Shown in pieces: positions 1-64,000 of a DNA stretch of 64,000 nucleotides. A program made the position numbers and the translations under genes. The notes under the pieces were generated by a model. That model did not search any database. It was not told the origin of the DNA and saw only the letters and a program-made list of their open reading frames with translations. Source of the stretch: Eutreptiella sp. 'Long Island Sound 2002'. Lineage: Eukaryota; Euglenozoa; Euglenophyceae; Eutreptiales; Eutreptiaceae. Location: contig OZ038381.1 of assembly GCA_964036045.1 (NCBI GenBank), positions 156,134,352-156,198,351 on the forward strand, written 5' to 3'. The first letter of the stretch is position 1. The number at the start of each line of letters is the position of its first letter.

Positions 1-2
1 CC

Positions 3-1189
3 CATCAGCCGGCTTACCTGTTGGCGTCTTCGCGCACACTGCGTCCAGAAATCTCCGACTTCTTGGAGATTGCCTCGGCTGATGAGGAGCTCCTATTCTG
101 CGCGTCGTTGTCTGCTAAGCTCCAGTGGGATCAGGCAGAAATCGAATTTCGGGCCACAGTGGACGCCGAGCCGGAAGCTCTACGCCAGATGCTATCTCAC
201 GTCCGCTGGATATCTCCGTCCCTGCGGTCGAAGGCCTGGCTGGGCTGGCTGTGGCTGTGGCATGGGGTGTACGCCACTTGGGTGACTTGCAAGTCCAAGC
301 TGATGCCCTGGCTTTACCACCCCGGCGAGGATGGCCAGCCGTCGCCTATGCCCGTCTCGGAGTCCGTCCTCCGGTCAAGGGTTATGGCGTTCGTGACCAT
401 TGCCAAGGCTCTCCCACCCATGCCGGTACGCGCGCCCCCGGAGGAGAAGCGGGGCGCGGCCGGCTCGGCCGGCGCCCCGGCTGATGCCCCCAAAGCAGAC
501 GCCGCCGCCGCCGCGCACCCTGGGGGGGGGGGGGGGGGGGGGACTCGGAGGCGCTGCAGTCCGAAATGGACGCGGCCCTAGACCTCCGCCGCTCAGTTCT
601 AGAGGAGCACTTGCCGCGGGTCGCGGCCAACAAGGGCCTGCACCTCTCTGTGCTGGCGTCGGCGGTGGGCCTGGTCCCGATGATCGTCAAGGCCAAGATA
701 GGAGCGCAGCTCGCGACCATGCTCTCCGTCGTCCACCTCCTCTTCGGTGCCGAGGCCACGAACGCGGCCGCGCAATTGGCGAAATGGCGGGACTACCTGA
801 AGTCCAAGATCCTAATTGCAGCGGCTGCCCCCGGGGATGTCCGCCTACTGGAGGACTTGAAGGCCCTGTTTGCCCGTCTCCCGGAGGATACGGACTGGGG
901 CCTGCACGCGGCGTCCTTGGCGGTCCGTCTCATTGCCAGTGTGCGCACGCGTCCGGCGATGCTAGAGGCCGCCATCAAGAAGCATTTCTTCAGGTCCGTC
1001 GTCTCGGCGATGATGGAGTCCACTGCTCCAAAGGCTGACGCGGCTCACGTAAAGGCAGTTGTCGAGATGGTGCTGGGCTCTACCTCATCCTTGCCGACGT
1101 GGGCTCAGACATTCCTCGACTCGCCCGTTGCAACGGCGAAACCCCCCCCCCCCCCCCAGGCGCCTGTGCCGCGCCGGGTCCCGGACTAG
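3..1189 (+). pseudogene. LINE-A ORF1, gag-like, 5' partial and frameshifted
   Basis: The first frame is open from the window edge to 581 and encodes an Ala/Pro-rich protein with several Trp-rich segments near residues 60-100. The coding potential then passes to another frame (566-1189) across a long G run ending near 541, most simply a homopolymer length change. The second half is helical (for example a stretch beginning SEMDAALDLRRSVLEEH) with no zinc knuckle that I can see. Its position ahead of an endonuclease-reverse transcriptase unit suggests the nucleic-acid-binding ORF1 of a LINE. The function is inferred from context, not from a recognised domain. Confidence 0.55.
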
Positions 1190-1234
1190 CCGTCGACCCC
1201 CGGGGAATACCCTGTCTTCCCGCCGTCAGCCCCC

Positions 1235-1642
1235 ATGCTCCGCATTCATCTCTCCAACGCCCAGGGGGCGGACTATGAGGATATTCAACGCGCGCTCAAG
1301 CCAGTGTTCGGAAATAGTGTGGATGTCGGTCCTGAAGTTGTCGATAAAGGGTTTTGGTACCTGGACATCTGCAAGCTGGCGTGGCAGCTGTTCGCCCAAG
1401 GCCAAGCGAAGGCGACCCTCAAAACCCCCCATGGTAGGTGGCTCACATTGCGGTCCCGCAAGTGCGATGGCACCCTCTATAGCGAGCCCTCCAAACGGGT
1501 CAACAAACCGGAGCCTCGGGACCGGCCGCCGGCCAGCCCCATCGCGGTTGGCGTGCCGCCTCCGGTCCTCTACCCCCCCCCCCCCGCTGCGCCCCTGCCC
1601 TACGTGTGGCCCGGGGCCGGGCCCTGGGCTCCATCTCCGTGA
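1235..1642 (+). CDS. LINE-A small ORF, ORF1 continuation
   Basis: This 135-residue frame has an ordered N-terminal half (beginning MLRIHLSNAQGADYEDIQRA, with a WYLDICKLAW segment) and a Pro-rich C-terminal third that starts in a C-run. The ordered part could be a small RNA-binding fold such as an RRM, but no RNP motif is clear. It lies 45 bases after the gag-like frame and is probably the same ORF1 after another frame break. From 1643 to 2869 only short Pro/Ser/Trp-rich frames occur (1643-1855, 1852-2052, 2125-2868); I recognise nothing in them and treat that stretch as decayed linker. Confidence 0.35.
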   Translation: MLRIHLSNAQGADYEDIQRALKPVFGNSVDVGPEVVDKGFWYLDICKLAWQLFAQGQAKATLKTPHGRWLTLRSRKCDGTLYSEPSKRVNKPEPRDRPPASPIAVGVPPPVLYPPPPAAPLPYVWPGAGPWAPSP

Positions 1643-2869
1643 ATGTGTATCCTCCCCCCCCCTCCTGCGGCGGGGACCGCAGCGCCCCCCCTCCCCCCCG
1701 TCCAGCCGCTACTACCCCCTCTAGGGGTCGCTCTGGCGCCTGAGCAACGCCCTACTGCACCGATTAGTGAGGGTGTCACTATTATGACCTCTAGGGGGCT
1801 TGGCTTTGGTGCACCCCTCCCAACTAACCCTAGTTCCGGCAGGGCGTCCATGTGAAGCCGGTGGGTGCTCCCCCAGTCCTCCTGCTCACCCTCCATTCAA
1901 CTGTTTGTCTTCCACAGCCTGCTTTCTACGGGGCCCGATGTCCAGTGTATCTGCGGGACGCTGCACTCCAAATTGTAGAACTGGTACAATTGGGTCAGTG
2001 TAGAATCGGAGCAGACCCTGTACAGCAGGTAGATCTCCCGGCTAGGGACTAGGCTGTTTGCAGGTCGTGCGACACACTGTTTCGCGAAGCATCCGGGCCT
2101 GAATGTGTCTGTGGATCGGGGAGCTTGTGGCCCCCGCCGGTTGGAGGAGGTGACACAGCATGCAAGGGCGGGGCCAGGGCAATGCTTCTCCTCCCTTTCG
2201 GCGAGATAGCTTCGTATCGGTCAGTGCCGTGGACTATCCTCGCGCACTGCATAGTTGTTGTCTGGCGCTGGTTGTCCCAAGTGAATGGGGGGAGCGGCCG
2301 TTTGCGCACGGTGTGCCCGTCAGTGCCCATTAGTATTGGGGGTGAGGTGCTAGTTTTTTGGGTGTTGCGGCCCGGGGTCCGCTTTTGCCGGTCCCGCCCC
2401 GGCCGAAGGGGCTCTACTGGCCGATCAGCTTGGGTTGGGAGCTGCAACCCCCTCTTAGCCGTCTCTGTGGGCCTCTGGCTTGACTTGTCACCGCTGCTAT
2501 CTCTGCGCGGCTACTCGGTGACCCTGTATAGTCGTATTGAGAGCCCCCTCACCCCTGCAACTCTATCGCTATGCTGGTCTCTTTCCTCGGACCTACCCAT
2601 CACCACAGCCATGGCGGCGCAGAGCCGTGAGCAGGTTGGACCCTTTTTTCTTCTTGGCACTTTTCCTTTCTGTGTAGCCCCTAGGGCGGCTTGTCTGCCG
2701 TCAGACATCTCCTGCCCCTCCCCGGGGGCGGCTCTGGCCCTAGACGAACTGCGGAGGGCCTACAGGGCGGCGCCTCCTCCCCCCCCTCGGGTCTCACCCC
2801 ATGTGTCCTCACATTTTATAACCTTGGGTATAAACTACTGCAGCTTAGCTAGAGCACAAGGTAGATAAG

Positions 2870-3431
2870 GTGATATCCTACATCGTGCACCACACCCCTG
2901 ATGTTGTGTGCCTTCAGGAAGTGTGGGCCGACTTCCCCCTTGAGTGCCTTGTTGGCCTGCCCTACACGGCGGTAGTTTCCACCCCGTTCCGTGGCGGAGG
3001 GCTGGTCGTCCTCTTCCAGCTGTCGCGCTACGGGGGGTGGGTCCACACCTCGTCATCCAGGCATGTGCTGTGTGTGTGTGCCCATAGGGGCACCTCGACC
3101 AACATTGCTTGCCGTGTCCATCCATTTGCCCCCAGCCTTACCCCCGCCCCTCGCCGTGAGGTTTGCACTGCAGCAGCACGCTTTCTCCGCGGCTCTCAAG
3201 CCGTAATTCAAGTTCTGCAAGGGGACCTCAATGCCTCCGTACATCCCCGTGGCGGGGGTTCGCTGTCCAAGGAGCTGCAGTCGGGCGCATGGCAGTTCCT
3301 CTCATACCCCTACGATGACTGATCCCCTTCCAACTTTGTGCGCATGCGCCGGGCGGGCGGGAGCTGGCATATTTCCGAGAGCTTGACTGACCAGCTGTTT
3401 CTGGCGGCAGAGTTCACCCCGCTATTCTGCT
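2870..3431 (+). pseudogene. LINE-A APE-type endonuclease domain
   Basis: The frame opens with DVVCLQEVW, the Q-E-x-W block that carries the catalytic Glu of exonuclease-endonuclease-phosphatase (APE-like) domains of LINEs. It later has GDLNAS, matching the G-D-x-N block. An in-frame TGA at 3320-3322 is followed in the same frame by SNFVRM, resembling the T/S-N-F-V block that precedes the final catalytic Asp/His region. The domain nicks target DNA to prime reverse transcription. The final S-D-H motif is not visible and the stop truncates the domain, so it is inactive as written. Confidence 0.75.
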
Positions 3432-3457
3432 AGCGTTAGCAGCGTCCTGAGCTCGGC

Positions 3458-4063
3458 ATGCATCTAGCCCAGCTTGTCTCCATGCTATTCAGCCCTGAGC
3501 ATGTGCGCCCCGGTGACCCCGTTGGGCGCATGTTTGACTTGCGTCGCGTCGGCGACGGCCCGTGCGACAGTATTGGGGCGGGTTTGAGTCTGCTGCTCTC
3601 GTGGTCCCGTCTTGGGAGCTGGTCGCCGGAGGACTGCATGAGTGCGTACTGCCAATTTATGATGTCTGCGGTCCCCTTGCGTGCCACAGCCATGATTGTG
3701 GCCCCGGTTGACACCGCCCAGCTACACCATACCATGCAGGCGCTCCGGGAAGGTAAGCAGACGACTGCCTGGTGGGGCTCCCACAGGGATGCGGCCTTTC
3801 GCTAGAAAGGCCATGTGCGGCCCGCCGTCTTGGAGTGAGTGAACATGATGTCCGCTACGTTGCCTGCCTCAGCGTTCAGTGTGCGCAACTTCGCCCCTAT
3901 CACCCGGGTCAGCCCCGATGGGGTGGTGTTCCCTGAGGACAGGGAAGGTTTTGAGTCCGAGCTGGTGACCCAAGCGGCCAAGCTGCATAACAGAAGGGCC
4001 GGAGCTACCCTTGATGTGGGCCTTATCCGCAGAGGGGCGAGTTTTTACGCTGTGTGCGCGTGA
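3458..4063 (+). pseudogene. LINE-A linker between endonuclease and RT
   Basis: Two short frames (3458-3805 and 3839-4063) continue the polyprotein between the endonuclease and the reverse transcriptase. The first contains VGRMFDLRRVGDGPCDSIG and the second ends in ASFYAVCA. LINE polyproteins have a poorly conserved linker here, so the assignment rests on position. No catalytic motif is visible. A stop and a frame change separate the two frames and both from the RT frame at 4088. Confidence 0.4.
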
Positions 4064-4087
4064 GACCGCCTTGATTTTTGTTGGACA

Positions 4088-5415
4088 ATGGAGGGCATCA
4101 ACGGTGCTCGGGCCCATGACCGGCATGGCCCACCTGGGAGCCCTCCCCCCCCCCCCCCCCCGCTACATGAGTTTATGACCGCAGCCCAACGGCCTTCATC
4201 CGAGGCCACCTCCTTGGATGAGCTGCGGGCGTCGGTGGTGTGCAGCTTGGATGGGGTGGGGTGGGCGTGTTTGTGTGGGGTGTGTGGAGCGTTGTTCCCG
4301 GGTGAAGTGTGGTACTGGCTATCCAACGTCCTGCACCTCCGCATCCGCAGGAAGCTCCGAAACTGCCTGATTGCGAATAGTAGGCCAATTCTGTTGGAGG
4401 CCTATCTACGTCGCCTGGACTCCGGATGCGTTTTCCGCACATTTCAAGTCCGTGCACAATGGGCTGCCACCCCCCCCTTCCACTGTGCCTGTCGTCGGCA
4501 GCTGAGCCCGCAACTCTGTGTTGGGTTCTGCCGTTGGGGCATGGCGTATTGGGCTGGTCGCTACAGCACCCTGTGTCTAGCCGACTACGACGAGTTCCAT
4601 GCTTTTTGCAACGTTTTGCGTTGCAGTCTCGACCGGCTGTGGCCTGAGCATCCCGACCGTTGGGTGGAGGAGTGGGCCGAAAAGTTTTTTGGGTCTGTCA
4701 GTGTATGATGTCTCGCCCTTCGGCCTTGCGGGCCCCTATCCGGTTGGCCACTGTGGGGCGTATATAGGGGGACATTATGGGAGTGGGGTTGTTCGGTGCA
4801 GCTGGGGTGATGCGGACGCAGTTCAACAGCGATGTGCTCCGCCACGGCCTCTCCCCGTCGTGTCTGTGCCACCTTCGCGTGGACCCCCTAGCCTTGTACC
4901 CCACCCTCCCGTGGAGCCCCTCGGAGATCTGCCCTGGGGTCGTCTTTAGCAACGATCGCACGTTGTTTGGGCGCTCTTTCGAGGACCTCGGCCAGGTGCT
5001 GGAGGCCAACGGCCAAAGCTGTTGGTCGGTGGGTGGCTTGACACATAGTGTTAAACTGCAGGCTTACCGGTTTGAATACCAGGCGGCCGGTCTACGTTTT
5101 GTGGAAGGCCGTTGGGACTCCTTCCTTGGTCCCGTGCCGCTTGAGGCCGGCGGTCTTGTCATGGTGGGGGTCCCGCTAATGATGGGCGAACCCCCGTCAG
5201 AGAAGCTGTGCAAGGTGGAGGCGCGCTTGCGGGCCCTACGGAGCCGCGTGCTCAGCTTGCGCCCGTCCTACGTGATGTGTTTGCGCGTTGTGCACGTCTA
5301 CGCTCTAGCTGTCACGGATTTTGTCTTCGACGCCATGCCCCCATGGGAGCACGGGCTGCGGAAGGCGCGGGCTCTGGTACACTGTGTGCTGCTCGCATGT
5401 ATCGGTATCTCCTAG
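4088..5415 (+). pseudogene. LINE-A reverse transcriptase, two frames
   Basis: The 4088-4708 frame carries NSRPILLEAYLRRL (RT blocks 1-2) and LADYDEFHAFCN, which fits RT motif A with catalytic Asp. The 4777-5415 frame carries VFSNDRTLFG, which aligns with motif C (normally F/Y-x-D-D), then GLTHSVKLQAYRF and GVPLMMGEPPSEK, which fit motifs D-E. The first Asp of motif C is Asn here, which would abolish catalysis unless this lineage differs. A stop and frame change separate the halves. The family polymerises cDNA at the nicked target. Similar F-x-D-D-R-T motif C variants would be the thing to look for in relatives. Confidence 0.7.
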
Positions 5416-5593
5416 TTTGTGTTGCTGGCCCCACTCTACGGTGTCACTCGCTCGGTGGGTTTCTGCGTCCCCCTCCTAGGTCTGCGGTGCAAGCTGCGGT
5501 ACGTCAAGGGTCTCTTCGTTGCCCTCAACTGCCATAGTGTATACACACGCAGTATGCTTCGCTACACCGTGCTAGGGGCGGGGCTGCGTCAGT

Positions 5594-6330
5594 TTGCGGG
5601 GAGCGACTGGCAGTGCGCTTGTAAGTGACTGCCCAGTTTTCAACTGTAGTTTCGCCCGGTCAGGCATTGTGGCCTCTGTCACCCCCGTGGAGCACATCTT
5701 CCTCCGGCCTCCGCGGAGGCCCATGCTAGAGATTGCGGACGGTTCCAAAGAGGACGATAAGCATGGCTGGTCTGTGGTGCTCGAGGACGTGGATGGCGTC
5801 TTCGCGCGCGCGTGTTCGGGTGCATTGCTGCTGTGTGGTCCTCTTGGGGCGCGGGACGGTGCGGCAAAGGACTGGCGGTGTGTGCTGTGTGAGCTGGGCG
5901 TGCCCCGAGAAGCTTTGTTGGGCTTTGTGGCTGACAATGTGAGCACTACCTTTGGTGCGGATGGGGGAGGGGGGGGGGCTCCCCCTGCATTTGGGTCGAC
6001 ACGGTGTGTCGTGAGTATGCGGCGTTTCTGGAAGCGGGAGCTGGTCGGGAGTACTATGTGCCGGCACAACACGACACCCTTCGCATCGACCTCGTCGCGG
6101 GCTGGCATGAAGCCTGTGATGGGCTTGCGCATGACGGGCTGAGCGTGGCGCGCGCGGGATCTGTGCCGCTGCCCAACGTGTTGGGGGATAGTGTGCTCCT
6201 CCTCCGGTGTGGTGTTCTGGTCTGCGGTGTTGTCCGTGCGTTAGAGGATATATATATACATCGCGGACCACCACCGCCCCATGCCAGGACATTAGCGCAT
6301 CTACGTCGGGGTGAGTTGATAGAGGGTCAG
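5594..6330 (+). pseudogene. LINE-A RNase H domain, frameshifted
   Basis: The 5594-6142 frame has GWSVVLEDVDGVFA (first RNase H strand with catalytic Asp) and FVADNVSTTFG (third catalytic Asp region). After a G-run at about 5967-5976 the frame changes, and the 6004-6477 frame has YYVPAQHDTLRIDL followed by WHEACDGLAHDGL, which matches the V-P-A/G-H block and the final D-x-L-A helix of LINE RNase H. The enzyme removes RNA from the RNA-DNA hybrid. The order of motifs across two frames supports one domain split by a homopolymer slip. Confidence 0.65.
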
Positions 6331-6633
6331 AAGGCACGTCCGGATGCACGAGAAGCCACACGACCCCGGTGCTGCACAGTGTCTACTGAGAGCCACTGCG
6401 TCTGCAGTGGGTCTGCTAGAGCCCGCGAGCCAGCCGTTACCGCCACAGCCACCGCCGCCGAGTCATGCCACATGTGAGTGCCCTAGCAGGGACACGATTC
6501 GCGGCACACATAGGAGTGCAGATCAGAGACAGCGGAGCGATGTGTGTGTCGTGCCGCACACAACCAATAGGCGAATTTTGGACCCGTGAGCTGCATCTCC
6601 CGCGACTGCAGGCAACGTACCCAGCATGGGGAG
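6331..6633. other. Spacer between two tail-to-tail LINEs
   Basis: No recognisable gene. The stretch holds the presumed 3' ends of LINE-A (+) and LINE-B (-); neither poly(A) nor a simple-repeat tail is evident. Confidence 0.4.
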
Positions 6634-6830
6634 TCAAAGGGCCCCGCCGGAGGGCCCCGGGGGGCGCTTTCCGCCTTTCCTAAATGCTGCTGCTGCATGG
6701 GTCGTGCTACCTCCGGATGCGTGTTTGGCATTCCTTGTCGACGCCGCATCTCCGCCGCGGGAAGCTATGTGGGGCCCACTCGTGATCGCATCCGCCCGGG
6801 CGCATGTGGGCGTACCCCCGGCTCGGGAGC

Positions 6831-7835
6831 TTACGGGCCCTTGGTCTGCTTGCCGAGCGCACTTCTGTGGCGGGGTGGAAAGCGCCGCCTTGTCACTACG
6901 TGCCGGTCCCGCTGGGATGTCCGCCTCTTCGGTGACACAGTACTGTGGGCCTCCCCTTGTCCTGGTGGGAGCACTGGGCCCACATAAAAATCGCTGGCGT
7001 ACGCCCCCACCGAGCGCTTCGCTCCACCTTTGCCCGGGCACTTCGCTTTCTGGGGCTGATGCGCCGGTGCCGGCTTCGTCTTCGTGCCTTGCACTCGCCG
7101 GCGCTTGCTCTGCTGTCGCGCCACCCTCGCCTGCTGCTGTTGGGCCAATCTCGCTACATAATGCTGCATACGGCGCAGGTGGTGCCAGACCGCCATCGGG
7201 CGTGTGAATACAGGCCAGCCTTTTACCCCCGCCGTGGTGCCCGCCCCCAGCGGGACCAGAGAGCGGCACTTGTTGGTGAAGCCCGCCGGGAGAATGGACT
7301 CCCTGCCCGCCGCCTTCCCAAGCAGACTGACCGCCAGCCGCAGGGCTCTACCTTTCTCTTGCAGCAAAATCTCTCGTCCCTTAAATCGTGTCGCCGGAGT
7401 AGGGGGGAGGGGCCTCCGCGTGTACGATTCGAAGTCCAGCGCCAGTTCTAGAAAGGACACTTGCCGGTGTGCCTCAGGCAAGTTGTCGTCACGTGGCAGC
7501 CACTGAAGCTCTGAGAGCCACCGCAGTATGGACGGTTGGAAGTCCGGCCCCCGTTTCCAGTCTCTGGGCAGGTGCCCCATTGCTGGTAGTTGCGTTTTAG
7601 TCGGCCGCGGGAAAGGGGGTTGGAGCTGATGCCAAGGATACTGTTCCTGGGGCGCTTTGCGCCGCTCCACGGGGAATAGGAGGCATTCTTCCTCGTCTCG
7701 CTGCTTCCTGGCCTGCAGCACCGCCAGGAACATGCAGTGCAGCTGGCGTACAAACAGTTCCAGCGGGCTGTGGTCGTCGTGTGCCCATTGGTGCCCTGCC
7801 AGGGCCAGCTCCTCTCGCTGTCGTGACGCCTCCAC
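6831..7835 (-). pseudogene. LINE-B C-terminal region, 334 residues
   Basis: This is the longest frame of the element. It contains SFLELALDFESYTRRPLPP and an Ala/Gln/Arg-rich helix (QHYVARLAQQQQARVARQQS) followed by a basic Lys/Arg-rich tail. The W/F-L-E-L-x-x-D-F-E segment reminds me of C-terminal regions downstream of the Cys-His motif in protist LINEs, but I cannot confirm this. The frame carries no known catalytic motif. Confidence 0.5.
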
Positions 7836-7978
7836 GGGTCTTCATCCGGCCCCGGCACCCAGTGTCTCGAGACCCTGTTTCGCTCCTTACGGCGCTTCTT
7901 CCAGCCCGGCCCTCGTGCCACGCCACTTCGCCTCACCACCTCCTCTGACAGCAGCCCACATAGGCGCAGGCATGGCGG

Positions 7979-8461
7979 CTAGTCAGACAGCGCCCCTAGC
8001 TTGAGGGCCCGTGCCAGCAGCATGAGCTCCGGTAGGAAGGGTTCCCGTGCTGATTTCCAGGCCGTACACCACCACAATAGGTGGTCCTCGTCCTCTCGCG
8101 ATCCTTTACTGCAGTAGGGGCACTTGTCGTCTTGGCGCAGACCTCTCCGATGCGCTCTGTCCGCGGTCCACAACGCCCCCGCCATCACGCCTCGCAGCAT
8201 CGACCTCTCTAGCTCCGTGGCGCAGCGCACCAGCTCGCTCAGTGTGACCTCTCTGTCGATACGAGCTCCCATGCAGCCGAAGAGTCTCGGTCTCCGTTTC
8301 TCCAGCGCCTCCAGATGGTGCTCCCTCAGGGACTCTCTGAATAGGTGCTCCACATATTCCTTGGATGCATGCACCAGGTGCACCGTGATCCCGGTTCGCG
8401 GCATTGACCAGCTCCACCACCCCCGCAGGGTGCGCCAGCCGAGGGGCCGAAATTCTTGCAA
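7979..8461 (-). pseudogene. LINE-B Cys-His (zinc-knuckle-like) C-terminal region
   Basis: The frame includes KCPYCSKGSREDEDHLLWWC, a C-x2-C-x10-H-x4-C arrangement typical of the Cys-His motif downstream of the RT in many LINEs, where it is thought to bind RNA or target DNA. The upstream part (GCMGARIDREVTLSELVRCA) is helical. It ends at a stop at 7979 and the polyprotein resumes in another frame. Confidence 0.65.
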
Positions 8462-8506
8462 TGCGCGACCGAGTGGGCCCGTGCCTTTGGGCTTCGCTGT
8501 TTGCTC

Positions 8507-8947
8507 CTAGATTGCTTGTGTGACGATTTGGGCAGTGCCCGGGGCGCGTGTGATGTGCGCAAGCCACCACATCCGCTTGTATGGGACCACCATTGACGGT
8601 GCCACTCTGTGCCCCGGCAGCAGCAGGGCAAACACCACCTCCTTTGCCCTGCATGGTCTGTTGGGCTCCCGGATCGCCGTCATAATCGCCGACTCCAAGC
8701 TGCTCAAGTCCCTTGGGGCCACATCCGCCAGCTCGACTCCAAACAGTGTCGCTGCCACGATCATTACCGCCGCCACTGTGGCCTTTCTATCAAAGCGTAC
8801 GGGGATTTTTCCGGTCTTCCGGAGGGCTGCCTTCCCTTCCTTTATGCGCTTGTGCAGCAGCGGGCCTGTGCCTTGTCGCGGCACCGTGCGCACCCCCACC
8901 CCCGGCTGCCTGAACTCTTGTTGGGTGGGTATTCGCACTCCGTCCAA
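8507..8947 (-). pseudogene. LINE-B RT thumb/connection fragment
   Basis: This frame follows the YADD segment on the - strand and contains KEGKAALRKTGKIPVRFDRK and VVPYKRMWWLAHI. Its position and its Arg/Lys-rich helical character fit the thumb and connection of a LINE RT. I see no diagnostic catalytic motif in it, so the call rests on neighbours on both sides. Confidence 0.5.
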
Positions 8948-9025
8948 TGTCGCCTCCAGCGTGCTCGGACGCTTACGCGCTGAGTGCGTTGCTGCGAAGG
9001 CCAGCGACTTTGAGGCGTTTACCTC

Positions 9026-9553
9026 CTACACCGTCAGCGTCAACCATTTGCTGGTCGCCGCGAGCATTGCCAGCAGGGACAGGAGGTACACTGTAAGCAT
9101 ATATGTGTCGTCCGCATAGCCCTCTGCTGAGATCGTGGCCTGTGATCCTGGTGCCGCGTCCTCTGCATCCACTGATCCTTCCTCCGATATATGCGTGCTG
9201 TCGCTTGCTCCGTCCACCGAGTCTGCGCCAAAAAGGTTCTTGGGCACGATCGGGGAGTCTGGTTCCTCGCTGGACACCTCGGACTCGTCCTCCTGCGGGA
9301 GGGGGCTCCGCAGCGACGCTCTAGAGTGCTCCGTGCTAGCTGGGGTGGGCCTTGCAGGCCCAGACGTCCCAAGACTTTCTCGGCCGACGTGGGCAGCCTT
9401 GGTCGGCAGCCATCCGGTCTTCTCGGCGGTTGCACGTCCCCCCCATTGTCCAGGCTCGGCGGCGGGGCGTGCTCGCCATCGACCACCCAGCCCTGCTCCC
9501 AGTAGCTGCAGGGCTGTGTGTGTGTGTGTACGCGCGTGCGAGCTTGTGCACAT
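9026..9553 (-). pseudogene. LINE-B RT motif C fragment
   Basis: The frame ends with ISAEGYADDTYMLTVYLLSL, which contains an intact Y-A-D-D catalytic pair of reverse transcriptases followed by the hydrophobic helix expected after motif C. Upstream residues are acidic and Ser-rich and look like a variable insert. The 5' junction is near a (TG) microsatellite at 9510-9532. The frame stops at 9026 and the RT continues in another frame. Confidence 0.7.
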
Positions 9554-10599
9554 GTGGTATCTTGGTTAAAGCCACCATGACATAGTTCCGATCATAATCA
9601 CGCAAAGAGGAAAAAACATGAAACACATAGCACATAGCACACAACACAAAGTACACAGTAGATGCACAGCCATGCCATATTCCACAAGAGTTGGGCAGTC
9701 CACTCATGAAGGCACTGTTGCCCCAACTGCTAACTTTATGACTTTTGGGGGTGGCATGCAGGGCCGTTTTCCCCAACCCAGGGGCACATGACAGCGAAAA
9801 TGTGAGAGTGGCATCGATCAACACAAAATCCAAGTCCCAGCATCCCAAGCCCTTGTGTGACATGCAGCAGGCACACTACAGACAACAAAGGACTTTTTAC
9901 AAAGGTCAGGCAAAAGGAGCCCCTGTCTGCAACCCCACCCCACCTTAAAATTGGGGGCTTCCCCCCCCCCAACAACAACATTTTTTTTTCCGCCGTCCTT
10001 ACCCCTCAGTGGTGCACAACATGTCCAAGCTGTGGGGGGCGGAATTCTTACGGAAGCATTTGTAGCGGCCTAGGGGTCCGCCAAAATGGGGGTTACCCTC
10101 ACCGCCAAACCAAAACTACAGATTTGTTTGTGATAATTTGAGTTTCCTGTTACAGTGCCATGAATTATGGCTCAGTGTCCATGCTCTGCCATGAATTTCA
10201 ATAAAGTACAATATCTCTTGCAAGCGGCGCCTACCTTTGCATTGCAGTATGGACATTGCTATGCAATCCTCTTTGCCATTACTTTGGCTGAGGCTGGTTA
10301 AATTTTTACAAGGTGAAAGTGGGATAGTTGTCCCACTGCTCACAAGTGCTGCTGCTGCCTCTGAGCCTCCCTCCCATGCCAGTGCGGGCATGCTTCACAC
10401 AGCATATTTGCCAAGACAGCGAAGTTTGGAGGGTACTCGCCACCACTGATGTGGGAAAAATAACAGAGGGCCAGGGTGGCCCTCCCATAGCAATCTCATA
10501 CACAGTCCTGTTGTGAGAAGAAATAACTCTTCACGTGAGGCGTTGGCGTGCAGGGGCATTCCTGGGAGACGAGAAAAGAAGAGAGTGTGGCCGAGGATG
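9554..10599. other. Non-coding, possible 3' part of the membrane-protein gene
   Basis: No firm gene. Short - strand frames (9736-9981, 10116-10391, 10306-10503) could be late exons or 3' UTR of the gene whose exon 3 lies at 11187-11777, but no splice pair is convincing. A C-run and an A/T run occur at about 9961-9990. Confidence 0.35.
10593..10599. repeat. Left target-site duplication of the MITE
   Basis: The heptamer GAGGATG is repeated exactly at 11187-11193 on the other side of the element. Confidence 0.85.
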
Positions 10600-11186
10600 C
10601 AGGGTTTACCACTGGTTAATAATAATAAAATTTTTTGGATTCGTAAATATTCAGAAATATTGGGAATGGTGAGAAAACACTTTTCTGTCCTTCCTGCATG
10701 CCTGCTGGCAATTCCTATTACCCTCTGGACACTTGTTGTTCACTTTTTGGTGCCATTGGATGATTGTTGAAAATTCCTGGTGGCTTGTGGAAACTTTTAC
10801 CACCCTTTGGATGCTTGCTAGTAATTCCTGGTGCATACTGCCCTATTTGTTGTTCACTCCCGAACCAGGCGCCAGCTGCAGAAGTTGTGACATTGAACTA
10901 CCAGAGCGGAACAAAAATGTGACCCTGACCATGAGATTGCTGCCAGCTGCAGACTTTGTCACCCTGAGATTGAATGGATGGAGCAAAAAGCTGACGGATA
11001 GACCAACTGACAGACCTAACAACAAACAAACACTGCACTACACTGATGCTACCCCAACCCCAAGCTTCTGAAATTCGGAAATATTCAGAAATATTCGACA
11101 TGTTCGGAATTAAGAGCCCTGGCTCTGGTTCGGAAACACTGGAAAATATTCGGAAATATTCATTTCTGAACCAGTGGTAAACCCTG
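10600..11186. mobile_element. hAT-like MITE, 587 bp, with TIRs and target duplication
   Basis: The ends are inverted copies: CAGGGTTTACCACTGGTT at 10600-10617 and its exact reverse complement at 11169-11186. The heptamer GAGGATG flanks both sides (10593-10599 and 11187-11193). CAGGG termini and a target duplication of about 8 bp are typical of hAT elements; 7 bp here may reflect one lost base. Inside are several ATTCGGAAATATTC-type short repeats near both ends. There is no transposase ORF, so it is non-autonomous. On the - strand it lies directly after exon 3 of the conserved membrane-protein gene. Confidence 0.9.
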
Positions 11187-11777
11187 GAGGATGCCAAATG
11201 GTTGGCGAGAGTTGGAGCGGGCTGCAAAAGGGTTGCCTGAGGCAGACCTGCGGACACCAGCACGAGGCAACAGAAGTCCAGGGTCCCGATTACACTCGGC
11301 TGCCCCGTTTCCATCTCCAGCAGTATCACCGGAAGGGCCAACCAGTGGTATGCACCCACTTTGGAACCAACGCACATACTGACCCCTGCGACAAACCCCA
11401 CATACGGTGGCCATGGTCCCCGCAACAGCAATCTCAAGCTGCCCGTCGCCAGGCGGGTGTAGGGGGCCAGCAGCGCCCCAGTGGCGGCTGACATCAGTCC
11501 GCTTCCAGCCGTTGCAAGAATGCTGCAAGCGGTGGCGGGGAGGCTGTAGGTGATACAGAGGACCAGCAGGCGTGGCATCAGGACCGTAGCCAGCGTGCCG
11601 CTGGCAAGAGCCGCCATGACGGTACCCTGGCAGGAAATGCCTGCCAGGGCGCCTGCCATGACGGCCAAGGGGCCCATGTCGGCCCCCATGCGCGTGTGGG
11701 TGATGGTGATGGCCGTGGCAACAGGGAGGGCGTACTGTGTGAGGCCTGTTTGGAGGCTGTTGGCGGACTCGACGACG
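11187..11777 (-). CDS. Conserved multi-pass membrane protein, exon 3
   Basis: The - strand frame encodes alternating hydrophobic helices, starting VVESANSLQTGLTQYALPVA and including GADMGPLAVMAGALAGIS and YVGFVAGVSMCVGSKVGAYH, consistent with several transmembrane segments rich in small residues. The acceptor is a pyrimidine-rich tract ending CCCAG at 11778-11780, and the first base completes a split AGC codon left by exon 2 (phase 2). The MITE target duplication begins at the 3' end of this segment; without the MITE the same frame would run about 30 more codons. I do not recognise the family. Regular small-residue helices suggest a transporter-like integral membrane protein. Confidence 0.65.
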
Positions 11778-13245
11778 CTGGGACAGCACGTAAAAGGGGA
11801 TGAGGGGAGTGGCTCAAGTCAGGCGAACGCTGGACCCGGCAGGTGGCAAGTAAACGACGCCCATTCCACAGTAACGACAGCAGTTGGAGGGTAAATGAAG
11901 GCGGCTGGAGGGTATTTCGGTGCAAACTCATCATTGGGCCTTTGCGCCAGCTCCGATGCGCACCACATGCAGAATTCAACCACCGATGTCAATTCTCGGG
12001 TTAAAAGCCAAGTTATCTGGTCTTTGGGAGTGTTCGGAACTCTTGGGTTTGCTCACGACGCTGGTCGAGCAGTTATGTCAATCCAAGAACCTTACAGAGC
12101 GTACTGACCAGTCGACCATCTCGGGCAGTCCACGACCGTGGTTTGGGTGTGGGCTGCAGGCAGTTGCAGACCATGCAATTTCTGATAAAGGATGAGTTGC
12201 ACTGCGCCATCGTGGGGGACCTGCAGATGCACAACTATGTTCGTCATGCATGGATTTACCAGATCAGCCCATTGTCGCACCCTCAACTTAAAATGGAGAA
12301 TCATGCCGCACCTCCCTCCCCCTGCCCGCCTCTCCAACATTTACCATTGCAGCCAGGCCACTGACATGGCCAGGCAAGGGCACTGGTGTCCTCAGCAACA
12401 CAGACCACTGCAGCACCTAGCCTTATTTGGAATCGCCCACATCGAATGGCACATTGGCATTGCCCCAGACCCACATCTATCCAACCTTAGCCAGGCAGCA
12501 AGGGATTGGGGGGGTGGGGGGTAAGAGTGGCTTGGCAACCCGATCGATGCAGTGCCGCCAAAGGAGGCACGTGATAGTCGTGGGGAGTGTGGGTGTGGGT
12601 GTGGGTGTGGGTGTGGGTGTGGGTGTGGGTGGGTGTGGGTGTGGGTGTGGGTGTGGGTGTGGGTGTGGGTGTGGGTGTGGGGGGGGGGGGGGTTAACACG
12701 TCATCTCAGCAAGAACAAGTGCAGCGTAAGCAGCCCTGCACATCGGGCACCACGCTGGGTTACTGCAGACTCACTTCGGGAGCATACACAGCGACGTGTA
12801 TGCTTGGGCCAAGCCAGGTCTAGATGGCACACGGCGAAAAGGGACAGGAAACACACACATCACAGCAGGGATCTCCTTTTACACAGAATTTTGCCTTCAA
12901 GAAAATACCACCGACAAAAGGTGGTGCCCTCTGGATATTCAGGCATTCACCCTTTGGCAAGGAACAGGACATGTGGTCGGTTGGTCAAAAAATGTGCACA
13001 GCCCCCCCCCCCCCCCTTTTTGTTTGGCAGTGTGTACTGCAGGAAAATCAATCATCTTGCTGGGCTTGGGTTGTGACAGCCGTGTGCCGTTCTCAGCCCC
13101 CATACAGGCCCGCCACAGTGTTGGGCACATGCTCTCCCCCAATTGCACACTGCACCCAGAGCAGTCCTTCCGCTGTGGACGTGCGGTGTTGGGTGCCGGC
13201 TGACCACGGGTCTCGTTCGACATGCAACACATGAATGCGCACAAC
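11778..13245 (-). other. Intron 2 of the membrane-protein gene
   Basis: The donor is AACAG/GTTGTG at 13246/13245 and the acceptor is CCCAG at 11778. The 1.47 kb intron holds a GGGTGT hexanucleotide array, C/G runs and no gene. Confidence 0.6.
12588..12692 (+). repeat. (GGGTGT)n microsatellite ending in a G run
   Basis: About 16 near-perfect GGGTGT units followed by a run of about 14 G. It is strongly G-quadruplex prone on the + strand and lies inside intron 2 of the membrane-protein gene. Confidence 0.9.
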
Positions 13246-13568
13246 CTGTTCAGCCCAAGGCTCCGCAGAAGCGGCAGCAGCAGCACCAACATGAAATTGC
13301 ACAGGCACACAGCCAAGAACGCTGGCAGGCAGCAGTCGAGGATGGACGTCAGGCTGGTGGTGCAGCTGCTGACCTTGGGGTTGTATGGGAAGCCCAGCGC
13401 CATAGCTAGTGCGCTGACGTACGTGACGGCCTTGGTGTAGTTGGTCGTGGCCACGGACCCTCCAGCTGCGCCACACAACTTCGCGCCCAGAGTAGCCGCC
13501 ACAGAGAGGGAGGTACCTCCGGTGCCAGTCACAGGAATGCCTTTGGAGATGGCAGCTGCCACACACTC
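13246..13568 (-). CDS. Conserved multi-pass membrane protein, exon 2
   Basis: The exon starts after CCTGCAG and reads ECVAAAISKGIPVTGTGGTS, then GAKLCGAAGGSVATTNYTKA, and ends in a strong membrane helix (CLPAFLAVCLCNFMLVLLLP). The Gly-Thr-rich G-T-G-G-T-S and G-G-S-V-A-T-T loops look like a phosphate- or nucleotide-binding surface, but I cannot name the family. The donor AACAG/GTTGTG leaves phase 2, which matches exon 3. Joined to exon 1 the sequence reads without a break through DPVGVNK into this exon. Confidence 0.7.
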
Positions 13569-13799
13569 CTGCAGGATGCCAGGCAGTCGTAATGCCCCAG
13601 CCATGCCCCAGACCTTTGCCCTCACGGCTGTTCCTCGCCTGGGCCCCTGTCTGTTCCTCAGCACATCTCCAGGCACGGCCCTACTACACCCGCAAACCAC
13701 TCCTTTCCCAACCGCCATGCCAGCAGCTGCTGTGTCATCTAACCGATAAGCTTATCACCGTCCGTCCCCCAGCCAACTGCTAGTGGTGATCGGAGGCGC

Positions 13800-14870
13800 T
13801 GTTGATTGACCGCCACTTTGTGTGGGTGTGGGGGGGGGGGGGGGGCGGGAGGGCAACAGTGTGAATGCGGGATTTAGAAGGATGTTGTGGATGTGGGCAA
13901 GCACCAATGGTTCCCAGCAAAAATTTGCTGTGCCGCAGCATGCCGCTGCTTCAAGCATTGGTGCTTGGATATAGGGGTGAGGGAGGGACTGTGTAGATTT
14001 GGGAGGAAGAACACACTGATTGGATTTGGGAGTGAAGAAGGGGCTGTGTAAGTGGTGTGTTTGTGGCCACCCTACCCCTTTCCCTTGGTCATGGCTTGTG
14101 GGGTGAGAAGATGAGTCATGTGTGGACAATAAGGAGGCCATATGAATCATGACGGTGTCACGAATGGAAATGATGGGCACCGATTAATTTACCACATGCT
14201 TTTTACAACAAGACAAAAAGAACCTAAAATGAAGAGTGCATCAACAAGATTTTTTTTGTTGGCTTAAGGACAGGTAGGAAGGCATTGTGTGAATGCTGGC
14301 ATAAGCCTATCCAGGTCCAAGATGCTAATGCATGGAAGGCTGGCGGGGAGGGGGAGAGAGCTTGGGAGCTTACCTTGTAACCCTCTGCACCTCCCCTATG
14401 AAACGCGGTGCACCAAAGGGACAGCTTCCCCCACTGCCCCCCATGTGCTCCCCTGGTGGGAAGCAGCTCCTCTCTAACCTTTGAGCTGCATGAGCCCCAT
14501 GGCCATCAGGCCCCCGAGCGACCCAGGACCCGCTTGTGTCAATGTGGAATTCAGGCAGGCGGGTTTGTATGAATTTGGAAGTGAAGGATGGACTGTGTGG
14601 ATGTTGGAGTGAGGGAGGCATCAAGGGACTGTGTGAACGGGGATTAAGGGAGGCAGTGCAGATGTGGCAGTGACGAAGTGTGGACGTAGGAGTGAGGAAA
14701 GAATTGTGTGGATGCGGGGGTGAAGGAGAGACTACGTGAATTTGGGAGTGAAGGAGGGGCTGTATATGTGGGAGAGAGGGAATCACGTTGCGGAGGTGGG
14801 GATAGGGCTTGGAACAGTGTGGCTTTGAGGTGGGGGATAACAGTGGCTGGTCAAGACATAGCGGTTGGCA
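13800..14870 (-). repeat. Degenerate short minisatellite
   Basis: Loose repeats of GTGTGGATTTGGGAGTGAAG-like motifs recur every 30-40 bases, densest at 13970-14060 and 14540-14860, with an unrelated segment between. The units are heavily diverged and no reading frame is conserved. Confidence 0.6.
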
Positions 14871-17004
14871 ACTAACCAACTACAGTTGGTAGGAAATCAA
14901 CAACATTGAGCAGTTGATTGCCAACCAGGATGCCATCCCATTGCCGCTCCGAGGGAGGGGTCCTCCAAGCTTGTCCAAATCAAGGGCCGGGGGTTGGAGT
15001 CTAGGAAATAGTTTCAAATCGCCGGACCTCAAATTTTTCCTGGTGAAGATGTGTTCCCACTCGGGGTGAAGGCAAAGGAACAATGCATCACTTGCTCATG
15101 GAACAGCTGGCAGATGACATGAATGCCGCATTGGCTGCGCAGTCCACCATTCTAACCAATGCCTATATGTGTTGTGAAATTACCCATTGTCATGGGTAAA
15201 CTGCCCATTGGCATTGGCTAGAAGCGGTCCATTCTACTTGGGGGTGTATTATAGGGTATGGTAGTGGAGGATTGGAAATGAGGAATGACTTGGTGTTGCG
15301 TGATGGGGATCCTAGGAAAATGTTGCATGTCATCAGGCTTGTCTTCGGCCCATGCTTGACTGCATCTTACTTGGGGACATCAACGTGTTCAGCCAGGCTC
15401 AAAAGATGCTAGGTTGGTGTTCCGGGGTCAATTTTTCGTTTCGCTAGATGCTTCACCGGGAAAATGTTTTCCAAAAATTTTGTTGAAAATGGCCTCAAAA
15501 AGGGAGGCTTAGTTTTTTGTCAAAAAAACCAAGGTACTCAGTACTTGCAACAACCGTAGTTCATTGGTCTGCCAACTAAACACGTAGAATCCTTACTAGA
15601 ATCCTTTCAGAGCACAGTTTGGTCGCGTCCGGCAAAAGAGGTACGCTATGATTAAATGTGTATGTTATGTACCTAGGTATAAGAATGAGGAATCGGTGAG
15701 TAGCAAATACTGGTAAATTGGTTCTTGAAGATGTACTTGGCGGTAAGCAATACAAAATGAGGAATCGGGTTAGAGTTAGTGATAATATTGAGTAAAATAC
15801 AGAGAAAATACATTGATTACATTTCCACGATAGGTGTGAATGATACAACACAAGAGGAGTTTCACCGGATCCGGCAAAATTTCAACAAATACAAATCAAT
15901 GGTATGCATGATTTCAAGAGGGGTTTGCAATGCCCACGTGCCCTCCAAACCGAACCCAATTACCTCCAATATGTGTTGCATCTTGTGTAAAATCTTGTGC
16001 AAATTGTGTGTCCCTAGGAAAAGGAAGCAATGAAAGTGAAAGTAATGTTTTTGTCAGATCCGGTGAAACCGGGCTTTAAAACTGCCTGCAAATAGTACAA
16101 TATGTAATTCATGGGGAACCTTCGGAGATAACAAGGTGCAAAAGTGTCTCCAACACAGCAAACCAATCTATGGCTGATGAATTGATGCACCAGATGAAAC
16201 ATGGATAACAAGAGGTCAAATACATCACAAACCTTTAAGGGTTGGGAAAATCATTGTTTGGTGTTTGACACAAAGGTACTCTTTGTTTAATTGCAAAAAA
16301 TTTTTGGAACGGTTGCAAATAGTGCAGCTCCAAGAAAGAAAGCAACAACAGATGAAAGGGTGTCCATGGTTGTTGGCTGTAGCAAGCTTGGAAAAATTAA
16401 CCACCTTCTAAGACTTGGGGACGTCAATGTAGGGGCACATCGGCTACTATCACACCTCTTTGTTCACCAGAATTTTTTTTGAATTTCAATTCACATGTCA
16501 ATGTGGCGCTCGTTCTACATAGAACACTTTACCTTCAGTTTTTCCATGAAAAATGCGACAAAAATTCTGATTTTGCCTCCAAAAGGTGCTACGACTTTTC
16601 CTTTGCGGGTGTCCCTGCAGGTGGTGTAGGCAGATGTGCCGAGCCTGCACGACCTGCGGGTAAAATTACGGGCACCCAAGACAAGCAGGAAGAATGGAAG
16701 TGTAGGAGACATGCAGAACAAGAAGAACAAAAGAACTTTTTAAACAAGCGTCGGGCACCTCCGAACCCATAGGTATGCGTCCCAGGCATAATCCGCATAC
16801 TCGCACGACCCCTTATTGCGATTACCGCTTGGGTATGTTTGGCTGCGGGTACCAAACACCACGAGGGGGGATTCCTTACGGCCGCATGCATTGGCAACAA
16901 ATCAACAGGACCAACTAAAATGTGCCGAGATGTGCTGTCATTCCTTAAATTGAAGCTAGCTGGCCAGATCTTTTTCATGAGTTCTTCAATGCAACGACCA
17001 GGCA
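14871..17004. other. No gene recognised
   Basis: AT-richer DNA with short frames only. A single diverged copy of a repeat also seen at 31.9-32.1 kb (around CGACCTGCGGGTAAAATTA, 16650-16690) is present. I see no RNA gene. Confidence 0.4.
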
Positions 17005-19770
17005 ATAAACAGAGGCAATAGTGTGTAGAGCATCTAGCCACTTAGTGCACGATGCAACACAGTTGGGAAACACTGTGCCGACCATCCGGCAACTTAATGC
17101 AACGTGTTTTCCACAAGTTGTGCAATGCAAATGACCATGCAATATGCCAATGAAAAAGTGTGGAGACCATCCGGCCACTTAGTGCAACGTGTTTTCCACA
17201 AGTTGTGTAATGCAATGACCATGCAATACACCAAGGTAACACTATTCCTACCACCTGGCCACTAAATGCAATGAGTTTCCAATGAGTTTTCCAATGCAAT
17301 GACCATGCATTACACCAAGGAAACACCGTACGGACCATCCGGCGGCTCAATGCAACGTGTTTCCCATGAGAATGCAATGACCGGGCAATACACTCAAGAA
17401 ACAGTGTGCGGGCCATCCATCCACTTAGTGCCGCGTTCTTTTCATTAGTCCTGCAATGCAATGACCAGGCAATAAACTTCAGAACACTGTGCGGACCATC
17501 CGTCTTCTGAGTGCCACATCTTTTTCATCAGTTCTTCAATGCAATGACTAGGCAATAAACAAAGGAAATATTGTGTGGAGCATCTAGCCACTTTGTGCAA
17601 GAGGCAATACAGTTAGGAAGCAATGTGCCGGTCATCCGGTCCCTCAATGCAACGTGTTTTCCATAAGTTTTGCAATGCAATGACCATGCATTACACCAAG
17701 GTAACACTATTTGTACCATCTCGCCACTCAATAAAACGAGTCTCCCATGTGTTTTGCAAGGCAATGACCATGCAATACATCAAGGAAACGATGTGTCGAC
17801 CATCCGGCCACGCAGTGCAGTGTGTTTCCCACAAATAATGCAATGCACTCACCAAGCAAGTGCAGTTCCAAAACATTACAAACACCATGCAGACCATGTG
17901 CCCACTCAGTGCAACGTGTTTCCCATGAGTTCTGCAATGCAATGATCATGCAATACACTAAGGAAACAGTGTGTGGACCATCCATCCGCTTAGTGCCACA
18001 TCTTGTTCATGAGTGCTTCAATGCAATGACTAGGCAATAGACAAAGGAAATGGTGTGTAGAGCATCTAGCCACTTAGTGCAAGTGGCAATACAGTTAAGA
18101 AACACAGTGCCGACAAGCCGGTCACTCACTGCAACGTGTTTCTCATAAGATGTGCAATGCAATGGCCATGCAATACATCTACTTGTACCATTGAGCCACT
18201 CAATGCAACCAGTTTCCCATGAGTTTTGCAATGCGATGACGTTGCAATACACCAAGGAAACACAGTGTAGACCACCCGGCCAGTTAGTGCAGCGTGTTTC
18301 GCAGAAATTCTGCAATGCAATGACGACGCCAATGCACTCCGGGAAAATTGGAAACAACATGCAGACCATTTGGCCACTTAGTGCAACGTGCTTTGCATAA
18401 GAATGCAATGACCGGGCAATATACTGAGGAAATAGTGTACGAACCATCCGTCTTCCTAGTGCCACATCTTTTTCATGAGTTCTTCAATGCAATGACCAGG
18501 CAATAAACAAAGGAAATAGTGTTTACAGCATCTAGCCACTTTGTGCAAGAGGCAATACAGTTAGGAAACACCGTACTGACCATCCGGTCATTCAGTGCTG
18601 CGTGTTTTCCATAAGATGTGCAATGCAAGGACCATGCAATACACCAAGGTAGCAGTACTCGTACCAACTGGCTAATCAATGCAGCGAGTTTCCCATGATG
18701 TTCGCTATGTGTTGACATGCAATACACCAAGGAAACATTGTGTAGACCCTCCCACTGAGTGCAGTGTGTTTCGCATGAGTTCTCCAATGCAATGACAAGG
18801 CAAATACACTCCGGGAATACTGGAAAAGCTGTGCGGACCACCTAGCCACTCGGCGCAACGTGTTTCCCATGAGTTCTATAATGCAATGACCATGCGATAA
18901 ACCGAGGAACCACTACACAAACCATCTTCCCACCTAGTGCAGCGTGTTTCCCACAAGTTCTGCAACGCAATAACCAAGGAATGCACCAAGGAACACTATG
19001 CAAACCATCTGGCCGTTGAGTGCAACGTGTTTCCCATGAGTTTTGCTATGCACTGAACAAGCAATACACAAAAGAAACAAACTGCACACCATCCATTGAG
19101 TGCAATGTGTTTCCCACGTGTTCCCACGTACAATGCAATGATCATGTGGTACACCAAGGAACCACCTTGCAAATCATTTGGCCGCTCGGTGCAATGGGTT
19201 ACCATAACTTCTGCAACACAATGACCAGGCAATATACCATGGAAACATTGTGCAAACCATCAGGCCACTTAGTGCTCCGTGTTTCCCATGACTTCTCTTA
19301 TGCAACGACCGAGCAACGAACGAAGGAAACATTGTGCAAACCATCTGGTCACTTAGCGCAAGGTGTTTCCCATGAGCTCTGCAATGCAATGATCACGAAT
19401 ACGCCAAAGAAACAATGTGGAGACCATCTGGGCACTCAATGCAACACGTTTCCCATGAGTTTTGCAATGCAACGACCATGCAACACACCAAGAAAACACA
19501 ATGATGACCATCATGCCACTAAGTACACCGTGTTACCAAATGTGTTATGCAATGACCAGGCATTTTGCTAATAAAGCACTGGCCAAACAGTCCGGCCACG
19601 CAGTGCAAAGTGTTTCCCATAAGTTCTGCAATGCCATCACCATGATATACACCAAGGAAACACATTGTCGACTATCCGGCTAGTGAGTGCAACGTGTTTC
19701 CCATGAGTTCTGCAGGCAATACACCAAGGGCACAATGTGCAGATTGCCCGGACACTCATTGCAGCGTGTT
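17005..19770 (+). repeat. 84 bp satellite array, forward arm
   Basis: About 32 diverged tandem units of about 84 bp. Each contains TTTCCCATGAGTTCTGCAAT-like, ATGACCATGCAATACACCAA-like and GACCATCCGGCCACTTAGTG-like blocks. Variant units carrying AGCATCTAGCCACTT recur at about 17.02, 17.58, 18.06 and 18.52 kb, giving a higher-order period of about 460-560 bp. Because 84 is a multiple of 3, long pseudo-ORFs run through the array. The same unit lies inverted at 23.73-25.26 and 27.36-27.60 kb. Confidence 0.9.
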
Positions 19771-21186
19771 TCGCAAAGAAATGCTCGGCAAGCCACCAAC
19801 TTATCCTTTACATTCCACGTGTGCCTTTTTAAGTGCACTGGAAACATGCCTGAGTACCACACTCTGTATGCACACGATTTCGTGCAATTGGTACGGTGCA
19901 ACTGCAGCCGTGAACACGCCTTCCTCGCCATCTTCCACCGTCACCATCGTGCTAACCATGAATAGTGGCCATCCTAGCTGAAGGAGAATTTTGATTCTAC
20001 CATGGGGGCTCCGGAGAAGGTAGATGTAGCGTTCCTTTGTTTCTCTCGTACACCGTACCGCAAGCCCGCACTTAAGACCTAGCATTACGGGAAGTGTTTG
20101 CAGAAGAAAAAACTAGAGAACATCGCATTGCACGTAAGACACGGTCTAGGCACGTCACGCGGACACATGTGCGTGTTGCACCGGCTGTGCGCCAGTGTGC
20201 CTTGTGCTATACGCCTTGTAAGAGCGGAACAAACATTGTTACCTATGTTCAAGAGGCTACTTTGTACTTCATGTCTCCTTGCGGATATTTGTCATTTTCT
20301 TCTTGAAGTTGCTGTCAAAGGCATGTGCCCTTGCACACAATCGGCCTCGCAATTATTGTTGTTGATATTTGCTCAAAATGTTCCTCCACGGGGCCAAGAG
20401 AATGCCAAGCTGCACATTCCAACCATAGATTGCCTGGTTGTTTTGTACAACCACCAACAGACGTCGTAGTTCCAAGCAGTACTATTTTAGTCATGTGGAG
20501 CAAAATGTCCAAACAAGTCTTCGAGTCAAACATGCTTGAACATTTTGAATTTCCTAGTTTTGGCATGCACACCACTATCAAGTCGTATTTCATGGCCAAA
20601 CAACAACATTTTGTGTGGTCCGAAACGCGTATGAATCGCTTCCCATTGTGCAATAGGTCACGCACAAATCATTTGTGAAAGCTGTTTTGGGGGACACACT
20701 GTCGCACCACCAATGCTGGGTTTCGTTTGATTGCGGCTTATAATGCCGAGACAATGCAGTTGGTGGAGCCCATATTAGAGAAAATCAAACGGAAGGTGTC
20801 CCGGTTGGTGGATCTTTTCGGTCGTGGCCCCGATAGGCCTATGCAAGTATCTCTTCTTCGCATTGTTGTCGGGGACACCAAGCAGCACGGTGTCCCAAAT
20901 ACTGCTTAGCCTGCACGGGCTGAGGCCCAGCAATGGTTCACTACAAGGTTGAGTTTAACCGGGAGTGGGTCACGACAGTTATTGGCAAGCGTTGTACTTG
21001 GATTGTGTTTGCCTCCACCGTTCCACTTAGTCGCTCTTGTCCCATGCCATGTTGTAGTATTGTTGTATGCATGTGACTTAAAGATGCCCCTTGTTGCCTA
21101 GCGAGTGGCACGGGCGATGTACTCGTTTCTGGCAGTGCTCATCATGAAGCTAGCTGAGGCAAGTAGTAGATGCACATTGTACTTTC
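19771..21186. other. No gene recognised
   Basis: Several short frames occur (20094-20306, 20325-20678, 20727-20909). The last has LEKIKRKVSRLVDLFGRG, which could be a remnant of a transposase or a gag, but nothing diagnostic is visible. Confidence 0.35.
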
Positions 21187-22898
21187 CCCTAGGTACACGC
21201 TAGAATACCCAATCTCGTTCTAGCCTAGAACGCGCTAGAGCGCCTAGAGCGAAAAAAAGAGGGGGGTATGCCGACCCATGGGCATAGGGGGGCTGGGGTA
21301 TGAAGGGTGCAAATTGGACCCCTACTACCATACTAGGGGGTCCATACGTTGTTTTTCACAAAAACATATTTTTGACATGAAATTCAACAAGTACAAAAAA
21401 CCGTTCTAGGAACGTTCTAGCGGCGCTGTAGCGCCGCTCTGCTAGAACGGCGCTAGAACGTTCCTGGAACGGTTCGCTAGAACGACGCTAGAACAAAACC
21501 ATGCACACACATTTGGCAAGTAAAACACACCAATGTGGGAAGGGGGGGGGGGGGTTCCATGACACATAGACACATGGAAACCATCACATTTGGTACATGT
21601 CTAGTCATATGTGTGCACACACACACACACACACACATGCACACACACATTTTGACTTAGGCACGGGCACTGTGGGGGTGCCCTGCCTTCAAGCCCTTAG
21701 TGGGGGGGGGGGGTTTGCTTTTGTCACACATTTTTCAGGGGGTGGCTTGAGAACTACCTTGGGGGGGGGGGGGGTTGGACTCAGGGGTCTGGGAGGGTGT
21801 TCTGTTCTTCGTTTTACAGGTGGTTTTTTCTTGGATTTTGCTAATGTTGATGACCAAATGCAATTTTGAAGTTGAATTTTGAAAGTGCAGGTATGCCATG
21901 CAATGCTGTGCAGTGTTGTGGTGTGTTGTGGTCTCATAAGGTGTAAAGTGGTGTCATGTAGTGTGGTGTGCTGTAGTGTGCTGCAGTCTGCTGTAGTGTG
22001 TGATCTGCTGTGGTGTGCTGTACTGTGCGGGGGGGGGGGGGGGGGGTAGTGTGTTGTGGTCACATGACGTGCCCTGTGGTGTGCTGTGTTGTCATGTGGT
22101 GTGGTCGGGTGTCACGTGGTGTGGTCTGGTGTCATGTGCTGTGGTGTGGTGCGGTGGGGTATCGCCCCCCCACACAGTACAACACACCACAGCCAATCAC
22201 ACACTTCAGCAGACCGCAGGTCGGCACACCACACCACACCACACCACACCACACCACACCACATGACACGAGGCCACACCACATGACACCAGACCACACC
22301 ACATGACACTGCAACACACCACAGCGCACCCCATCAGACCACAACACAACACACCATGCCACTGCACAGTACAGCACACTACAGCATATCACACACCACA
22401 ACAGACTGCAACACAGCACACCACACCACTTTACACCTTATGAGACCACAACACACCACAACACTGCACAGCATTGCATGGCATACGTGCACTTTCAAAA
22501 TTCAACTTCAAAATCGCATTTTGTCATCAACATCAATAAAATACAACAAAAAACCTGCTGTGAAACGAAGAACAGGACACCCTCCCAGACCCCTGAGTCC
22601 AACCCCCCCCCCAAGGTAGTTCTCAAGCCACCCCCTGAAAAATGTGTGACAAAAGCAAAGCCCCCCCCCCCCCACTAAGGGCTTGAAGGGAGGGCACCCC
22701 CACAGTGCCCGTGCCTACGTCAAAGTGTGTGTGTGCATGTGTGTGTGTGCATGTGTCTGCGTGTGTGTGTGATAATTTGTTTTTTGTGTTCTACAAGCCC
22801 ATTATATCGTTCTAGTTTTGATCTAATCTAGGCTAGAACGATCTAGCTAGAGTGTTCTAGGCTAGATCAAGATTGGGTCTTCTAGTGTGTACCAAGGG
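21187..22898. mobile_element. Foldback element: 1.7 kb imperfect palindrome
   Basis: The two halves are inverted copies about a centre near 22,165. Matching landmarks run outward on both sides: TG/CA-rich core, GGTGTAAAGTGGTG, GAAGTTGAATTTTGAAAGTG, GGGGTCTGGGAGGGTGT, a G-run, CACATTTTTCAGGGGGTGGC, GCACGGGCACTGTGGGGGTG, a (CA)n tract, and outer ends GGTACAC(G/A)CTAGAA(T/G)ACCCAA. By eye, inner arms are roughly 90% identical over about 450 bp and outer arms are more diverged. CTAGAAC motifs cluster near the ends. There is no ORF for a transposase. Terminal CCCT(A/T)GGTACAC is shared, but a clear target duplication was not found. Confidence 0.8.
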
Positions 22899-23640
22899 TC
22901 ATGGGCGATTTGCACAAGGGCTTTTGCATGGGGGCTTGCCACGGGTGGCGAGGGAGGTGAGAGCAACCTCCGCCTGGCAAAATGCTTCTCACAAGTGACC
23001 CCCACTAGACTCGATGACGGCATTCGCCATTTTGTTGCACATGAATCGCACATGAAGCTGCTTCACAAAGGTGCAACCCAACAGCACGGTCATTTGTGGC
23101 GCCCGCAGCCTAGGCTAGTTTTTCTGGATTTTTGCATGTTAGGGGTTGGTGGTCTGTGGCCGGAGGGAATGGTCCATGTTCTCACTCTTTGGCAAGCCAT
23201 CCCAGCTGCAACATTGTCCATGGATAGAGCGGGTCAGGGCTTGAAGTTGCCACTGCCTGGCTTGGGGGGGGAGGGGGGCTAGCTATGTATGTTGTGTGTG
23301 TGGGCATTGTGCAAAGGTAATGAGTAGCATGCGGTATTGGCAGGCTTTTGACCTTTCTGGGTTTCAATAAACATGGCCCTTGGTCACCAAAGAGTAGCAT
23401 TAGGTCAAAGAAGGACAGGAAATCTGCAGCAAACCACCTTGCCCTTCCCAACCCTAAAGTCTCTTATGATGCCTAGTTCAGCCAGTGCCTTTCGGCCACC
23501 AATGTAAAGTAGAAATGGACGAACTCTATGCGCAAATGCCGTGTTGCCCTTAAGGGCAAACTATACAAGGCACTCTGGAGTGATATCGATACAGATGACG
23601 AAAGCGAAGACGATCACACTGTTGTGCTGACCCAACATTT
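22899..23640. other. No gene recognised
   Basis: A + strand frame (22887-23282) starts inside the foldback end and has no recognisable motif. A second frame (23528-23728) has an acidic DIDTDDESEDD stretch before a Ser run and may be an exon or relic. Confidence 0.3.
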
Positions 23641-23724
23641 CAAGCGTACCGCTGACAGGAGTACGAGCAGCAGCAAATGCAGCAGCAGCAGTAGTAGCAG
23701 CAGCAATAGCAGCATCAGGAAGCT
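23641..23724 (+). repeat. (AGC)n trinucleotide microsatellite
   Basis: Interrupted AGC/AGT units that read as a Ser run in one frame. Confidence 0.8.
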
Positions 23725-23729
23725 CTAGC

Positions 23730-25260
23730 GGCCAAATGGTCTATACAATGCTTCCGTGGTGTATTCCATGGTCTTTGTACTACACAACTCATGGGAAACA
23801 CGTTCCACAGACTGGCCAAATGGTTTGCATGGTGTTTCGCAGTGTATTTGATGGGCCATAGCATTGCAGACTTTAGGGGAAACATACTGCATTGAGTGGC
23901 CGGGTGGTCTACACAGTGTTTCCTTGGTGTATTGCATGGCCATCACATTGCAAAAATCGTGGGAAACATGTTGCCTTGAGTGATGGGATGGTACAAACTT
24001 TGGTGTATTGCATGGTCCTTGCAATGTACAACTTCTCGAAAACACACTGCACTGAGTGACCGGATGGTCGGTACAACGTTTCCTAACAACATTGCCTCTT
24101 GCACTGAGTGGCTAGATGGTCTACACACTATTTCCTTTGTTTATTGCCTAGTCATTGCATTGAAGAACTAATGAAAGCAACGCAGAACTAAGTCTATGAA
24201 TGGTCCTCACATTGTTTCCTTCGTGTATTGCATGGTCATTGCATTCTCACGGGAAACACGTTGCATTAAGTGGCCCAATGGTCTGTACAGTTTTTCCTTG
24301 GTGTATTGCATGGTCATTGCATTGCCAAAATCATGGAAAACTCGTTGCATTCAGCGGCCGGATGGTACAAATAGTGTTACCTTGGTGCATTGCATGGTCA
24401 TTGCATTTGCACAACTTATGGGAGACTTGTTGCACTAAGTTGCCGGATGGTCGACACAACGTTTTTAAATGTATTGCCTCTTGCACAAAGTGGCTAGATG
24501 CTCCACACACTATTTCCTTTGTTTATTGCCTATTCATTCATGATAAAGCTGTGGCACTAAGAAGACGGATGGTCCGCACAGTGCTCTCAAGTTTATTGCC
24601 TGGTCATTGCATTGCAGGACTAATGAAAAGAACGTGGCACTAAGTGGACGGATGGTCCGCACACTGTTTGTTGAGTGTGTTGCCCGGTCATTGCATTCTT
24701 ATGAGAAACACTTCGCATTGAGCCGCCAGTTGGTCTGCACAATGTTTCCTTGGTGTAATGCAACGTCATTGCATTGCAAGCTCATGGGAAACTCGTTGCG
24801 TTGAGTGGCCGGATTGTACGAATAGTGTGCTTCCTAATTGTATTGCCTCTTGCACTAAGTGGCTAGATGCTCCACACAATATTTCCTTTGTTTATTGCCT
24901 AGTCATTGCATTGAAGAACTCATGAAAAAGATGTCACACTAAGAAGACGGATGGTCTGCATAGTGTTTCCTAGGTTTATTGCCTGGTCATGGCATTGCAG
25001 GACTAATGAAAAGAACGCGGCACTAGGTGGACGGATGGTGGCACACTATTTCTTCAGTGTCTTGCCTGGTCCTTGCAGAACTCATGGGAAACACGTAGCA
25101 TTCAGCGGCCATGTGGTCTATACAATGCTTCCTTAGTGTATTGTATGGTCATTGCATTGCACAACTCGTGGAAAACATGTTGCATTGACTGGCCGGAGGG
25201 TTTCCATAGTGTTTGCTTGGTGTATTGCTTGGTCATAGCATTGCACAACTCTTGAGGGTA
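23730..25260 (-). repeat. 84 bp satellite array, inverted arm
   Basis: The same 84 bp unit as at 17.0-19.8 kb, in reverse orientation (for example GGTGTATTGCATGGTCATTG blocks). Variant units with GTGGCTAGATG(C/G)TC recur at about 24.10, 24.49 and 24.86 kb, giving a higher-order period of about 370-390 bp. It ends abruptly at about 25,255, before a GGCGCGCCCGCGGCGCGCCC sequence. Confidence 0.9.
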
Positions 25261-25829
25261 TGTTTGGCTGGCGCGCCCGCGGCGCGCCCGGCACTCAAAT
25301 CAATATTGTGGCAGTCCATCCCAATGCTTTACCACTAAACAACACTCGCTCCTCAAGCCCATGAACCCTAAGCACCAATGACACAGCAAAGCACGGATGC
25401 AAGTGAACACGGAGGCCTTCATGTATTGTCATCCCACAACGGTAATGCCTACCTAGGATTGTGCTCCAAGGATATAATATAGGCAGGGCCCTTTTTCGCA
25501 GCGTATGTGCAAGCAGACGTTCCCTCCCTCAGATCACTTATCGCACACAATTGGCAATGCAACGTAATGCAACGGAAATTCGTAATGAAGGTTGGCTCGG
25601 TTTCCTCAAAAGCACTGGAAGGTTGAATTGAAGACAAAGGATGGTTAGGTTCCCCGTAGGTATTGAAACCACCAAAGCATAGGTTAGGACGGCCTTGGGT
25701 TCCCCGAACGTACTTCTTTAATGCTTGTCTCCAGAAGCGCACGGCGTACGTGCTTCGGATTCCTTTGTCACTCAAGAGTGGTTGCTTAACCAATGCCATC
25801 TCAGGGGCCCACATGTGGGCGGAATGGAT
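25261..25829. other. No gene recognised
   Basis: A - strand frame (25449-25814) contains IRSTYAVRFWRQALKKYVRG and looks protein-like, but matches nothing I know. A GC-rich imperfect palindrome lies at 25270-25291. Confidence 0.3.
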
Positions 25830-26280
25830 ACATCACCCCTGCCTTCTCGGGGTCAACATGGGGAGACAGATAAATATAGCTAGCCATGGTGAGCCCTTTA
25901 TAGAGTCGAGTACCGAGTAAGAAACATCCATTTCACTTCGAAACCATGCTTTTTTGGGTTTCCCAACCCCAAAATACGGTGGCGGTGTCCCTACATCACT
26001 CCCGAAGCCCACCGAGTGCCCCTGTACCAAGGTAGATATATTGCCGAAGATGTGCCAAATCATTATTACTTCATCGCTAGGGGTCCCCATGGTGGGGAGC
26101 AATCGGTACGGCTACATCACCCCTGCCTTCTCGGGGTCCCCATGGTGGGGGTAGATCTATATGGCTACATCACCCCTGCCTTCTCGGGGTCCCCATGGTG
26201 GGGAGAAATCAACATGGCTACATCAACCCTGCCTTCCGGGGGTATCAATGGTGGGGAGAGATCACCCTACAGACCTATGT
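25830..26280 (+). repeat. 53 bp minisatellite, cluster 1
   Basis: Units contain CATCACCCCTGCCTTCTCGG followed by GGTCCCCATGGTGGGGAGA. Clear 53 bp spacing occurs between 26,111, 26,164 and 26,217; earlier units (25,833 and 26,080) are diverged. The CCCCATGGTGGGG block is itself dyad-symmetric. Confidence 0.85.
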
Positions 26281-26316
26281 TAAACCCACAACTCCTTCCA
26301 TGTGTCCATGAAGCAG

Positions 26317-26691
26317 TCACGTGAAGGGATGGGGCGGGGGAATGGGAGGCCCGTTGCGGCGGTGTACATGGCCCCCCGGCGGGTCATGAACTCTGACACA
26401 TGCGGAAGCCGCCCTTGGGGACATTCGGATCAAGTCCATAAGTAACCAGGTCCATTCGGGTGCGGGAAAGAGGACGGAGGCATATTGCTTCACGGCCTCT
26501 ATTTGTTTGTTGCGGCCGACGGGGAGTTGGGCAACCTCGGTGGCCTCGTACCACCGGGCCTTCGCCAAAGGGTATGAGGCCACCCACTCACCAAGGAGTT
26601 GCGAGACCAAAGGGTCCCGCAAACTTTTGGCACCACTCAAACGCGCGAGCGCCATACTAAGCTCGTGAAGGGTGTCACGAGACAAAGGCAT
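26317..26691 (-). CDS. Hypothetical protein fragment
   Basis: A 124-residue frame starts MPLSRDTLHELSMALARLSG and continues through helical text (LLGEWVASYPLAKARWYEAT, NKQIEAVKQYASVLFP) to a Pro-rich end. Residue composition is protein-like and unlike the flanking repeats, so it may be a relic of a mobile-element ORF or an exon. I recognise no domain. It lies between two clusters of the 53 bp minisatellite, on the same strand as the enclosing host gene. Confidence 0.35.
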   Translation of the reverse strand: MPLSRDTLHELSMALARLSGAKSLRDPLVSQLLGEWVASYPLAKARWYEATEVAQLPVGRNKQIEAVKQYASVLFPAPEWTWLLMDLIRMSPRAASACVRVHDPPGGHVHRRNGPPIPPPHPFT

Positions 26692-26974
26692 AACAAGAGC
26701 TACACAAGCGAAAAAGGAGGTTGGGAGTAGGATGAGTGGGGGGACCGGAGAGGGGTGTGTGGGGCTGCATAACCAACTATAGGACTATGCAACCCCTGTA
26801 GCAACTCGTTGGGCAACACAAACACATCAAACGGGCATGGTACGAGCACAAGTAAAGCGGGGCAAATGTGCCAAAATTAGGTGAACGTGTTAATGTTTAA
26901 CAGGTTATTTTTTGGACCCTTTCATGTATCAAAAATTAAAAGTAACCATATTGGTTTTACCTTAGGTCTCTAGG
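26692..26974. other. No gene recognised
   Basis: Short spacer between the hypothetical frame and the second minisatellite cluster. Confidence 0.3.
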
Positions 26975-27200
26975 GCAATATGGCTACAGCACCCCTGCCT
27001 TCTCGGGGTCCCCATGGTGGGGAGAGATCAATATGGCTACATCACCACTGCCTTCTCGGGGTCCCCGTGGTGGGGGGAGATCAATATGGCTACATTACCC
27101 CTGCCTTCTCGGGGTGCCAAGGATGAGGAGTGGTCAAAATGGTTACATTACTAATGCCTTCTCGGGGTACCCATGGTGGGGATGAATCAACGTGGGAAGG
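26975..27200 (+). repeat. 53 bp minisatellite, cluster 2
   Basis: Four units of the same 53 bp repeat as cluster 1 (GGGTCCCCATGGTGGGGAGA core), progressively diverged toward 27,190. Confidence 0.85.
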
Positions 27201-27359
27201 AGTGGATGTGGTTGAATTGAAGAAAAAAAGCGTGAAAAGGGGAGAAAGTGGGCGGTAATCCATACACCATATCCCCACCGCGAAAAAGGGGGAAAATGGG
27301 GGGAAGAAGGGGAAGATAAGAGAAAAGTTTGCCCGGTGCACCTGGCGCGCTAAAATAAT

Positions 27360-27600
27360 CTCCATAAAAAATCGGTGGCACTGAGTGGCCACATGGTCTA
27401 CACAAGGTGTTATGGTCTGCACTTGGTGTATCGCGAGGAACTCATGAAAAACACACTCCAATTCCAATGAGTGGCCCAATCGTCTACACAGCATTTCCTT
27501 GGTGCATTGCCTGGCGAGCGCATTGCAGCAGTCATGGGAAACATGTTGAACTGAGCGGCGGGGTGGTCTACACAGTGTCGTTTGTACAGCGCAGGCGACA
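27360..27600 (-). repeat. 84 bp satellite, short third cluster
   Basis: About two to three diverged units in the same orientation as the 23.7-25.3 kb array (for example GTGGCC..ATGGTCTACACA and GCATTTCCTTGGTGCATTGC). Confidence 0.75.
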
Positions 27601-28750
27601 TGCACGCATCCCACGCATTTGCATGCACAATGGCCTGCACATGTGAAAATGATTGCCGGGTGTCTATGCATGATCTCGGCCCTCTAGCACTCTTGGCTTT
27701 ATGACCTTTGTGGCCTTTTGGACGTGCAATAGAGCACATGCGCTTGCTTGGCCTCCTCCCTCGCGAGCCCTTCCCACGTCACCACTTCTTGCCACTGCCG
27801 AACTTGTTGACACCCAGGCTACCCCTCTTGCGTGGTGGGGTTGTGCCCATCCTTGCTTACGGCACCCCCATGGTCACCCCTGGTGTCCCCCGTGCACCCC
27901 CCCACCTCCTTGGCTCCCTTGTCACCCCCCTCCCCCATGTGGTCCCCTCCCAAGGCCGCCCGGAGGTGGTCCTCCGCCTCCTCCTGGGGGCGAAAGATGA
28001 GCTCTCCCGGCACCCGGAAGGTGCCCCCCCCTTTCTCTACCCTCTACACTCTCTACCCTCTTGGCAATGGCAATGTTTCCTCTTCCCGCTCCCGGTGCCG
28101 CATTGCCACACCCTCGGCCTTGCGCGCCATGATGACCGTATAATCTTGCAGCCCCTCCCCACCCCTAAATCACAGTTGCCACCTTACAGTCCCACAATGT
28201 TAGAGCTTCTGAGCCCCGCCCTTCTTTTTTAAGCCTCGTTAATGAGGGTGGCCTGAAAACTAGCCGGCAAATTGCCAGTCCACTTGACTTGAATTGGCCT
28301 CTCTACCATGTTGGAACGCGCAGTCCCTTCCGGGAGGCCATATTAAAAGTGCAACTGAGCTCCCGTGGTTGCATGCCTAATGCATCATCTGGCGGCAAAG
28401 CATTGGCAGCCTAGGTTGCAGCAAGCTTGTGCCCTTCTGCTAACGGGACACAAACACCGCCTCATGGACCTAGTGGAAGGGTAGGTTGTACGTTGCTCGT
28501 AATCGACCTCTCTCAGTCGTAGCATTAGCCCTAGGCTAGTGTACCGGATTTCAATCCCCGGTGTTTAGGTACAGCGCCTTCTGAATCCTTATATGCCTCG
28601 GCATGGTGAGACCCATGCAAGTCGACGGGGAGAGACGAACCACTTGGCTTACAACCGCTACATGGCTAGCCTCTTACCAAGAGGTTAGTACTACGCCCTC
28701 CAAAAGGCCCTCCGTACGGATGTCACGGACCTTTTGGAGGAATGCAACGC
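27601..28750. other. No gene recognised
   Basis: A C-rich stretch (27.7-28.2 kb) gives long Pro/Leu-rich frames on + and a Gly/Asp-rich frame on -; base composition alone explains them. I see nothing in 28.2-28.75 kb. Confidence 0.3.
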
Positions 28751-28759
28751 AGCCCGGGC

Positions 28760-29249
28760 CGCCGCATGGGAGATCCGGGGGGGCAGTATGTGGAGACGAG
28801 GCTCTAGTCCCCCACACACTGGGGGACGGAGGATTGGTCTCCGCCAATACATTGCCCGCAAACCCCACTCAACCGGCATCAAATAGTATGTCCTATGTGA
28901 CAACCCGCACGGGTATGCCCTTGACGTTTACCTCTATACGGGTCGCCGTGGACGTCTACACCGCTATGGCCCTTGCAGCGAAAATCTACATGCCAAAGGC
29001 ATCGTTCGTTTCTAGGTTATGCAAATCCCAGGCAGCACCGTGTTGTGTTGTGACTCTATCTTCGGAAGTCACAACCTAGCACGGGAGCAAGCGGGAAAAG
29101 GTCAGCCGTTCCTCCTCCTTATAAAGCGGGACAAGACGGACGAGACCTTTAATGAGGCCCAGCGGGCAACAAAGGAGGGGCACGCCAAAAGGGGCGTCAT
29201 GAAGGGGGCGAAGTACGAAGTATGTACCCTTCGTGACGCGGCAGTTTGA
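28760..29249 (+). pseudogene. piggyBac-like transposase (DDE domain), decayed
   Basis: In one + frame, RIGLRQYIARKPHSTGIK, an in-frame TAG, CDNPHGYALDVYLYTG, another TAG at 29013-29015, then VLCCDSIFGSHNLAREQAGK and FLLLIKRDKTDE follow in order. R-x-Y-x-x-x-K-P-x-x-x-G-I-K and G-Y-x-L-x-x-x-x-Y-T-G are signature blocks of piggyBac (DDE_Tnp_1_7) transposases, and D-S-x-F-x-S carries the second catalytic Asp. The N-terminal region with the first Asp and the C-terminal Cys-rich domain are not visible. At least two stops make it inactive. It lies inside the 25 kb intron, opposite the host gene. Confidence 0.7.
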
Positions 29250-29594
29250 ATGGAAGATTCGCGGAGGTGCAAATTTGGCAACTTTTTGTTGTGTTTTGCG
29301 CGTAACTTGGTGCCATTCTGTGTGTTTCTCGTGCTATCTTCGCCAAAATGGTGCTACAATAGATGTGTCCAGATTTAGGGTTTTAACTAGCCGCCGGTTT
29401 CCACATATTCGGTGTTGCATATTCGGTGTTGTTCGGTCGAATCCGGTGCGAATTCACCGAAATTCACACAAGCGGCATGGTTCAACATTGAAAATGACCT
29501 CTCCTACCACAACAGACACACCACCCGAAAAGGGGACGACGATTAGACCACCCAGCAGAAAGGATTCACTATACGTTATGTATATGCATGTGCG
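29250..29594. other. No gene recognised
   Basis: A + frame continues to 29,727 but runs into the (TG)n tract. Short ATTCGGTGTTG repeats occur at 29,406-29,432. Confidence 0.3.
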
Positions 29595-29595
29595 T

Positions 29596-29650
<55 letters not shown>
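29595..29650 (+). repeat. (TG)n microsatellite
   Basis: About 27 uninterrupted TG units. Confidence 0.95.
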
Positions 29651-29651
<1 letters not shown>

Positions 29652-31910
29652 ATTGTTTGTCCGCCGGTGCATACACGCCTATCCGGCTGCCTCAGCAATG
29701 ACTTCACAAGTTGCCGCACTGCTTTGACATCTTTTTCCTTTGGTGTGTTACCATCACTGGGGGTACTTGAGCCACTGCTAGAGGTTAGATGAAGTGCATG
29801 TGGCGAGATACCTTTGGTGATTTGATTTGATGGCACGAAGGGGAAGTCCAACCACGGACCTATGGTGCGGCGAGTCTATCCATGTGCAATTTTTTGTTTA
29901 CGATTCCTTCTAGTGTGGTGGGTTAGTTGTTGGCAAATATTGACTCGGCACGGGTTGTGGGTGGACCCATGGGGCTCGTTCCTTGCTGCCCAGGCTTGAG
30001 CCACCACCACCTACCCTAGCTCCTAATCCCCGGGCTAGAGCAAGGACTCTTCGACCCCCCCCCACAAGGTACCCCACCCTCACGCAAATGGCCACCTGAA
30101 CCAAGCCGGAAGAGGCTCCTGTGCATCAGCGCCGCATTACTAATTTTAGAAATGAAGGTTCGATTTGTCTCTCCAGTACCTACTGTCACCCGAGCCCTTT
30201 GAATAAGGTGACCCGCCTAACTCAGAACTGCGGATCGCATTGCGGTGCGGACCGCAACGGCCTCTCAATTACAGAGGTTGGGGTGAATGCCGAGACCAAG
30301 AGGAGCAGGATCGTGTGCGCGTGGAGGTACAGTTGCTCCGCACTATGCCAATCTCTATTCTGCACGCAAGCTGCTCTCTTTCATGTCCAGTGATGGAGGG
30401 TTCGTCTAGGGGGCGGCAAAAGTGCTCCTAGGAAGCAAGGTGGGGGAGTATACTCATGCTTCCGGGGGTGGGAGCGGAAGGGCAGCCCAAGCTTTATTCG
30501 GACAAGGCCGGCTAGACCCACCGGCCTTGTCTTCATAGGTGCAGCTAACCCCACCTCTCAATGGCCTCGGAGTACAGCCACAACCTAAAGTAGACAGCAT
30601 TGTTCAGGTAACTTGGGCAATGTATGTCGGCCCAGATAATGCGGAGTGAGCGGGGAAAGGGAGTCTTCCACAGTGGCAGGCGGGGTTCCACATCCACAAC
30701 ACATGGGCTGCGTGGTGGAATGGCCCCGGCGGTCGGGAGTGGGGACAGTAGGGCCGGCTATGAGGGCGGGAGGGGTGGCTGGTATGACATCAGCTTGTGG
30801 AGGTCCTTCTCATCATCAGAGTCCCATGATGACTAGTACCCCTCGTTCCGAATTGCATTCAGGCCGGCCCCTTAATGTTGGTGGGGGGGGGGGGGGGCAA
30901 AGGCAAGTTCAGAATCGTCTGCGACACATTGTTCCGCCATTGTTCGCCACAAGGGAGCGCCGAAGCTAAGTGCTAGTGGGGAGTAGGGTAGGAGAGAGGA
31001 AGCAGCTGCGTGCATGGAGCAAGACTTGTTTTGTTACTTACCTACAAGGTGCTACGCCTTGCATGCGACGGCACGATGACACCGACCAATGGTTGGGGCG
31101 GCCTCCTCCAAGTCGAAGATGGTCCGCCCACGACCGCAACGGTGCCTTGCCACTCCGGCGGCTCTGCTGGTCTTGGGCCCCTATACTTGTACTGCACATC
31201 CAGGGTGTGTGTGCTGCCATCAAGTCCCATATCACGCATGTTGTGCTTCACAAAGACTTACTTGCTACTAACCCTCAATTCAAAATTGTGGCATCTTGTA
31301 ACACACAGGGCACAAAAAAGCGGCAAAGGAGAGACAATGCGGATGTACAGGGCACAAACTCCAACTTGCATGGCCCCGGGTGGCTTGTGTCTCTAAACCT
31401 TGGAAAACCATCACCGGCAATATCAAAATACGTAGCAAAGCAATGTGAATAGCCATGAAGAGTGTGAAAATTATTTGGTTTTACACAAAAAACTGCGTGT
31501 ACTCAATGCCCTGGCCTGACCACACCATTCTGCGTGTCGCTGCTCCCTCCTCAAATACGAGAAGTAGCTGTTAGCTGTGCCGCCGGGGCTCGGCGGATTG
31601 CTTTTGTGAAGGAGGAGTGGGGTTGTGGTGAGAAAAAAAAACAAAAAATTGTGTCATCTCCATTAAAGGGTGTGGGGGGGGGGGGCGTCCGTACAATGTA
31701 CATACCAGAATTTAGGCGGGCCGAAAAGTGAAAAGAACGAGCAAGATTGAAGAAAAGATTCGATTTCAAACAAAGGAGCATGGCGGTGGGATCTGAAGAG
31801 TTCACGTTCCTCACTCTAGAGAAATGTAATTGAAAAGCAAGGGTTGGGGGGTTGGGGCGCGTAGGTGCAACACAAAAATATGTCACAAACTCCTCGCGAG
31901 GCCCTATTGT
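29651..31910. other. No gene recognised
   Basis: Frames at 30,121-30,431, 30,646-30,969 and 30,970-31,452 have no motif I can identify and contain G runs at 30,882-30,897. An A-rich run and a G-run at 31,633-31,685 break any frame. Confidence 0.3.
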
Positions 31911-31914
31911 TCCT

Positions 31915-32100
31915 TTTCATGACGGCAAAGCCTACACGACCTGCGGGCAAAATTAGTGGCACCCTTGCAGGGTCACCCACGGAGGTAAAGCCTACGAGAG
32001 CTGCACCTAAGCTTATGGCCACCCATGATTGGTCGGCTGTGTAGGCAAAGGTGACACAAGCTGCGGGTACAATGAGGGGAAACCTTGAAAGGTCGTCCGA
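31915..32100 (+). repeat. Tandem repeat of about 60 bp, three units
   Basis: Three diverged units carrying GGCAAAGCCTACACGACCTG, GGTAAAGCCTACGAGAGCTG and GGCAAAGGTGACACAAGCTG, each followed by a GGTCA/GGTCG-like end. One related copy lies at about 16.62-16.70 kb. Confidence 0.7.
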
Positions 32101-32205
32101 AGGGAATTGGGGGTTAAAAAAAAACACCGCGGAATTTTACGGTGTGTTTTACGGTGTGTTTCTTTGGGGGAAATTGTGACACACAATTTTTGTGTCGGAT
32201 GAGCA

Positions 32206-32781
32206 CTATGGTGACATGTGTCGGCAACCAATTCTTCTGCTAGGACGCCAAATGATCAAAGAGATCCGGATAGGGATCGGGATAGAGTCGACAAACCCCT
32301 CGGATATGGCCATATAGTTTTCTAGCCACGGCGGAAAGTGGGTGCGGCTTTTGGCCATTTGGTCAGAAGACTGCGTGGAGTTACCCCATTCCGAACGGAT
32401 GATGGCCTGAAGAAGAGCTGGGCTCAATGATGAATTGCCCAGGGCTTGAGCTAGCATTTGGTCGGCAGTGGTTGCTTTTGGGGCGCGGGTGTTGGATTTG
32501 CCAAGACCCAATTCTATGATGTGTTGGAGGGTATGTGTTTTTTCATACCTCCGGCGCCACATAAGTTCGAAGTTCAAAGTCTCACTATGAACAAAGAAGG
32601 GGCACTCATAGGCAGGTCGCCTAGCATCAGTACAGCCGTTGTAACGATAGCCACAGGCTTCGTGCGGGTTATGCACGTCCATCGAGGACGCATGTGGGGA
32701 CAAGTTATCCCACAAGTCTGCGGACAGTGGTGTGCAGATCTGCTCTGCCACGGGCATTGGTTGCCCAGTCCAAAGTTTCAA
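32206..32781 (-). CDS. Hypothetical protein fragment (191 aa)
   Basis: The - strand frame is protein-like: it contains ETLNFELMWRRRYEKTHTLQ and ADQMLAQALGNSSLSPALLQ, then IRSEWGNSTQSS. It could be a gag-type or transposase-associated relic, and the next - frame (32820-33200) may belong to the same unit. I see no catalytic or zinc-binding motif. Confidence 0.3.
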   Translation of the reverse strand: MKLWTGQPMPVAEQICTPLSADLWDNLSPHASSMDVHNPHEACGYRYNGCTDARRPAYECPFFVHSETLNFELMWRRRYEKTHTLQHIIELGLGKSNTRAPKATTADQMLAQALGNSSLSPALLQAIIRSEWGNSTQSSDQMAKSRTHFPPWLENYMAISEGFVDSIPIPIRISLIIWRPSRRIGCRHMSP

Positions 32782-32819
32782 GTGATGCTTTTTCTAGTGT
32801 GGTGGTAGCGAGCCAAGGG

Positions 32820-33200
32820 TCACGTGCGGTGGGTCCTGGGAGGTCCAGTCGGCTGAATCTCCCATGGGTCTGTCGGTTCAGGGTCCCCAGTAAGCTGGAT
32901 GTAGTCCGGGGTGTCGGGGTGGTGCGTCCTGTATCGCTTGAAACGCCGACCCGGTGATAAGGCGACTGCACTCGCAGGCCTCTTTTTCTGTTCCCTGACA
33001 AGGCTCCTCCCCTCTGCAATTTCCTCCACCCAAGCCCGGTACTCCATCAGCCACCGGCTCATGCAGGCCCGCACCTCCTCCAGTGACTCCTGCCGCCATT
33101 GTTTCATGGATCTATGTTGGCTGGCGCGGGCAAGTTGCAAGGTATCGCACATGGCTGCGGTCAACCACGTGTCCCTGTCCCCCAGCTTATGCGTCACCAT
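32820..33200 (-). CDS. Hypothetical helical protein fragment
   Basis: The frame has a charged helical stretch (MKQWRQESLEEVRACMSRWL, then AWVEEIAEGRSLVREQKKR) followed by a Pro/Thr-rich tail. Such composition is common in retroelement ORF1 proteins. No domain is recognised. It is divergent to the RNase H unit that starts on the + strand at about 33.9 kb. Confidence 0.3.
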   Translation of the reverse strand: MVTHKLGDRDTWLTAAMCDTLQLARASQHRSMKQWRQESLEEVRACMSRWLMEYRAWVEEIAEGRSLVREQKKRPASAVALSPGRRFKRYRTHHPDTPDYIQLTGDPEPTDPWEIQPTGPPRTHRT

Positions 33201-33935
33201 AGCAGCCCATGTGCGGAACCTCTGGTAGGCCAGCTGCTACTGGCTAATGTTAGCCCGGGCAACTGTGGCCGAGTGGGCGAGCGCAGAGCGCAGCGCCAGT
33301 TCCGGCATTTCTGTATGCCGCAGGACCCTTGTGGTGAGGCGGCGCAGGCTAGAAAGTGTGCCCAACAGGACACGTTGACGTGCGCGGTGCGCCGCATAGA
33401 GAGTCACGCAAACACTATGGTGGAACCAAAACCGCGTGCGCTGAGCGGACGCGGCGAGCACCCTAGAGCAGGCGTCAACGTGTGAGCCCCATGTCACTGC
33501 CACCCTGACAGTAACCTGTCGTTGCGCCAGGATTCCCCTCACGGTTCTCCGGGACCCCCTAACCCTGACCGTCGCAAAGCGCACTGTCCATACACCACCC
33601 CAAGCGCACCTGACCCCTTTGATAGCGCCCAACAATGAACACATGAACGCTCGTAGGACAGCTTACCCAATGCAAGCGACCCCTGTCCCAAATTGCACGC
33701 TCCGGGACCCCGGCACCCTTAGGTGCGAAACCAGCCGTCACCCATGCCACACCACACTGTCCAAGTACCAACTCCAAGGCAACCAGACGCAGACCACACC
33801 CTGGGCCCTCCAAGACCTCACGACACTAGGAGAAGGCATCCATGAGGATCATGGACCTCGTCCTCTGGTGGGCCCGCCACAACACCGCTAACAAAGGGAT
33901 TTGGATACCCCCCTTACACAGGCAATCCGGCGGGT

Positions 33936-34817
33936 ATGGGGGGCGCCACAGGCGACTGCCGTGCAGGTTTCGGACTTCACTGCGGGCCATTGCACGTGAT
34001 TGGACGAGTGCGGGGTCCTCAAACCCCGTACCGGGCGGAACTCATGGGCATGTATGTAGCTCCCTGCCTGGCACGCGCTGGTGACGAGGTGGTTTTAGAC
34101 AATCAGGCGGCAGCAGATTGTGCTACAGCCGCACCTTACCATGAAGTGTGTGACGTGGACGTCCGCCAGCCATTAGCACAGGAGCTCCATAGCAAGTCAC
34201 TGATGCCCAGGTGGGTGCCAGGCCACCGGGAAGAACGCCAGGCGCGGACGCCTCAGGAAGCCCAAGACATACGGGAAAATAAACTTTCCGACTCGTTGGC
34301 TTCCATGGGAAGCGAGCTCCCATTGACACCATACACACCAGATGCGCCGCATGGCATAGGTGTGGGAGGCACGGAGGCACCCACGCCGGCAAAAAAGTGG
34401 ATCACGCCAATGCGCCCACATGCCACTCCGGAGGGGGTGCACTGGGCAACTTGGCTGCCATTAAAGGCGGAGCGCCGCAGGCTGTGGCTACAGTGGGTGT
34501 GGGGGAACGTGTGGTGGATAGGGTGTATGCCTCCATGGAAGAAGTCGGCCCAACCATGTGCTCTGTGTGGATCCACACACCAAGGAACGGCGCAGACACG
34601 GCTTGTGCAGTGTGGGGCATGGAGGATGCTCTTCCTGAACGAGTGGGCGAAAACCTGGGGACCCTGGGAGCCAATGGCCCGGCAGTGGCTCTCTACAGCC
34701 ACTTCTGACGACCTTGCCCGTGTGGCGAAGTTCCACATTCCCCTGTCTCTTGTGGAGTTAATCCCGCCCGACCATATGCCCGATTTCCGGTACAGGGTGG
34801 CGGTGCACCAATACTAG
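33936..34817 (+). pseudogene. Retroelement RNase H domain plus Cys motif
   Basis: Motifs in order are TPYRAELMGMYVAP (catalytic Glu block), EVVLDNQAAADCA (catalytic Asp block), MPRWVPGHREER (W-V-P-G-H block) and ENKLSDSLASMGSE (final N-x-x-x-D-x-L-A block). This is a type I RNase H of the kind carried by LINEs and related retroelements. Downstream, PCALCGSTHQGTAQTRLVQC gives a C-x2-C-x4-H-x7-C cluster like the post-RT zinc motif of LINE-B. No RT lies upstream in the window, so the element is truncated. The 294-codon frame itself is uninterrupted. Confidence 0.75.
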
Positions 34818-34939
34818 TGCATAAAGCTGGCGGGTGAGCTACGCCACAATCTTCCCATGCCGCAGGGTTCGGTCGAGGAGCGGCGCTCCTCATCGGGCGG
34901 AACGGCCATCTGGTAGACGACCTTTCGCCGCAGGGCTTA

Positions 34940-35386
34940 GTGCTTGCCCGCTCCGAGGAACGCCTTGTCCGACAATGCCACTACAACCCCCGAAAACGCG
35001 CGGTGACTGGAAGCCAACAAAGGTCTGCGAAACCCAAAAGAGATCACAGGCTGGAAACCAGGCGCACGGTGGCGAAACTCCCGCGTCAACCGTATACCGT
35101 CCCAAGGGCGTGCATGGTAATCACGGCTTTACCGGTTTTGACTGGGGACGGACTCACTTGGGCGGAAACCTTCCTTGACACAGGCATGCACTTAACGCCG
35201 TATGTGACCCCCACAAAACAGTGGCGACCGGTGATAGGGGCAACCTACATGGCGGCCAATAGTCTGATGCAGACTGCTCAATCACTGATCAGAGGTGTGG
35301 GTCTTGGGAGGGGGTCGGTTGCGGTAATCTCACCATGTCAGGTTCGCGACGCTATATGGTACCCCAAATGGAGCTATGGTATGTGA
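34940..35386 (+). CDS. ORF downstream of the RNase H unit
   Basis: The frame has a basic N-terminal part (RKRAVTGSQQRSAKPKRDHR) and an ordered part (CMVITALPVLTGDGLTWAET, TPTKQWRPVIGATYMAANSL). It begins about 120 bases after the RNase H frame ends and is probably the C-terminal part or a second ORF of the same retroelement. I cannot identify it. Confidence 0.35.
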   Translation: MLARSEERLVRQCHYNPRKRAVTGSQQRSAKPKRDHRLETRRTVAKLPRQPYTVPRACMVITALPVLTGDGLTWAETFLDTGMHLTPYVTPTKQWRPVIGATYMAANSLMQTAQSLIRGVGLGRGSVAVISPCQVRDAIWYPKWSYGM

Positions 35387-36005
35387 GAACATGGGCGTGA
35401 ACCTGAATTTCCATGTTCCAAACACTTTCTTGTCTTTGCATGCCTTTGGGAACATGGGTGGAGGTTGAGGTGCACTCATACTATGCGCTCACTCACATGT
35501 GTGTCGGTATTTCGCAAGCTACGACCGTGTCCAAGCTACAGTAGGCATAGGGACCATATAAATTTGGGACTTTGGCGTAGCTTATACAAAGGGGGGGGGG
35601 GTACCTGTTTTCTACATGGGCATTGACATCTTACTACCTGAAAGCCACCATTGAAACTGGGTGCCTCAAAGTAGGCTTGTAGCTGCCCTTTAGAAACCGT
35701 TGCCTCCACCCATACGTTCATCCGCGGCCACAGCGCCAAAAGCTAGGGGTTTAGACATGAAATTTGCAGCCAGCGGCACACCATTGCAGCTTCACCATTG
35801 ACAATCCCAGGGGGAATGCGTGCCCGGTGCGCGCCCGGCGCGCTACTTTTCTATTAACTATCCCGACTTCAACCCCAGATTTACCCTCCCATGGAGAAGC
35901 CCCCCAAGTAGACCACGTTGCACTGCACACCTTCCCTACAAAGCAATTTGCATAATAAAGCAATAGTTGTGAATTCACCAACTCCAACTGCCATCTGTAT
36001 TGTAC
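35387..36005. other. No gene recognised
   Basis: Contains a G run (35,591-35,600) and a GGTGCGCGCCCGGCGCGC sequence (35,826-35,843) but no convincing gene. Confidence 0.3.
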
Positions 36006-36621
36006 TTAACAAACAACATTGGTCCCACAAGTGTGGGTGTCAATACATTCAGTACAATACTGCTCCTTACACTCATCACAAACTGCAACGGTGGAGCGCT
36101 TCTGGCAACACAACACACACACTTCTGCCTCATCCTCTGCCTCATCTTGCGTGCCACAACCGAGCAAACAACTGCTCAATGCGTGCCCTATACCACCGGT
36201 GCACGTCATTGTAACATTGTTGGCGGGCTGTCAAAGTGCCATTCTTTCTTCCAATGAATGGCACAATGACATGAATCCGGCCATTATAAGCACCATCATG
36301 GCCCCCAACTTCGAAATCAAAGAAATCACCTCGGCTACGAGAAGGTCCATACCCATCGCAAATCACAACATCTGCCGATGTCCCGGGGGCCAAGGAGCAA
36401 ATCCATATAATGTTGCCCCAACATATCAACGGCAACAGTCCACCGGTGGGGCACGGGTCACAAAAGATGCCCGGCACGCTAACGTTCCCCCCCAAGCAAT
36501 GGTCTATAGGATAAAAAAAAAGACTCAAATAACTAAAGTGCTGGTGAACGCTTGTGATTTTAACACCGGTGGGACGGCACGTCTCGCCTTTGCCCAAGCT
36601 CGAAAATGATCGGGATCTCAA
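36006..36621 (-). pseudogene. Harbinger-like (DDE_Tnp_4) transposase C-terminus with Cys-rich tail
   Basis: The 36142-36621 frame has ADVVICDGYGPSRSR, fitting the second catalytic Asp (D-x-x-Y/G) of PIF/Harbinger transposases. It ends LTARQQCYNDVHRWYRARIE followed by QLFARLW, the L-T-x-x-Q-x-x-x-N and R-x-x-x-E-x-x-F-x-x-L block with the catalytic Glu. The frame stops at 36142. An overlapping frame (to 36006) encodes an acidic link and CVLCCQKRSTVAVCDECKEQ followed by YCTECIDTHTC, a B-box- or RING-like Cys/His cluster that could be the original C-terminus after a one-base slip. The N-terminal half is missing, so it is not functional. Confidence 0.7.
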
Positions 36622-38595
36622 CTATGAGCTCTACCTCGGGTAAGCAATGAACCATGAGAAGCCTACAAATGTTCGGCTTGGAAACCCTACATGCGATCAT
36701 ACATCATGCGGAACAACTGCACATGCTCACCACTTGACAATGCCTTTGAAGCTGCCTTTGCTCAGGGTTTAGGGCTGGTTTGGGCTCATGCAATTTCAAG
36801 TTCTTGGAAATGAAATTGCCTTGCATGCGGTCTCTTGTAAAATACAACTTCCCATCAAAAACCGGTGGAACGTGTGAAAATAACCGGGCGCCTAGGTCCA
36901 AAAAGAAAGGATGGCATGGTGATCTGGTGCAAGCAAGGGGAATATATCAACTAGTGAATGAGGAGGTGGCAAGGAGGTTGAACTCAGGGATGGTGCGTAG
37001 TGCACGGTGTGCATGCACGTATTGTCACTTGGGGATGCGGCAGGGCATCCAGAAACAGATGTATTGCCCACCCATTGAGGCTTCAATAACGGGGCACTTT
37101 GGCCTAACAGCTTGTCCTGTGCTGTCATTTAATTCTTTGCAGCTTCTGACAGCTTCTGACAGTACCCACTGGCGGAAGTGGCAGACAAAATCCAATGTCT
37201 CTCGGGGACGTTGCCGATTGTGCGAACACGGTGGGTTTTCGGGGGGTTGGTGCCATTGTTCCCTCATGTGTGCCAACTGAGTGCTCCGGAGGTAGGGGTA
37301 TGTGGGGTAAAGGGCTATTTGGAACACCCTGGGTCTGCATGCTGTACAGACGACATGTTTGAGATTTTCGTCCTTTTGGTCGATGCCTGTGTTGCTTGCT
37401 GCCTCTTTTTGTCAACAGGCAGCCACCATGTCCACATACAAATTCACTCCCCAGGCTGTTGCTTCCCCCAACTCACCACAAAAGCCTTTGGTGCGTAAAA
37501 GGGCTCGCTCTGGGGGTGCAGAGTGGGTGCCGGTGACTCGGCACCAGCCTGGCAGCTGGGCAAAAAAGCCCCATACAGCCGGTTCATAGCAACCTGCATG
37601 CACCCACAAGGAACACCAGATTCTATTCACCGCAGAGGCCGCTTCTTTTGCAAGCCAATTTTGGGATCGTAAAGTGCACCCCATGAAAGCTTCACAGCAT
37701 GAGTTTCTGGCCACATGCATTGATCTTGATTTGGAGAACAACGTCAAGCATGCACCTTGGCACAAGTACACTAGAAAGAGGGGGCATCAGACAATCAGTG
37801 GTTCCCTGTGCATTGCTCCGTCCGGTGCATCGTCCAATTTCCTGCTCTGGGCTCAAAAATGTGACCACCTGCACCCCCCCCCCCCCCCCAACCCACAAAT
37901 TTCTGAAACAGCCTTTTCTCACAGATTTCAAAAAACACACATATACCCCCCCCCAAGGGAACGAAATTTTGGCGCATCGGACCAAAAGTTCAGAAAACCC
38001 AGGAAAATTGCCCGAACCCACTGCGTTGGCACATTATGAATGTCCCCAAGGAAGATCTGTATGTACCGAGTGCCTGGGGAAACACAGTACCATGAGACTG
38101 AGCAGTCTTGTGTGATAAGTTGGGCAGAGGTTGTTGCAAAAGAATAACCCAAGGCAGCGGATGTCCCAGCACTCATCATGTAGCTTCAATGGCTTATTGA
38201 ACCGCATCTCTGCGTTCAAGGGTTGAGGGGATCGTTGGTGGTTGGAACAAGACTGTGGCTGTTGGGGGTTTGTTGCATCCATGGCAATGAATTTGCAATC
38301 GTGGCAGTGCAATGGGAAACCCAGGGTTTGTACCGCACAGTTTGTGCGCAAATTGCAACCTGCACTTTGGCATGGGGGTTAGTGTTGCATTGCCACTCAG
38401 TCTCCCAGCTCTCCATGCCACGCTCTCTTTTTGTGCCTGGGAGCAGGTCCATTATCCCATTGCGTGCGCGCAAAATACAGCCATGTCTGAGGTACAGCAG
38501 GTTTACGGACCTTGGTGGCACAGGGGGTGGGGGGGTGCAGGGAAACCAGGTGGTCCAGCTACCCAGACCTCCCCTCCATCTGCCAGGCTCAGCAG
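36622..38595. other. No gene recognised
   Basis: Short frames on both strands. C runs at 37,876-37,889 and 37,948-37,957. A frame at 36704-36901 (-) is protein-like but unassigned. This is still inside the inferred 25 kb intron. Confidence 0.3.
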
Positions 38596-38601
38596 CCTCA
38601 C

Positions 38602-39018
38602 CTTGTTCACCCCCACTGGGTCTGCGGAGACCATGATCAGCCCCTTGATCTGCCCATCCTCGATCTGCTTTGCCAGGGCCACGTCATGCAGTGCTGCCTG
38701 GCAGTTGATGTCTTTTAATCTCCCAAACTCACACTTCAGGAGGGGCCCAGACTGCCCGCCTGCCGGGGCATCCGCTGCCTGCTGCGCTGCGAATCCGGCC
38801 TCTGAAGGGGCCAATGTATAGAGGGCCGTCGGTGTGTTGGCCTGGGCATTGTCGAAGCCAGACCCGTCAGTGGTGGCCACAATCTGTATGGCCGACAGGC
38901 GGAGCCCAGCACGCTGCAGCTGCGTTTGCAGGGTCTGTGTGAAGGCACGTGGGTCTGTGTGGCCGATGGTGGCCGCGCCTCCGCCAGAACTCCCGACAAA
39001 GGCGACGTTCAGTGGCAT
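38602..39018 (-). CDS. Conserved membrane protein, exon 1 (N-terminus)
   Basis: The frame starts at an ATG (MPLNVAFVGSSGGGAATIGH) and continues through DPRAFTQTLQTQLQRAG, a variable region, and IKGLIMVSADPVGVNK, where it meets the donor AAG/GTGAGG in phase 0. The opening beta strand followed by GSSGGG resembles a phosphate-binding loop of a Rossmann-like domain, and LIMVSADP reads as a later beta strand and loop. 417 nt give 139 codons. Its continuation (ECVAAAISKGIPV) lies 25 kb away. A soluble Gly-rich domain followed by small-residue membrane helices is the inferred architecture. The family is unknown to me. Confidence 0.7.
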
Positions 39019-40895
39019 GGGCTAGAGTGAGGCAAGAGCAGCCAAGACAAGGGAGATTGCAGTCAAACACAATAAAGGCGATTCAGTCAGTAGGTATGCA
39101 GCAACACTTATTGATTTTGACATACAAGCGATAACCACAACCCCAGCACCAGCCATCTGCAGATTGAGGGACTGCTCAGCTCAAATCTGCTGGAATCTGC
39201 ACACTGCATATGTTGGCCCGTATCACAGACTCACATTGACTTGGATGGAATGACTACACCACAAAAGCATCGGTCGCGCAGGTTATCAATCAAATGGTAA
39301 TGTTCCTGACTCTTGATTCCTGGTGGCAATGGCAGAGATGGAAAATGTGCTAAAAAGGTCATTGAACCCCTACCCCTCCATTATGAGGAGAAAATCCCCC
39401 ATTTCAGGGCAACAATCTGGGAGGTGAAGGCAAGGTAAAGGGCACTACCCCTGCGGTCCTGTCCCACCATGCAAGGGCCTCCTTTTGGGCAAACCCACAA
39501 ACAAATACCCAAAAATTGCAAGGCAAAGAGGTAAGTATTCCATTTCATGTTCATGTTGTCTGCCACTACAGTCCACATTGGAATGTGTGTGTTCATTCAC
39601 CATTGACCATTGCAAACAAATTCCCAATCTGCGTATTGTGGTGCATGGAACGCTGGAGGTCAGCAATCCCTTCATGTCACGAAAAGAGCCCTCAACCATG
39701 CTGGTGGTCACTGGTGCCAAAGGGCATTCAGAGCTGCTTTTCCCAAAGCTGGCAGGGCCCTATACTCATGTGCCTTTTTCCACCAGGCGAGGGGATCAAG
39801 CTCAGGACTGGCGACAACCTTTTGCTTGCAATATAATCCCCATCTCCAATGCAGAAAAAGCATCCTTTGACAGAGTATCTCGTTGTCTTGGGTTTGAAAA
39901 CCAGAGCTCATCGAAGACTTGGCAACAGGCTTTGAAGGAAGATGCGCATCGGGCACTCCTCAAATGGCGCAGCCGTGAGGGCTGTGCTCGTGTCAGCGGG
40001 TGCCGGAGGGGCGATGGCAGCCCTCGGGCGCAGTAGCAAGCAGGCAGTGCGCACCACACAGGGGACGGCGGACACCTCGTCGCCGCACAAAAACACAAGA
40101 AAATAGACAGTAAGGTTGTGGCTCAGCTAAGCAGCCTCACCACAGGCAAGTACAGAACAAGAGGCCTAAAAAAAACAGCAATTTGGGGGCTTTTGGGGGG
40201 GGGGGGGGCATGACTTGGGCTACATGGGCCTAGCAGCCAAAATGTGGGTCCTCATGAGTGTTTGGCTACTCGTATTGCCACCAAATGCCACCAAATTGGT
40301 TTTCGCCTACACAACTGCAATTTTGGGCAATGTCTGATTAGTGTCCATAGGCCTATGTACAGAGGTCGGGGGGCCAAAAGGTGGGCCAACATGACTTCTG
40401 GCGCCCTCCCTCGCAGTCATGCCCCTTGCCCATTTCTGCACCCGAGAGGGACAAGCTGGTTGGGACTAAGTGTCTTCCATGCTTGCCCCAAGGTATTACC
40501 GCCATGGCAGTGGTCGTTGTTGCGCGGGCTGTGCGGGGAAAACCACCCGGCCTGTGTTAAGGAACACTTTGCTGGCCTGGCCAGCAATGGTGACTCTGCT
40601 TGGTGCGCTGCCCCTCTCCGGGGGGGGGGGGGGCTGAGCTTCCTCGCTCTGCCTGAAAGCTCTTCATGGGGCGGTAAATGTGCCATGCCACTTCACCCCA
40701 CGTGAAGGCTGCCGCTTTTGCCGCCGGTGGTGCAAACGGTTCCTCTGGGGCTTGGGGGCGCGCTAGGGCACGGCCTCCTTCACGGGATGAGGTGGGGGGT
40801 TACCTTGGCGTTCTCCAAGGCTACCTAGCCATCTTGCTGCGCAAGGAGGTGGGGGGGCGGGGGGCTGAAAAACTAATGGCGGCGATAAGGCCAAA
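39019..40895. other. No gene recognised; possible 5' region of the membrane-protein gene
   Basis: Upstream of exon 1. A + strand frame (39485-40036) contains MSRKEPSTMLVVTGAKGHSE and looks protein-like but is unassigned. G runs at 40,196-40,208 and 40,620-40,632 break frames. Confidence 0.3.
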
Positions 40896-40940
40896 AGAGA
40901 GAGGGGGGGGGGGAGAGGGAGAGGGAGGGAGGGAGGGAGG

Positions 40941-40979
<39 letters not shown>
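40896..40979 (+). repeat. (GGGA)n/(GA)n microsatellite
   Basis: A purine-only tract ending in about 15 GA units. Confidence 0.9.
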
Positions 40980-43810
40980 CAATGGTTGATTCGCATTCAT
41001 TGAGTGCCCCTACCATAGGCACTTTCAACCATTGGGCCAATATGATGTGTGCATTCCATCCTCAACTAGCAATGAACAATGGTTGGTAGATATCATTTAC
41101 ACAATGCATCGGCAACACCAAGGCGGTGCATATCAAGTATGGACAAACCATTGCAGACACAAACGATTGACATTGCTCTAACTATCCCTGCACTCATGAC
41201 AACAGTCTAGACATAGAAAAAAATAGGCATGTGAAAAACGGAGAGGTACTTGTGGGCAATGTTCTCGAAACCCTCAGCACCAAAAGGCTAGTCATTCTAT
41301 GAATGCAAACTCTCTTGTATCGCTAATATGTATGTAAGGGAGCCTTGTATCGCTACATCGGTACTGAAACCATCCAAGCTGACAACCAACAAGATGGTGG
41401 AGGCCATGTCGACTGATGACTCACTAGAAAAATTGCTGTCACTGAGGTCTGTAGTAGTGGAGTGATCAAAAACTTCCAGATTCACAAAGGAAACAACGGC
41501 TGTGGCTCTGGCAGATGCAAGTAGAATAGCTGGACGTGTGGCGATAGTAAAATCCATTCGTTGTGTTACCCCTTGAGGAGTAGGAGTGAGTGGCAAAATC
41601 TTGGCCACATGACCCAATCCATCCACAAACTTTCAAACGTTTTGCAGCCCCCTCCGACCCAAGTAAGGCATATGCGTAGTCGGAGCAAATGGCAGCCTTA
41701 CCCAATGGGTGCGGCTGTAAGGCTCTCAGCGGTGCAAGTAGTTCAGCACCATTGTTTGTTTGTTTCATTTCAACACGCATAAAGGCTGACATGGAGACTC
41801 ATTGGTCACTAGAAACCCAGTATCCACTGTGTCTGCTCACACCAGATGAACCGTCTGTAAAAACAAGAGTGAACTAGAACTCCTGGAACTCTTTGTATTT
41901 GTATTTGTATTGTATTTGTATTCATATTCGATTTATGACTTTTCGTTTTTACGTTGCAAGGTGGCGACTCATATCAGGTTCTCGCCAGTTGCCTTGTGTG
42001 CACCCGTGGATTTCGGGATGCATGCCGATGGCCTTTCATTTCGCAGTTCATTCGGCAAGCGCATGAGACAAGAGATAAATGGATATGATCGCACAGGGGG
42101 CGCATTGCATAAATTATAGATGGATGGCATGACCCAGAAAAAGTCGTGCCGGGAGATCGATCTTTGGTTAAAAATTTGGCTAGGTGGCAATAGGAGGGAA
42201 AATTCACAATGGGTAATATGCCTCAATCACATCGTCCTCTTTTGCCGGTCTTTTTCTAGGCACTGTAAAAATGTTTTCAATTTGGCTTACGGGTTATTGT
42301 GAAGGAGTTGTGTTGTTTATCGTCAACAATGGTATTTTTCCGTCGGAGGACATTCGGGTTGTCATCACTCTATTGCGCATGGATTCAAGTGTACAACATT
42401 GTGGTTATGCACTCAACATCACACTCTATCGGGCTCAAAATGTTTACCATTCCGTGTTGGACAAGATGTTTTTCTGCATGGGACACCATGACGGAGGTTT
42501 TTGAAAGGCGCCGGGAAGCTGTCCAATTTTCCATCCATTGCACTAGCGAATCTCGTCTATTGCAGACACAACCCATTTGGGTATTCCACGACCGCAAAAT
42601 CAATTGGGTCGCAAGTTTTCTTGAATGTGCTAACCACGATTTGGTGGCCACGCAATGTAGTTCAACGTTGTTGTGGCGTGGAGTGGGGAAGTAATGGGGG
42701 GTCAGCTATTGGTCCTCACCCAAGGTGCTTCGCTCTGAAGTGCGGAACCACATTTGCGCATCAATTCAAGCCCATTAATGAATTGTATCTTCAATGGCAA
42801 GAATCGTGACTTCCGAATTAGCAACTGCCACTATCCGAGATGCACCAACTTGACAACATGAGTTCCTTAGCATGATACTGCTTTTGTTCTCACACCTCAC
42901 GTCCAAATGTTCAATGACCTGATCAATGAGCGGCACTCTTTGGGTGAAAAAAAATTCATCGACAGAAAGAAGTTTGGATTCTTTCACGCCAATTATTGCC
43001 AAGGTGCAACAGTTGGTGTTGATGTTCTCTCTGGTCTATTCATTTTTCTTGCAACGTACGTCCATGATTCAGAACGGAGGTATGATGGACCCCCGCCATA
43101 ATATAGCATGACAATAATATATGTGTGTGTTTGTTCTTGGGTTTGCCATGTGTTTGCTGGCAGAGGATTTTGGTTTTGATTCCATTGGCTCCACCGAAAA
43201 GTTCTTTGGTGTTCACAGGTTCATAATAGGCAACACAGGGAAAAAATTGGAAATACATGCAAATGTAGGAAACCCAATAGGCTCTAGGGCATTAGGCAGG
43301 TAGATGCACATTTTACCAAATGGTTCTCAGGGGTAGTTATCACCCAAGAGTTGCAATGACTTCCACGGTTTTTGTGGTAGTAGAGCCATGGCCATGTCCC
43401 CTCTAGATGGCAACCAGTTAAGTCTAGATTTCATCCATATTTGCTCGGTGCAATCTAGTTTGCGACCAGCTTTGGGTAGGTAGATCCAGTCCACGCCCAT
43501 GCAACAAAAAGCAAAGCAAGTGAAATCCAACTGTCTTTACACAATGCAAACTAAATCTAGTACGCGACCAGTTGGCGCCGAAGCAGGCATGTCCGGCCGG
43601 GATGCCCCCCCCCACGCACACAGCAAGGCTACTTGCCCGCTATCCACACTCGCTGTTGGAGCCGCCCCTTACTGACTATGAGGCTGCAAGCCCCGCCGTG
43701 GGATAATTGCCACTCTCATAAGAAAAATCAAAGATCCAATCTCATTGAAATCACCTCACGCCACAAGGCCTCAACAAAAAAAGAGTTCTAGGAATCGGGC
43801 CTCACCGTCC
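40980..43810. other. No gene recognised
   Basis: Short frames only. The - frames 42385-42651 and 42775-43002 read like protein fragments (for example DEFFFTQRVPLIDQVIEHLD) but show no known motif. TTTGTATTTG-type repeats occur at 41,891-41,925. Confidence 0.3.
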
Positions 43811-43812
43811 GA

Positions 43813-44411
43813 ATGTGTGATCTTGCCCACCGGGACAAAAGCCTAGGGAAGAACCCTGTTTCGAGAAAAACATATCCCATGCACCAGATTAAAGAAAAGG
43901 ACAAGAAAATGCAACACAATGATTTAACGATTAATAGTTACTTAGTCATGCGCCAAATGAAAAAAGCGCAACTCCCCCACTCGGAGAACCGGGCCATCTT
44001 TGAAGTATCCTTGCAGATCTCCACCTTCATTATCATCCTCCACCACTTCACCTTTGTACCAACCAATAGTGAACTGAACATGCAAATGGTCACCTCCACC
44101 AACATTCCTCTAAGTACTCTAGGGTATTTGCACCCGCTAGCAGCGTTATGGTTCAACTGCCTTCCACACAGCCTTGCTTGTGATTGTGATAATGACAATT
44201 GCAAAGGTCCCCCCTCTTGTATAACAGGACACGCTCCGTACGCTCTCGTTCTTTTCGCAACTCGTTCCAGTTCATCCAACCACACCATCTCTTCTCTAGG
44301 CCTCCTCTGCAACACTATCACTTGTCACTACCTCAGCACGCTCATCGGTACCCACTTCAACGCGCTCATGGGTCGCAACTTGAGCACGTTCACTGTTCGC
44401 CACTCGTTCTT
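43813..44411. other. Unassigned segment beside the 81 bp minisatellite
   Basis: A long + frame spans 43813-44814, but its second half is the minisatellite. The - frame 43938-44321 contains LVGTKVKWWRMIMKVEICKD, which reads as protein. I cannot tell which strand is coding. Confidence 0.3.
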
Positions 44412-44825
44412 GTTCCTCCAAGGCGCTCATCGTGACTTCAATCCGCTCGTACGCGACCACTTGTGCGTGCTCCCTATCCGCCACTCCTTAGCGTTCCTCC
44501 AAAGCTCTCATCGCCAAACTTGTGCACTCGTTCGTCGCCACTTGTTCACGCTCTGTGTTTGCCACTCCCTCGCGTTCCTCCAACGCACTCATAGCCACTA
44601 CAGTTCGCTTGTTTGTTGCCATCTGTGCGTGCCTCCGGCTCACCACTCCTTCGCGTTCCTCCAAGGCGCCAAATCGCCACTTCAGATCGATTGGTCATCG
44701 CCACTAGTGCTTGTTCATTGTTCGCCATTCACCAAACCTTCGCGTTCGTCCAAGGCGCTCATCGCCACCTCTGCGCGCTCATTGGCCACCGCAGCAGTGG
44801 CATGTGCATTGTGACAGTCCATGAC
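44412..44825 (-). repeat. 81 bp minisatellite, 27-codon units
   Basis: The marker GTTCCTCCAA recurs at 44,412, 44,493, 44,574 and 44,655, exactly 81 bp apart, then at 44,744 (89 bp, as GTTCGTCCAA). The unit is 27 codons. On the - strand it reads as Glu/Ala/Val-rich helical text (for example ALEEQERVANSERAQVATHE), which suggests coiled coil. The + strand frame is Cys/His/Leu-rich and less protein-like. A repeat-containing - strand coding region is possible but not proved. Confidence 0.8.
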
Positions 44826-45190
44826 ATGAGTACTTGTTCAAACATGCATAGGCAAGTCAGACATGCCTGCGTGCCACCTGACTCAACCCAACACATGTTT
44901 GGCAAGCCCCATGGCCACCTTGGACAAAAGCAGTGGCACCGATTCAATGCACAACGAGGGCAACATAAATATCCAAGGCAGTTTGCAAGCACCTCATCTG
45001 GAGAATGGATAATGCGCTGAGCGAAAGAGAGGTTCAAGGTACATATTTTGCCGCGCCGTGCGTTGCATGCTGCATGTGGTGCATGCTCATGCACGGTGGT
45101 GGCCAATTTGTCAAGGACCGACAAGGTTCGTGAACAACTGGGCCATGGGCGGTGCCACTGAGACATGGAAGTCGGCACAAAAAGAGGCCG
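44826..45190. other. No gene recognised
   Basis: Between the minisatellite and the ORF fragment that flanks the transposon. No clear motif. Confidence 0.3.
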
Positions 45191-45538
45191 CTATGTTTTA
45201 GGGAGGCATTTTGGCAACACCCGAATCCGCTGGCGCTGCTCCACATCGGGCACGCCGCAGTTTAGGTGCTCCTCAAGAAAGCGCCTCCATTTACGGTTGC
45301 CTTTGTCGCTGCGATAAGTATCATGCAAGCCATAGGAAAGGCATCGGACGGTTGGCGTTGTATAGGTACGAAATGGATTTGTACACGTAAAATCAACACA
45401 TATAGGAGGGGCATAACAAGCGCGGCTGATTCTGGCACTCCTAGATCTTGCCGTGTTTCTTGCCATGACAAGAGCTGCGGTCCGTGCAGCATGCACGGCT
45501 CCGCGCTATGCTAGAAAGGCCCCCACCACACCTAGCAC
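45191..45538 (-). pseudogene. 3' part of the ORF interrupted by the transposon
   Basis: Removing the 45539-52396 element and one TAGCAC copy joins 52403 to 45538 on the - strand. The upstream frame then runs GVVGAFLA to a TAG within about 8 codons, which may be its true end. A further - frame (45191-45496) ends YRSDKGNRKWRRFLEEHLNC and may be another exon or a relic. Confidence 0.45.
45533..45538. repeat. Left target-site duplication of the 6.86 kb transposon
   Basis: TAGCAC, repeated at 52397-52402. Confidence 0.75.
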
Positions 45539-45640
45539 TTAGCCCACGCAAACTGCACCCCCTTTTGGAAGAGAAGGACCTAAAAAATGACCGCCCGAAA
45601 AACTATTTTTTTTGGACATTTGCAGCACACATGACCCAGA
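45539..45640 (+). repeat. Left terminal inverted repeat
   Basis: The outer 22 bp are identical to the right end; an A/T-rich AAACTATTTTTTTTGGACAT block further in matches AAACTATTTTTTTGGATGT at the other end. Confidence 0.8.
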
Positions 45641-45880
45641 TACCACCGAAAAAATACAATTTTACCCAATTTGCTGCTTTTTTCCACTTTTTGTTTATCG
45701 AAATAAACTATTATTTTGGCTGATTTGAAGGGTGTGTTTTACCAATCTTGTCGTTTTTGTATTTCAAAACCCAACTGGTGCGTGCCTGTTCGGGAGCTCA
45801 TTTTCAAAAATGACATTCTGCGGGTCTCCAGTTGCACCTATGTTTGTCCTGCGAAATAAATTGCTTTTTTATGTCCCTGA

Positions 45881-45900
45881 GTGCGCGAGGCCTCGCGCAC
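45881..45900. promoter_or_regulatory. 20 bp palindrome copy 1 (downstream of gene A)
   Basis: GTGCGCGAGGCCTCGCGCAC, extended by TGA/TCA to a 26 bp perfect palindrome; the leftmost copy, 342 bp from the element end. Confidence 0.85.
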
Positions 45901-46039
45901 TCAAGGTCATGGAAACAATTGTGTACAGAAGGCAACAAAAACAGGACAGGAAGTGCACAACATACAGACGCTGAAATAAAAGCTCGGCAAAAATGTACCA
46001 GCCCTTAAGGGCATATAATTGCATTCGCGTCGAAGGCGA

Positions 46040-46059
46040 GTGCGCGAGGCCTCGCGCAC
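46040..46059. promoter_or_regulatory. 20 bp palindrome copy 2 (downstream of gene A)
   Basis: Perfect copy, 44 bases beyond the gene A stop codon. Confidence 0.85.
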
Positions 46060-46102
46060 ACATGACTGCAAAAAGAGGCGAAACACTTGGGTTAATGGTG
46101 AC

Positions 46103-49054
46103 TTATTTCTTCTTCGGTCCAGCAACCTTAGCCAACCTGGAACCCAGGCTTCTTGCCACCGCACTTGTCCCACTTGGAGAGGCAACGGAACCACGAGACG
46201 GCTGGGCACCAGAACGCGAGGGCGGCTTGAACTCTGCACTAGCGGTGGCGGCAGTCTTCGCTTTCTTCTTCGGCTGTTCCTTGCCAGATTCGGGGCTTGC
46301 ATCGAAGTGAGCGGCGGGTGCCCGCTTGCGCTTCTGCTGGGTCTCCAGTACTTGCTCCATATCCTCTTCTTCCTCCTCCTCGTCGGCATCGTCGTCGTCT
46401 GATTCCGCGGGCTTGTCCGATTCCTTCTCTTTTCCTTTTGCCTGCTTCTTGCCACTCGAGGGGGTTCCCTTTCCGGCTGCAATACCCTGAGTTGGTACAA
46501 CTTTGGCAGTCTTCTTCACCTTGGCTTGCATTGGCAAGGTAGGTGCAGGCGCAACAGGCTCAGTGTCGTCAGCGGGGGCCTCAGTCACGACATCTTCCCG
46601 GACGGCCTCTGCAGCATGCACCTGCTGGTGCCCTTCGTGCCCTCGGTTGCTGTCCAAAACCCACAGTGGAATGCCATGCTGAAGCCACTCTTCTTGAGTA
46701 TCCCAAGTTGCAGCTGTTGCTCCCTGCTCCGTCTGATCATCCTCCAACATGTACCGCATGATGATTGCATGCTGCAGAGCACCTCCAACGGCATTCCCAA
46801 GGTCTTTTTGCTTGATCGTTGACACAGCCAGAAACGCCACTTTAGTACGGAGGTCGGACATCGCAATTTTGCGGCCATGGCAGGCGTGTCGTCCACAACA
46901 ACCACTGCATCGGAATACCCACTGCCTAAAAGATATTTGTCCAGGTACCACAGCACGTGAATCAGAGGCATGAAACCACCAAGGTTCTTGTTCTGCATCT
47001 CTTCGAAATGTCTGGCGGAATACGACACATAGTTCGGCAACTGTAAATGTGATGTATAAAGACGAATAACGGAGGCACCAGTGCGCGAGGCCTCGCGCAC
47101 ACAACGGCATCGTAACAGGCGAAAGAAGCAGATATACCTGCTTATCCCAGCGACTCGTTGTTCCGATCCACATACAGTGCTCGTCGAACTGATACGTACT
47201 GCTGGTCACGGGACCCGATAACCAAGAGTATACCGGCAACCGAACATGGTAGAATGGCACTGTGGTTGGATCTTTCTCCTTCTCCATACGCCAGAGCCTC
47301 TGTATGTCGCGGCCAATACGCTGCACAACATCAGTCTCGCCATAGAAAATGACGTCTTTCCCCAGCATCATCACATCGAACAGCCACTCCGGAACAAATC
47401 CTGCAGTGTCATATTCAACGAAAAGGTCAGCGTTGATGACCCACAACGGGTACTGCAGATCCCGGAAACGAGCTGGCGGTGTCTCTTCAATATCCTCAAT
47501 ACGGCAGGCCGTCAAAGAGAATTTGCTCCCTTGCTCGTCCTGCTTGGAGACATTGATCACATCGCCAGTTGTCAGCTGTGTCTGTGACGGTGCCGATGAC
47601 GGTGCCCCAGTCTTCCTTTGCAGTTGTTTCCGCACGGCCAGCGTCTGTGGTAATGGAGGTGCGCCCTTGTCCCCAGTCCGCCACAGAGGTGCATTGGTCA
47701 ACGTCTTCCATTTTGGCCACGGCGACCGATACTTCGTACTTGTTGCGTCCGGCTAGTAACCCCAATTTCCCGGGCCAATCTTCAGTTGCGTCGTGCCCAG
47801 TGCTGCGACTTCTGCTCGGATCTTCGCATCGGCAGCTGTACGGATGCGAAAGCGGTGGTTGAGTGCGCGAGCCCTCGCGCACTGAAGCCGCGACACTGAC
47901 GCATACCTGCGGTCTGGTTGACATACTGCTTATTGTCCGGACGGTCAAGATGGAACATAACCCATTGTTCCGTAATCTGCGCGTCAATGTAGTTCTGGGT
48001 GGTGCGTACGGTCGAGTCCTTCAGGTTCATGTGCGCACACACTTTCTGCAATAAGCTCGGTAGATGCAGCCCCTCCAGCTTCTTGAAGGCATTCCTTGTA
48101 ACTTCCTCTTTCCTGCTCTTAGTCTCGAGGTTCTTCATGCCAGTAACCGCCTCACGACCGCAGTAATACGCCAGGGAGAAGATGTCCCTCCAGTTCTTGA
48201 ATGTCGATTCCTGCGAGGGAAAACAATGACATGGAGTGCGCGAGGCCTCGCGCACTGTAACCGTGCGATACACGAATACATACTGTGTGTCCTGCTTCCT
48301 CCAAAGTCTCGGGTGCAAGAAACGCAGAGTTGACGGCAGCCTGGACAACAGCAATCTTGAACCGCTCGAAATCCTGTGGCTCTTTTTCCCGCTTCTGGTC
48401 CTCAATGTACAACAACATGTTGTCCAGCGCCTCGGACAGCGGAATCCACGTCACAGACTGGCTGCCAGCTTGTTGCAATCCTGCAACCTTGGCCCGGATC
48501 CTCCAAGGTGTTTCGTATTTCACAATGTCAACGTAGCAAAACTTACGCCAGTCCTCCGATTCTTTGCCTTCTACGAGACGCAGTTCCTGAATCTTTCTGC
48601 ATGTTTCTGTGCCATGTTGACCATTCAGAACGTAAAGTGAGCCATCTGCAAAGCAAATCACGTACCGAAGCAAAGAGAAGAAACGTCGTCAATCGAACGC
48701 GAAGCGAGTCATACCACTATCCTCCCACGCCGTTACGCGCAACGGTCCAGCTGGTGGCAGTGCTTGGCATCCCGTCACTTTCCTGGCAACGTCGTCATAG
48801 TTGATGGATCGGATCTGTCCGCGCTCCTTGGTCTTGTCAATTCTCAAATCAGCAATCTTTACCTTCACGGCTTTACGATTCTCCTGCCGCAGCCACTGTT
48901 GCACGTCGTCTCTGAGCTTCATCTCCGGTATTGGCTTCTTCTCACCCTTCTTTTTTCGTCCTTTCTTCGGCGTGTCCCCTTGGTCGGTCCCTCGTGACGA
49001 CTCCATGGCCTCTGCGTCTGGTGCTGGACGTTCTGGCGACCCTGGTTCACTCAT
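46103..49054 (-). CDS. Transposon gene A: ParB/Srx-like (NGQH) N-terminus, multi-exon
   Basis: ATG at 49054 (MSEPGSPERPAPDA). Exons are 49054-48715, 48645-48284, 48210-47907, 47835-47138 and 47040-46103; introns of 69, 73, 71 and 97 nt are all GT-AG, and the first three junctions keep phase 1, 0, 1. Residues about 45-140 carry VKIADLRIDK, PLRVTAWEDS and DGSLYVLNGQHGTE, matching the P-L-x-V and G-x-Y-x-x-x-x-G-Q-H blocks of ParB/sulfiredoxin-fold domains. The middle has VVVVDDTPAMAA and VPEWLFDVMMLGKDVIFYGE. The C-terminus is Lys/Ala-rich with an acidic run (DDDDADEEEEEEDM), as in nuclear or DNA-binding tails. One-base A-run slips at 46867-46870 and 47766-47768, and a possible 58 nt intron near 47.65-47.70 kb, break the frame as written. 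The role is unknown; a DNA-binding or nuclease role in transposition is inferred. Confidence 0.6.
47081..47100. promoter_or_regulatory. 20 bp palindrome copy 3 (gene A intron 47137-47041)
   Basis: Perfect copy in the middle of a 97 nt intron bounded by GTATAT and TTTACAG. Confidence 0.85.
47863..47882. promoter_or_regulatory. 20 bp palindrome copy 4 (gene A intron 47906-47836)
   Basis: Variant copy with one central base changed (arms of 9 bp around CC). It lies in a 71 nt intron bounded by GTATGC and GTACAG. Confidence 0.85.
48236..48255. promoter_or_regulatory. 20 bp palindrome copy 5 (gene A intron 48283-48211)
   Basis: Perfect copy, 22 bp with the flanking A/T, in a 73 nt intron bounded by GTATGT and CTCGCAG. 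Confidence 0.85.
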
Positions 49055-49214
49055 GATGCCAAAAAATACCTAAAAAGGACAAATGGCATGACATGAAACA
49101 CGGTCATTTGAACTCCGAAATGAGTCGAAACGGTATTTTGCAGGTCTTTTTCGCAAATCTGTTCCACAACCGTCTTTGTGGTGACTAATTCCACGGGACT
49201 TAGCGAACTACTCA

Positions 49215-49234
49215 GTGCGCGAGGCCTCGCGCAC
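49215..49234. promoter_or_regulatory. 20 bp palindrome copy 6 (between genes A and B)
   Basis: Perfect copy 161 bp upstream of the gene A start codon. Confidence 0.85.
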
Positions 49235-49271
49235 TCACATCGCATTACATACCTGCTTTTCGTAACGTTTA

Positions 49272-49291
49272 GTGCGCGAGGCCTCGCGCAC
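49272..49291. promoter_or_regulatory. 20 bp palindrome copy 7 (between genes A and B)
   Basis: Perfect copy 57 bp from copy 6 and 13 bp beyond the gene B stop codon. Confidence 0.85.
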
Positions 49292-49303
49292 TGCGGGCGT
49301 CAG

Positions 49304-51299
49304 TTACCGCAACCGTTGCCGCACGTTGCGTGTTGCTGTTTCCTGTCTGTCGGCATCCATGTCTGTTCTCCGCCCCACAACAGCATCCAGTTTCCGTTTT
49401 AGTTGGTTGGTGGGACTTGTTTTTTGGTCGATGAGGGCATCTAGTACGCTGTGACCAAGTAGCCGGTAGTGGTCGTAACCAAGGGGTTGTGTAGGTGAGG
49501 GCGGAAATCTCGGTAACCTCCGCGGCCACGAAGTTGCAACGGTGCTGACTCCGTCCGACTCCCATTCCACATAGGCCATGCAAATCCGGTCTGTCGCCAA
49601 AAATCTTGTCAGTCGTTGTCGCATCCTGTGTACCAGGTTCTTGGGAACGTTTTGTACCCCCACGTGTTTGCCACCAGGACCAACCTTTAGTAACAAGTAA
49701 TGGTTTTCCACCTCCTCAACAGTAACAGAACCCGTGTATCTCGCCTTGGCCCGCACCAACTTGCTCAGCATCCCTTCTCCAAACTCCTCTGAGTGTGCCT
49801 GACCGGGCAGGTCTTGGTGCCACTTGCTGTTGTACAACAATGTGCACATGATTGTGCGTTCGTACTTCAGTACGGTGTCACACGGTCCTCGACGCAGCCT
49901 CCTCAACAGACACAAACTCAACTGCAACACCTCCTGAGCTCGTGACCCTGTACCGTTGTTTTCCCCTGACCAGTTGCATTCCCGTACCACGTGGCCCAAG
50001 TACAACAACAACGGGCACCATTCCGACAACAAATGCAGAACTGCGTTTGCCACTGCTGCCCTGTTGGCATGCGCAGTGTCACGACCACTGATCGCGGTTG
50101 CAGCTTGTGCCTTGCGCCGATACGGGCGTAGTATTCGGGGTGTGGCAAGCATCATCGCAGCAATAGTTTTTTCCATAACTATCAGTTTGGGGTATGATAG
50201 TATGGTGGAACCAGGTCGTAGCAGACCTTTCCGTAGGTAGGTTAGAATAGGCCAGATCACCCGAAAAGTTTGAGTAACAACGAACTTGTAGGCATGCCAG
50301 ACACCGTAAACTACAGGCACGTAACGCAGGTACGAACACATGTTCCATCGTTGGTTCTTGGCACCGTACAACAACTTTAGTATCCTGTAGTGTATGTTTT
50401 CGTCAACCAACAGCGGTAGAACTCTGTTTGTGTGTTGTGCTGTGTCCTTTGCAAAGTGTAACAAGTTTAACACACCAACGCCACCAGTTACCTTTTCTTT
50501 TGACAGGGCAAACGGGCGCCACACCGGTGCCTGCACAGTCCTTGCATCCCTCCTCACATCCAACGGTGCTCTCACGTTTCCGGTGTCTGGTACACACCCG
50601 TCTGCATACCCCATGTCGCGCAAAGTCTGGGGGATTCTCCTTTCACGCTGTTGCAGAGCCCTTGCGACTGTCGTTATCCGTGCTGCCAGGTCCTCAATGG
50701 CTGGATGTCCTGCCCAATACGTGGGCCTCTGTTTCAGTTGAAGTACTGCCATTGCAGTACAGTTTTGTGACCGGTCACTTTCGTCCGGGTGTGTCGTGTA
50801 TTGTGCCCGGTACCAGTTGTCTATCCACAGCACGCAACACGAAGAAAGCACCAGTGACCACGTTGCTTTAAGTGCTGCTGCTGCCTGTTCGTCCACTGTA
50901 TTTGCGGCAGCGTCTGCTTGCCCAAGTCGTACTTTTGTTCGTCTTTCTGTTTGCGCTAGGTACCCTGTTTTGTTTCCCGGTTTTTTCCTGTTTGGTACTG
51001 CCCGTTGACGCATCAACAGGTACAGGTTCCAGCTCCTGTCGCAAAATGCGCACCCAGCGCTTGTCCTCCTGCCTTTTAGCTGCTGGTAAACTGTGGCACG
51101 TTCTTTTGTTGAACCTGAGTCGCTGTGGAAATGTTAAAACCAGTTGAGCCGCCAGGTCGTTTCGTTTGAGTCCTTTCCACAGGTCGTCTGCTGTTTGGTA
51201 TGCCGGTTCTGCCGCGCATGCCTCTCGTAGTGCTGCTGCTCCTTTGCTTACTTCTGCTATCATTCGATGCGTTACGGATTTTCTGGCTCGAAGTGGCAT
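49304..51299 (-). CDS. Transposon gene B: uncharacterised protein, possible transposase
   Basis: A frame from ATG 51299 (MPLRARKSVTHRMIAEVSKG) joins the long frame 51016-49304 if a T6 run at 50981-50986 is one base too long; together about 665 residues. The N-terminal part is basic (for example NRKKPGNKTGYLAQTERRTK). The core has VLPLLVDENIHYRILKLLYG, VVYGVWHAYKFVVTQTF and LSYPKLIVMEKTIAAMMLAT, with spaced Asp, His, Trp and Tyr-Lys residues suggestive of a catalytic domain. A basic tail (RNVRQRLR) ends it. Being the only other gene in a TIR element with no known DDE protein, it is the best transposase candidate. It has no visible intron, and lies upstream of gene A with a 249 bp gap that holds two palindromes. 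The family is unknown to me. Confidence 0.55.
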
Positions 51300-51769
51300 T
51301 TTGCGTCTTTCTCTGTGGAATTAGATTTGCGCACATATTTTGGTTATCGTTTCGCACAGCGATCTTTAAAAAAAGTGTGTTTGAAAACATCTGGCCTTTT
51401 CCTGTCGTCATTTGTGGTGCGCGTGTTGCCGCCGCAAATTGTATTTGGTGTCTGCGTGCGCTCCGTTCCCAGTGACCGAAAACCGTTTTCGCAACCACAA
51501 TTCCCTATTCTGTTTCCCTCTTTAAACCCAGTTGGAAAAAAAAACCATATCTATCGGGCAGCGAAGGCTACGGCCGCTATTAGAACCGGACACGTCTGCC
51601 ATTGAGTGGCTATTGGAAAAAAGCAAATCATTCCCCTGATCCCCTGAAAATTATGACGAAGGTTACCGATGTATAATTGACTGTCACAGGTGGTAGCCGT
51701 GAAAGGGAATGTAAATACCGGCGTGCCTGACCTGACCTGCCTGCTTTTTCATTTTCTTCCGTCGTTTAA

Positions 51770-51789
51770 GTGCGCGAGGCCTCGCGCAC
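51770..51789. promoter_or_regulatory. 20 bp palindrome copy 8 (upstream of gene B)
   Basis: Perfect copy in the 1.1 kb segment between gene B and the right end. Confidence 0.85.
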
Positions 51790-51954
51790 TGATTGTTTCC
51801 TTGGGACAATATTCTATACCTCGTTATATGTGACCAACATGGTGTCTACACACACATACACCGGAAAAATCAAATGTGTTTGTCCGTCTGGTACTGTACC
51901 TGCGATTGTACGCGTTGTTTACATCCTGCAAATTCAATACATAACGTGACCCGA

Positions 51955-51974
51955 GTGCGCGAGGCCTCGCGCAC
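51955..51974. promoter_or_regulatory. 20 bp palindrome copy 9 (upstream of gene B)
   Basis: Perfect copy, 24 bp with flanking GA/TC, 185 bp from copy 8. Confidence 0.85.
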
Positions 51975-52179
51975 TCCGGATGCCTAAATTTGTATTTTAT
52001 TTTCACTTTACAGTACATGTGTTTCCCCTAACATGGGAAGTCCGACAGTCATACACTTCCAATGCTCCTTGGGCAACACTATCCTACTTTTAATACCATG
52101 TGGGAGCTGCGTATTTCCGCCAACGCCAGTCCTTACGGGTTTTTAGGTTTCGTGATAAACTCCACTTTGAATATCTTGA

Positions 52180-52199
52180 GTGCGCGAGGCCTTGCGCAC
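52180..52199. promoter_or_regulatory. 20 bp palindrome copy 10 (near the right end)
   Basis: One mismatch (CTTGCG for CTCGCG). Like copy 1, it is flanked by TGA/TCA; 197 bp from the right end of the element. Confidence 0.85.
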
Positions 52200-52294
52200 T
52201 CAGAACGCCAGAGAAATGTAAAAAACGTCACATTGAGGAACACAGAGTTGCGTAACACTAAAAAAGCAATTTATTTCACTACGTCTAAAATCAC

Positions 52295-52396
52295 GTTCAT
52301 CAAACATCCAAAAAAATAGTTTGTTTGCCCTGTTGCGAACCGGTCCTTTTCTGCGCGTTCGGCACGCAAAACAGGGTGCAGTTTGCGTGGGCTAAA
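52295..52396 (-). repeat. Right terminal inverted repeat
   Basis: Inverted copy of the left terminal repeat; divergent in the middle, identical in the outer 22 bp apart from one extra terminal base. Confidence 0.8.
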
Positions 52397-52402
52397 TAGC
52401 AC
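52397..52402. repeat. Right target-site duplication of the 6.86 kb transposon
   Basis: TAGCAC, matching 45533-45538. Confidence 0.75.
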
Positions 52403-53119
52403 AATCGAGGTGGACATTGCTTGTGACCTTGAGGCGGCGTTCAGTCCATGAGGAGGAACTTCTATGATGCTTGTTGTTGTGACATGATGCCCTCTGGGAT
52501 CAGGCTGAAGGAAACGGAGCTCAAAGTTGGCCTGGAAGCTTGGAAATTGGGAATTGAGCCTAGCAGCCCAAGTAGCATCGTATATTTCCATGTGTGACCG
52601 TGCATAGTGGCTCCATGCTACTTTGTGTTGCCCATAGTAGTAGTTATAGATGGTCTTGCCAAGTTGGGTCTTCAAATATGCTCCGCTTCCACAAAGCATG
52701 TTAGTGCCAATTCTTGTTTTGCTTAGAGACCAGAGGATGCACAAAAGCAAGTGCGTCACTGCATTCGAGAAGGGCTGCGGTTCAAAGTCTGAGATTGACG
52801 TGCACAAGGCGAGTGGGTGGATCCATTGTGCATGTACCCCCCCCCCCCCGTGCCTAGGAACCGGCAATGTTTGACTGCCGAACCAGGGGGCGGTTCTTGC
52901 GCTTACTTTACCCCGAAATTGGACAGCGGAACCAGGGGTTGGTTCTTGCGCATGACAGTGGGCAGCCCCGTACCGCAGAAAAAAAAATTGCCGCTTATGG
53001 TGCCAGGGCATGCGCGCCCAGTCCTTTCCCACAATTAACCACATTGACAAATGTACACCAAAGGAGTGAATCTCACCTGAATGGGCTGTAGTGTGCCTTC
53101 CAACGTGCATGGAGTGCAT
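52403..53119 (-). pseudogene. 5' part of the ORF interrupted by the transposon
   Basis: The - strand frame is open from 53119 into the transposon end. Its downstream two thirds read as protein: SISDFEPQPFSNAVTHLLLC, GSGAYLKTQLGKTIYNYYYG and LNSQFPSFQANFELRFLQPD, ending MSTSIVL at the TAGCAC duplication. The first third spans C/G-run and repeat-like DNA and may be intron or leader. I recognise no domain. It is either a host gene or a gene of an older mobile element, broken by insertion of the 6.86 kb transposon. Confidence 0.5.
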
Positions 53120-53973
53120 GGAATCATCTAATGTTCAATGGGTTCCGACGTGTTTAACTGACGTTTGTTTGTTTCCTTATCAGGGGCTGGTTGCTCGGGG
53201 AAGGGGTCGAGAGTAGGTGGGAGGGGTTTAAGGGGTACGTGCGCCAGTGACTGACTAATAGGGTCCCCTCTGATGGGGGGGCCCGTGGCAACATACATGA
53301 AATGTTGTCATGCACACCTGAATAGTTGTCTTGCATCCACCGGAACCATGTAAAACCCAATACCATGGTACAAAAAAAGTGGTGCGAGAATTCGACCGCG
53401 GCACCAAGGGGGCGGTTCCTGGGCAAGGTAGCTCCTAGGCACGGGGAAGGAGGGGTAAAGAAAAGAACAAACTGACGGAGAGGGATCTTCACAATGCAAA
53501 ACTTTAGTTTGAGAGTGTCAAACTTCAGTTTTGCTTAGAGACGAGAGCATGCAGAAAAGCAAATGAGTCACTGCCAGCTATGTGTATAAGGTCTGATGTC
53601 TGATGTCTGATAAGGGATGTTGTGTGTGCGGTCTGTCCACGAAGATGTCTGTTATTCTTATGTACTGGAGGTGGGTCTAGGGGTCCAATGCCTAGAGGAA
53701 ATTGGGAGAAACTATGCCTAAATCAACCCCCCCCCGCCATTGTCCACACCAAATTCTTCACAGGAAACCCCCCCCACCCATCCCCTCCCCCACTATCGGG
53801 TGCTTTCCAGCCCCCCCCCCCCCCCCCCCCCCAAGGAGAAAAGGCGCCACAGAAAACACAGACCCCCCTGTTTGGAAAACAATTGCACACCTGTTGTTGA
53901 CAGTAGTGTATGTGACAACTTCAATTTGATTCTGATTTTGGTTGTTTGACCCGACAATTTGTTTGTGTACTTT
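53120..53973. other. No gene recognised; C-run rich
   Basis: Contains repeated CTTAGAGAC..AGAG..ATGCA segments (also at 52.72 kb) and C runs at 53,729-53,737, 53,766-53,773 and 53,812-53,832 that create Pro-rich pseudo-frames. Confidence 0.35.
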
Positions 53974-54028
53974 GGGAAAGGGGAAAGGGGAAAGGGGAAA
54001 GGGGAAAGGGGAAAGGGGAAAGGGGAAA
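53974..54028 (+). repeat. (GGGGAAA)n heptanucleotide array
   Basis: About seven to eight uninterrupted GGGGAAA units. Confidence 0.95.
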
Positions 54029-54285
54029 ATGTGGGACCAGGAAAAGTGGGAAAATTGAACGACCACCACACAAAAAAGCCTATGTAGCACCGAAAACCAA
54101 ATGGGAAACATTTCAAGGGATAGCATCATGACCATTGCAATCGGCATCAGTTAAATTCAGATCCACAAATAAAATGGTCGTGGTAATGCCACAGAACATC
54201 AAATGTGCCAACAGGGAAAATGGAAAAAATCTTCGAAGACAGCACACAACAACAAAAGGGCACATGCAAATACGTGGGCATCCTC

Positions 54286-57152
54286 TCATTCATCGATGAG
54301 TCCATCCATGTCATCCACTGGCTGCGAGCAACTGGGCTGGGAGCTGCTTGGTGGTGCCGCAGAACGGGTGACACGGTCCGTGTCCGGCACAAAGGCATCC
54401 CATTCTTCCAATAATGGCAACGCTTGCTGCGTAGCAAGGTCCCGCAGTTCCCGCCGATTGCTGTTACCTGCCACCTTCACACCAAGCACATCGAGACAAT
54501 TCAACGGCGCCCCCTTTGACCAATCACGCAGCCTGCCATTCTGCGCGGCCATCACCAATTTCGCCTGCATCCTAGCCACACCACGCCCCTTATTTGGCTT
54601 CCGTGGTGTGGCCAATTCGTCTGCACTATTGTTCTCCCCCTCATCACAGACATCATCTACAACATTCACCACCACGTTCCCACAAGGACGTGGACTTGCG
54701 CAAAAGCATGCATGGCACACCAGACATGTATTGCACCAGATGCGAACCTCCTTCTTGCATGTGGCACACTCCATACCTCTGTGAAAAGTGATGAAGTCAT
54801 GGTTGCCAGCATGCGAGTTAGGGGTCCCATCGGGTGCAACAATGCTGACCACATCTGCCTGGTGCCGTTTTGTACCCTTTCCTGAGGGTGCCGTTGAGCT
54901 CAGTGGTGTACCCGGCCCTCCAAAGAAGGGCAAGCTGTCACCATCATCAGCCACTGCTTCATTACCTTGCAAACATTGAAGTATTGCAGCCTCCACAGAT
55001 TCTCTGTCCCCTACCTTCTTTGAAACCCTCTGTCTTGGGCGCAGATCGAAGCGTGCATGGGCAGCCAGGTGGCAGCCACTCCAACGCCTTGTCCCTTTGC
55101 CCATTGCTGTAAAGGGGGCAAGTTGGGATGCAATGCCATGCACATGCTCAGGACATGTGTCTCCACAGTGTCATGCATACTACTGCAGAACCTCCCACGC
55201 AAAGAGATGGCACGCTCTACTGCCGCTTCAGCGGGGCAATATGTTCGCAATAATGCGAGAACGCGCCACACATTCACCCACTGTGCATGTGCCCTTTCAG
55301 GTGCCAATGCCTCCCACATCTTGGACATTTGCACAGTTGCAAAGTGCTGCACCATGTGCTCCTTAAGGCCTTCCCACTCTACCAAGGCACGGTCACAGTT
55401 CACATGTGCTGCGCCCAACTCTTCTTGGTGTGAAGTCATGCACTGACACAACTGCTCCACCCCATATGCAGCACGCTCATTGACCGGGAGGGCAACGAAA
55501 CGGCCATGGTCCAACAATACTGCGCACTCTAACACCCCCCTGGGGTCAATGGTTGCCTGCCCCTCCTTGATGCCTGCAAGCAACACATCAGTCACTGCAC
55601 GCGCCTGAACGCATGGAAAAGGAGGGGTTGTTGCACACTTTTGCCCACCTGAATCAAACTGGACCAACTGCACACCACGCCACGCACCGGTCACAGTCTG
55701 CTCCTTGAATTGCAACCACCCTGGACCCTCCTCGCGAGCCACCCTCTGCAACCGGGCTTCTAGCATACCTGTTGCAGTGGCTAAGTGTGCACCAGTGGGC
55801 GCACGTAGTTGTGCCACACTGTTAAAACACCGCATGCCATGCAGGATGTCCCCATAAACCACCCCCCATGCAAGCAAACGGGCATCATGGCAGTCCTCCC
55901 ACACATCCTCCTCCTTGGTAGAATGCGCAACCTTGGAATCCAAGTGTCGTGCCACCCAAGGGACATTGGCCAAAAAAGCAGTGTTGCGCCGTGCATGCAC
56001 CTGTGACCACCTGATGCGATGACTTGTGGGGATGAGCTGCAAGCCACTACGTTTATCCTGCACATGCTTTTGCACACACTTTTGCAACTCCTTCCACTGC
56101 CGTGCCCCATTGTACAAGCCTCGTTGCCGATTGACGGCCGCCAAGTAATCAACATGGGTTGGGCCAGCAGCCTCCAATGCAAGACCCAACTTGCGCTGCA
56201 ACACATGGCACGGCTCACCCAAGGGTGTCATCAACACTAACCACTTCCCAATCAAGGCAAACAAATTGCTCTCAATGATAGAGACATCAACGACCTGCCG
56301 CGCACTGACACCTCGCACACCAAGGTTAGAAGCCCCGTCCACTGCAAAGGTCACTACCCTCTTTGCCCACCAATCACGGTCAGGAATCCAGGACATCAGG
56401 ACGCATTCTAGATGCGTTGCAACCTCATGCGCATCACCACAGGCCACATCCACCACACCAAGGAACACCTCACACATGCCCCAAGGGCCAGTCCCCGGCA
56501 AAATAAGCAGAATGGCGTACTCATTGATGCGATGCCTCTGCCTATCCGAGCCGTCAAGCAACACTGCAATGAACGTTGCCAGGAATAGGGCGTGCGTTAC
56601 CTCATCCTGCATGGCATTATGCATTGCTGCAATAGCCTTCTCAACTATCCACCGCCGTGATGCATGGTGCCCAGGGGCGGATGTCAGAGAACAGTGCAGA
56701 AGGATGCGCTCACTTATAGCACGGATGGAAGTGCACATGCGTAACCCTATATACACCTCAACCAACCGTGACAGAATGGCGGCCTCAACATCCGACACTG
56801 CCACACCGATGTCCATGGCTTCCCCCCTGATGAACACAACGTTCCCTCCCACCACGTCAGCTGTGGCAGCAGCAGTGGGGCACAATGCGCGATATCGCTC
56901 TGCACAATGCAGCTTGAAACTGTCCTCAGCCAGTCGGTGGTGGTGCCCTGGCCTATGCAGATTCTTTCGCGTTGCTGTTGTGCCACGTGATAACCCCAAG
57001 TGGCTTTCCAACACCTCCTTCCGCCACGTTTTTGGGCCAGAGGTCTTCATGCGCATCCCTACAGCATATGTTCCCAATACCAAGGCTTCACTTTTCTTAG
57101 GGGGACGCGCCACCCCAGGAATGCCACACACATTTGGCCACGCACAACACAC
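54286..57152 (-). pseudogene. hAT-like transposase with C-terminal zinc-ribbon-like region
   Basis: The frame 57152-55011 (713 codons) has a Lys/Arg-rich N-terminal third, then FIAVLLDGSDRQRHR (first catalytic Asp region), VVTFAVDGASNLGVRGVSAR (second Asp, D-G-A-S block), GEPCHVLQRKLGLAL (in the place of the H-C-x-x-H-x-x-x-L block), and near the end TYCPAEAAVERAISLRGRFC, which matches the hAT dimerisation region. After a one-base shift near 55.05 kb, frame 55143-54286 continues with MECATCKKEVRIWCNTCLVC followed by HACF, a Cys-rich zinc-binding cluster, and a Ser/Pro-rich end. The transposase would cut and join element ends. Apart from this shift the hAT frame has no stop, so decay is slight or an assembly slip. 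Neighbouring frames upstream look like parts of the same element. Confidence 0.65.
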
Positions 57153-57155
57153 ACA

Positions 57156-57683
57156 CTATATACCCCCACTTGTCGTGAACTGATACTGCCAAAGAGCGGC
57201 TACAAACATTTGTAGTGTCTTTGGACCACTGTCCAGTTGCATGGGAGTGGCCTGCATCAACACGCACAATGCATCCTTCCCTGATGCGGCCAATGCAACA
57301 GACCTCAACGTGTCCTGCTCGGCTGACTGTGCCACTGAGGATTGTGCCATGCCATGCTCTGCATGCCGCGCATCCCACTCTTTTGCATGCCGTGCTCTAA
57401 GTTGCATCTGGTGTGCTTCAACACGCACTCTCTGATGCCTTGCCACTCGCACCTTGCGCTTCTGCAGCAACTGTGCCACTGCCTCAACAAATTCTGAGGA
57501 CGTCTGTAGCGGCGCCGAGGCAGCCACACACATCTCATTAGGCATGATCTGGGCATGTGTACTCATGTTCCGGTCCCCTACCCTTGATGCACTCTGTGTT
57601 GCAGTTGGGGAAGGGGGGGGTGCACCTTGTGCCAGCGCCGTGGCTGGCACAAAGGCATCCATAGGCACGCTCTGGGCATGCAT
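57156..57683 (-). CDS. Ala/Gln-rich helical ORF upstream of the hAT-like frame
   Basis: The frame has a long charged helical region (VEAVAQLLQKRKVRVARHQR, then VRVEAHQMQLRARHAKEWDA), likely coiled coil, and stops 3 bases before the transposase frame. It may be the N-terminal part of the same protein in another frame or a separate accessory ORF. Upstream, 57.6-57.8 kb has diverged repeats of VPATAL-type text. I recognise no domain. Confidence 0.4.
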   Translation of the reverse strand: MHAQSVPMDAFVPATALAQGAPPPSPTATQSASRVGDRNMSTHAQIMPNEMCVAASAPLQTSSEFVEAVAQLLQKRKVRVARHQRVRVEAHQMQLRARHAKEWDARHAEHGMAQSSVAQSAEQDTLRSVALAASGKDALCVLMQATPMQLDSGPKTLQMFVAALWQYQFTTSGGI

Positions 57684-57783
57684 AGGCCTGTTCCTGATGT
57701 ACCCAACCCTTGATGCACCCTGTGTTCACGGAGGGGTGGGGGGGGACGCACCTGGTGCCAATGCCGTGGCTGGCACCGAGGTG

Positions 57784-58981
57784 TCAGTAGGTACGCTCTG
57801 GGCATCCCGTGTCTGACCAAGGGCCGGTGGTCCTGTCCGTTGGGAGGCACGCTGCGACATGTCTGGTACAACCAAATCTGTTTGTTTCCGCTTGTATAGC
57901 AGAAACGTCGCCTTTCGCGGGTCGGGGGGGGGGGGTCATGGCCTTCACCGTGGTGTCATTACAGAACCACCACCTGTCGTTGAAAACGACATACACCACA
58001 AAGTGACCCTCCTCCCTCGTCGATCCAATGTGCAACACCATGGCATGCAAGGACCATTGCCACCCCAGGCAATCGAGAAACTCATGGTCCACAACCAACT
58101 TGTACTCCCGCTGGTTGTGGACATGTAACCCCACGACCTCATTGTACACCAACGATGTATACATTGGTGCCTCCCTCAGGTCACCCCCACACGGACACGG
58201 GGGGGGGGGGGTTATCAGGTAACCCAACCGGTCGCCCCTTCATTCCCTCCTTCACGCGCTGTCGCACACTCTGCCCCTGATTCGTCACATGCAATATCTG
58301 CCCTGGCATGGCTGTCTCCCCCCCCTCCAGCAGAACCTTCACCCCACAGGCACCACAGTATTGGCAGAACTGCTCGTACGACAAACAACATGACAGAGCA
58401 ACCACCCCAGCGGCCGTGAGCTTGGGCACCATGTACTTCCAACACTCGGGCATGTCTGCCTGCCGCATCCATTGGAATTTTGGTGCAGGGGCTTTGCACT
58501 TGCATCGCCCGCTACATCGGCACACCCTCTCACACATGGCATCCTCCATGGCCAGCCTCTCAGCAATGTCCTGTGGATTGTATGCACCACCTCCTCCATG
58601 TGCCACAACACCCTGCCACAATGGTCCCCAGACACCCTCCTCGTCCAGGCATCCTACGTGCTGTCCTTCATGTCCACCCGACGCCACCAACAGACACTGC
58701 AGCGTGGTACCCAACCAACACCAGTTGTACCCATGTGGATTCTCCATTCCCCATGGTCGCCGCGGTGCTCCACCAAGTGGCCCACTATGCACCTGCATGT
58801 AAGCGGAATGCGGTCTCGTTGAGGAATGCACGGTCCCGCGGCGGGAGTGTCCACCAGTCACCACAGGAGTACAACACCACCAACCTCCTCTCCCCGTACC
58901 AAGAACAAGTGCCATGCCATGCGAACCGGTTGCTGGCATACATCGTACGTGGCGCCATCCCGTGCAACACCATCCAAGCAT
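57784..58981 (-). pseudogene. USP-type deubiquitinase domain, frameshifted
   Basis: Frame 58981-58181 has PHGYNWCWLGTTLQCLL, which fits the Cys box of ubiquitin-specific proteases (N-x-C-W/Y-x-N-x-x-L-Q-x-L) with the nucleophile Cys, then AYNPQDIAERLAMEDA (Q-D box) and Cys clusters CERVCRCSGRCKCKA and CQYCGACG. After a G/C run at 58,200-58,212 shifts the frame, 58227-57784 has LHAMVLHIGSTREEGHFVVY followed by RWWFCNDTTVKAM, the His box with catalytic His and the N-D pair. These enzymes remove ubiquitin from proteins. The expected Asn after C-W-L is Gly. Its place between the transposase and the other ORFs on the same strand argues that it is element cargo. Confidence 0.65.
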
Positions 58982-60090
58982 TGCATACTACATCTCCGTC
59001 CACCCCGACCATTACATACACCACCCACCTCCACATATAAGTGTCCCCGTGTGTGCTGGCCGGTGGAAAACACTGCCGACCAAGGGGAGGCGTCATGCAC
59101 ATGCTGATGCGGTTTTGTGAGGAGATTGCAAGACAATTGCATGGTGGTCCATGTGAACCAATCAGGCAACATCTGCCTTGCCATCTTGTTCACCAGGGTC
59201 ACCAGTGGCTTGTAGTTGCGTGTCCGTTGCACTAGACGAGTGCGGCGGCAGTCTGTTGCATTGGTGTGGCCCTTCATACCGCCAACCCCTAGTTGCAAAT
59301 GCCACACTCTAACCCCCCCAACCGGCCCACGCTTGTATGCCAAGATGCCCATCATCCCGTGCAACGTGCAAAAGGGGGCTATTTGCAACGAATGGTCAAA
59401 GACTGCACCCCGGAAGGGACCTCCTGCTTTGACACCATCTCGTTCCGCCTCGGCAATAACCACCACCGTCGCCCGGTGGCACTGTCCCTCCATATCCCCA
59501 CAGTCATGGAAGTGCAGCGGATCCTCCCGTCCAGGCACCCAAACAGCAGCGGATGTCAACGCGCTGTCGATCCCAAACCCTGACGTCACAATGCTGAACC
59601 TGTTTGATCGCAGCAACACCACACTACCATCCACATGCTTCGCCAAGGCAGCAAAGTGGTCAGGCCTTCCCCCTTGGGGCCGGCCACGCCATGTGTCCTT
59701 CTCAAGATCCCGGTTCACAGATAGTGCAGACTCTTGAATTGAAAGCCCACACATGTCGCGAAACACGGCGATGGCCTTTGCCCGCAGCGATGCGCCGTCC
59801 AACGGGGTGTTGCTGCTGATAGCATGCAGGCTTTGGGCCACGGCATAGTAGAAACATGCCCCGGAAACGTACTGGTCCGGAAGAATGCGAAGCTTCAAGG
59901 ACCTCGCGGTTGGTAGGACTCTGCCAACCTCGGCCTTGTTGGGCTGTTTGTCCACGTCGTCCAATGCCATAGCATCTGGATCTATCGGAGCTGTCTTTGT
60001 GCCTTGCTCTTTCTTGCCACGTTTCACGGCAGCCCCATTACTTGGTGGGGGAACCCCTGGGCGCTTCTTGCTCCGTGGGCTCTGTTCCAA
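58858..60090 (-). CDS. Possible OTU-like cysteine protease ORF
   Basis: After a basic leader (SKKRPGVPPPSNGAAVKRGK) the frame has RILPDQYVSGACFYYAVAQS, resembling the OTU Asp..Cys box (D-G-x-C-F/L-x-x-A), then LRAKAIAVFRD, GRPDHFAALAKHVDGSVVLL (like the W-G-x-x-E-x-x-A-L-A segment) and a possible His region at about HFHDCGDMEG. The match is partial: the G-N-C is S-G-A-C here and the terminal His is unclear. OTU domains are also deubiquitinases, which would suit the USP-like neighbour. The last third of the frame overlaps other frames and is probably not coding as read. Confidence 0.4.
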   Translation of the reverse strand: MEQSPRSKKRPGVPPPSNGAAVKRGKKEQGTKTAPIDPDAMALDDVDKQPNKAEVGRVLPTARSLKLRILPDQYVSGACFYYAVAQSLHAISSNTPLDGASLRAKAIAVFRDMCGLSIQESALSVNRDLEKDTWRGRPQGGRPDHFAALAKHVDGSVVLLRSNRFSIVTSGFGIDSALTSAAVWVPGREDPLHFHDCGDMEGQCHRATVVVIAEAERDGVKAGGPFRGAVFDHSLQIAPFCTLHGMMGILAYKRGPVGGVRVWHLQLGVGGMKGHTNATDCRRTRLVQRTRNYKPLVTLVNKMARQMLPDWFTWTTMQLSCNLLTKPHQHVHDASPWSAVFSTGQHTRGHLYVEVGGVCNGRGGRRCSMQCLDGVARDGATYDVCQQPVRMAWHLFLVRGEEVGGVVLLW

Positions 60091-60653
60091 AGAACTGGGG
60101 TGTTCAACCGGGGTGGTCCCTCAATCTGCACTAGACTGACTGCAAGCCCTCACTGTCGCCAATGAACTAGGGTGTTCAACCGGAGTGTACCCTGAATCCG
60201 CACTAGACTGACTGCAGGCCTTCACTATCGGCACAGTGCCTGGGCTAGAAGGACTACATTCCACAACAGCTGGCTCCTTGGGTTTCTGTGCAAGTGGTAT
60301 AGGAGACTCCTCCAAGGAACTCGCCACCCCTCCATCACTAGCCGCCGGTGTCAGACACGCAGCGTGGGGGGCTGGGGAGTGTGGCGTGAGAACCCCTGTA
60401 GAGTCCATTATGGATGCAATGGAAGGTGACTCATCGGCGGGGCAGACCTGGGACCTGGGGTCTGGTGTTCCATTTCCAACACATGCCGCGGAGTTGGTCG
60501 TACCACCTGGGGGGGGGGGGGGGCAGGTGGACTGAACACCTCACCAGGGCTATCCACCCTCTGTGCACCTGCCGGGGGACCACGCCCTTGTGCCAGGGAG
60601 GACGAAGTGGGAGTCACAGACTCATCGCCTGAGGGGTCTCTTGCCATGAGCAC
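60091..60653 (-). pseudogene. Pro/Ser-rich linker with 29-residue repeats
   Basis: Frame 60408-60121 contains two copies of an ACSQSSAD block separated by about 29 residues; a third copy of the preceding PVEHPSSL block follows a TGA at 60121 and runs in the same frame into the OTU-like ORF. This suggests that the OTU-like frame is the continuation of this one and that the TGA is a recent stop. The upstream frame 60653-60408 is Pro-rich and crosses a G-run at 60,509-60,521. Confidence 0.45.
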
Positions 60654-60727
60654 TGCCGCTCCACCCCCCTGCGCTACGGCAGAGGACGCGGAGTCACTTG
60701 GGTCACCTCGAGGGTGCCCTTCTGGAC

Positions 60728-61905
60728 TTAATCGTTGGGTGTATGCTGGCTGTACACCGGCTGTACACCGGCCGCCTCCATCTCCTCCATGAGCACCGCA
60801 GCTCCACCCCCCTGCGCTACGGCAGAGGACGTGGAGTCACTTGGGTCACCTCGAGGGTGGCCTTCTGGACTTAATCGTTGGGTGTATGCTGTTTGTACAC
60901 CGGCCGCCTCCATCTCCTCCACTAGTACCTGCAACATCTCAAGACCTCCATCATCCCTCCACGCATTGTCCATAACCCGTACGGCCGCATGCAGACGGCC
61001 GGGGTGACTGTCTGGCACCTCTGGGCTAAAGGGGCTGCAACGCAGCAACAGCTCGTTGCCGTCTTGCATAGGCACCCGCATGCTGTTCGCGAAGTGGCGG
61101 CCCGGTGTGTATGCTGCCACCAAGCTGTCCTCGGTCAATGGTTCCCGGCGCTGCTCTCGCAGCCCCTGGCATGCAATCGTGAGGCAGCGGGCTGCCCCCT
61201 GGGCGGCTTGCAGCAACGCTTGGTCAAAGCGCTCTTGCCGTGTGTGGGTGACAGTGACACAGGCACGTGGGACCGCAGCCTCAGGCAGCAACGAGTTGCG
61301 CCGACTGCTAGCACGCGCCTTGGGGCCTGGCAACAGGTCGCTCACCAGTGGTTTGGGCCCACTTGTCGCTTGGGGCCACAGATATGGGCCAGGTGTAACA
61401 TGGCAAATAGCCTTGTCATAGAAGTAACCCATGGTAGGGGTGGGATATGCCACGTCCCCAGTCCAGAACGGCCACTCGTCGACCAGAGGTAGGGCACGCA
61501 CCAGTTCACACCAAACGCCCCTTTGCTCTGGTGTCTTCACACTTGACGGCCACCCAGCAATAGCACCGGCCTTACGACAGCCTGGCCGGCCACTGTTTCG
61601 TTTTGCAAGTCGTTCCCACAGTTCTGTGGCAACATCCCGGTAGTGCACCCCCTCCCCCCATCATGCATGGTGGGCTTGGCAAACCCATGCTCGGTGTACA
61701 TGAACCGGCACAATGCCCTGCAACCATGCGGATTCAGCACGTCAAGGTCACACGAGGCCATGCGGTCCCTCAACCGTCGCCATAGGCGCCCAGCCACCTC
61801 CGGCGTGGCCTGCCACCCCAATTGTCCTGTGGCCAGCATTAGGCCATACTTCATTCTTGCTCGCTCCAACAAGTGCTCCGGTGGCCATTCAGCAGGCTGG
61901 TCCAT
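60728..61905 (-). pseudogene. Element-associated ORF, unknown, two frames
   Basis: Frame 61905-61537 starts MDQPAEWPPEHLLERARMKY and has RALCRFMYTEHGFAKPTMHD; a G/C run at 61,649-61,658 shifts it into frame 61648-60728 (DVATELWERLAKRNSGRPGC, QERFDQALLQAAQGAARCLT). Near the end is an EEMEAAGVQ block duplicated at about 143 bp spacing; because 143 is not a multiple of 3 the second copy is read in a different frame and ends at a TAA. No domain is recognised. Same strand and spacing suggest it is the 5'-most ORF of the hAT-like element. Confidence 0.45.
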
Positions 61906-62164
61906 TGCTTGGCTCGTGCACCACGACTGTTAGTGGTTTGGGTGACCTTCAAGGCTCGCAGGGTCCACACTCGTAACCACTATGGGGCTCCCACAACTCG
62001 GGGGGGCAATCAAGGGCAGGTCCTTGGTACTCAAAGTGCCAGCCGGGCTTGTCCTCAGGCTCACTAGCTGGTCCAAGAGACGCCGTTGCTGGTGGGTTTG
62101 TTGTCGAGAGCGCTAGGGCTATGACAACAAACGAAGTGCTGCGGCTCAGTGGCACGCAGTGGTT
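61906..62164. other. Spacer upstream of the element ORFs
   Basis: Possible promoter or subterminal DNA. No motif recognised. Confidence 0.3.
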
Positions 62165-62395
62165 ACGTCAAGGCTTAGTCGCGAAGCGCAATGGCTTGGA
62201 CTGAAACCGAAAGCTGTGGCTCAAAGGCGCACAGTAGACAACCAGGGTTCAGTCGCGAAGCGCCGTGGCTCAGACTGAAACCGAAAGCTGTGGCTCAAAG
62301 GCGCACACTAGGAGATCAAGGTTCAGTCGCGAAGCGCAATGGCTCGGACCGACCCCGAAAGCTGTGGCTCAAAGGCGCACAGTAGGCGAACTGGC
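62165..62395 (+). repeat. 73 bp tandem repeats, three copies
   Basis: TCGCGAAGCGCAATGGCT and GAAAGCTGTGGCTCAAAGGC recur three times at about 73 bp spacing (62,175, 62,248, 62,321), preceded by a diverged partial unit. Placed just upstream of the - strand ORFs, they could be subterminal transposase-binding repeats or promoter repeats. Confidence 0.85.
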
Positions 62396-62504
62396 AGAAC
62401 GCGAACTCACACAGGAAAAGGTGTAATGAGGCAAAACAAACTACAAGGAGAAAAGGTACAGATGAGACCACAAAACCTGGACGCACCATACCCCCCAAAT
62501 GCTT

Positions 62505-63366
62505 TGGGGGTGATATTTTTGGGGGTGATATTTGACGGATGTGGTTCCGTCAAGTGTTTGGGGGCTGTAGACCCTTAAAATATTTGACGGATGTGGTTCC
62601 GTCAAATATTTGGGGGTTGTAGACCCTCAAAATATTTGACGGATGTGGTTCCGTCAAATATTTGGGGGCTGTACACCCCCAGAATATTTGACGGATGTGG
62701 TTCTGTAAAATATTTGGGGGCTGTAGACCCTCAAAATATTTGATGGATGTGGTTCCGTCAAATATTTGGGGGATGTAGACCCCAAGAATATTTGACGGAG
62801 GTGGTTCCGTCAACTATTTGGGGGCTGTAGGCCCTCAAAATATTTGACGGATGTGGTTCCGTCAAATATTTGGGGGATGTAGACCCCTAGAATATTTGAC
62901 GGATGTGGTTCTGTGAAATATTTGGGGGCTGTAGACCCCCAAAATATTTGACGGATGTTGTTCCGTCAAATATTTGGGAGCTGTAGACACCCAAAATATT
63001 TCACGGATGTGGTTCCGTCAAATATTTGGGGGCTGTAGACCCCCAGAATATTTGACAGATGTGGTTCCGTCAAATATTTGGGGGCTGTAGACCCAGAAAA
63101 TATTTGACGGATGTGGTTTCGGTCAAATATTTGGGGGCTGTAAACCCCCAGAATATTTGACGGAGGTGGTTCCGTCAAATATTTGGGGGCTGTACACCCC
63201 CAAAATATTTGACGGACGTGGTTCCGTCAAATATTTGGGGGCTGTAGACCCTCAAAATATTTGACGGATGTGGTTCCGTCAAATATTTGGGGGCTGTAGA
63301 CCCCCAAAATATTTGACGGATGTGGTTCCATCAAATATTTGGGGGCTATACACCCCCAAAATATTG
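62505..63366. repeat. 52 bp double-hairpin satellite, about 16 units
   Basis: Each unit contains TTTGACGGATGTGGTTCCGT followed by CAAATATTTGGGGGCTGTAG and ACCCCCAAAATA. TTTGACGGA pairs with TCCGTCAAA, and ATTTGGGGG pairs with CCCCCAAAAT, so both halves of the unit are short inverted repeats. The period is 52 bp (for example 62,583 to 62,635). Units differ by one to four bases. Confidence 0.95.
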
Positions 63367-64000
63367 CATGTTCTTCAATTCTTCAATGCATGTTCTTCTA
63401 CAGACAGGGTTAGTGGCGCCCCAGAATGTAATCTTTCACCCCGTGGGGCAGCTTGCGCCACCCACATTGGGGGGCTTCCTCCTCGTGCACCGGAATTGGT
63501 GCACACACCCCGAGGGCCCGAGGGCAGCGGTGCACACCATGGAGCAGGGACGCCACGTACACACCAATAGGGGTGCGGAATTCCGCACACAAGAAGGGCA
63601 GGGAATCCAGGCAGGTGTACGCGTCTTGCCACAACCCTTGGTGCGCGTTTGAAACCCAATGTTGTTCCGGCCAAATTGTTCCAATGATCTAGGCTATCTG
63701 GCCGGAACAAAAAAATTTCAAAATTTATTTACCCCCCAACCAAGCCTACCCGTACATGGTGGCAAAATATGTTGTTTGCTAGCCTTGCGGGTCCCCGCTG
63801 GTATGCTCATATTTGTTGCCCGGCGCGTTGCCACGTGAAAAAAACTTGTTTGCAAAAACAGTTTTTGTTAGAACACCATTGGAACACCGCTAGAACAAGT
63901 TATTGAACGTCGCCGGAACAAGCACTCTACAACAAGAGCAAAGCACAAGGAAGGGTAAAATGGTAACATACATTGTTGTGTAGGGTGCCCCCGGGGGCCC
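63367..64000. other. No gene recognised; hairpin at 63,662-63,706
   Basis: GTTCCGGCCA (63,664) pairs with TGGCCGGAAC (63,699-63,708), a 10 bp stem. Downstream are several GAACACC(G/A)/CTAGAACAAG repeats (63,870-63,925) that may belong to another element. Short frames at 63.27-63.7 kb are overlapping and unassigned. Confidence 0.4.

Follow-up and report, generated by a model that had tools for sequence, protein, structure and literature searches.

This locus raises the question of what moves a transposon in which no transposase can be recognised by sequence. The original prediction described a terminal-inverted-repeat DNA transposon with two genes and repeated palindromes inside, and proposed that one of the genes encodes an unusual transposase. 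We analysed the locus within a window of 64,000 nucleotides of Eutreptiella sp. 'Long Island Sound 2002' (the window being the whole stretch of DNA under study) and across the 2.28 Gb genome. The rbcL of this genome has its best scores with 1gk8 and its variants, which are of Chlamydomonas, and points to a probable green alga. The element (Table 1) is a DNA transposon whose terminal inverted repeats are nearly perfect, with arms of 29 nt that are 93% complementary in the window copy. It starts with CTTAGCCC and ends with GGGCTAAG, of which the final G is an A in the window copy. The terminal 20-mer has 818+819 exact matches in the genome and the reversed control has 0, which shows that these ends are not due to chance. 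The 35 copies of this first family were selected by their exact ends and are no independent test of whether copies with different ends exist. A second family (n=2) was found by gene B alone, and its copies were then seen to have inverted ends, again CTTAG, and 5-bp duplications.

Perfect 5-bp duplications flank 33 of the 35 first-family copies, and for this reason the duplication of the window copy is TAGCA rather than the predicted 6-bp TAGCAC. The sixth letter belongs to the element at the left end, as its first base, and at the right end is a C that the flank happens to have. The family's insertions show a weak target preference, C-WNNNW-G. Matching empty sites were found for three insertions other than that of the window, whose flanks matched nothing but themselves genome-wide and thus gave no paralogous empty site. 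The idea that the insertion split an open reading frame is weak: when the flanks are joined, the long frame on the minus strand runs just 9 codons beyond the junction, and the case for an interrupted host gene is equally weak. Genes A and B are both multicopy in the genome, and not single-copy host genes. Among the long copies, 11 of 21 are more than 99.8% identical to their majority sequence, so movement of the family has been recent. The copy in the window is an older one with disrupted genes. Searches for RNA families and tRNAs in the window gave none at the thresholds used.

Table 1. Features of the element in the window.
Feature	Positions	Strand	Details
Whole element	45538..52396	-	6,859 bp; CTTAGCCC...GGGCTAA(G>A); genes A and B both on the minus strand
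Left target site duplication	45533..45537	.	TAGCA, 5 bp; window sequence and copy comparison
Right target site duplication	52397..52401	.	TAGCA, 5 bp; window sequence and copy comparison
Left terminal inverted repeat	45538..45567	+	CTTAGCCCACGCAAACTGCACCCCCTTTTG; inverted-repeat detection 45539-45567, first base from copy comparison
Right terminal inverted repeat	52367..52396	-	inverted-repeat detection 52367-52395, last base from copy comparison
Gene A, second protein	46103..49054	-	five exons and four introns, product of 881 aa where open; disrupted in this copy by an in-frame stop near 47753 and a frameshift near 46870; ATG placed from the frame
Gene B, predicted transposase	49304..51299	-	intronless; ~664 aa counted from the first MPLR where the frame is open; a single frameshift in this copy, near 51030; from frames, alignment of relatives and predicted fold
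Palindrome 1	45880..45901	.	downstream of gene A
Palindrome 2	46039..46060	.	downstream of gene A; one mismatch
Palindrome 3	47080..47101	.	gene A intron 4; one mismatch
Palindrome 4	47862..47883	.	gene A intron 3; one mismatch
Palindrome 5	48235..48256	.	gene A intron 2, placed by comparison with copy L020
Palindrome 6	49214..49235	.	between genes A and B
Palindrome 7	49271..49292	.	between genes A and B
Palindrome 8	51769..51790	.	upstream of gene B
Palindrome 9	51954..51975	.	upstream of gene B
Palindrome 10	52179..52200	.	upstream of gene B; one mismatch

Gene B probably encodes the transposase. Searches of the Pfam, NCBIfam and PDB profiles for a transposase gave only chance-level rows, and the proteins of genes A and B matched no known superfamily by sequence, as had been anticipated. 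Pfam found no transposase model, including that of the P element, in 13 relatives of gene B (at E ≤ 1 the only row was PF05571, JAMP, E 0.13). The hAT C-terminal dimerisation domain (PF05699) was not matched in these relatives either, while the same model scores 150 places in this genome. Other frames of the window that resemble transposon proteins, used as a positive control, had no Pfam match. The predicted model of gene B aligned best with the P element (Z 9.3), Hermes (8.5), Transib (7.1) and RAG1 (6.4), which occupy all of the first 12 VIA-align rows; these values come from one aligner re-ranking Foldseek candidates, and the highest is little above the aligner's caution level. By these alignments, the predicted model has the RNase-H-like core fold of the DDE/D group. 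Foldseek itself returned nothing at E ≤ 0.001, and its E-values are not significant. The candidate catalytic residues D149, D288 and E497 are invariant in the alignment of the 13 relatives, and so is E365. From the predicted fold, we consider gene B likely to be the transposase. A phage or viral origin was rejected after these searches: gene B had no match in phage records, and its 23 pattern hits in viral contigs gave no confirmed case.

The element might then represent a known superfamily in strongly diverged form (P, Transib/RAG, or a hAT whose duplications are 5 bp long). We regard this as possible, if somewhat improbable, and the structural alignments are in its favour. Transib makes 5-bp target duplications, as found here, and the P element 8-bp ones; Transib/RAG ends begin with CAC, and we know of no second gene or palindrome array in the P element. 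Against a known superfamily stand the lack of any Pfam transposase match while the hAT model works in this genome, ends that are CTTAG and not CA...TG, and the motif around the H between the second D and the E, described below. From Transib/RAG the element differs in having CTTAG instead of CAC ends, no Pfam match for gene B, and a gene A that matched none of the known families searched. Identity with the P element transposase of Drosophila (PDB 6p5a, 6pe2) is 11% in the alignment. Relative to hAT (Hermes, PDB 6dww and 4d1q; hAT5), gene B has no detected C-terminal dimerisation domain, and the element has CTTAG ends. The duplications of hAT elements are 8 bp long. There are also hAT families with 5 bp, hAT5 (PMC12730594), as found here, a point for a known superfamily. 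The same paper gives 7-8 bp for Kyakuja and Zisupton and 2-3 bp for Plavaka, with ends CA..TG in Kyakuja and TGT..ACA or CATCA..TGATG in Plavaka. By these accounts, the 5-bp duplications and CTTAG ends place the element outside both Kyakuja-Dileera-Zisupton and Plavaka. According to PMC10045372, hAT, P, MuDR, Kolobok and Dada share a C/DxxH motif between the second D and the E. The gene B alignment has Y-G-V/F-W-H there (GxWH), with the H present and a G in place of C/D. The element is probably a superfamily-level variant. In its predicted fold, it adds a diverged relative to the P/hAT/Transib/RAG group, useful for tracing the history of that group. The expectation of an undescribed or poorly described family holds for the collections and papers searched: no description was found in paper titles or abstract openings, a search that did not extend to Repbase and subscription papers.

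Gene A has no identified relative of known family. Its Pfam rows are all below cut-off (Myc_N, E 0.007, and CDC45, E 0.014, in an acidic stretch; TRIP4_3rd, E 0.012, in the first exon), PDB gave a ribosomal protein (E 0.014), and PHROGs gave rows at E ≥ 0.028; we took all of them as chance. A GQHxxE motif, which we take to resemble that of ParB/sulfiredoxin (DGQHR) proteins, is the one point in favour of a ParB/Srx-like protein, with no support from Pfam, NCBIfam, PADLOC or PDB. The structure prediction has a pLDDT of 33 (17 relatives of at least 99; unspliced frame), probably because of an intron in that frame and a shallow alignment.

The most conserved internal feature of the element is the 22-bp palindrome AGTGCGCGAGGCCTCGCGCACT, present ten times (six exact 22-mers and four with one mismatch). 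All matches in the window fall inside the element; none lies in an exon, gene A introns hold three, and the rest are outside genes. In eight diverged copies, the palindromes are kept in place and their rate of change is lower than that of the remaining non-coding sequence by a factor of ~1.8-5.8 (copy L009 has 17 gap positions within them). Their recurrence in the second family and in gene-less copies had been missed. In the second family, whose gene B is 45% identical to that of the first and whose inverted repeats differ, the palindrome reads TTGCGCGAGGCCTCGCGCAA and retains the 16-bp core. The outer bases differ by family, AGT/ACT in the first versus TT/AA in six of the ten sites of L046. 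Recognition signals of known transposons lie mostly near the ends, and CACTA/EnSpm-type elements have subterminal binding motifs. The present element shares with the latter a pair of genes and short repeated motifs that persist in gene-less copies, and differs in that one palindrome, its core outlasting the divergence of gene B, recurs along the whole element, introns included, and in having 5-bp instead of 2-3-bp duplications and other ends.

The palindromes could be a miniature selfish repeat inserting into the non-coding parts of the transposon, and the differing intron positions (2, 3 and 4 in the first family; 1, 2 and 4 in the second) would fit. This is very improbable given their conservation in place, and 47 of 50 genomic sites among the matches listed lie within exact ends, the other three having the spacing of a partial copy. 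It is rather unlikely that they serve expression or chromatin (as host-factor sites, insulator, CpG-island seed, or splicing or termination signals) and not transposition. Their location in introns and outside genes, the four CpGs in each, and the CpG ratio (0.87-0.97 in long copies, 0.37-0.86 in the rest of the window) are consistent with such a role, as is their partial loss in short copies. However, copies of 1.2 kb that lack genes, and so have nothing known to express, nevertheless keep three palindromes or what is left of them, and the family-specific outer bases around a constant core would suggest an element-specific binding protein more than a host factor.

We favour, as the probable explanation, a recently active cut-and-paste family in which gene B is the transposase and the palindromes are a cis-signal used by its machinery. 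The machinery would cut at the CTTAG ends, probably by excision rather than copying, and insert via 5-bp staggered breaks; the ~ten palindromes would form a conserved internal signal, the gene A protein is the best candidate for reading them, and gene-less copies may be mobilised in trans, carrying only ends and palindromes. Since gene-less copies also carry the palindromes, among the few features that they share with the full element, these are suggested to be part of how it moves. A stronger version is unlikely, in which a transposase gene and a palindrome-reader gene together would define a new superfamily of eukaryotic DDE transposons: gene A, perhaps a ParB/Srx-like DNA clamp, would bind the ~ten parS-like palindromes all along the element and assemble or compact the element for transposition, a requirement that gene-less copies would obey. 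The similarity of the palindromes could also be maintained by gene conversion between copies.

The short copies do not show that the palindromes are needed for transposition, because these are partly decayed and barely more conserved than the rest. In 13 of the 14 gene-less copies, little beyond ends and palindromes is shared with the full element; with simple deletions excluded, four of 13 have no perfect site, seven have one and two have two. Palindrome columns are slightly more conserved (0.966-0.978 vs 0.961 elsewhere; for CpG, 0.952 vs 0.914). The distributed array, its lasting core and its sharing with gene-less copies make a dependence of transposition on internal sites and a dedicated second protein directly testable, and the family offers a practical test case, with some recently moved copies having both genes open.

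The element in the window is a DNA transposon with terminal inverted repeats, as the original prediction had claimed; its ends, 5-bp target duplications and recent movement all speak for it, and it is not assignable to a known superfamily by the methods used. The novel part is its conserved internal palindrome array, of which the papers listed by literature searches (Repbase and closed papers lay outside their scope) gave no description. The inverted ends are real, with 29-nt arms that are 93% complementary. The terminal 20-mer TTAGCCCACGCAAACTGCAC has 818 forward and 819 reverse exact matches in the genome (2.28 Gb, 2,205 contigs), and its reversed control has none. We retrieved 37 stretches near listed end matches, every one from contig C1. 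Both ends were complete in 34, and L043-L045, with one kind of end only, were excluded. Including the window copy, this gave a first-family sample of 35 copies, of which 14 are short (about 1.2 kb) and the other 21 are long or carry internal deletions. Identical 5-bp target duplications flank 33 of the 35; that of L011 agrees at four of five positions, and L017 has a 7-bp match instead. This comparison therefore places the boundaries at CTTAGCCC...GGGCTAAG, flanked by 5-bp duplications rather than the 6-bp duplication first proposed; in the window copy, the terminal G is replaced by A. Insertion targets (n = 33, both strands counted) display a weak, symmetric preference, with C at 0.62 immediately outside the duplication and A/T at 0.74 at its first base.

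The family moved recently. More than half of the long copies (11 of 21) exceed 99.8% identity to the majority sequence. L016 equals L017 at every aligned base, though they occupy two separate places. Empty sites exist for three other insertions, L019, L032 and L023, whose flanks, once joined, align to continuous DNA elsewhere (72/75, 73/75 and 64/75 bases across the junction). The flanks of the window copy, searched against the genome, returned only themselves, overlapping in TAGCAC, and no separate empty site. This copy is 93.7% identical to the majority sequence and, by that measure, older than the near-majority copies. Two internally deleted copies, L026 (gene B mostly deleted) and L027 (a central deletion running through both genes), probably moved with help from other copies, because they are as near the majority sequence as full copies and have proper duplications.

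Both genes are conserved. Among the 21 long copies, gene B is open (672 codons) in 9, gene A encodes 879-881 aa once four GT-AG introns are removed in at least 9 (a lower bound, since fixed intron patterns do not fit some copies), and both are open in 7. The window copy has one frameshift in gene B, and an in-frame stop and a frameshift in gene A. Against eight diverged copies, dN/dS by simple counting, which includes time spent as pseudogenes, is 0.12-0.46 for gene B and 0.27-0.58 for gene A; L023, only 1% diverged, was omitted from these ranges, and its values fall within them. Nor are the genes single-copy: protein searches gave at least 139 relatives of the gene B frame (8,000 candidates scored), at least 67 of the gene A frame and at least 99 of its N-terminal frame, almost all on long contigs. 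The gene B group probably reaches beyond this host, because five relatives with 28-39% identity (P0074, P0077, P0118-P0120) come from other sources, on contigs of 2.7-6.3 kb.

The original prediction proposed that either gene B or gene A is a transposase; fold prediction supports gene B as the likely one. Pfam matched no family in 13 gene B relatives except JAMP at E 0.13. As a control, the model for hAT dimerisation was run on the same genome and scored 150 places, so the lack of a match in gene B is informative for that domain. A Foldseek search with the gene B model gave nothing at E <= 0.001. The AlphaFold model of the relative P0002 (50 alignment rows; 120 relatives listed; pLDDT 77.9, pTM 0.74) places D149 on a strand, then a strand toward D288, a long helical stretch, and E497 on a helix. 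In VIA-align it gave 9.3 with the P element (4.5 Å over 275), 8.5 with Hermes, 7.1 with Transib and 6.4 with RAG1; these four exclusively fill ranks 1-12, and rank 13 is Prp8 at 3.6. We take gene B to encode a predicted DDE transposase carrying an inserted helical domain. D149, D288, E497 and also E365 are invariant in a 13-row alignment; since E365 is equally invariant, E497 is preferred as the putative catalytic residue for its position in the predicted fold.

The 22-bp palindromes are conserved in full first-family copies; they are also present in the gene-less copies of that family, and a second family has them too. None of the ten sites in the element lies in exons, and three lie within gene A introns. 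In all eight diverged copies, palindromes differ from the reference copy L020 by 0.014-0.050 per base, versus 0.079-0.188 in other non-coding and 0.060-0.129 in coding sequence; at CpG positions the values are 0.013-0.056 versus 0.106-0.236. The non-coding/palindrome ratio ranges from about 1.8 (L009, whose palindromes also contain 17 gap positions) to 5.8 (window copy). The exact 22-mer occurs at 2,910 genomic places (reversed control, 0). Among the 50 listed, 47 lie <=7 kb inward of an exact end (random positions, 0.5%), and three are spaced as in a partial copy.

The second family has ends CTTAGGCGGCTCAAGTTGCATGGTC (865+833 exact genomic copies; control, 0), within which the relatives of P0048 are located (67 scored of 8,590 candidates). 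Two copies retrieved via their gene, L046 and L047, have 5-bp duplications (TCACA, ACGTA). Of the ten palindrome sites in L046, seven match the core GCGCGAGGCCTCGCGC exactly and three deviate from it by one base; six have TT/AA as outer bases, versus AGT/ACT in the first family. Its gene A (832 aa) has four introns as in the first family, with 40% identity in the N-terminal part; intron 3 of L047 falls outside the pattern applied. Palindromes occupy introns 1, 2 and 4 here and 2, 3 and 4 in the first family; as the core is shared but the introns differ, the putative signal is retained while its positions turn over. A first-family element, L023, was observed within a second-family one, near the gene B start.

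We think it rather probable that the main explanation holds as a whole: gene B would act as a cut-and-paste transposase, and a protein, for which gene A is the candidate, would read the palindromes as a signal. Gene A contains a GQHxxE motif, as in ParB/Srx-like proteins, but none of the searches made supports such a relationship. Our confidence was lowered by the short copies. In 13 of the 14, only ends, palindromes and 0-2 short weak matches, mostly to a single A/T-rich segment close to the right end, are shared with the full element; L039 resembles an internal deletion retaining three palindromes. The majority sequence of the 13 has three palindrome sites, one of which may be a local duplication, because two have similar surroundings. 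Under a strict pattern, four copies have no perfect palindrome, seven have one and two have two. Conservation is only slightly higher in palindrome columns than in the remaining ones (0.966-0.978 versus 0.961; CpG, 0.952 versus 0.914). Decay following insertion would explain the imperfect palindromes, since short copies are CpG-poor (observed/expected 0.54-0.81, L039 apart, versus 0.87-0.97 in long copies). The result cuts both ways and is by itself no proof of a palindrome requirement.

Coordinates of the element and of other features
Feature	Sequence	Position	Strand
Window	C4	156134352-156198351	
Window copy	window	45538-52396	
L023	C1	107106909-107114153	
Degenerate repeats around TTCGCGTTC-TCCAA (by eye), left of the element	window	44500-44800	
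Long open frame, hAT-like transposase by eye	window	55011-57155	-
Long open frame, retroelement RNase H by eye	window	33846-34817	+

In the window, CpG observed/expected is about 0.92-0.98 in bins within the element versus 0.37-0.86 in the rest. For the two long open frames, a Pfam search was negative at E <= 0.01. The degenerate repeats are perhaps a decayed tandem array. A translated rbcL frame of the genome scores highest against 1gk8, a Chlamydomonas Rubisco (1017.7 bits), with other Rubiscos close behind, so the host is probably a green alga. Uninterrupted plastid-type rbcL frames lie on the large contigs C7 and C2, besides the small contig C2205, and those on large contigs are possibly plastid DNA moved into the nucleus.
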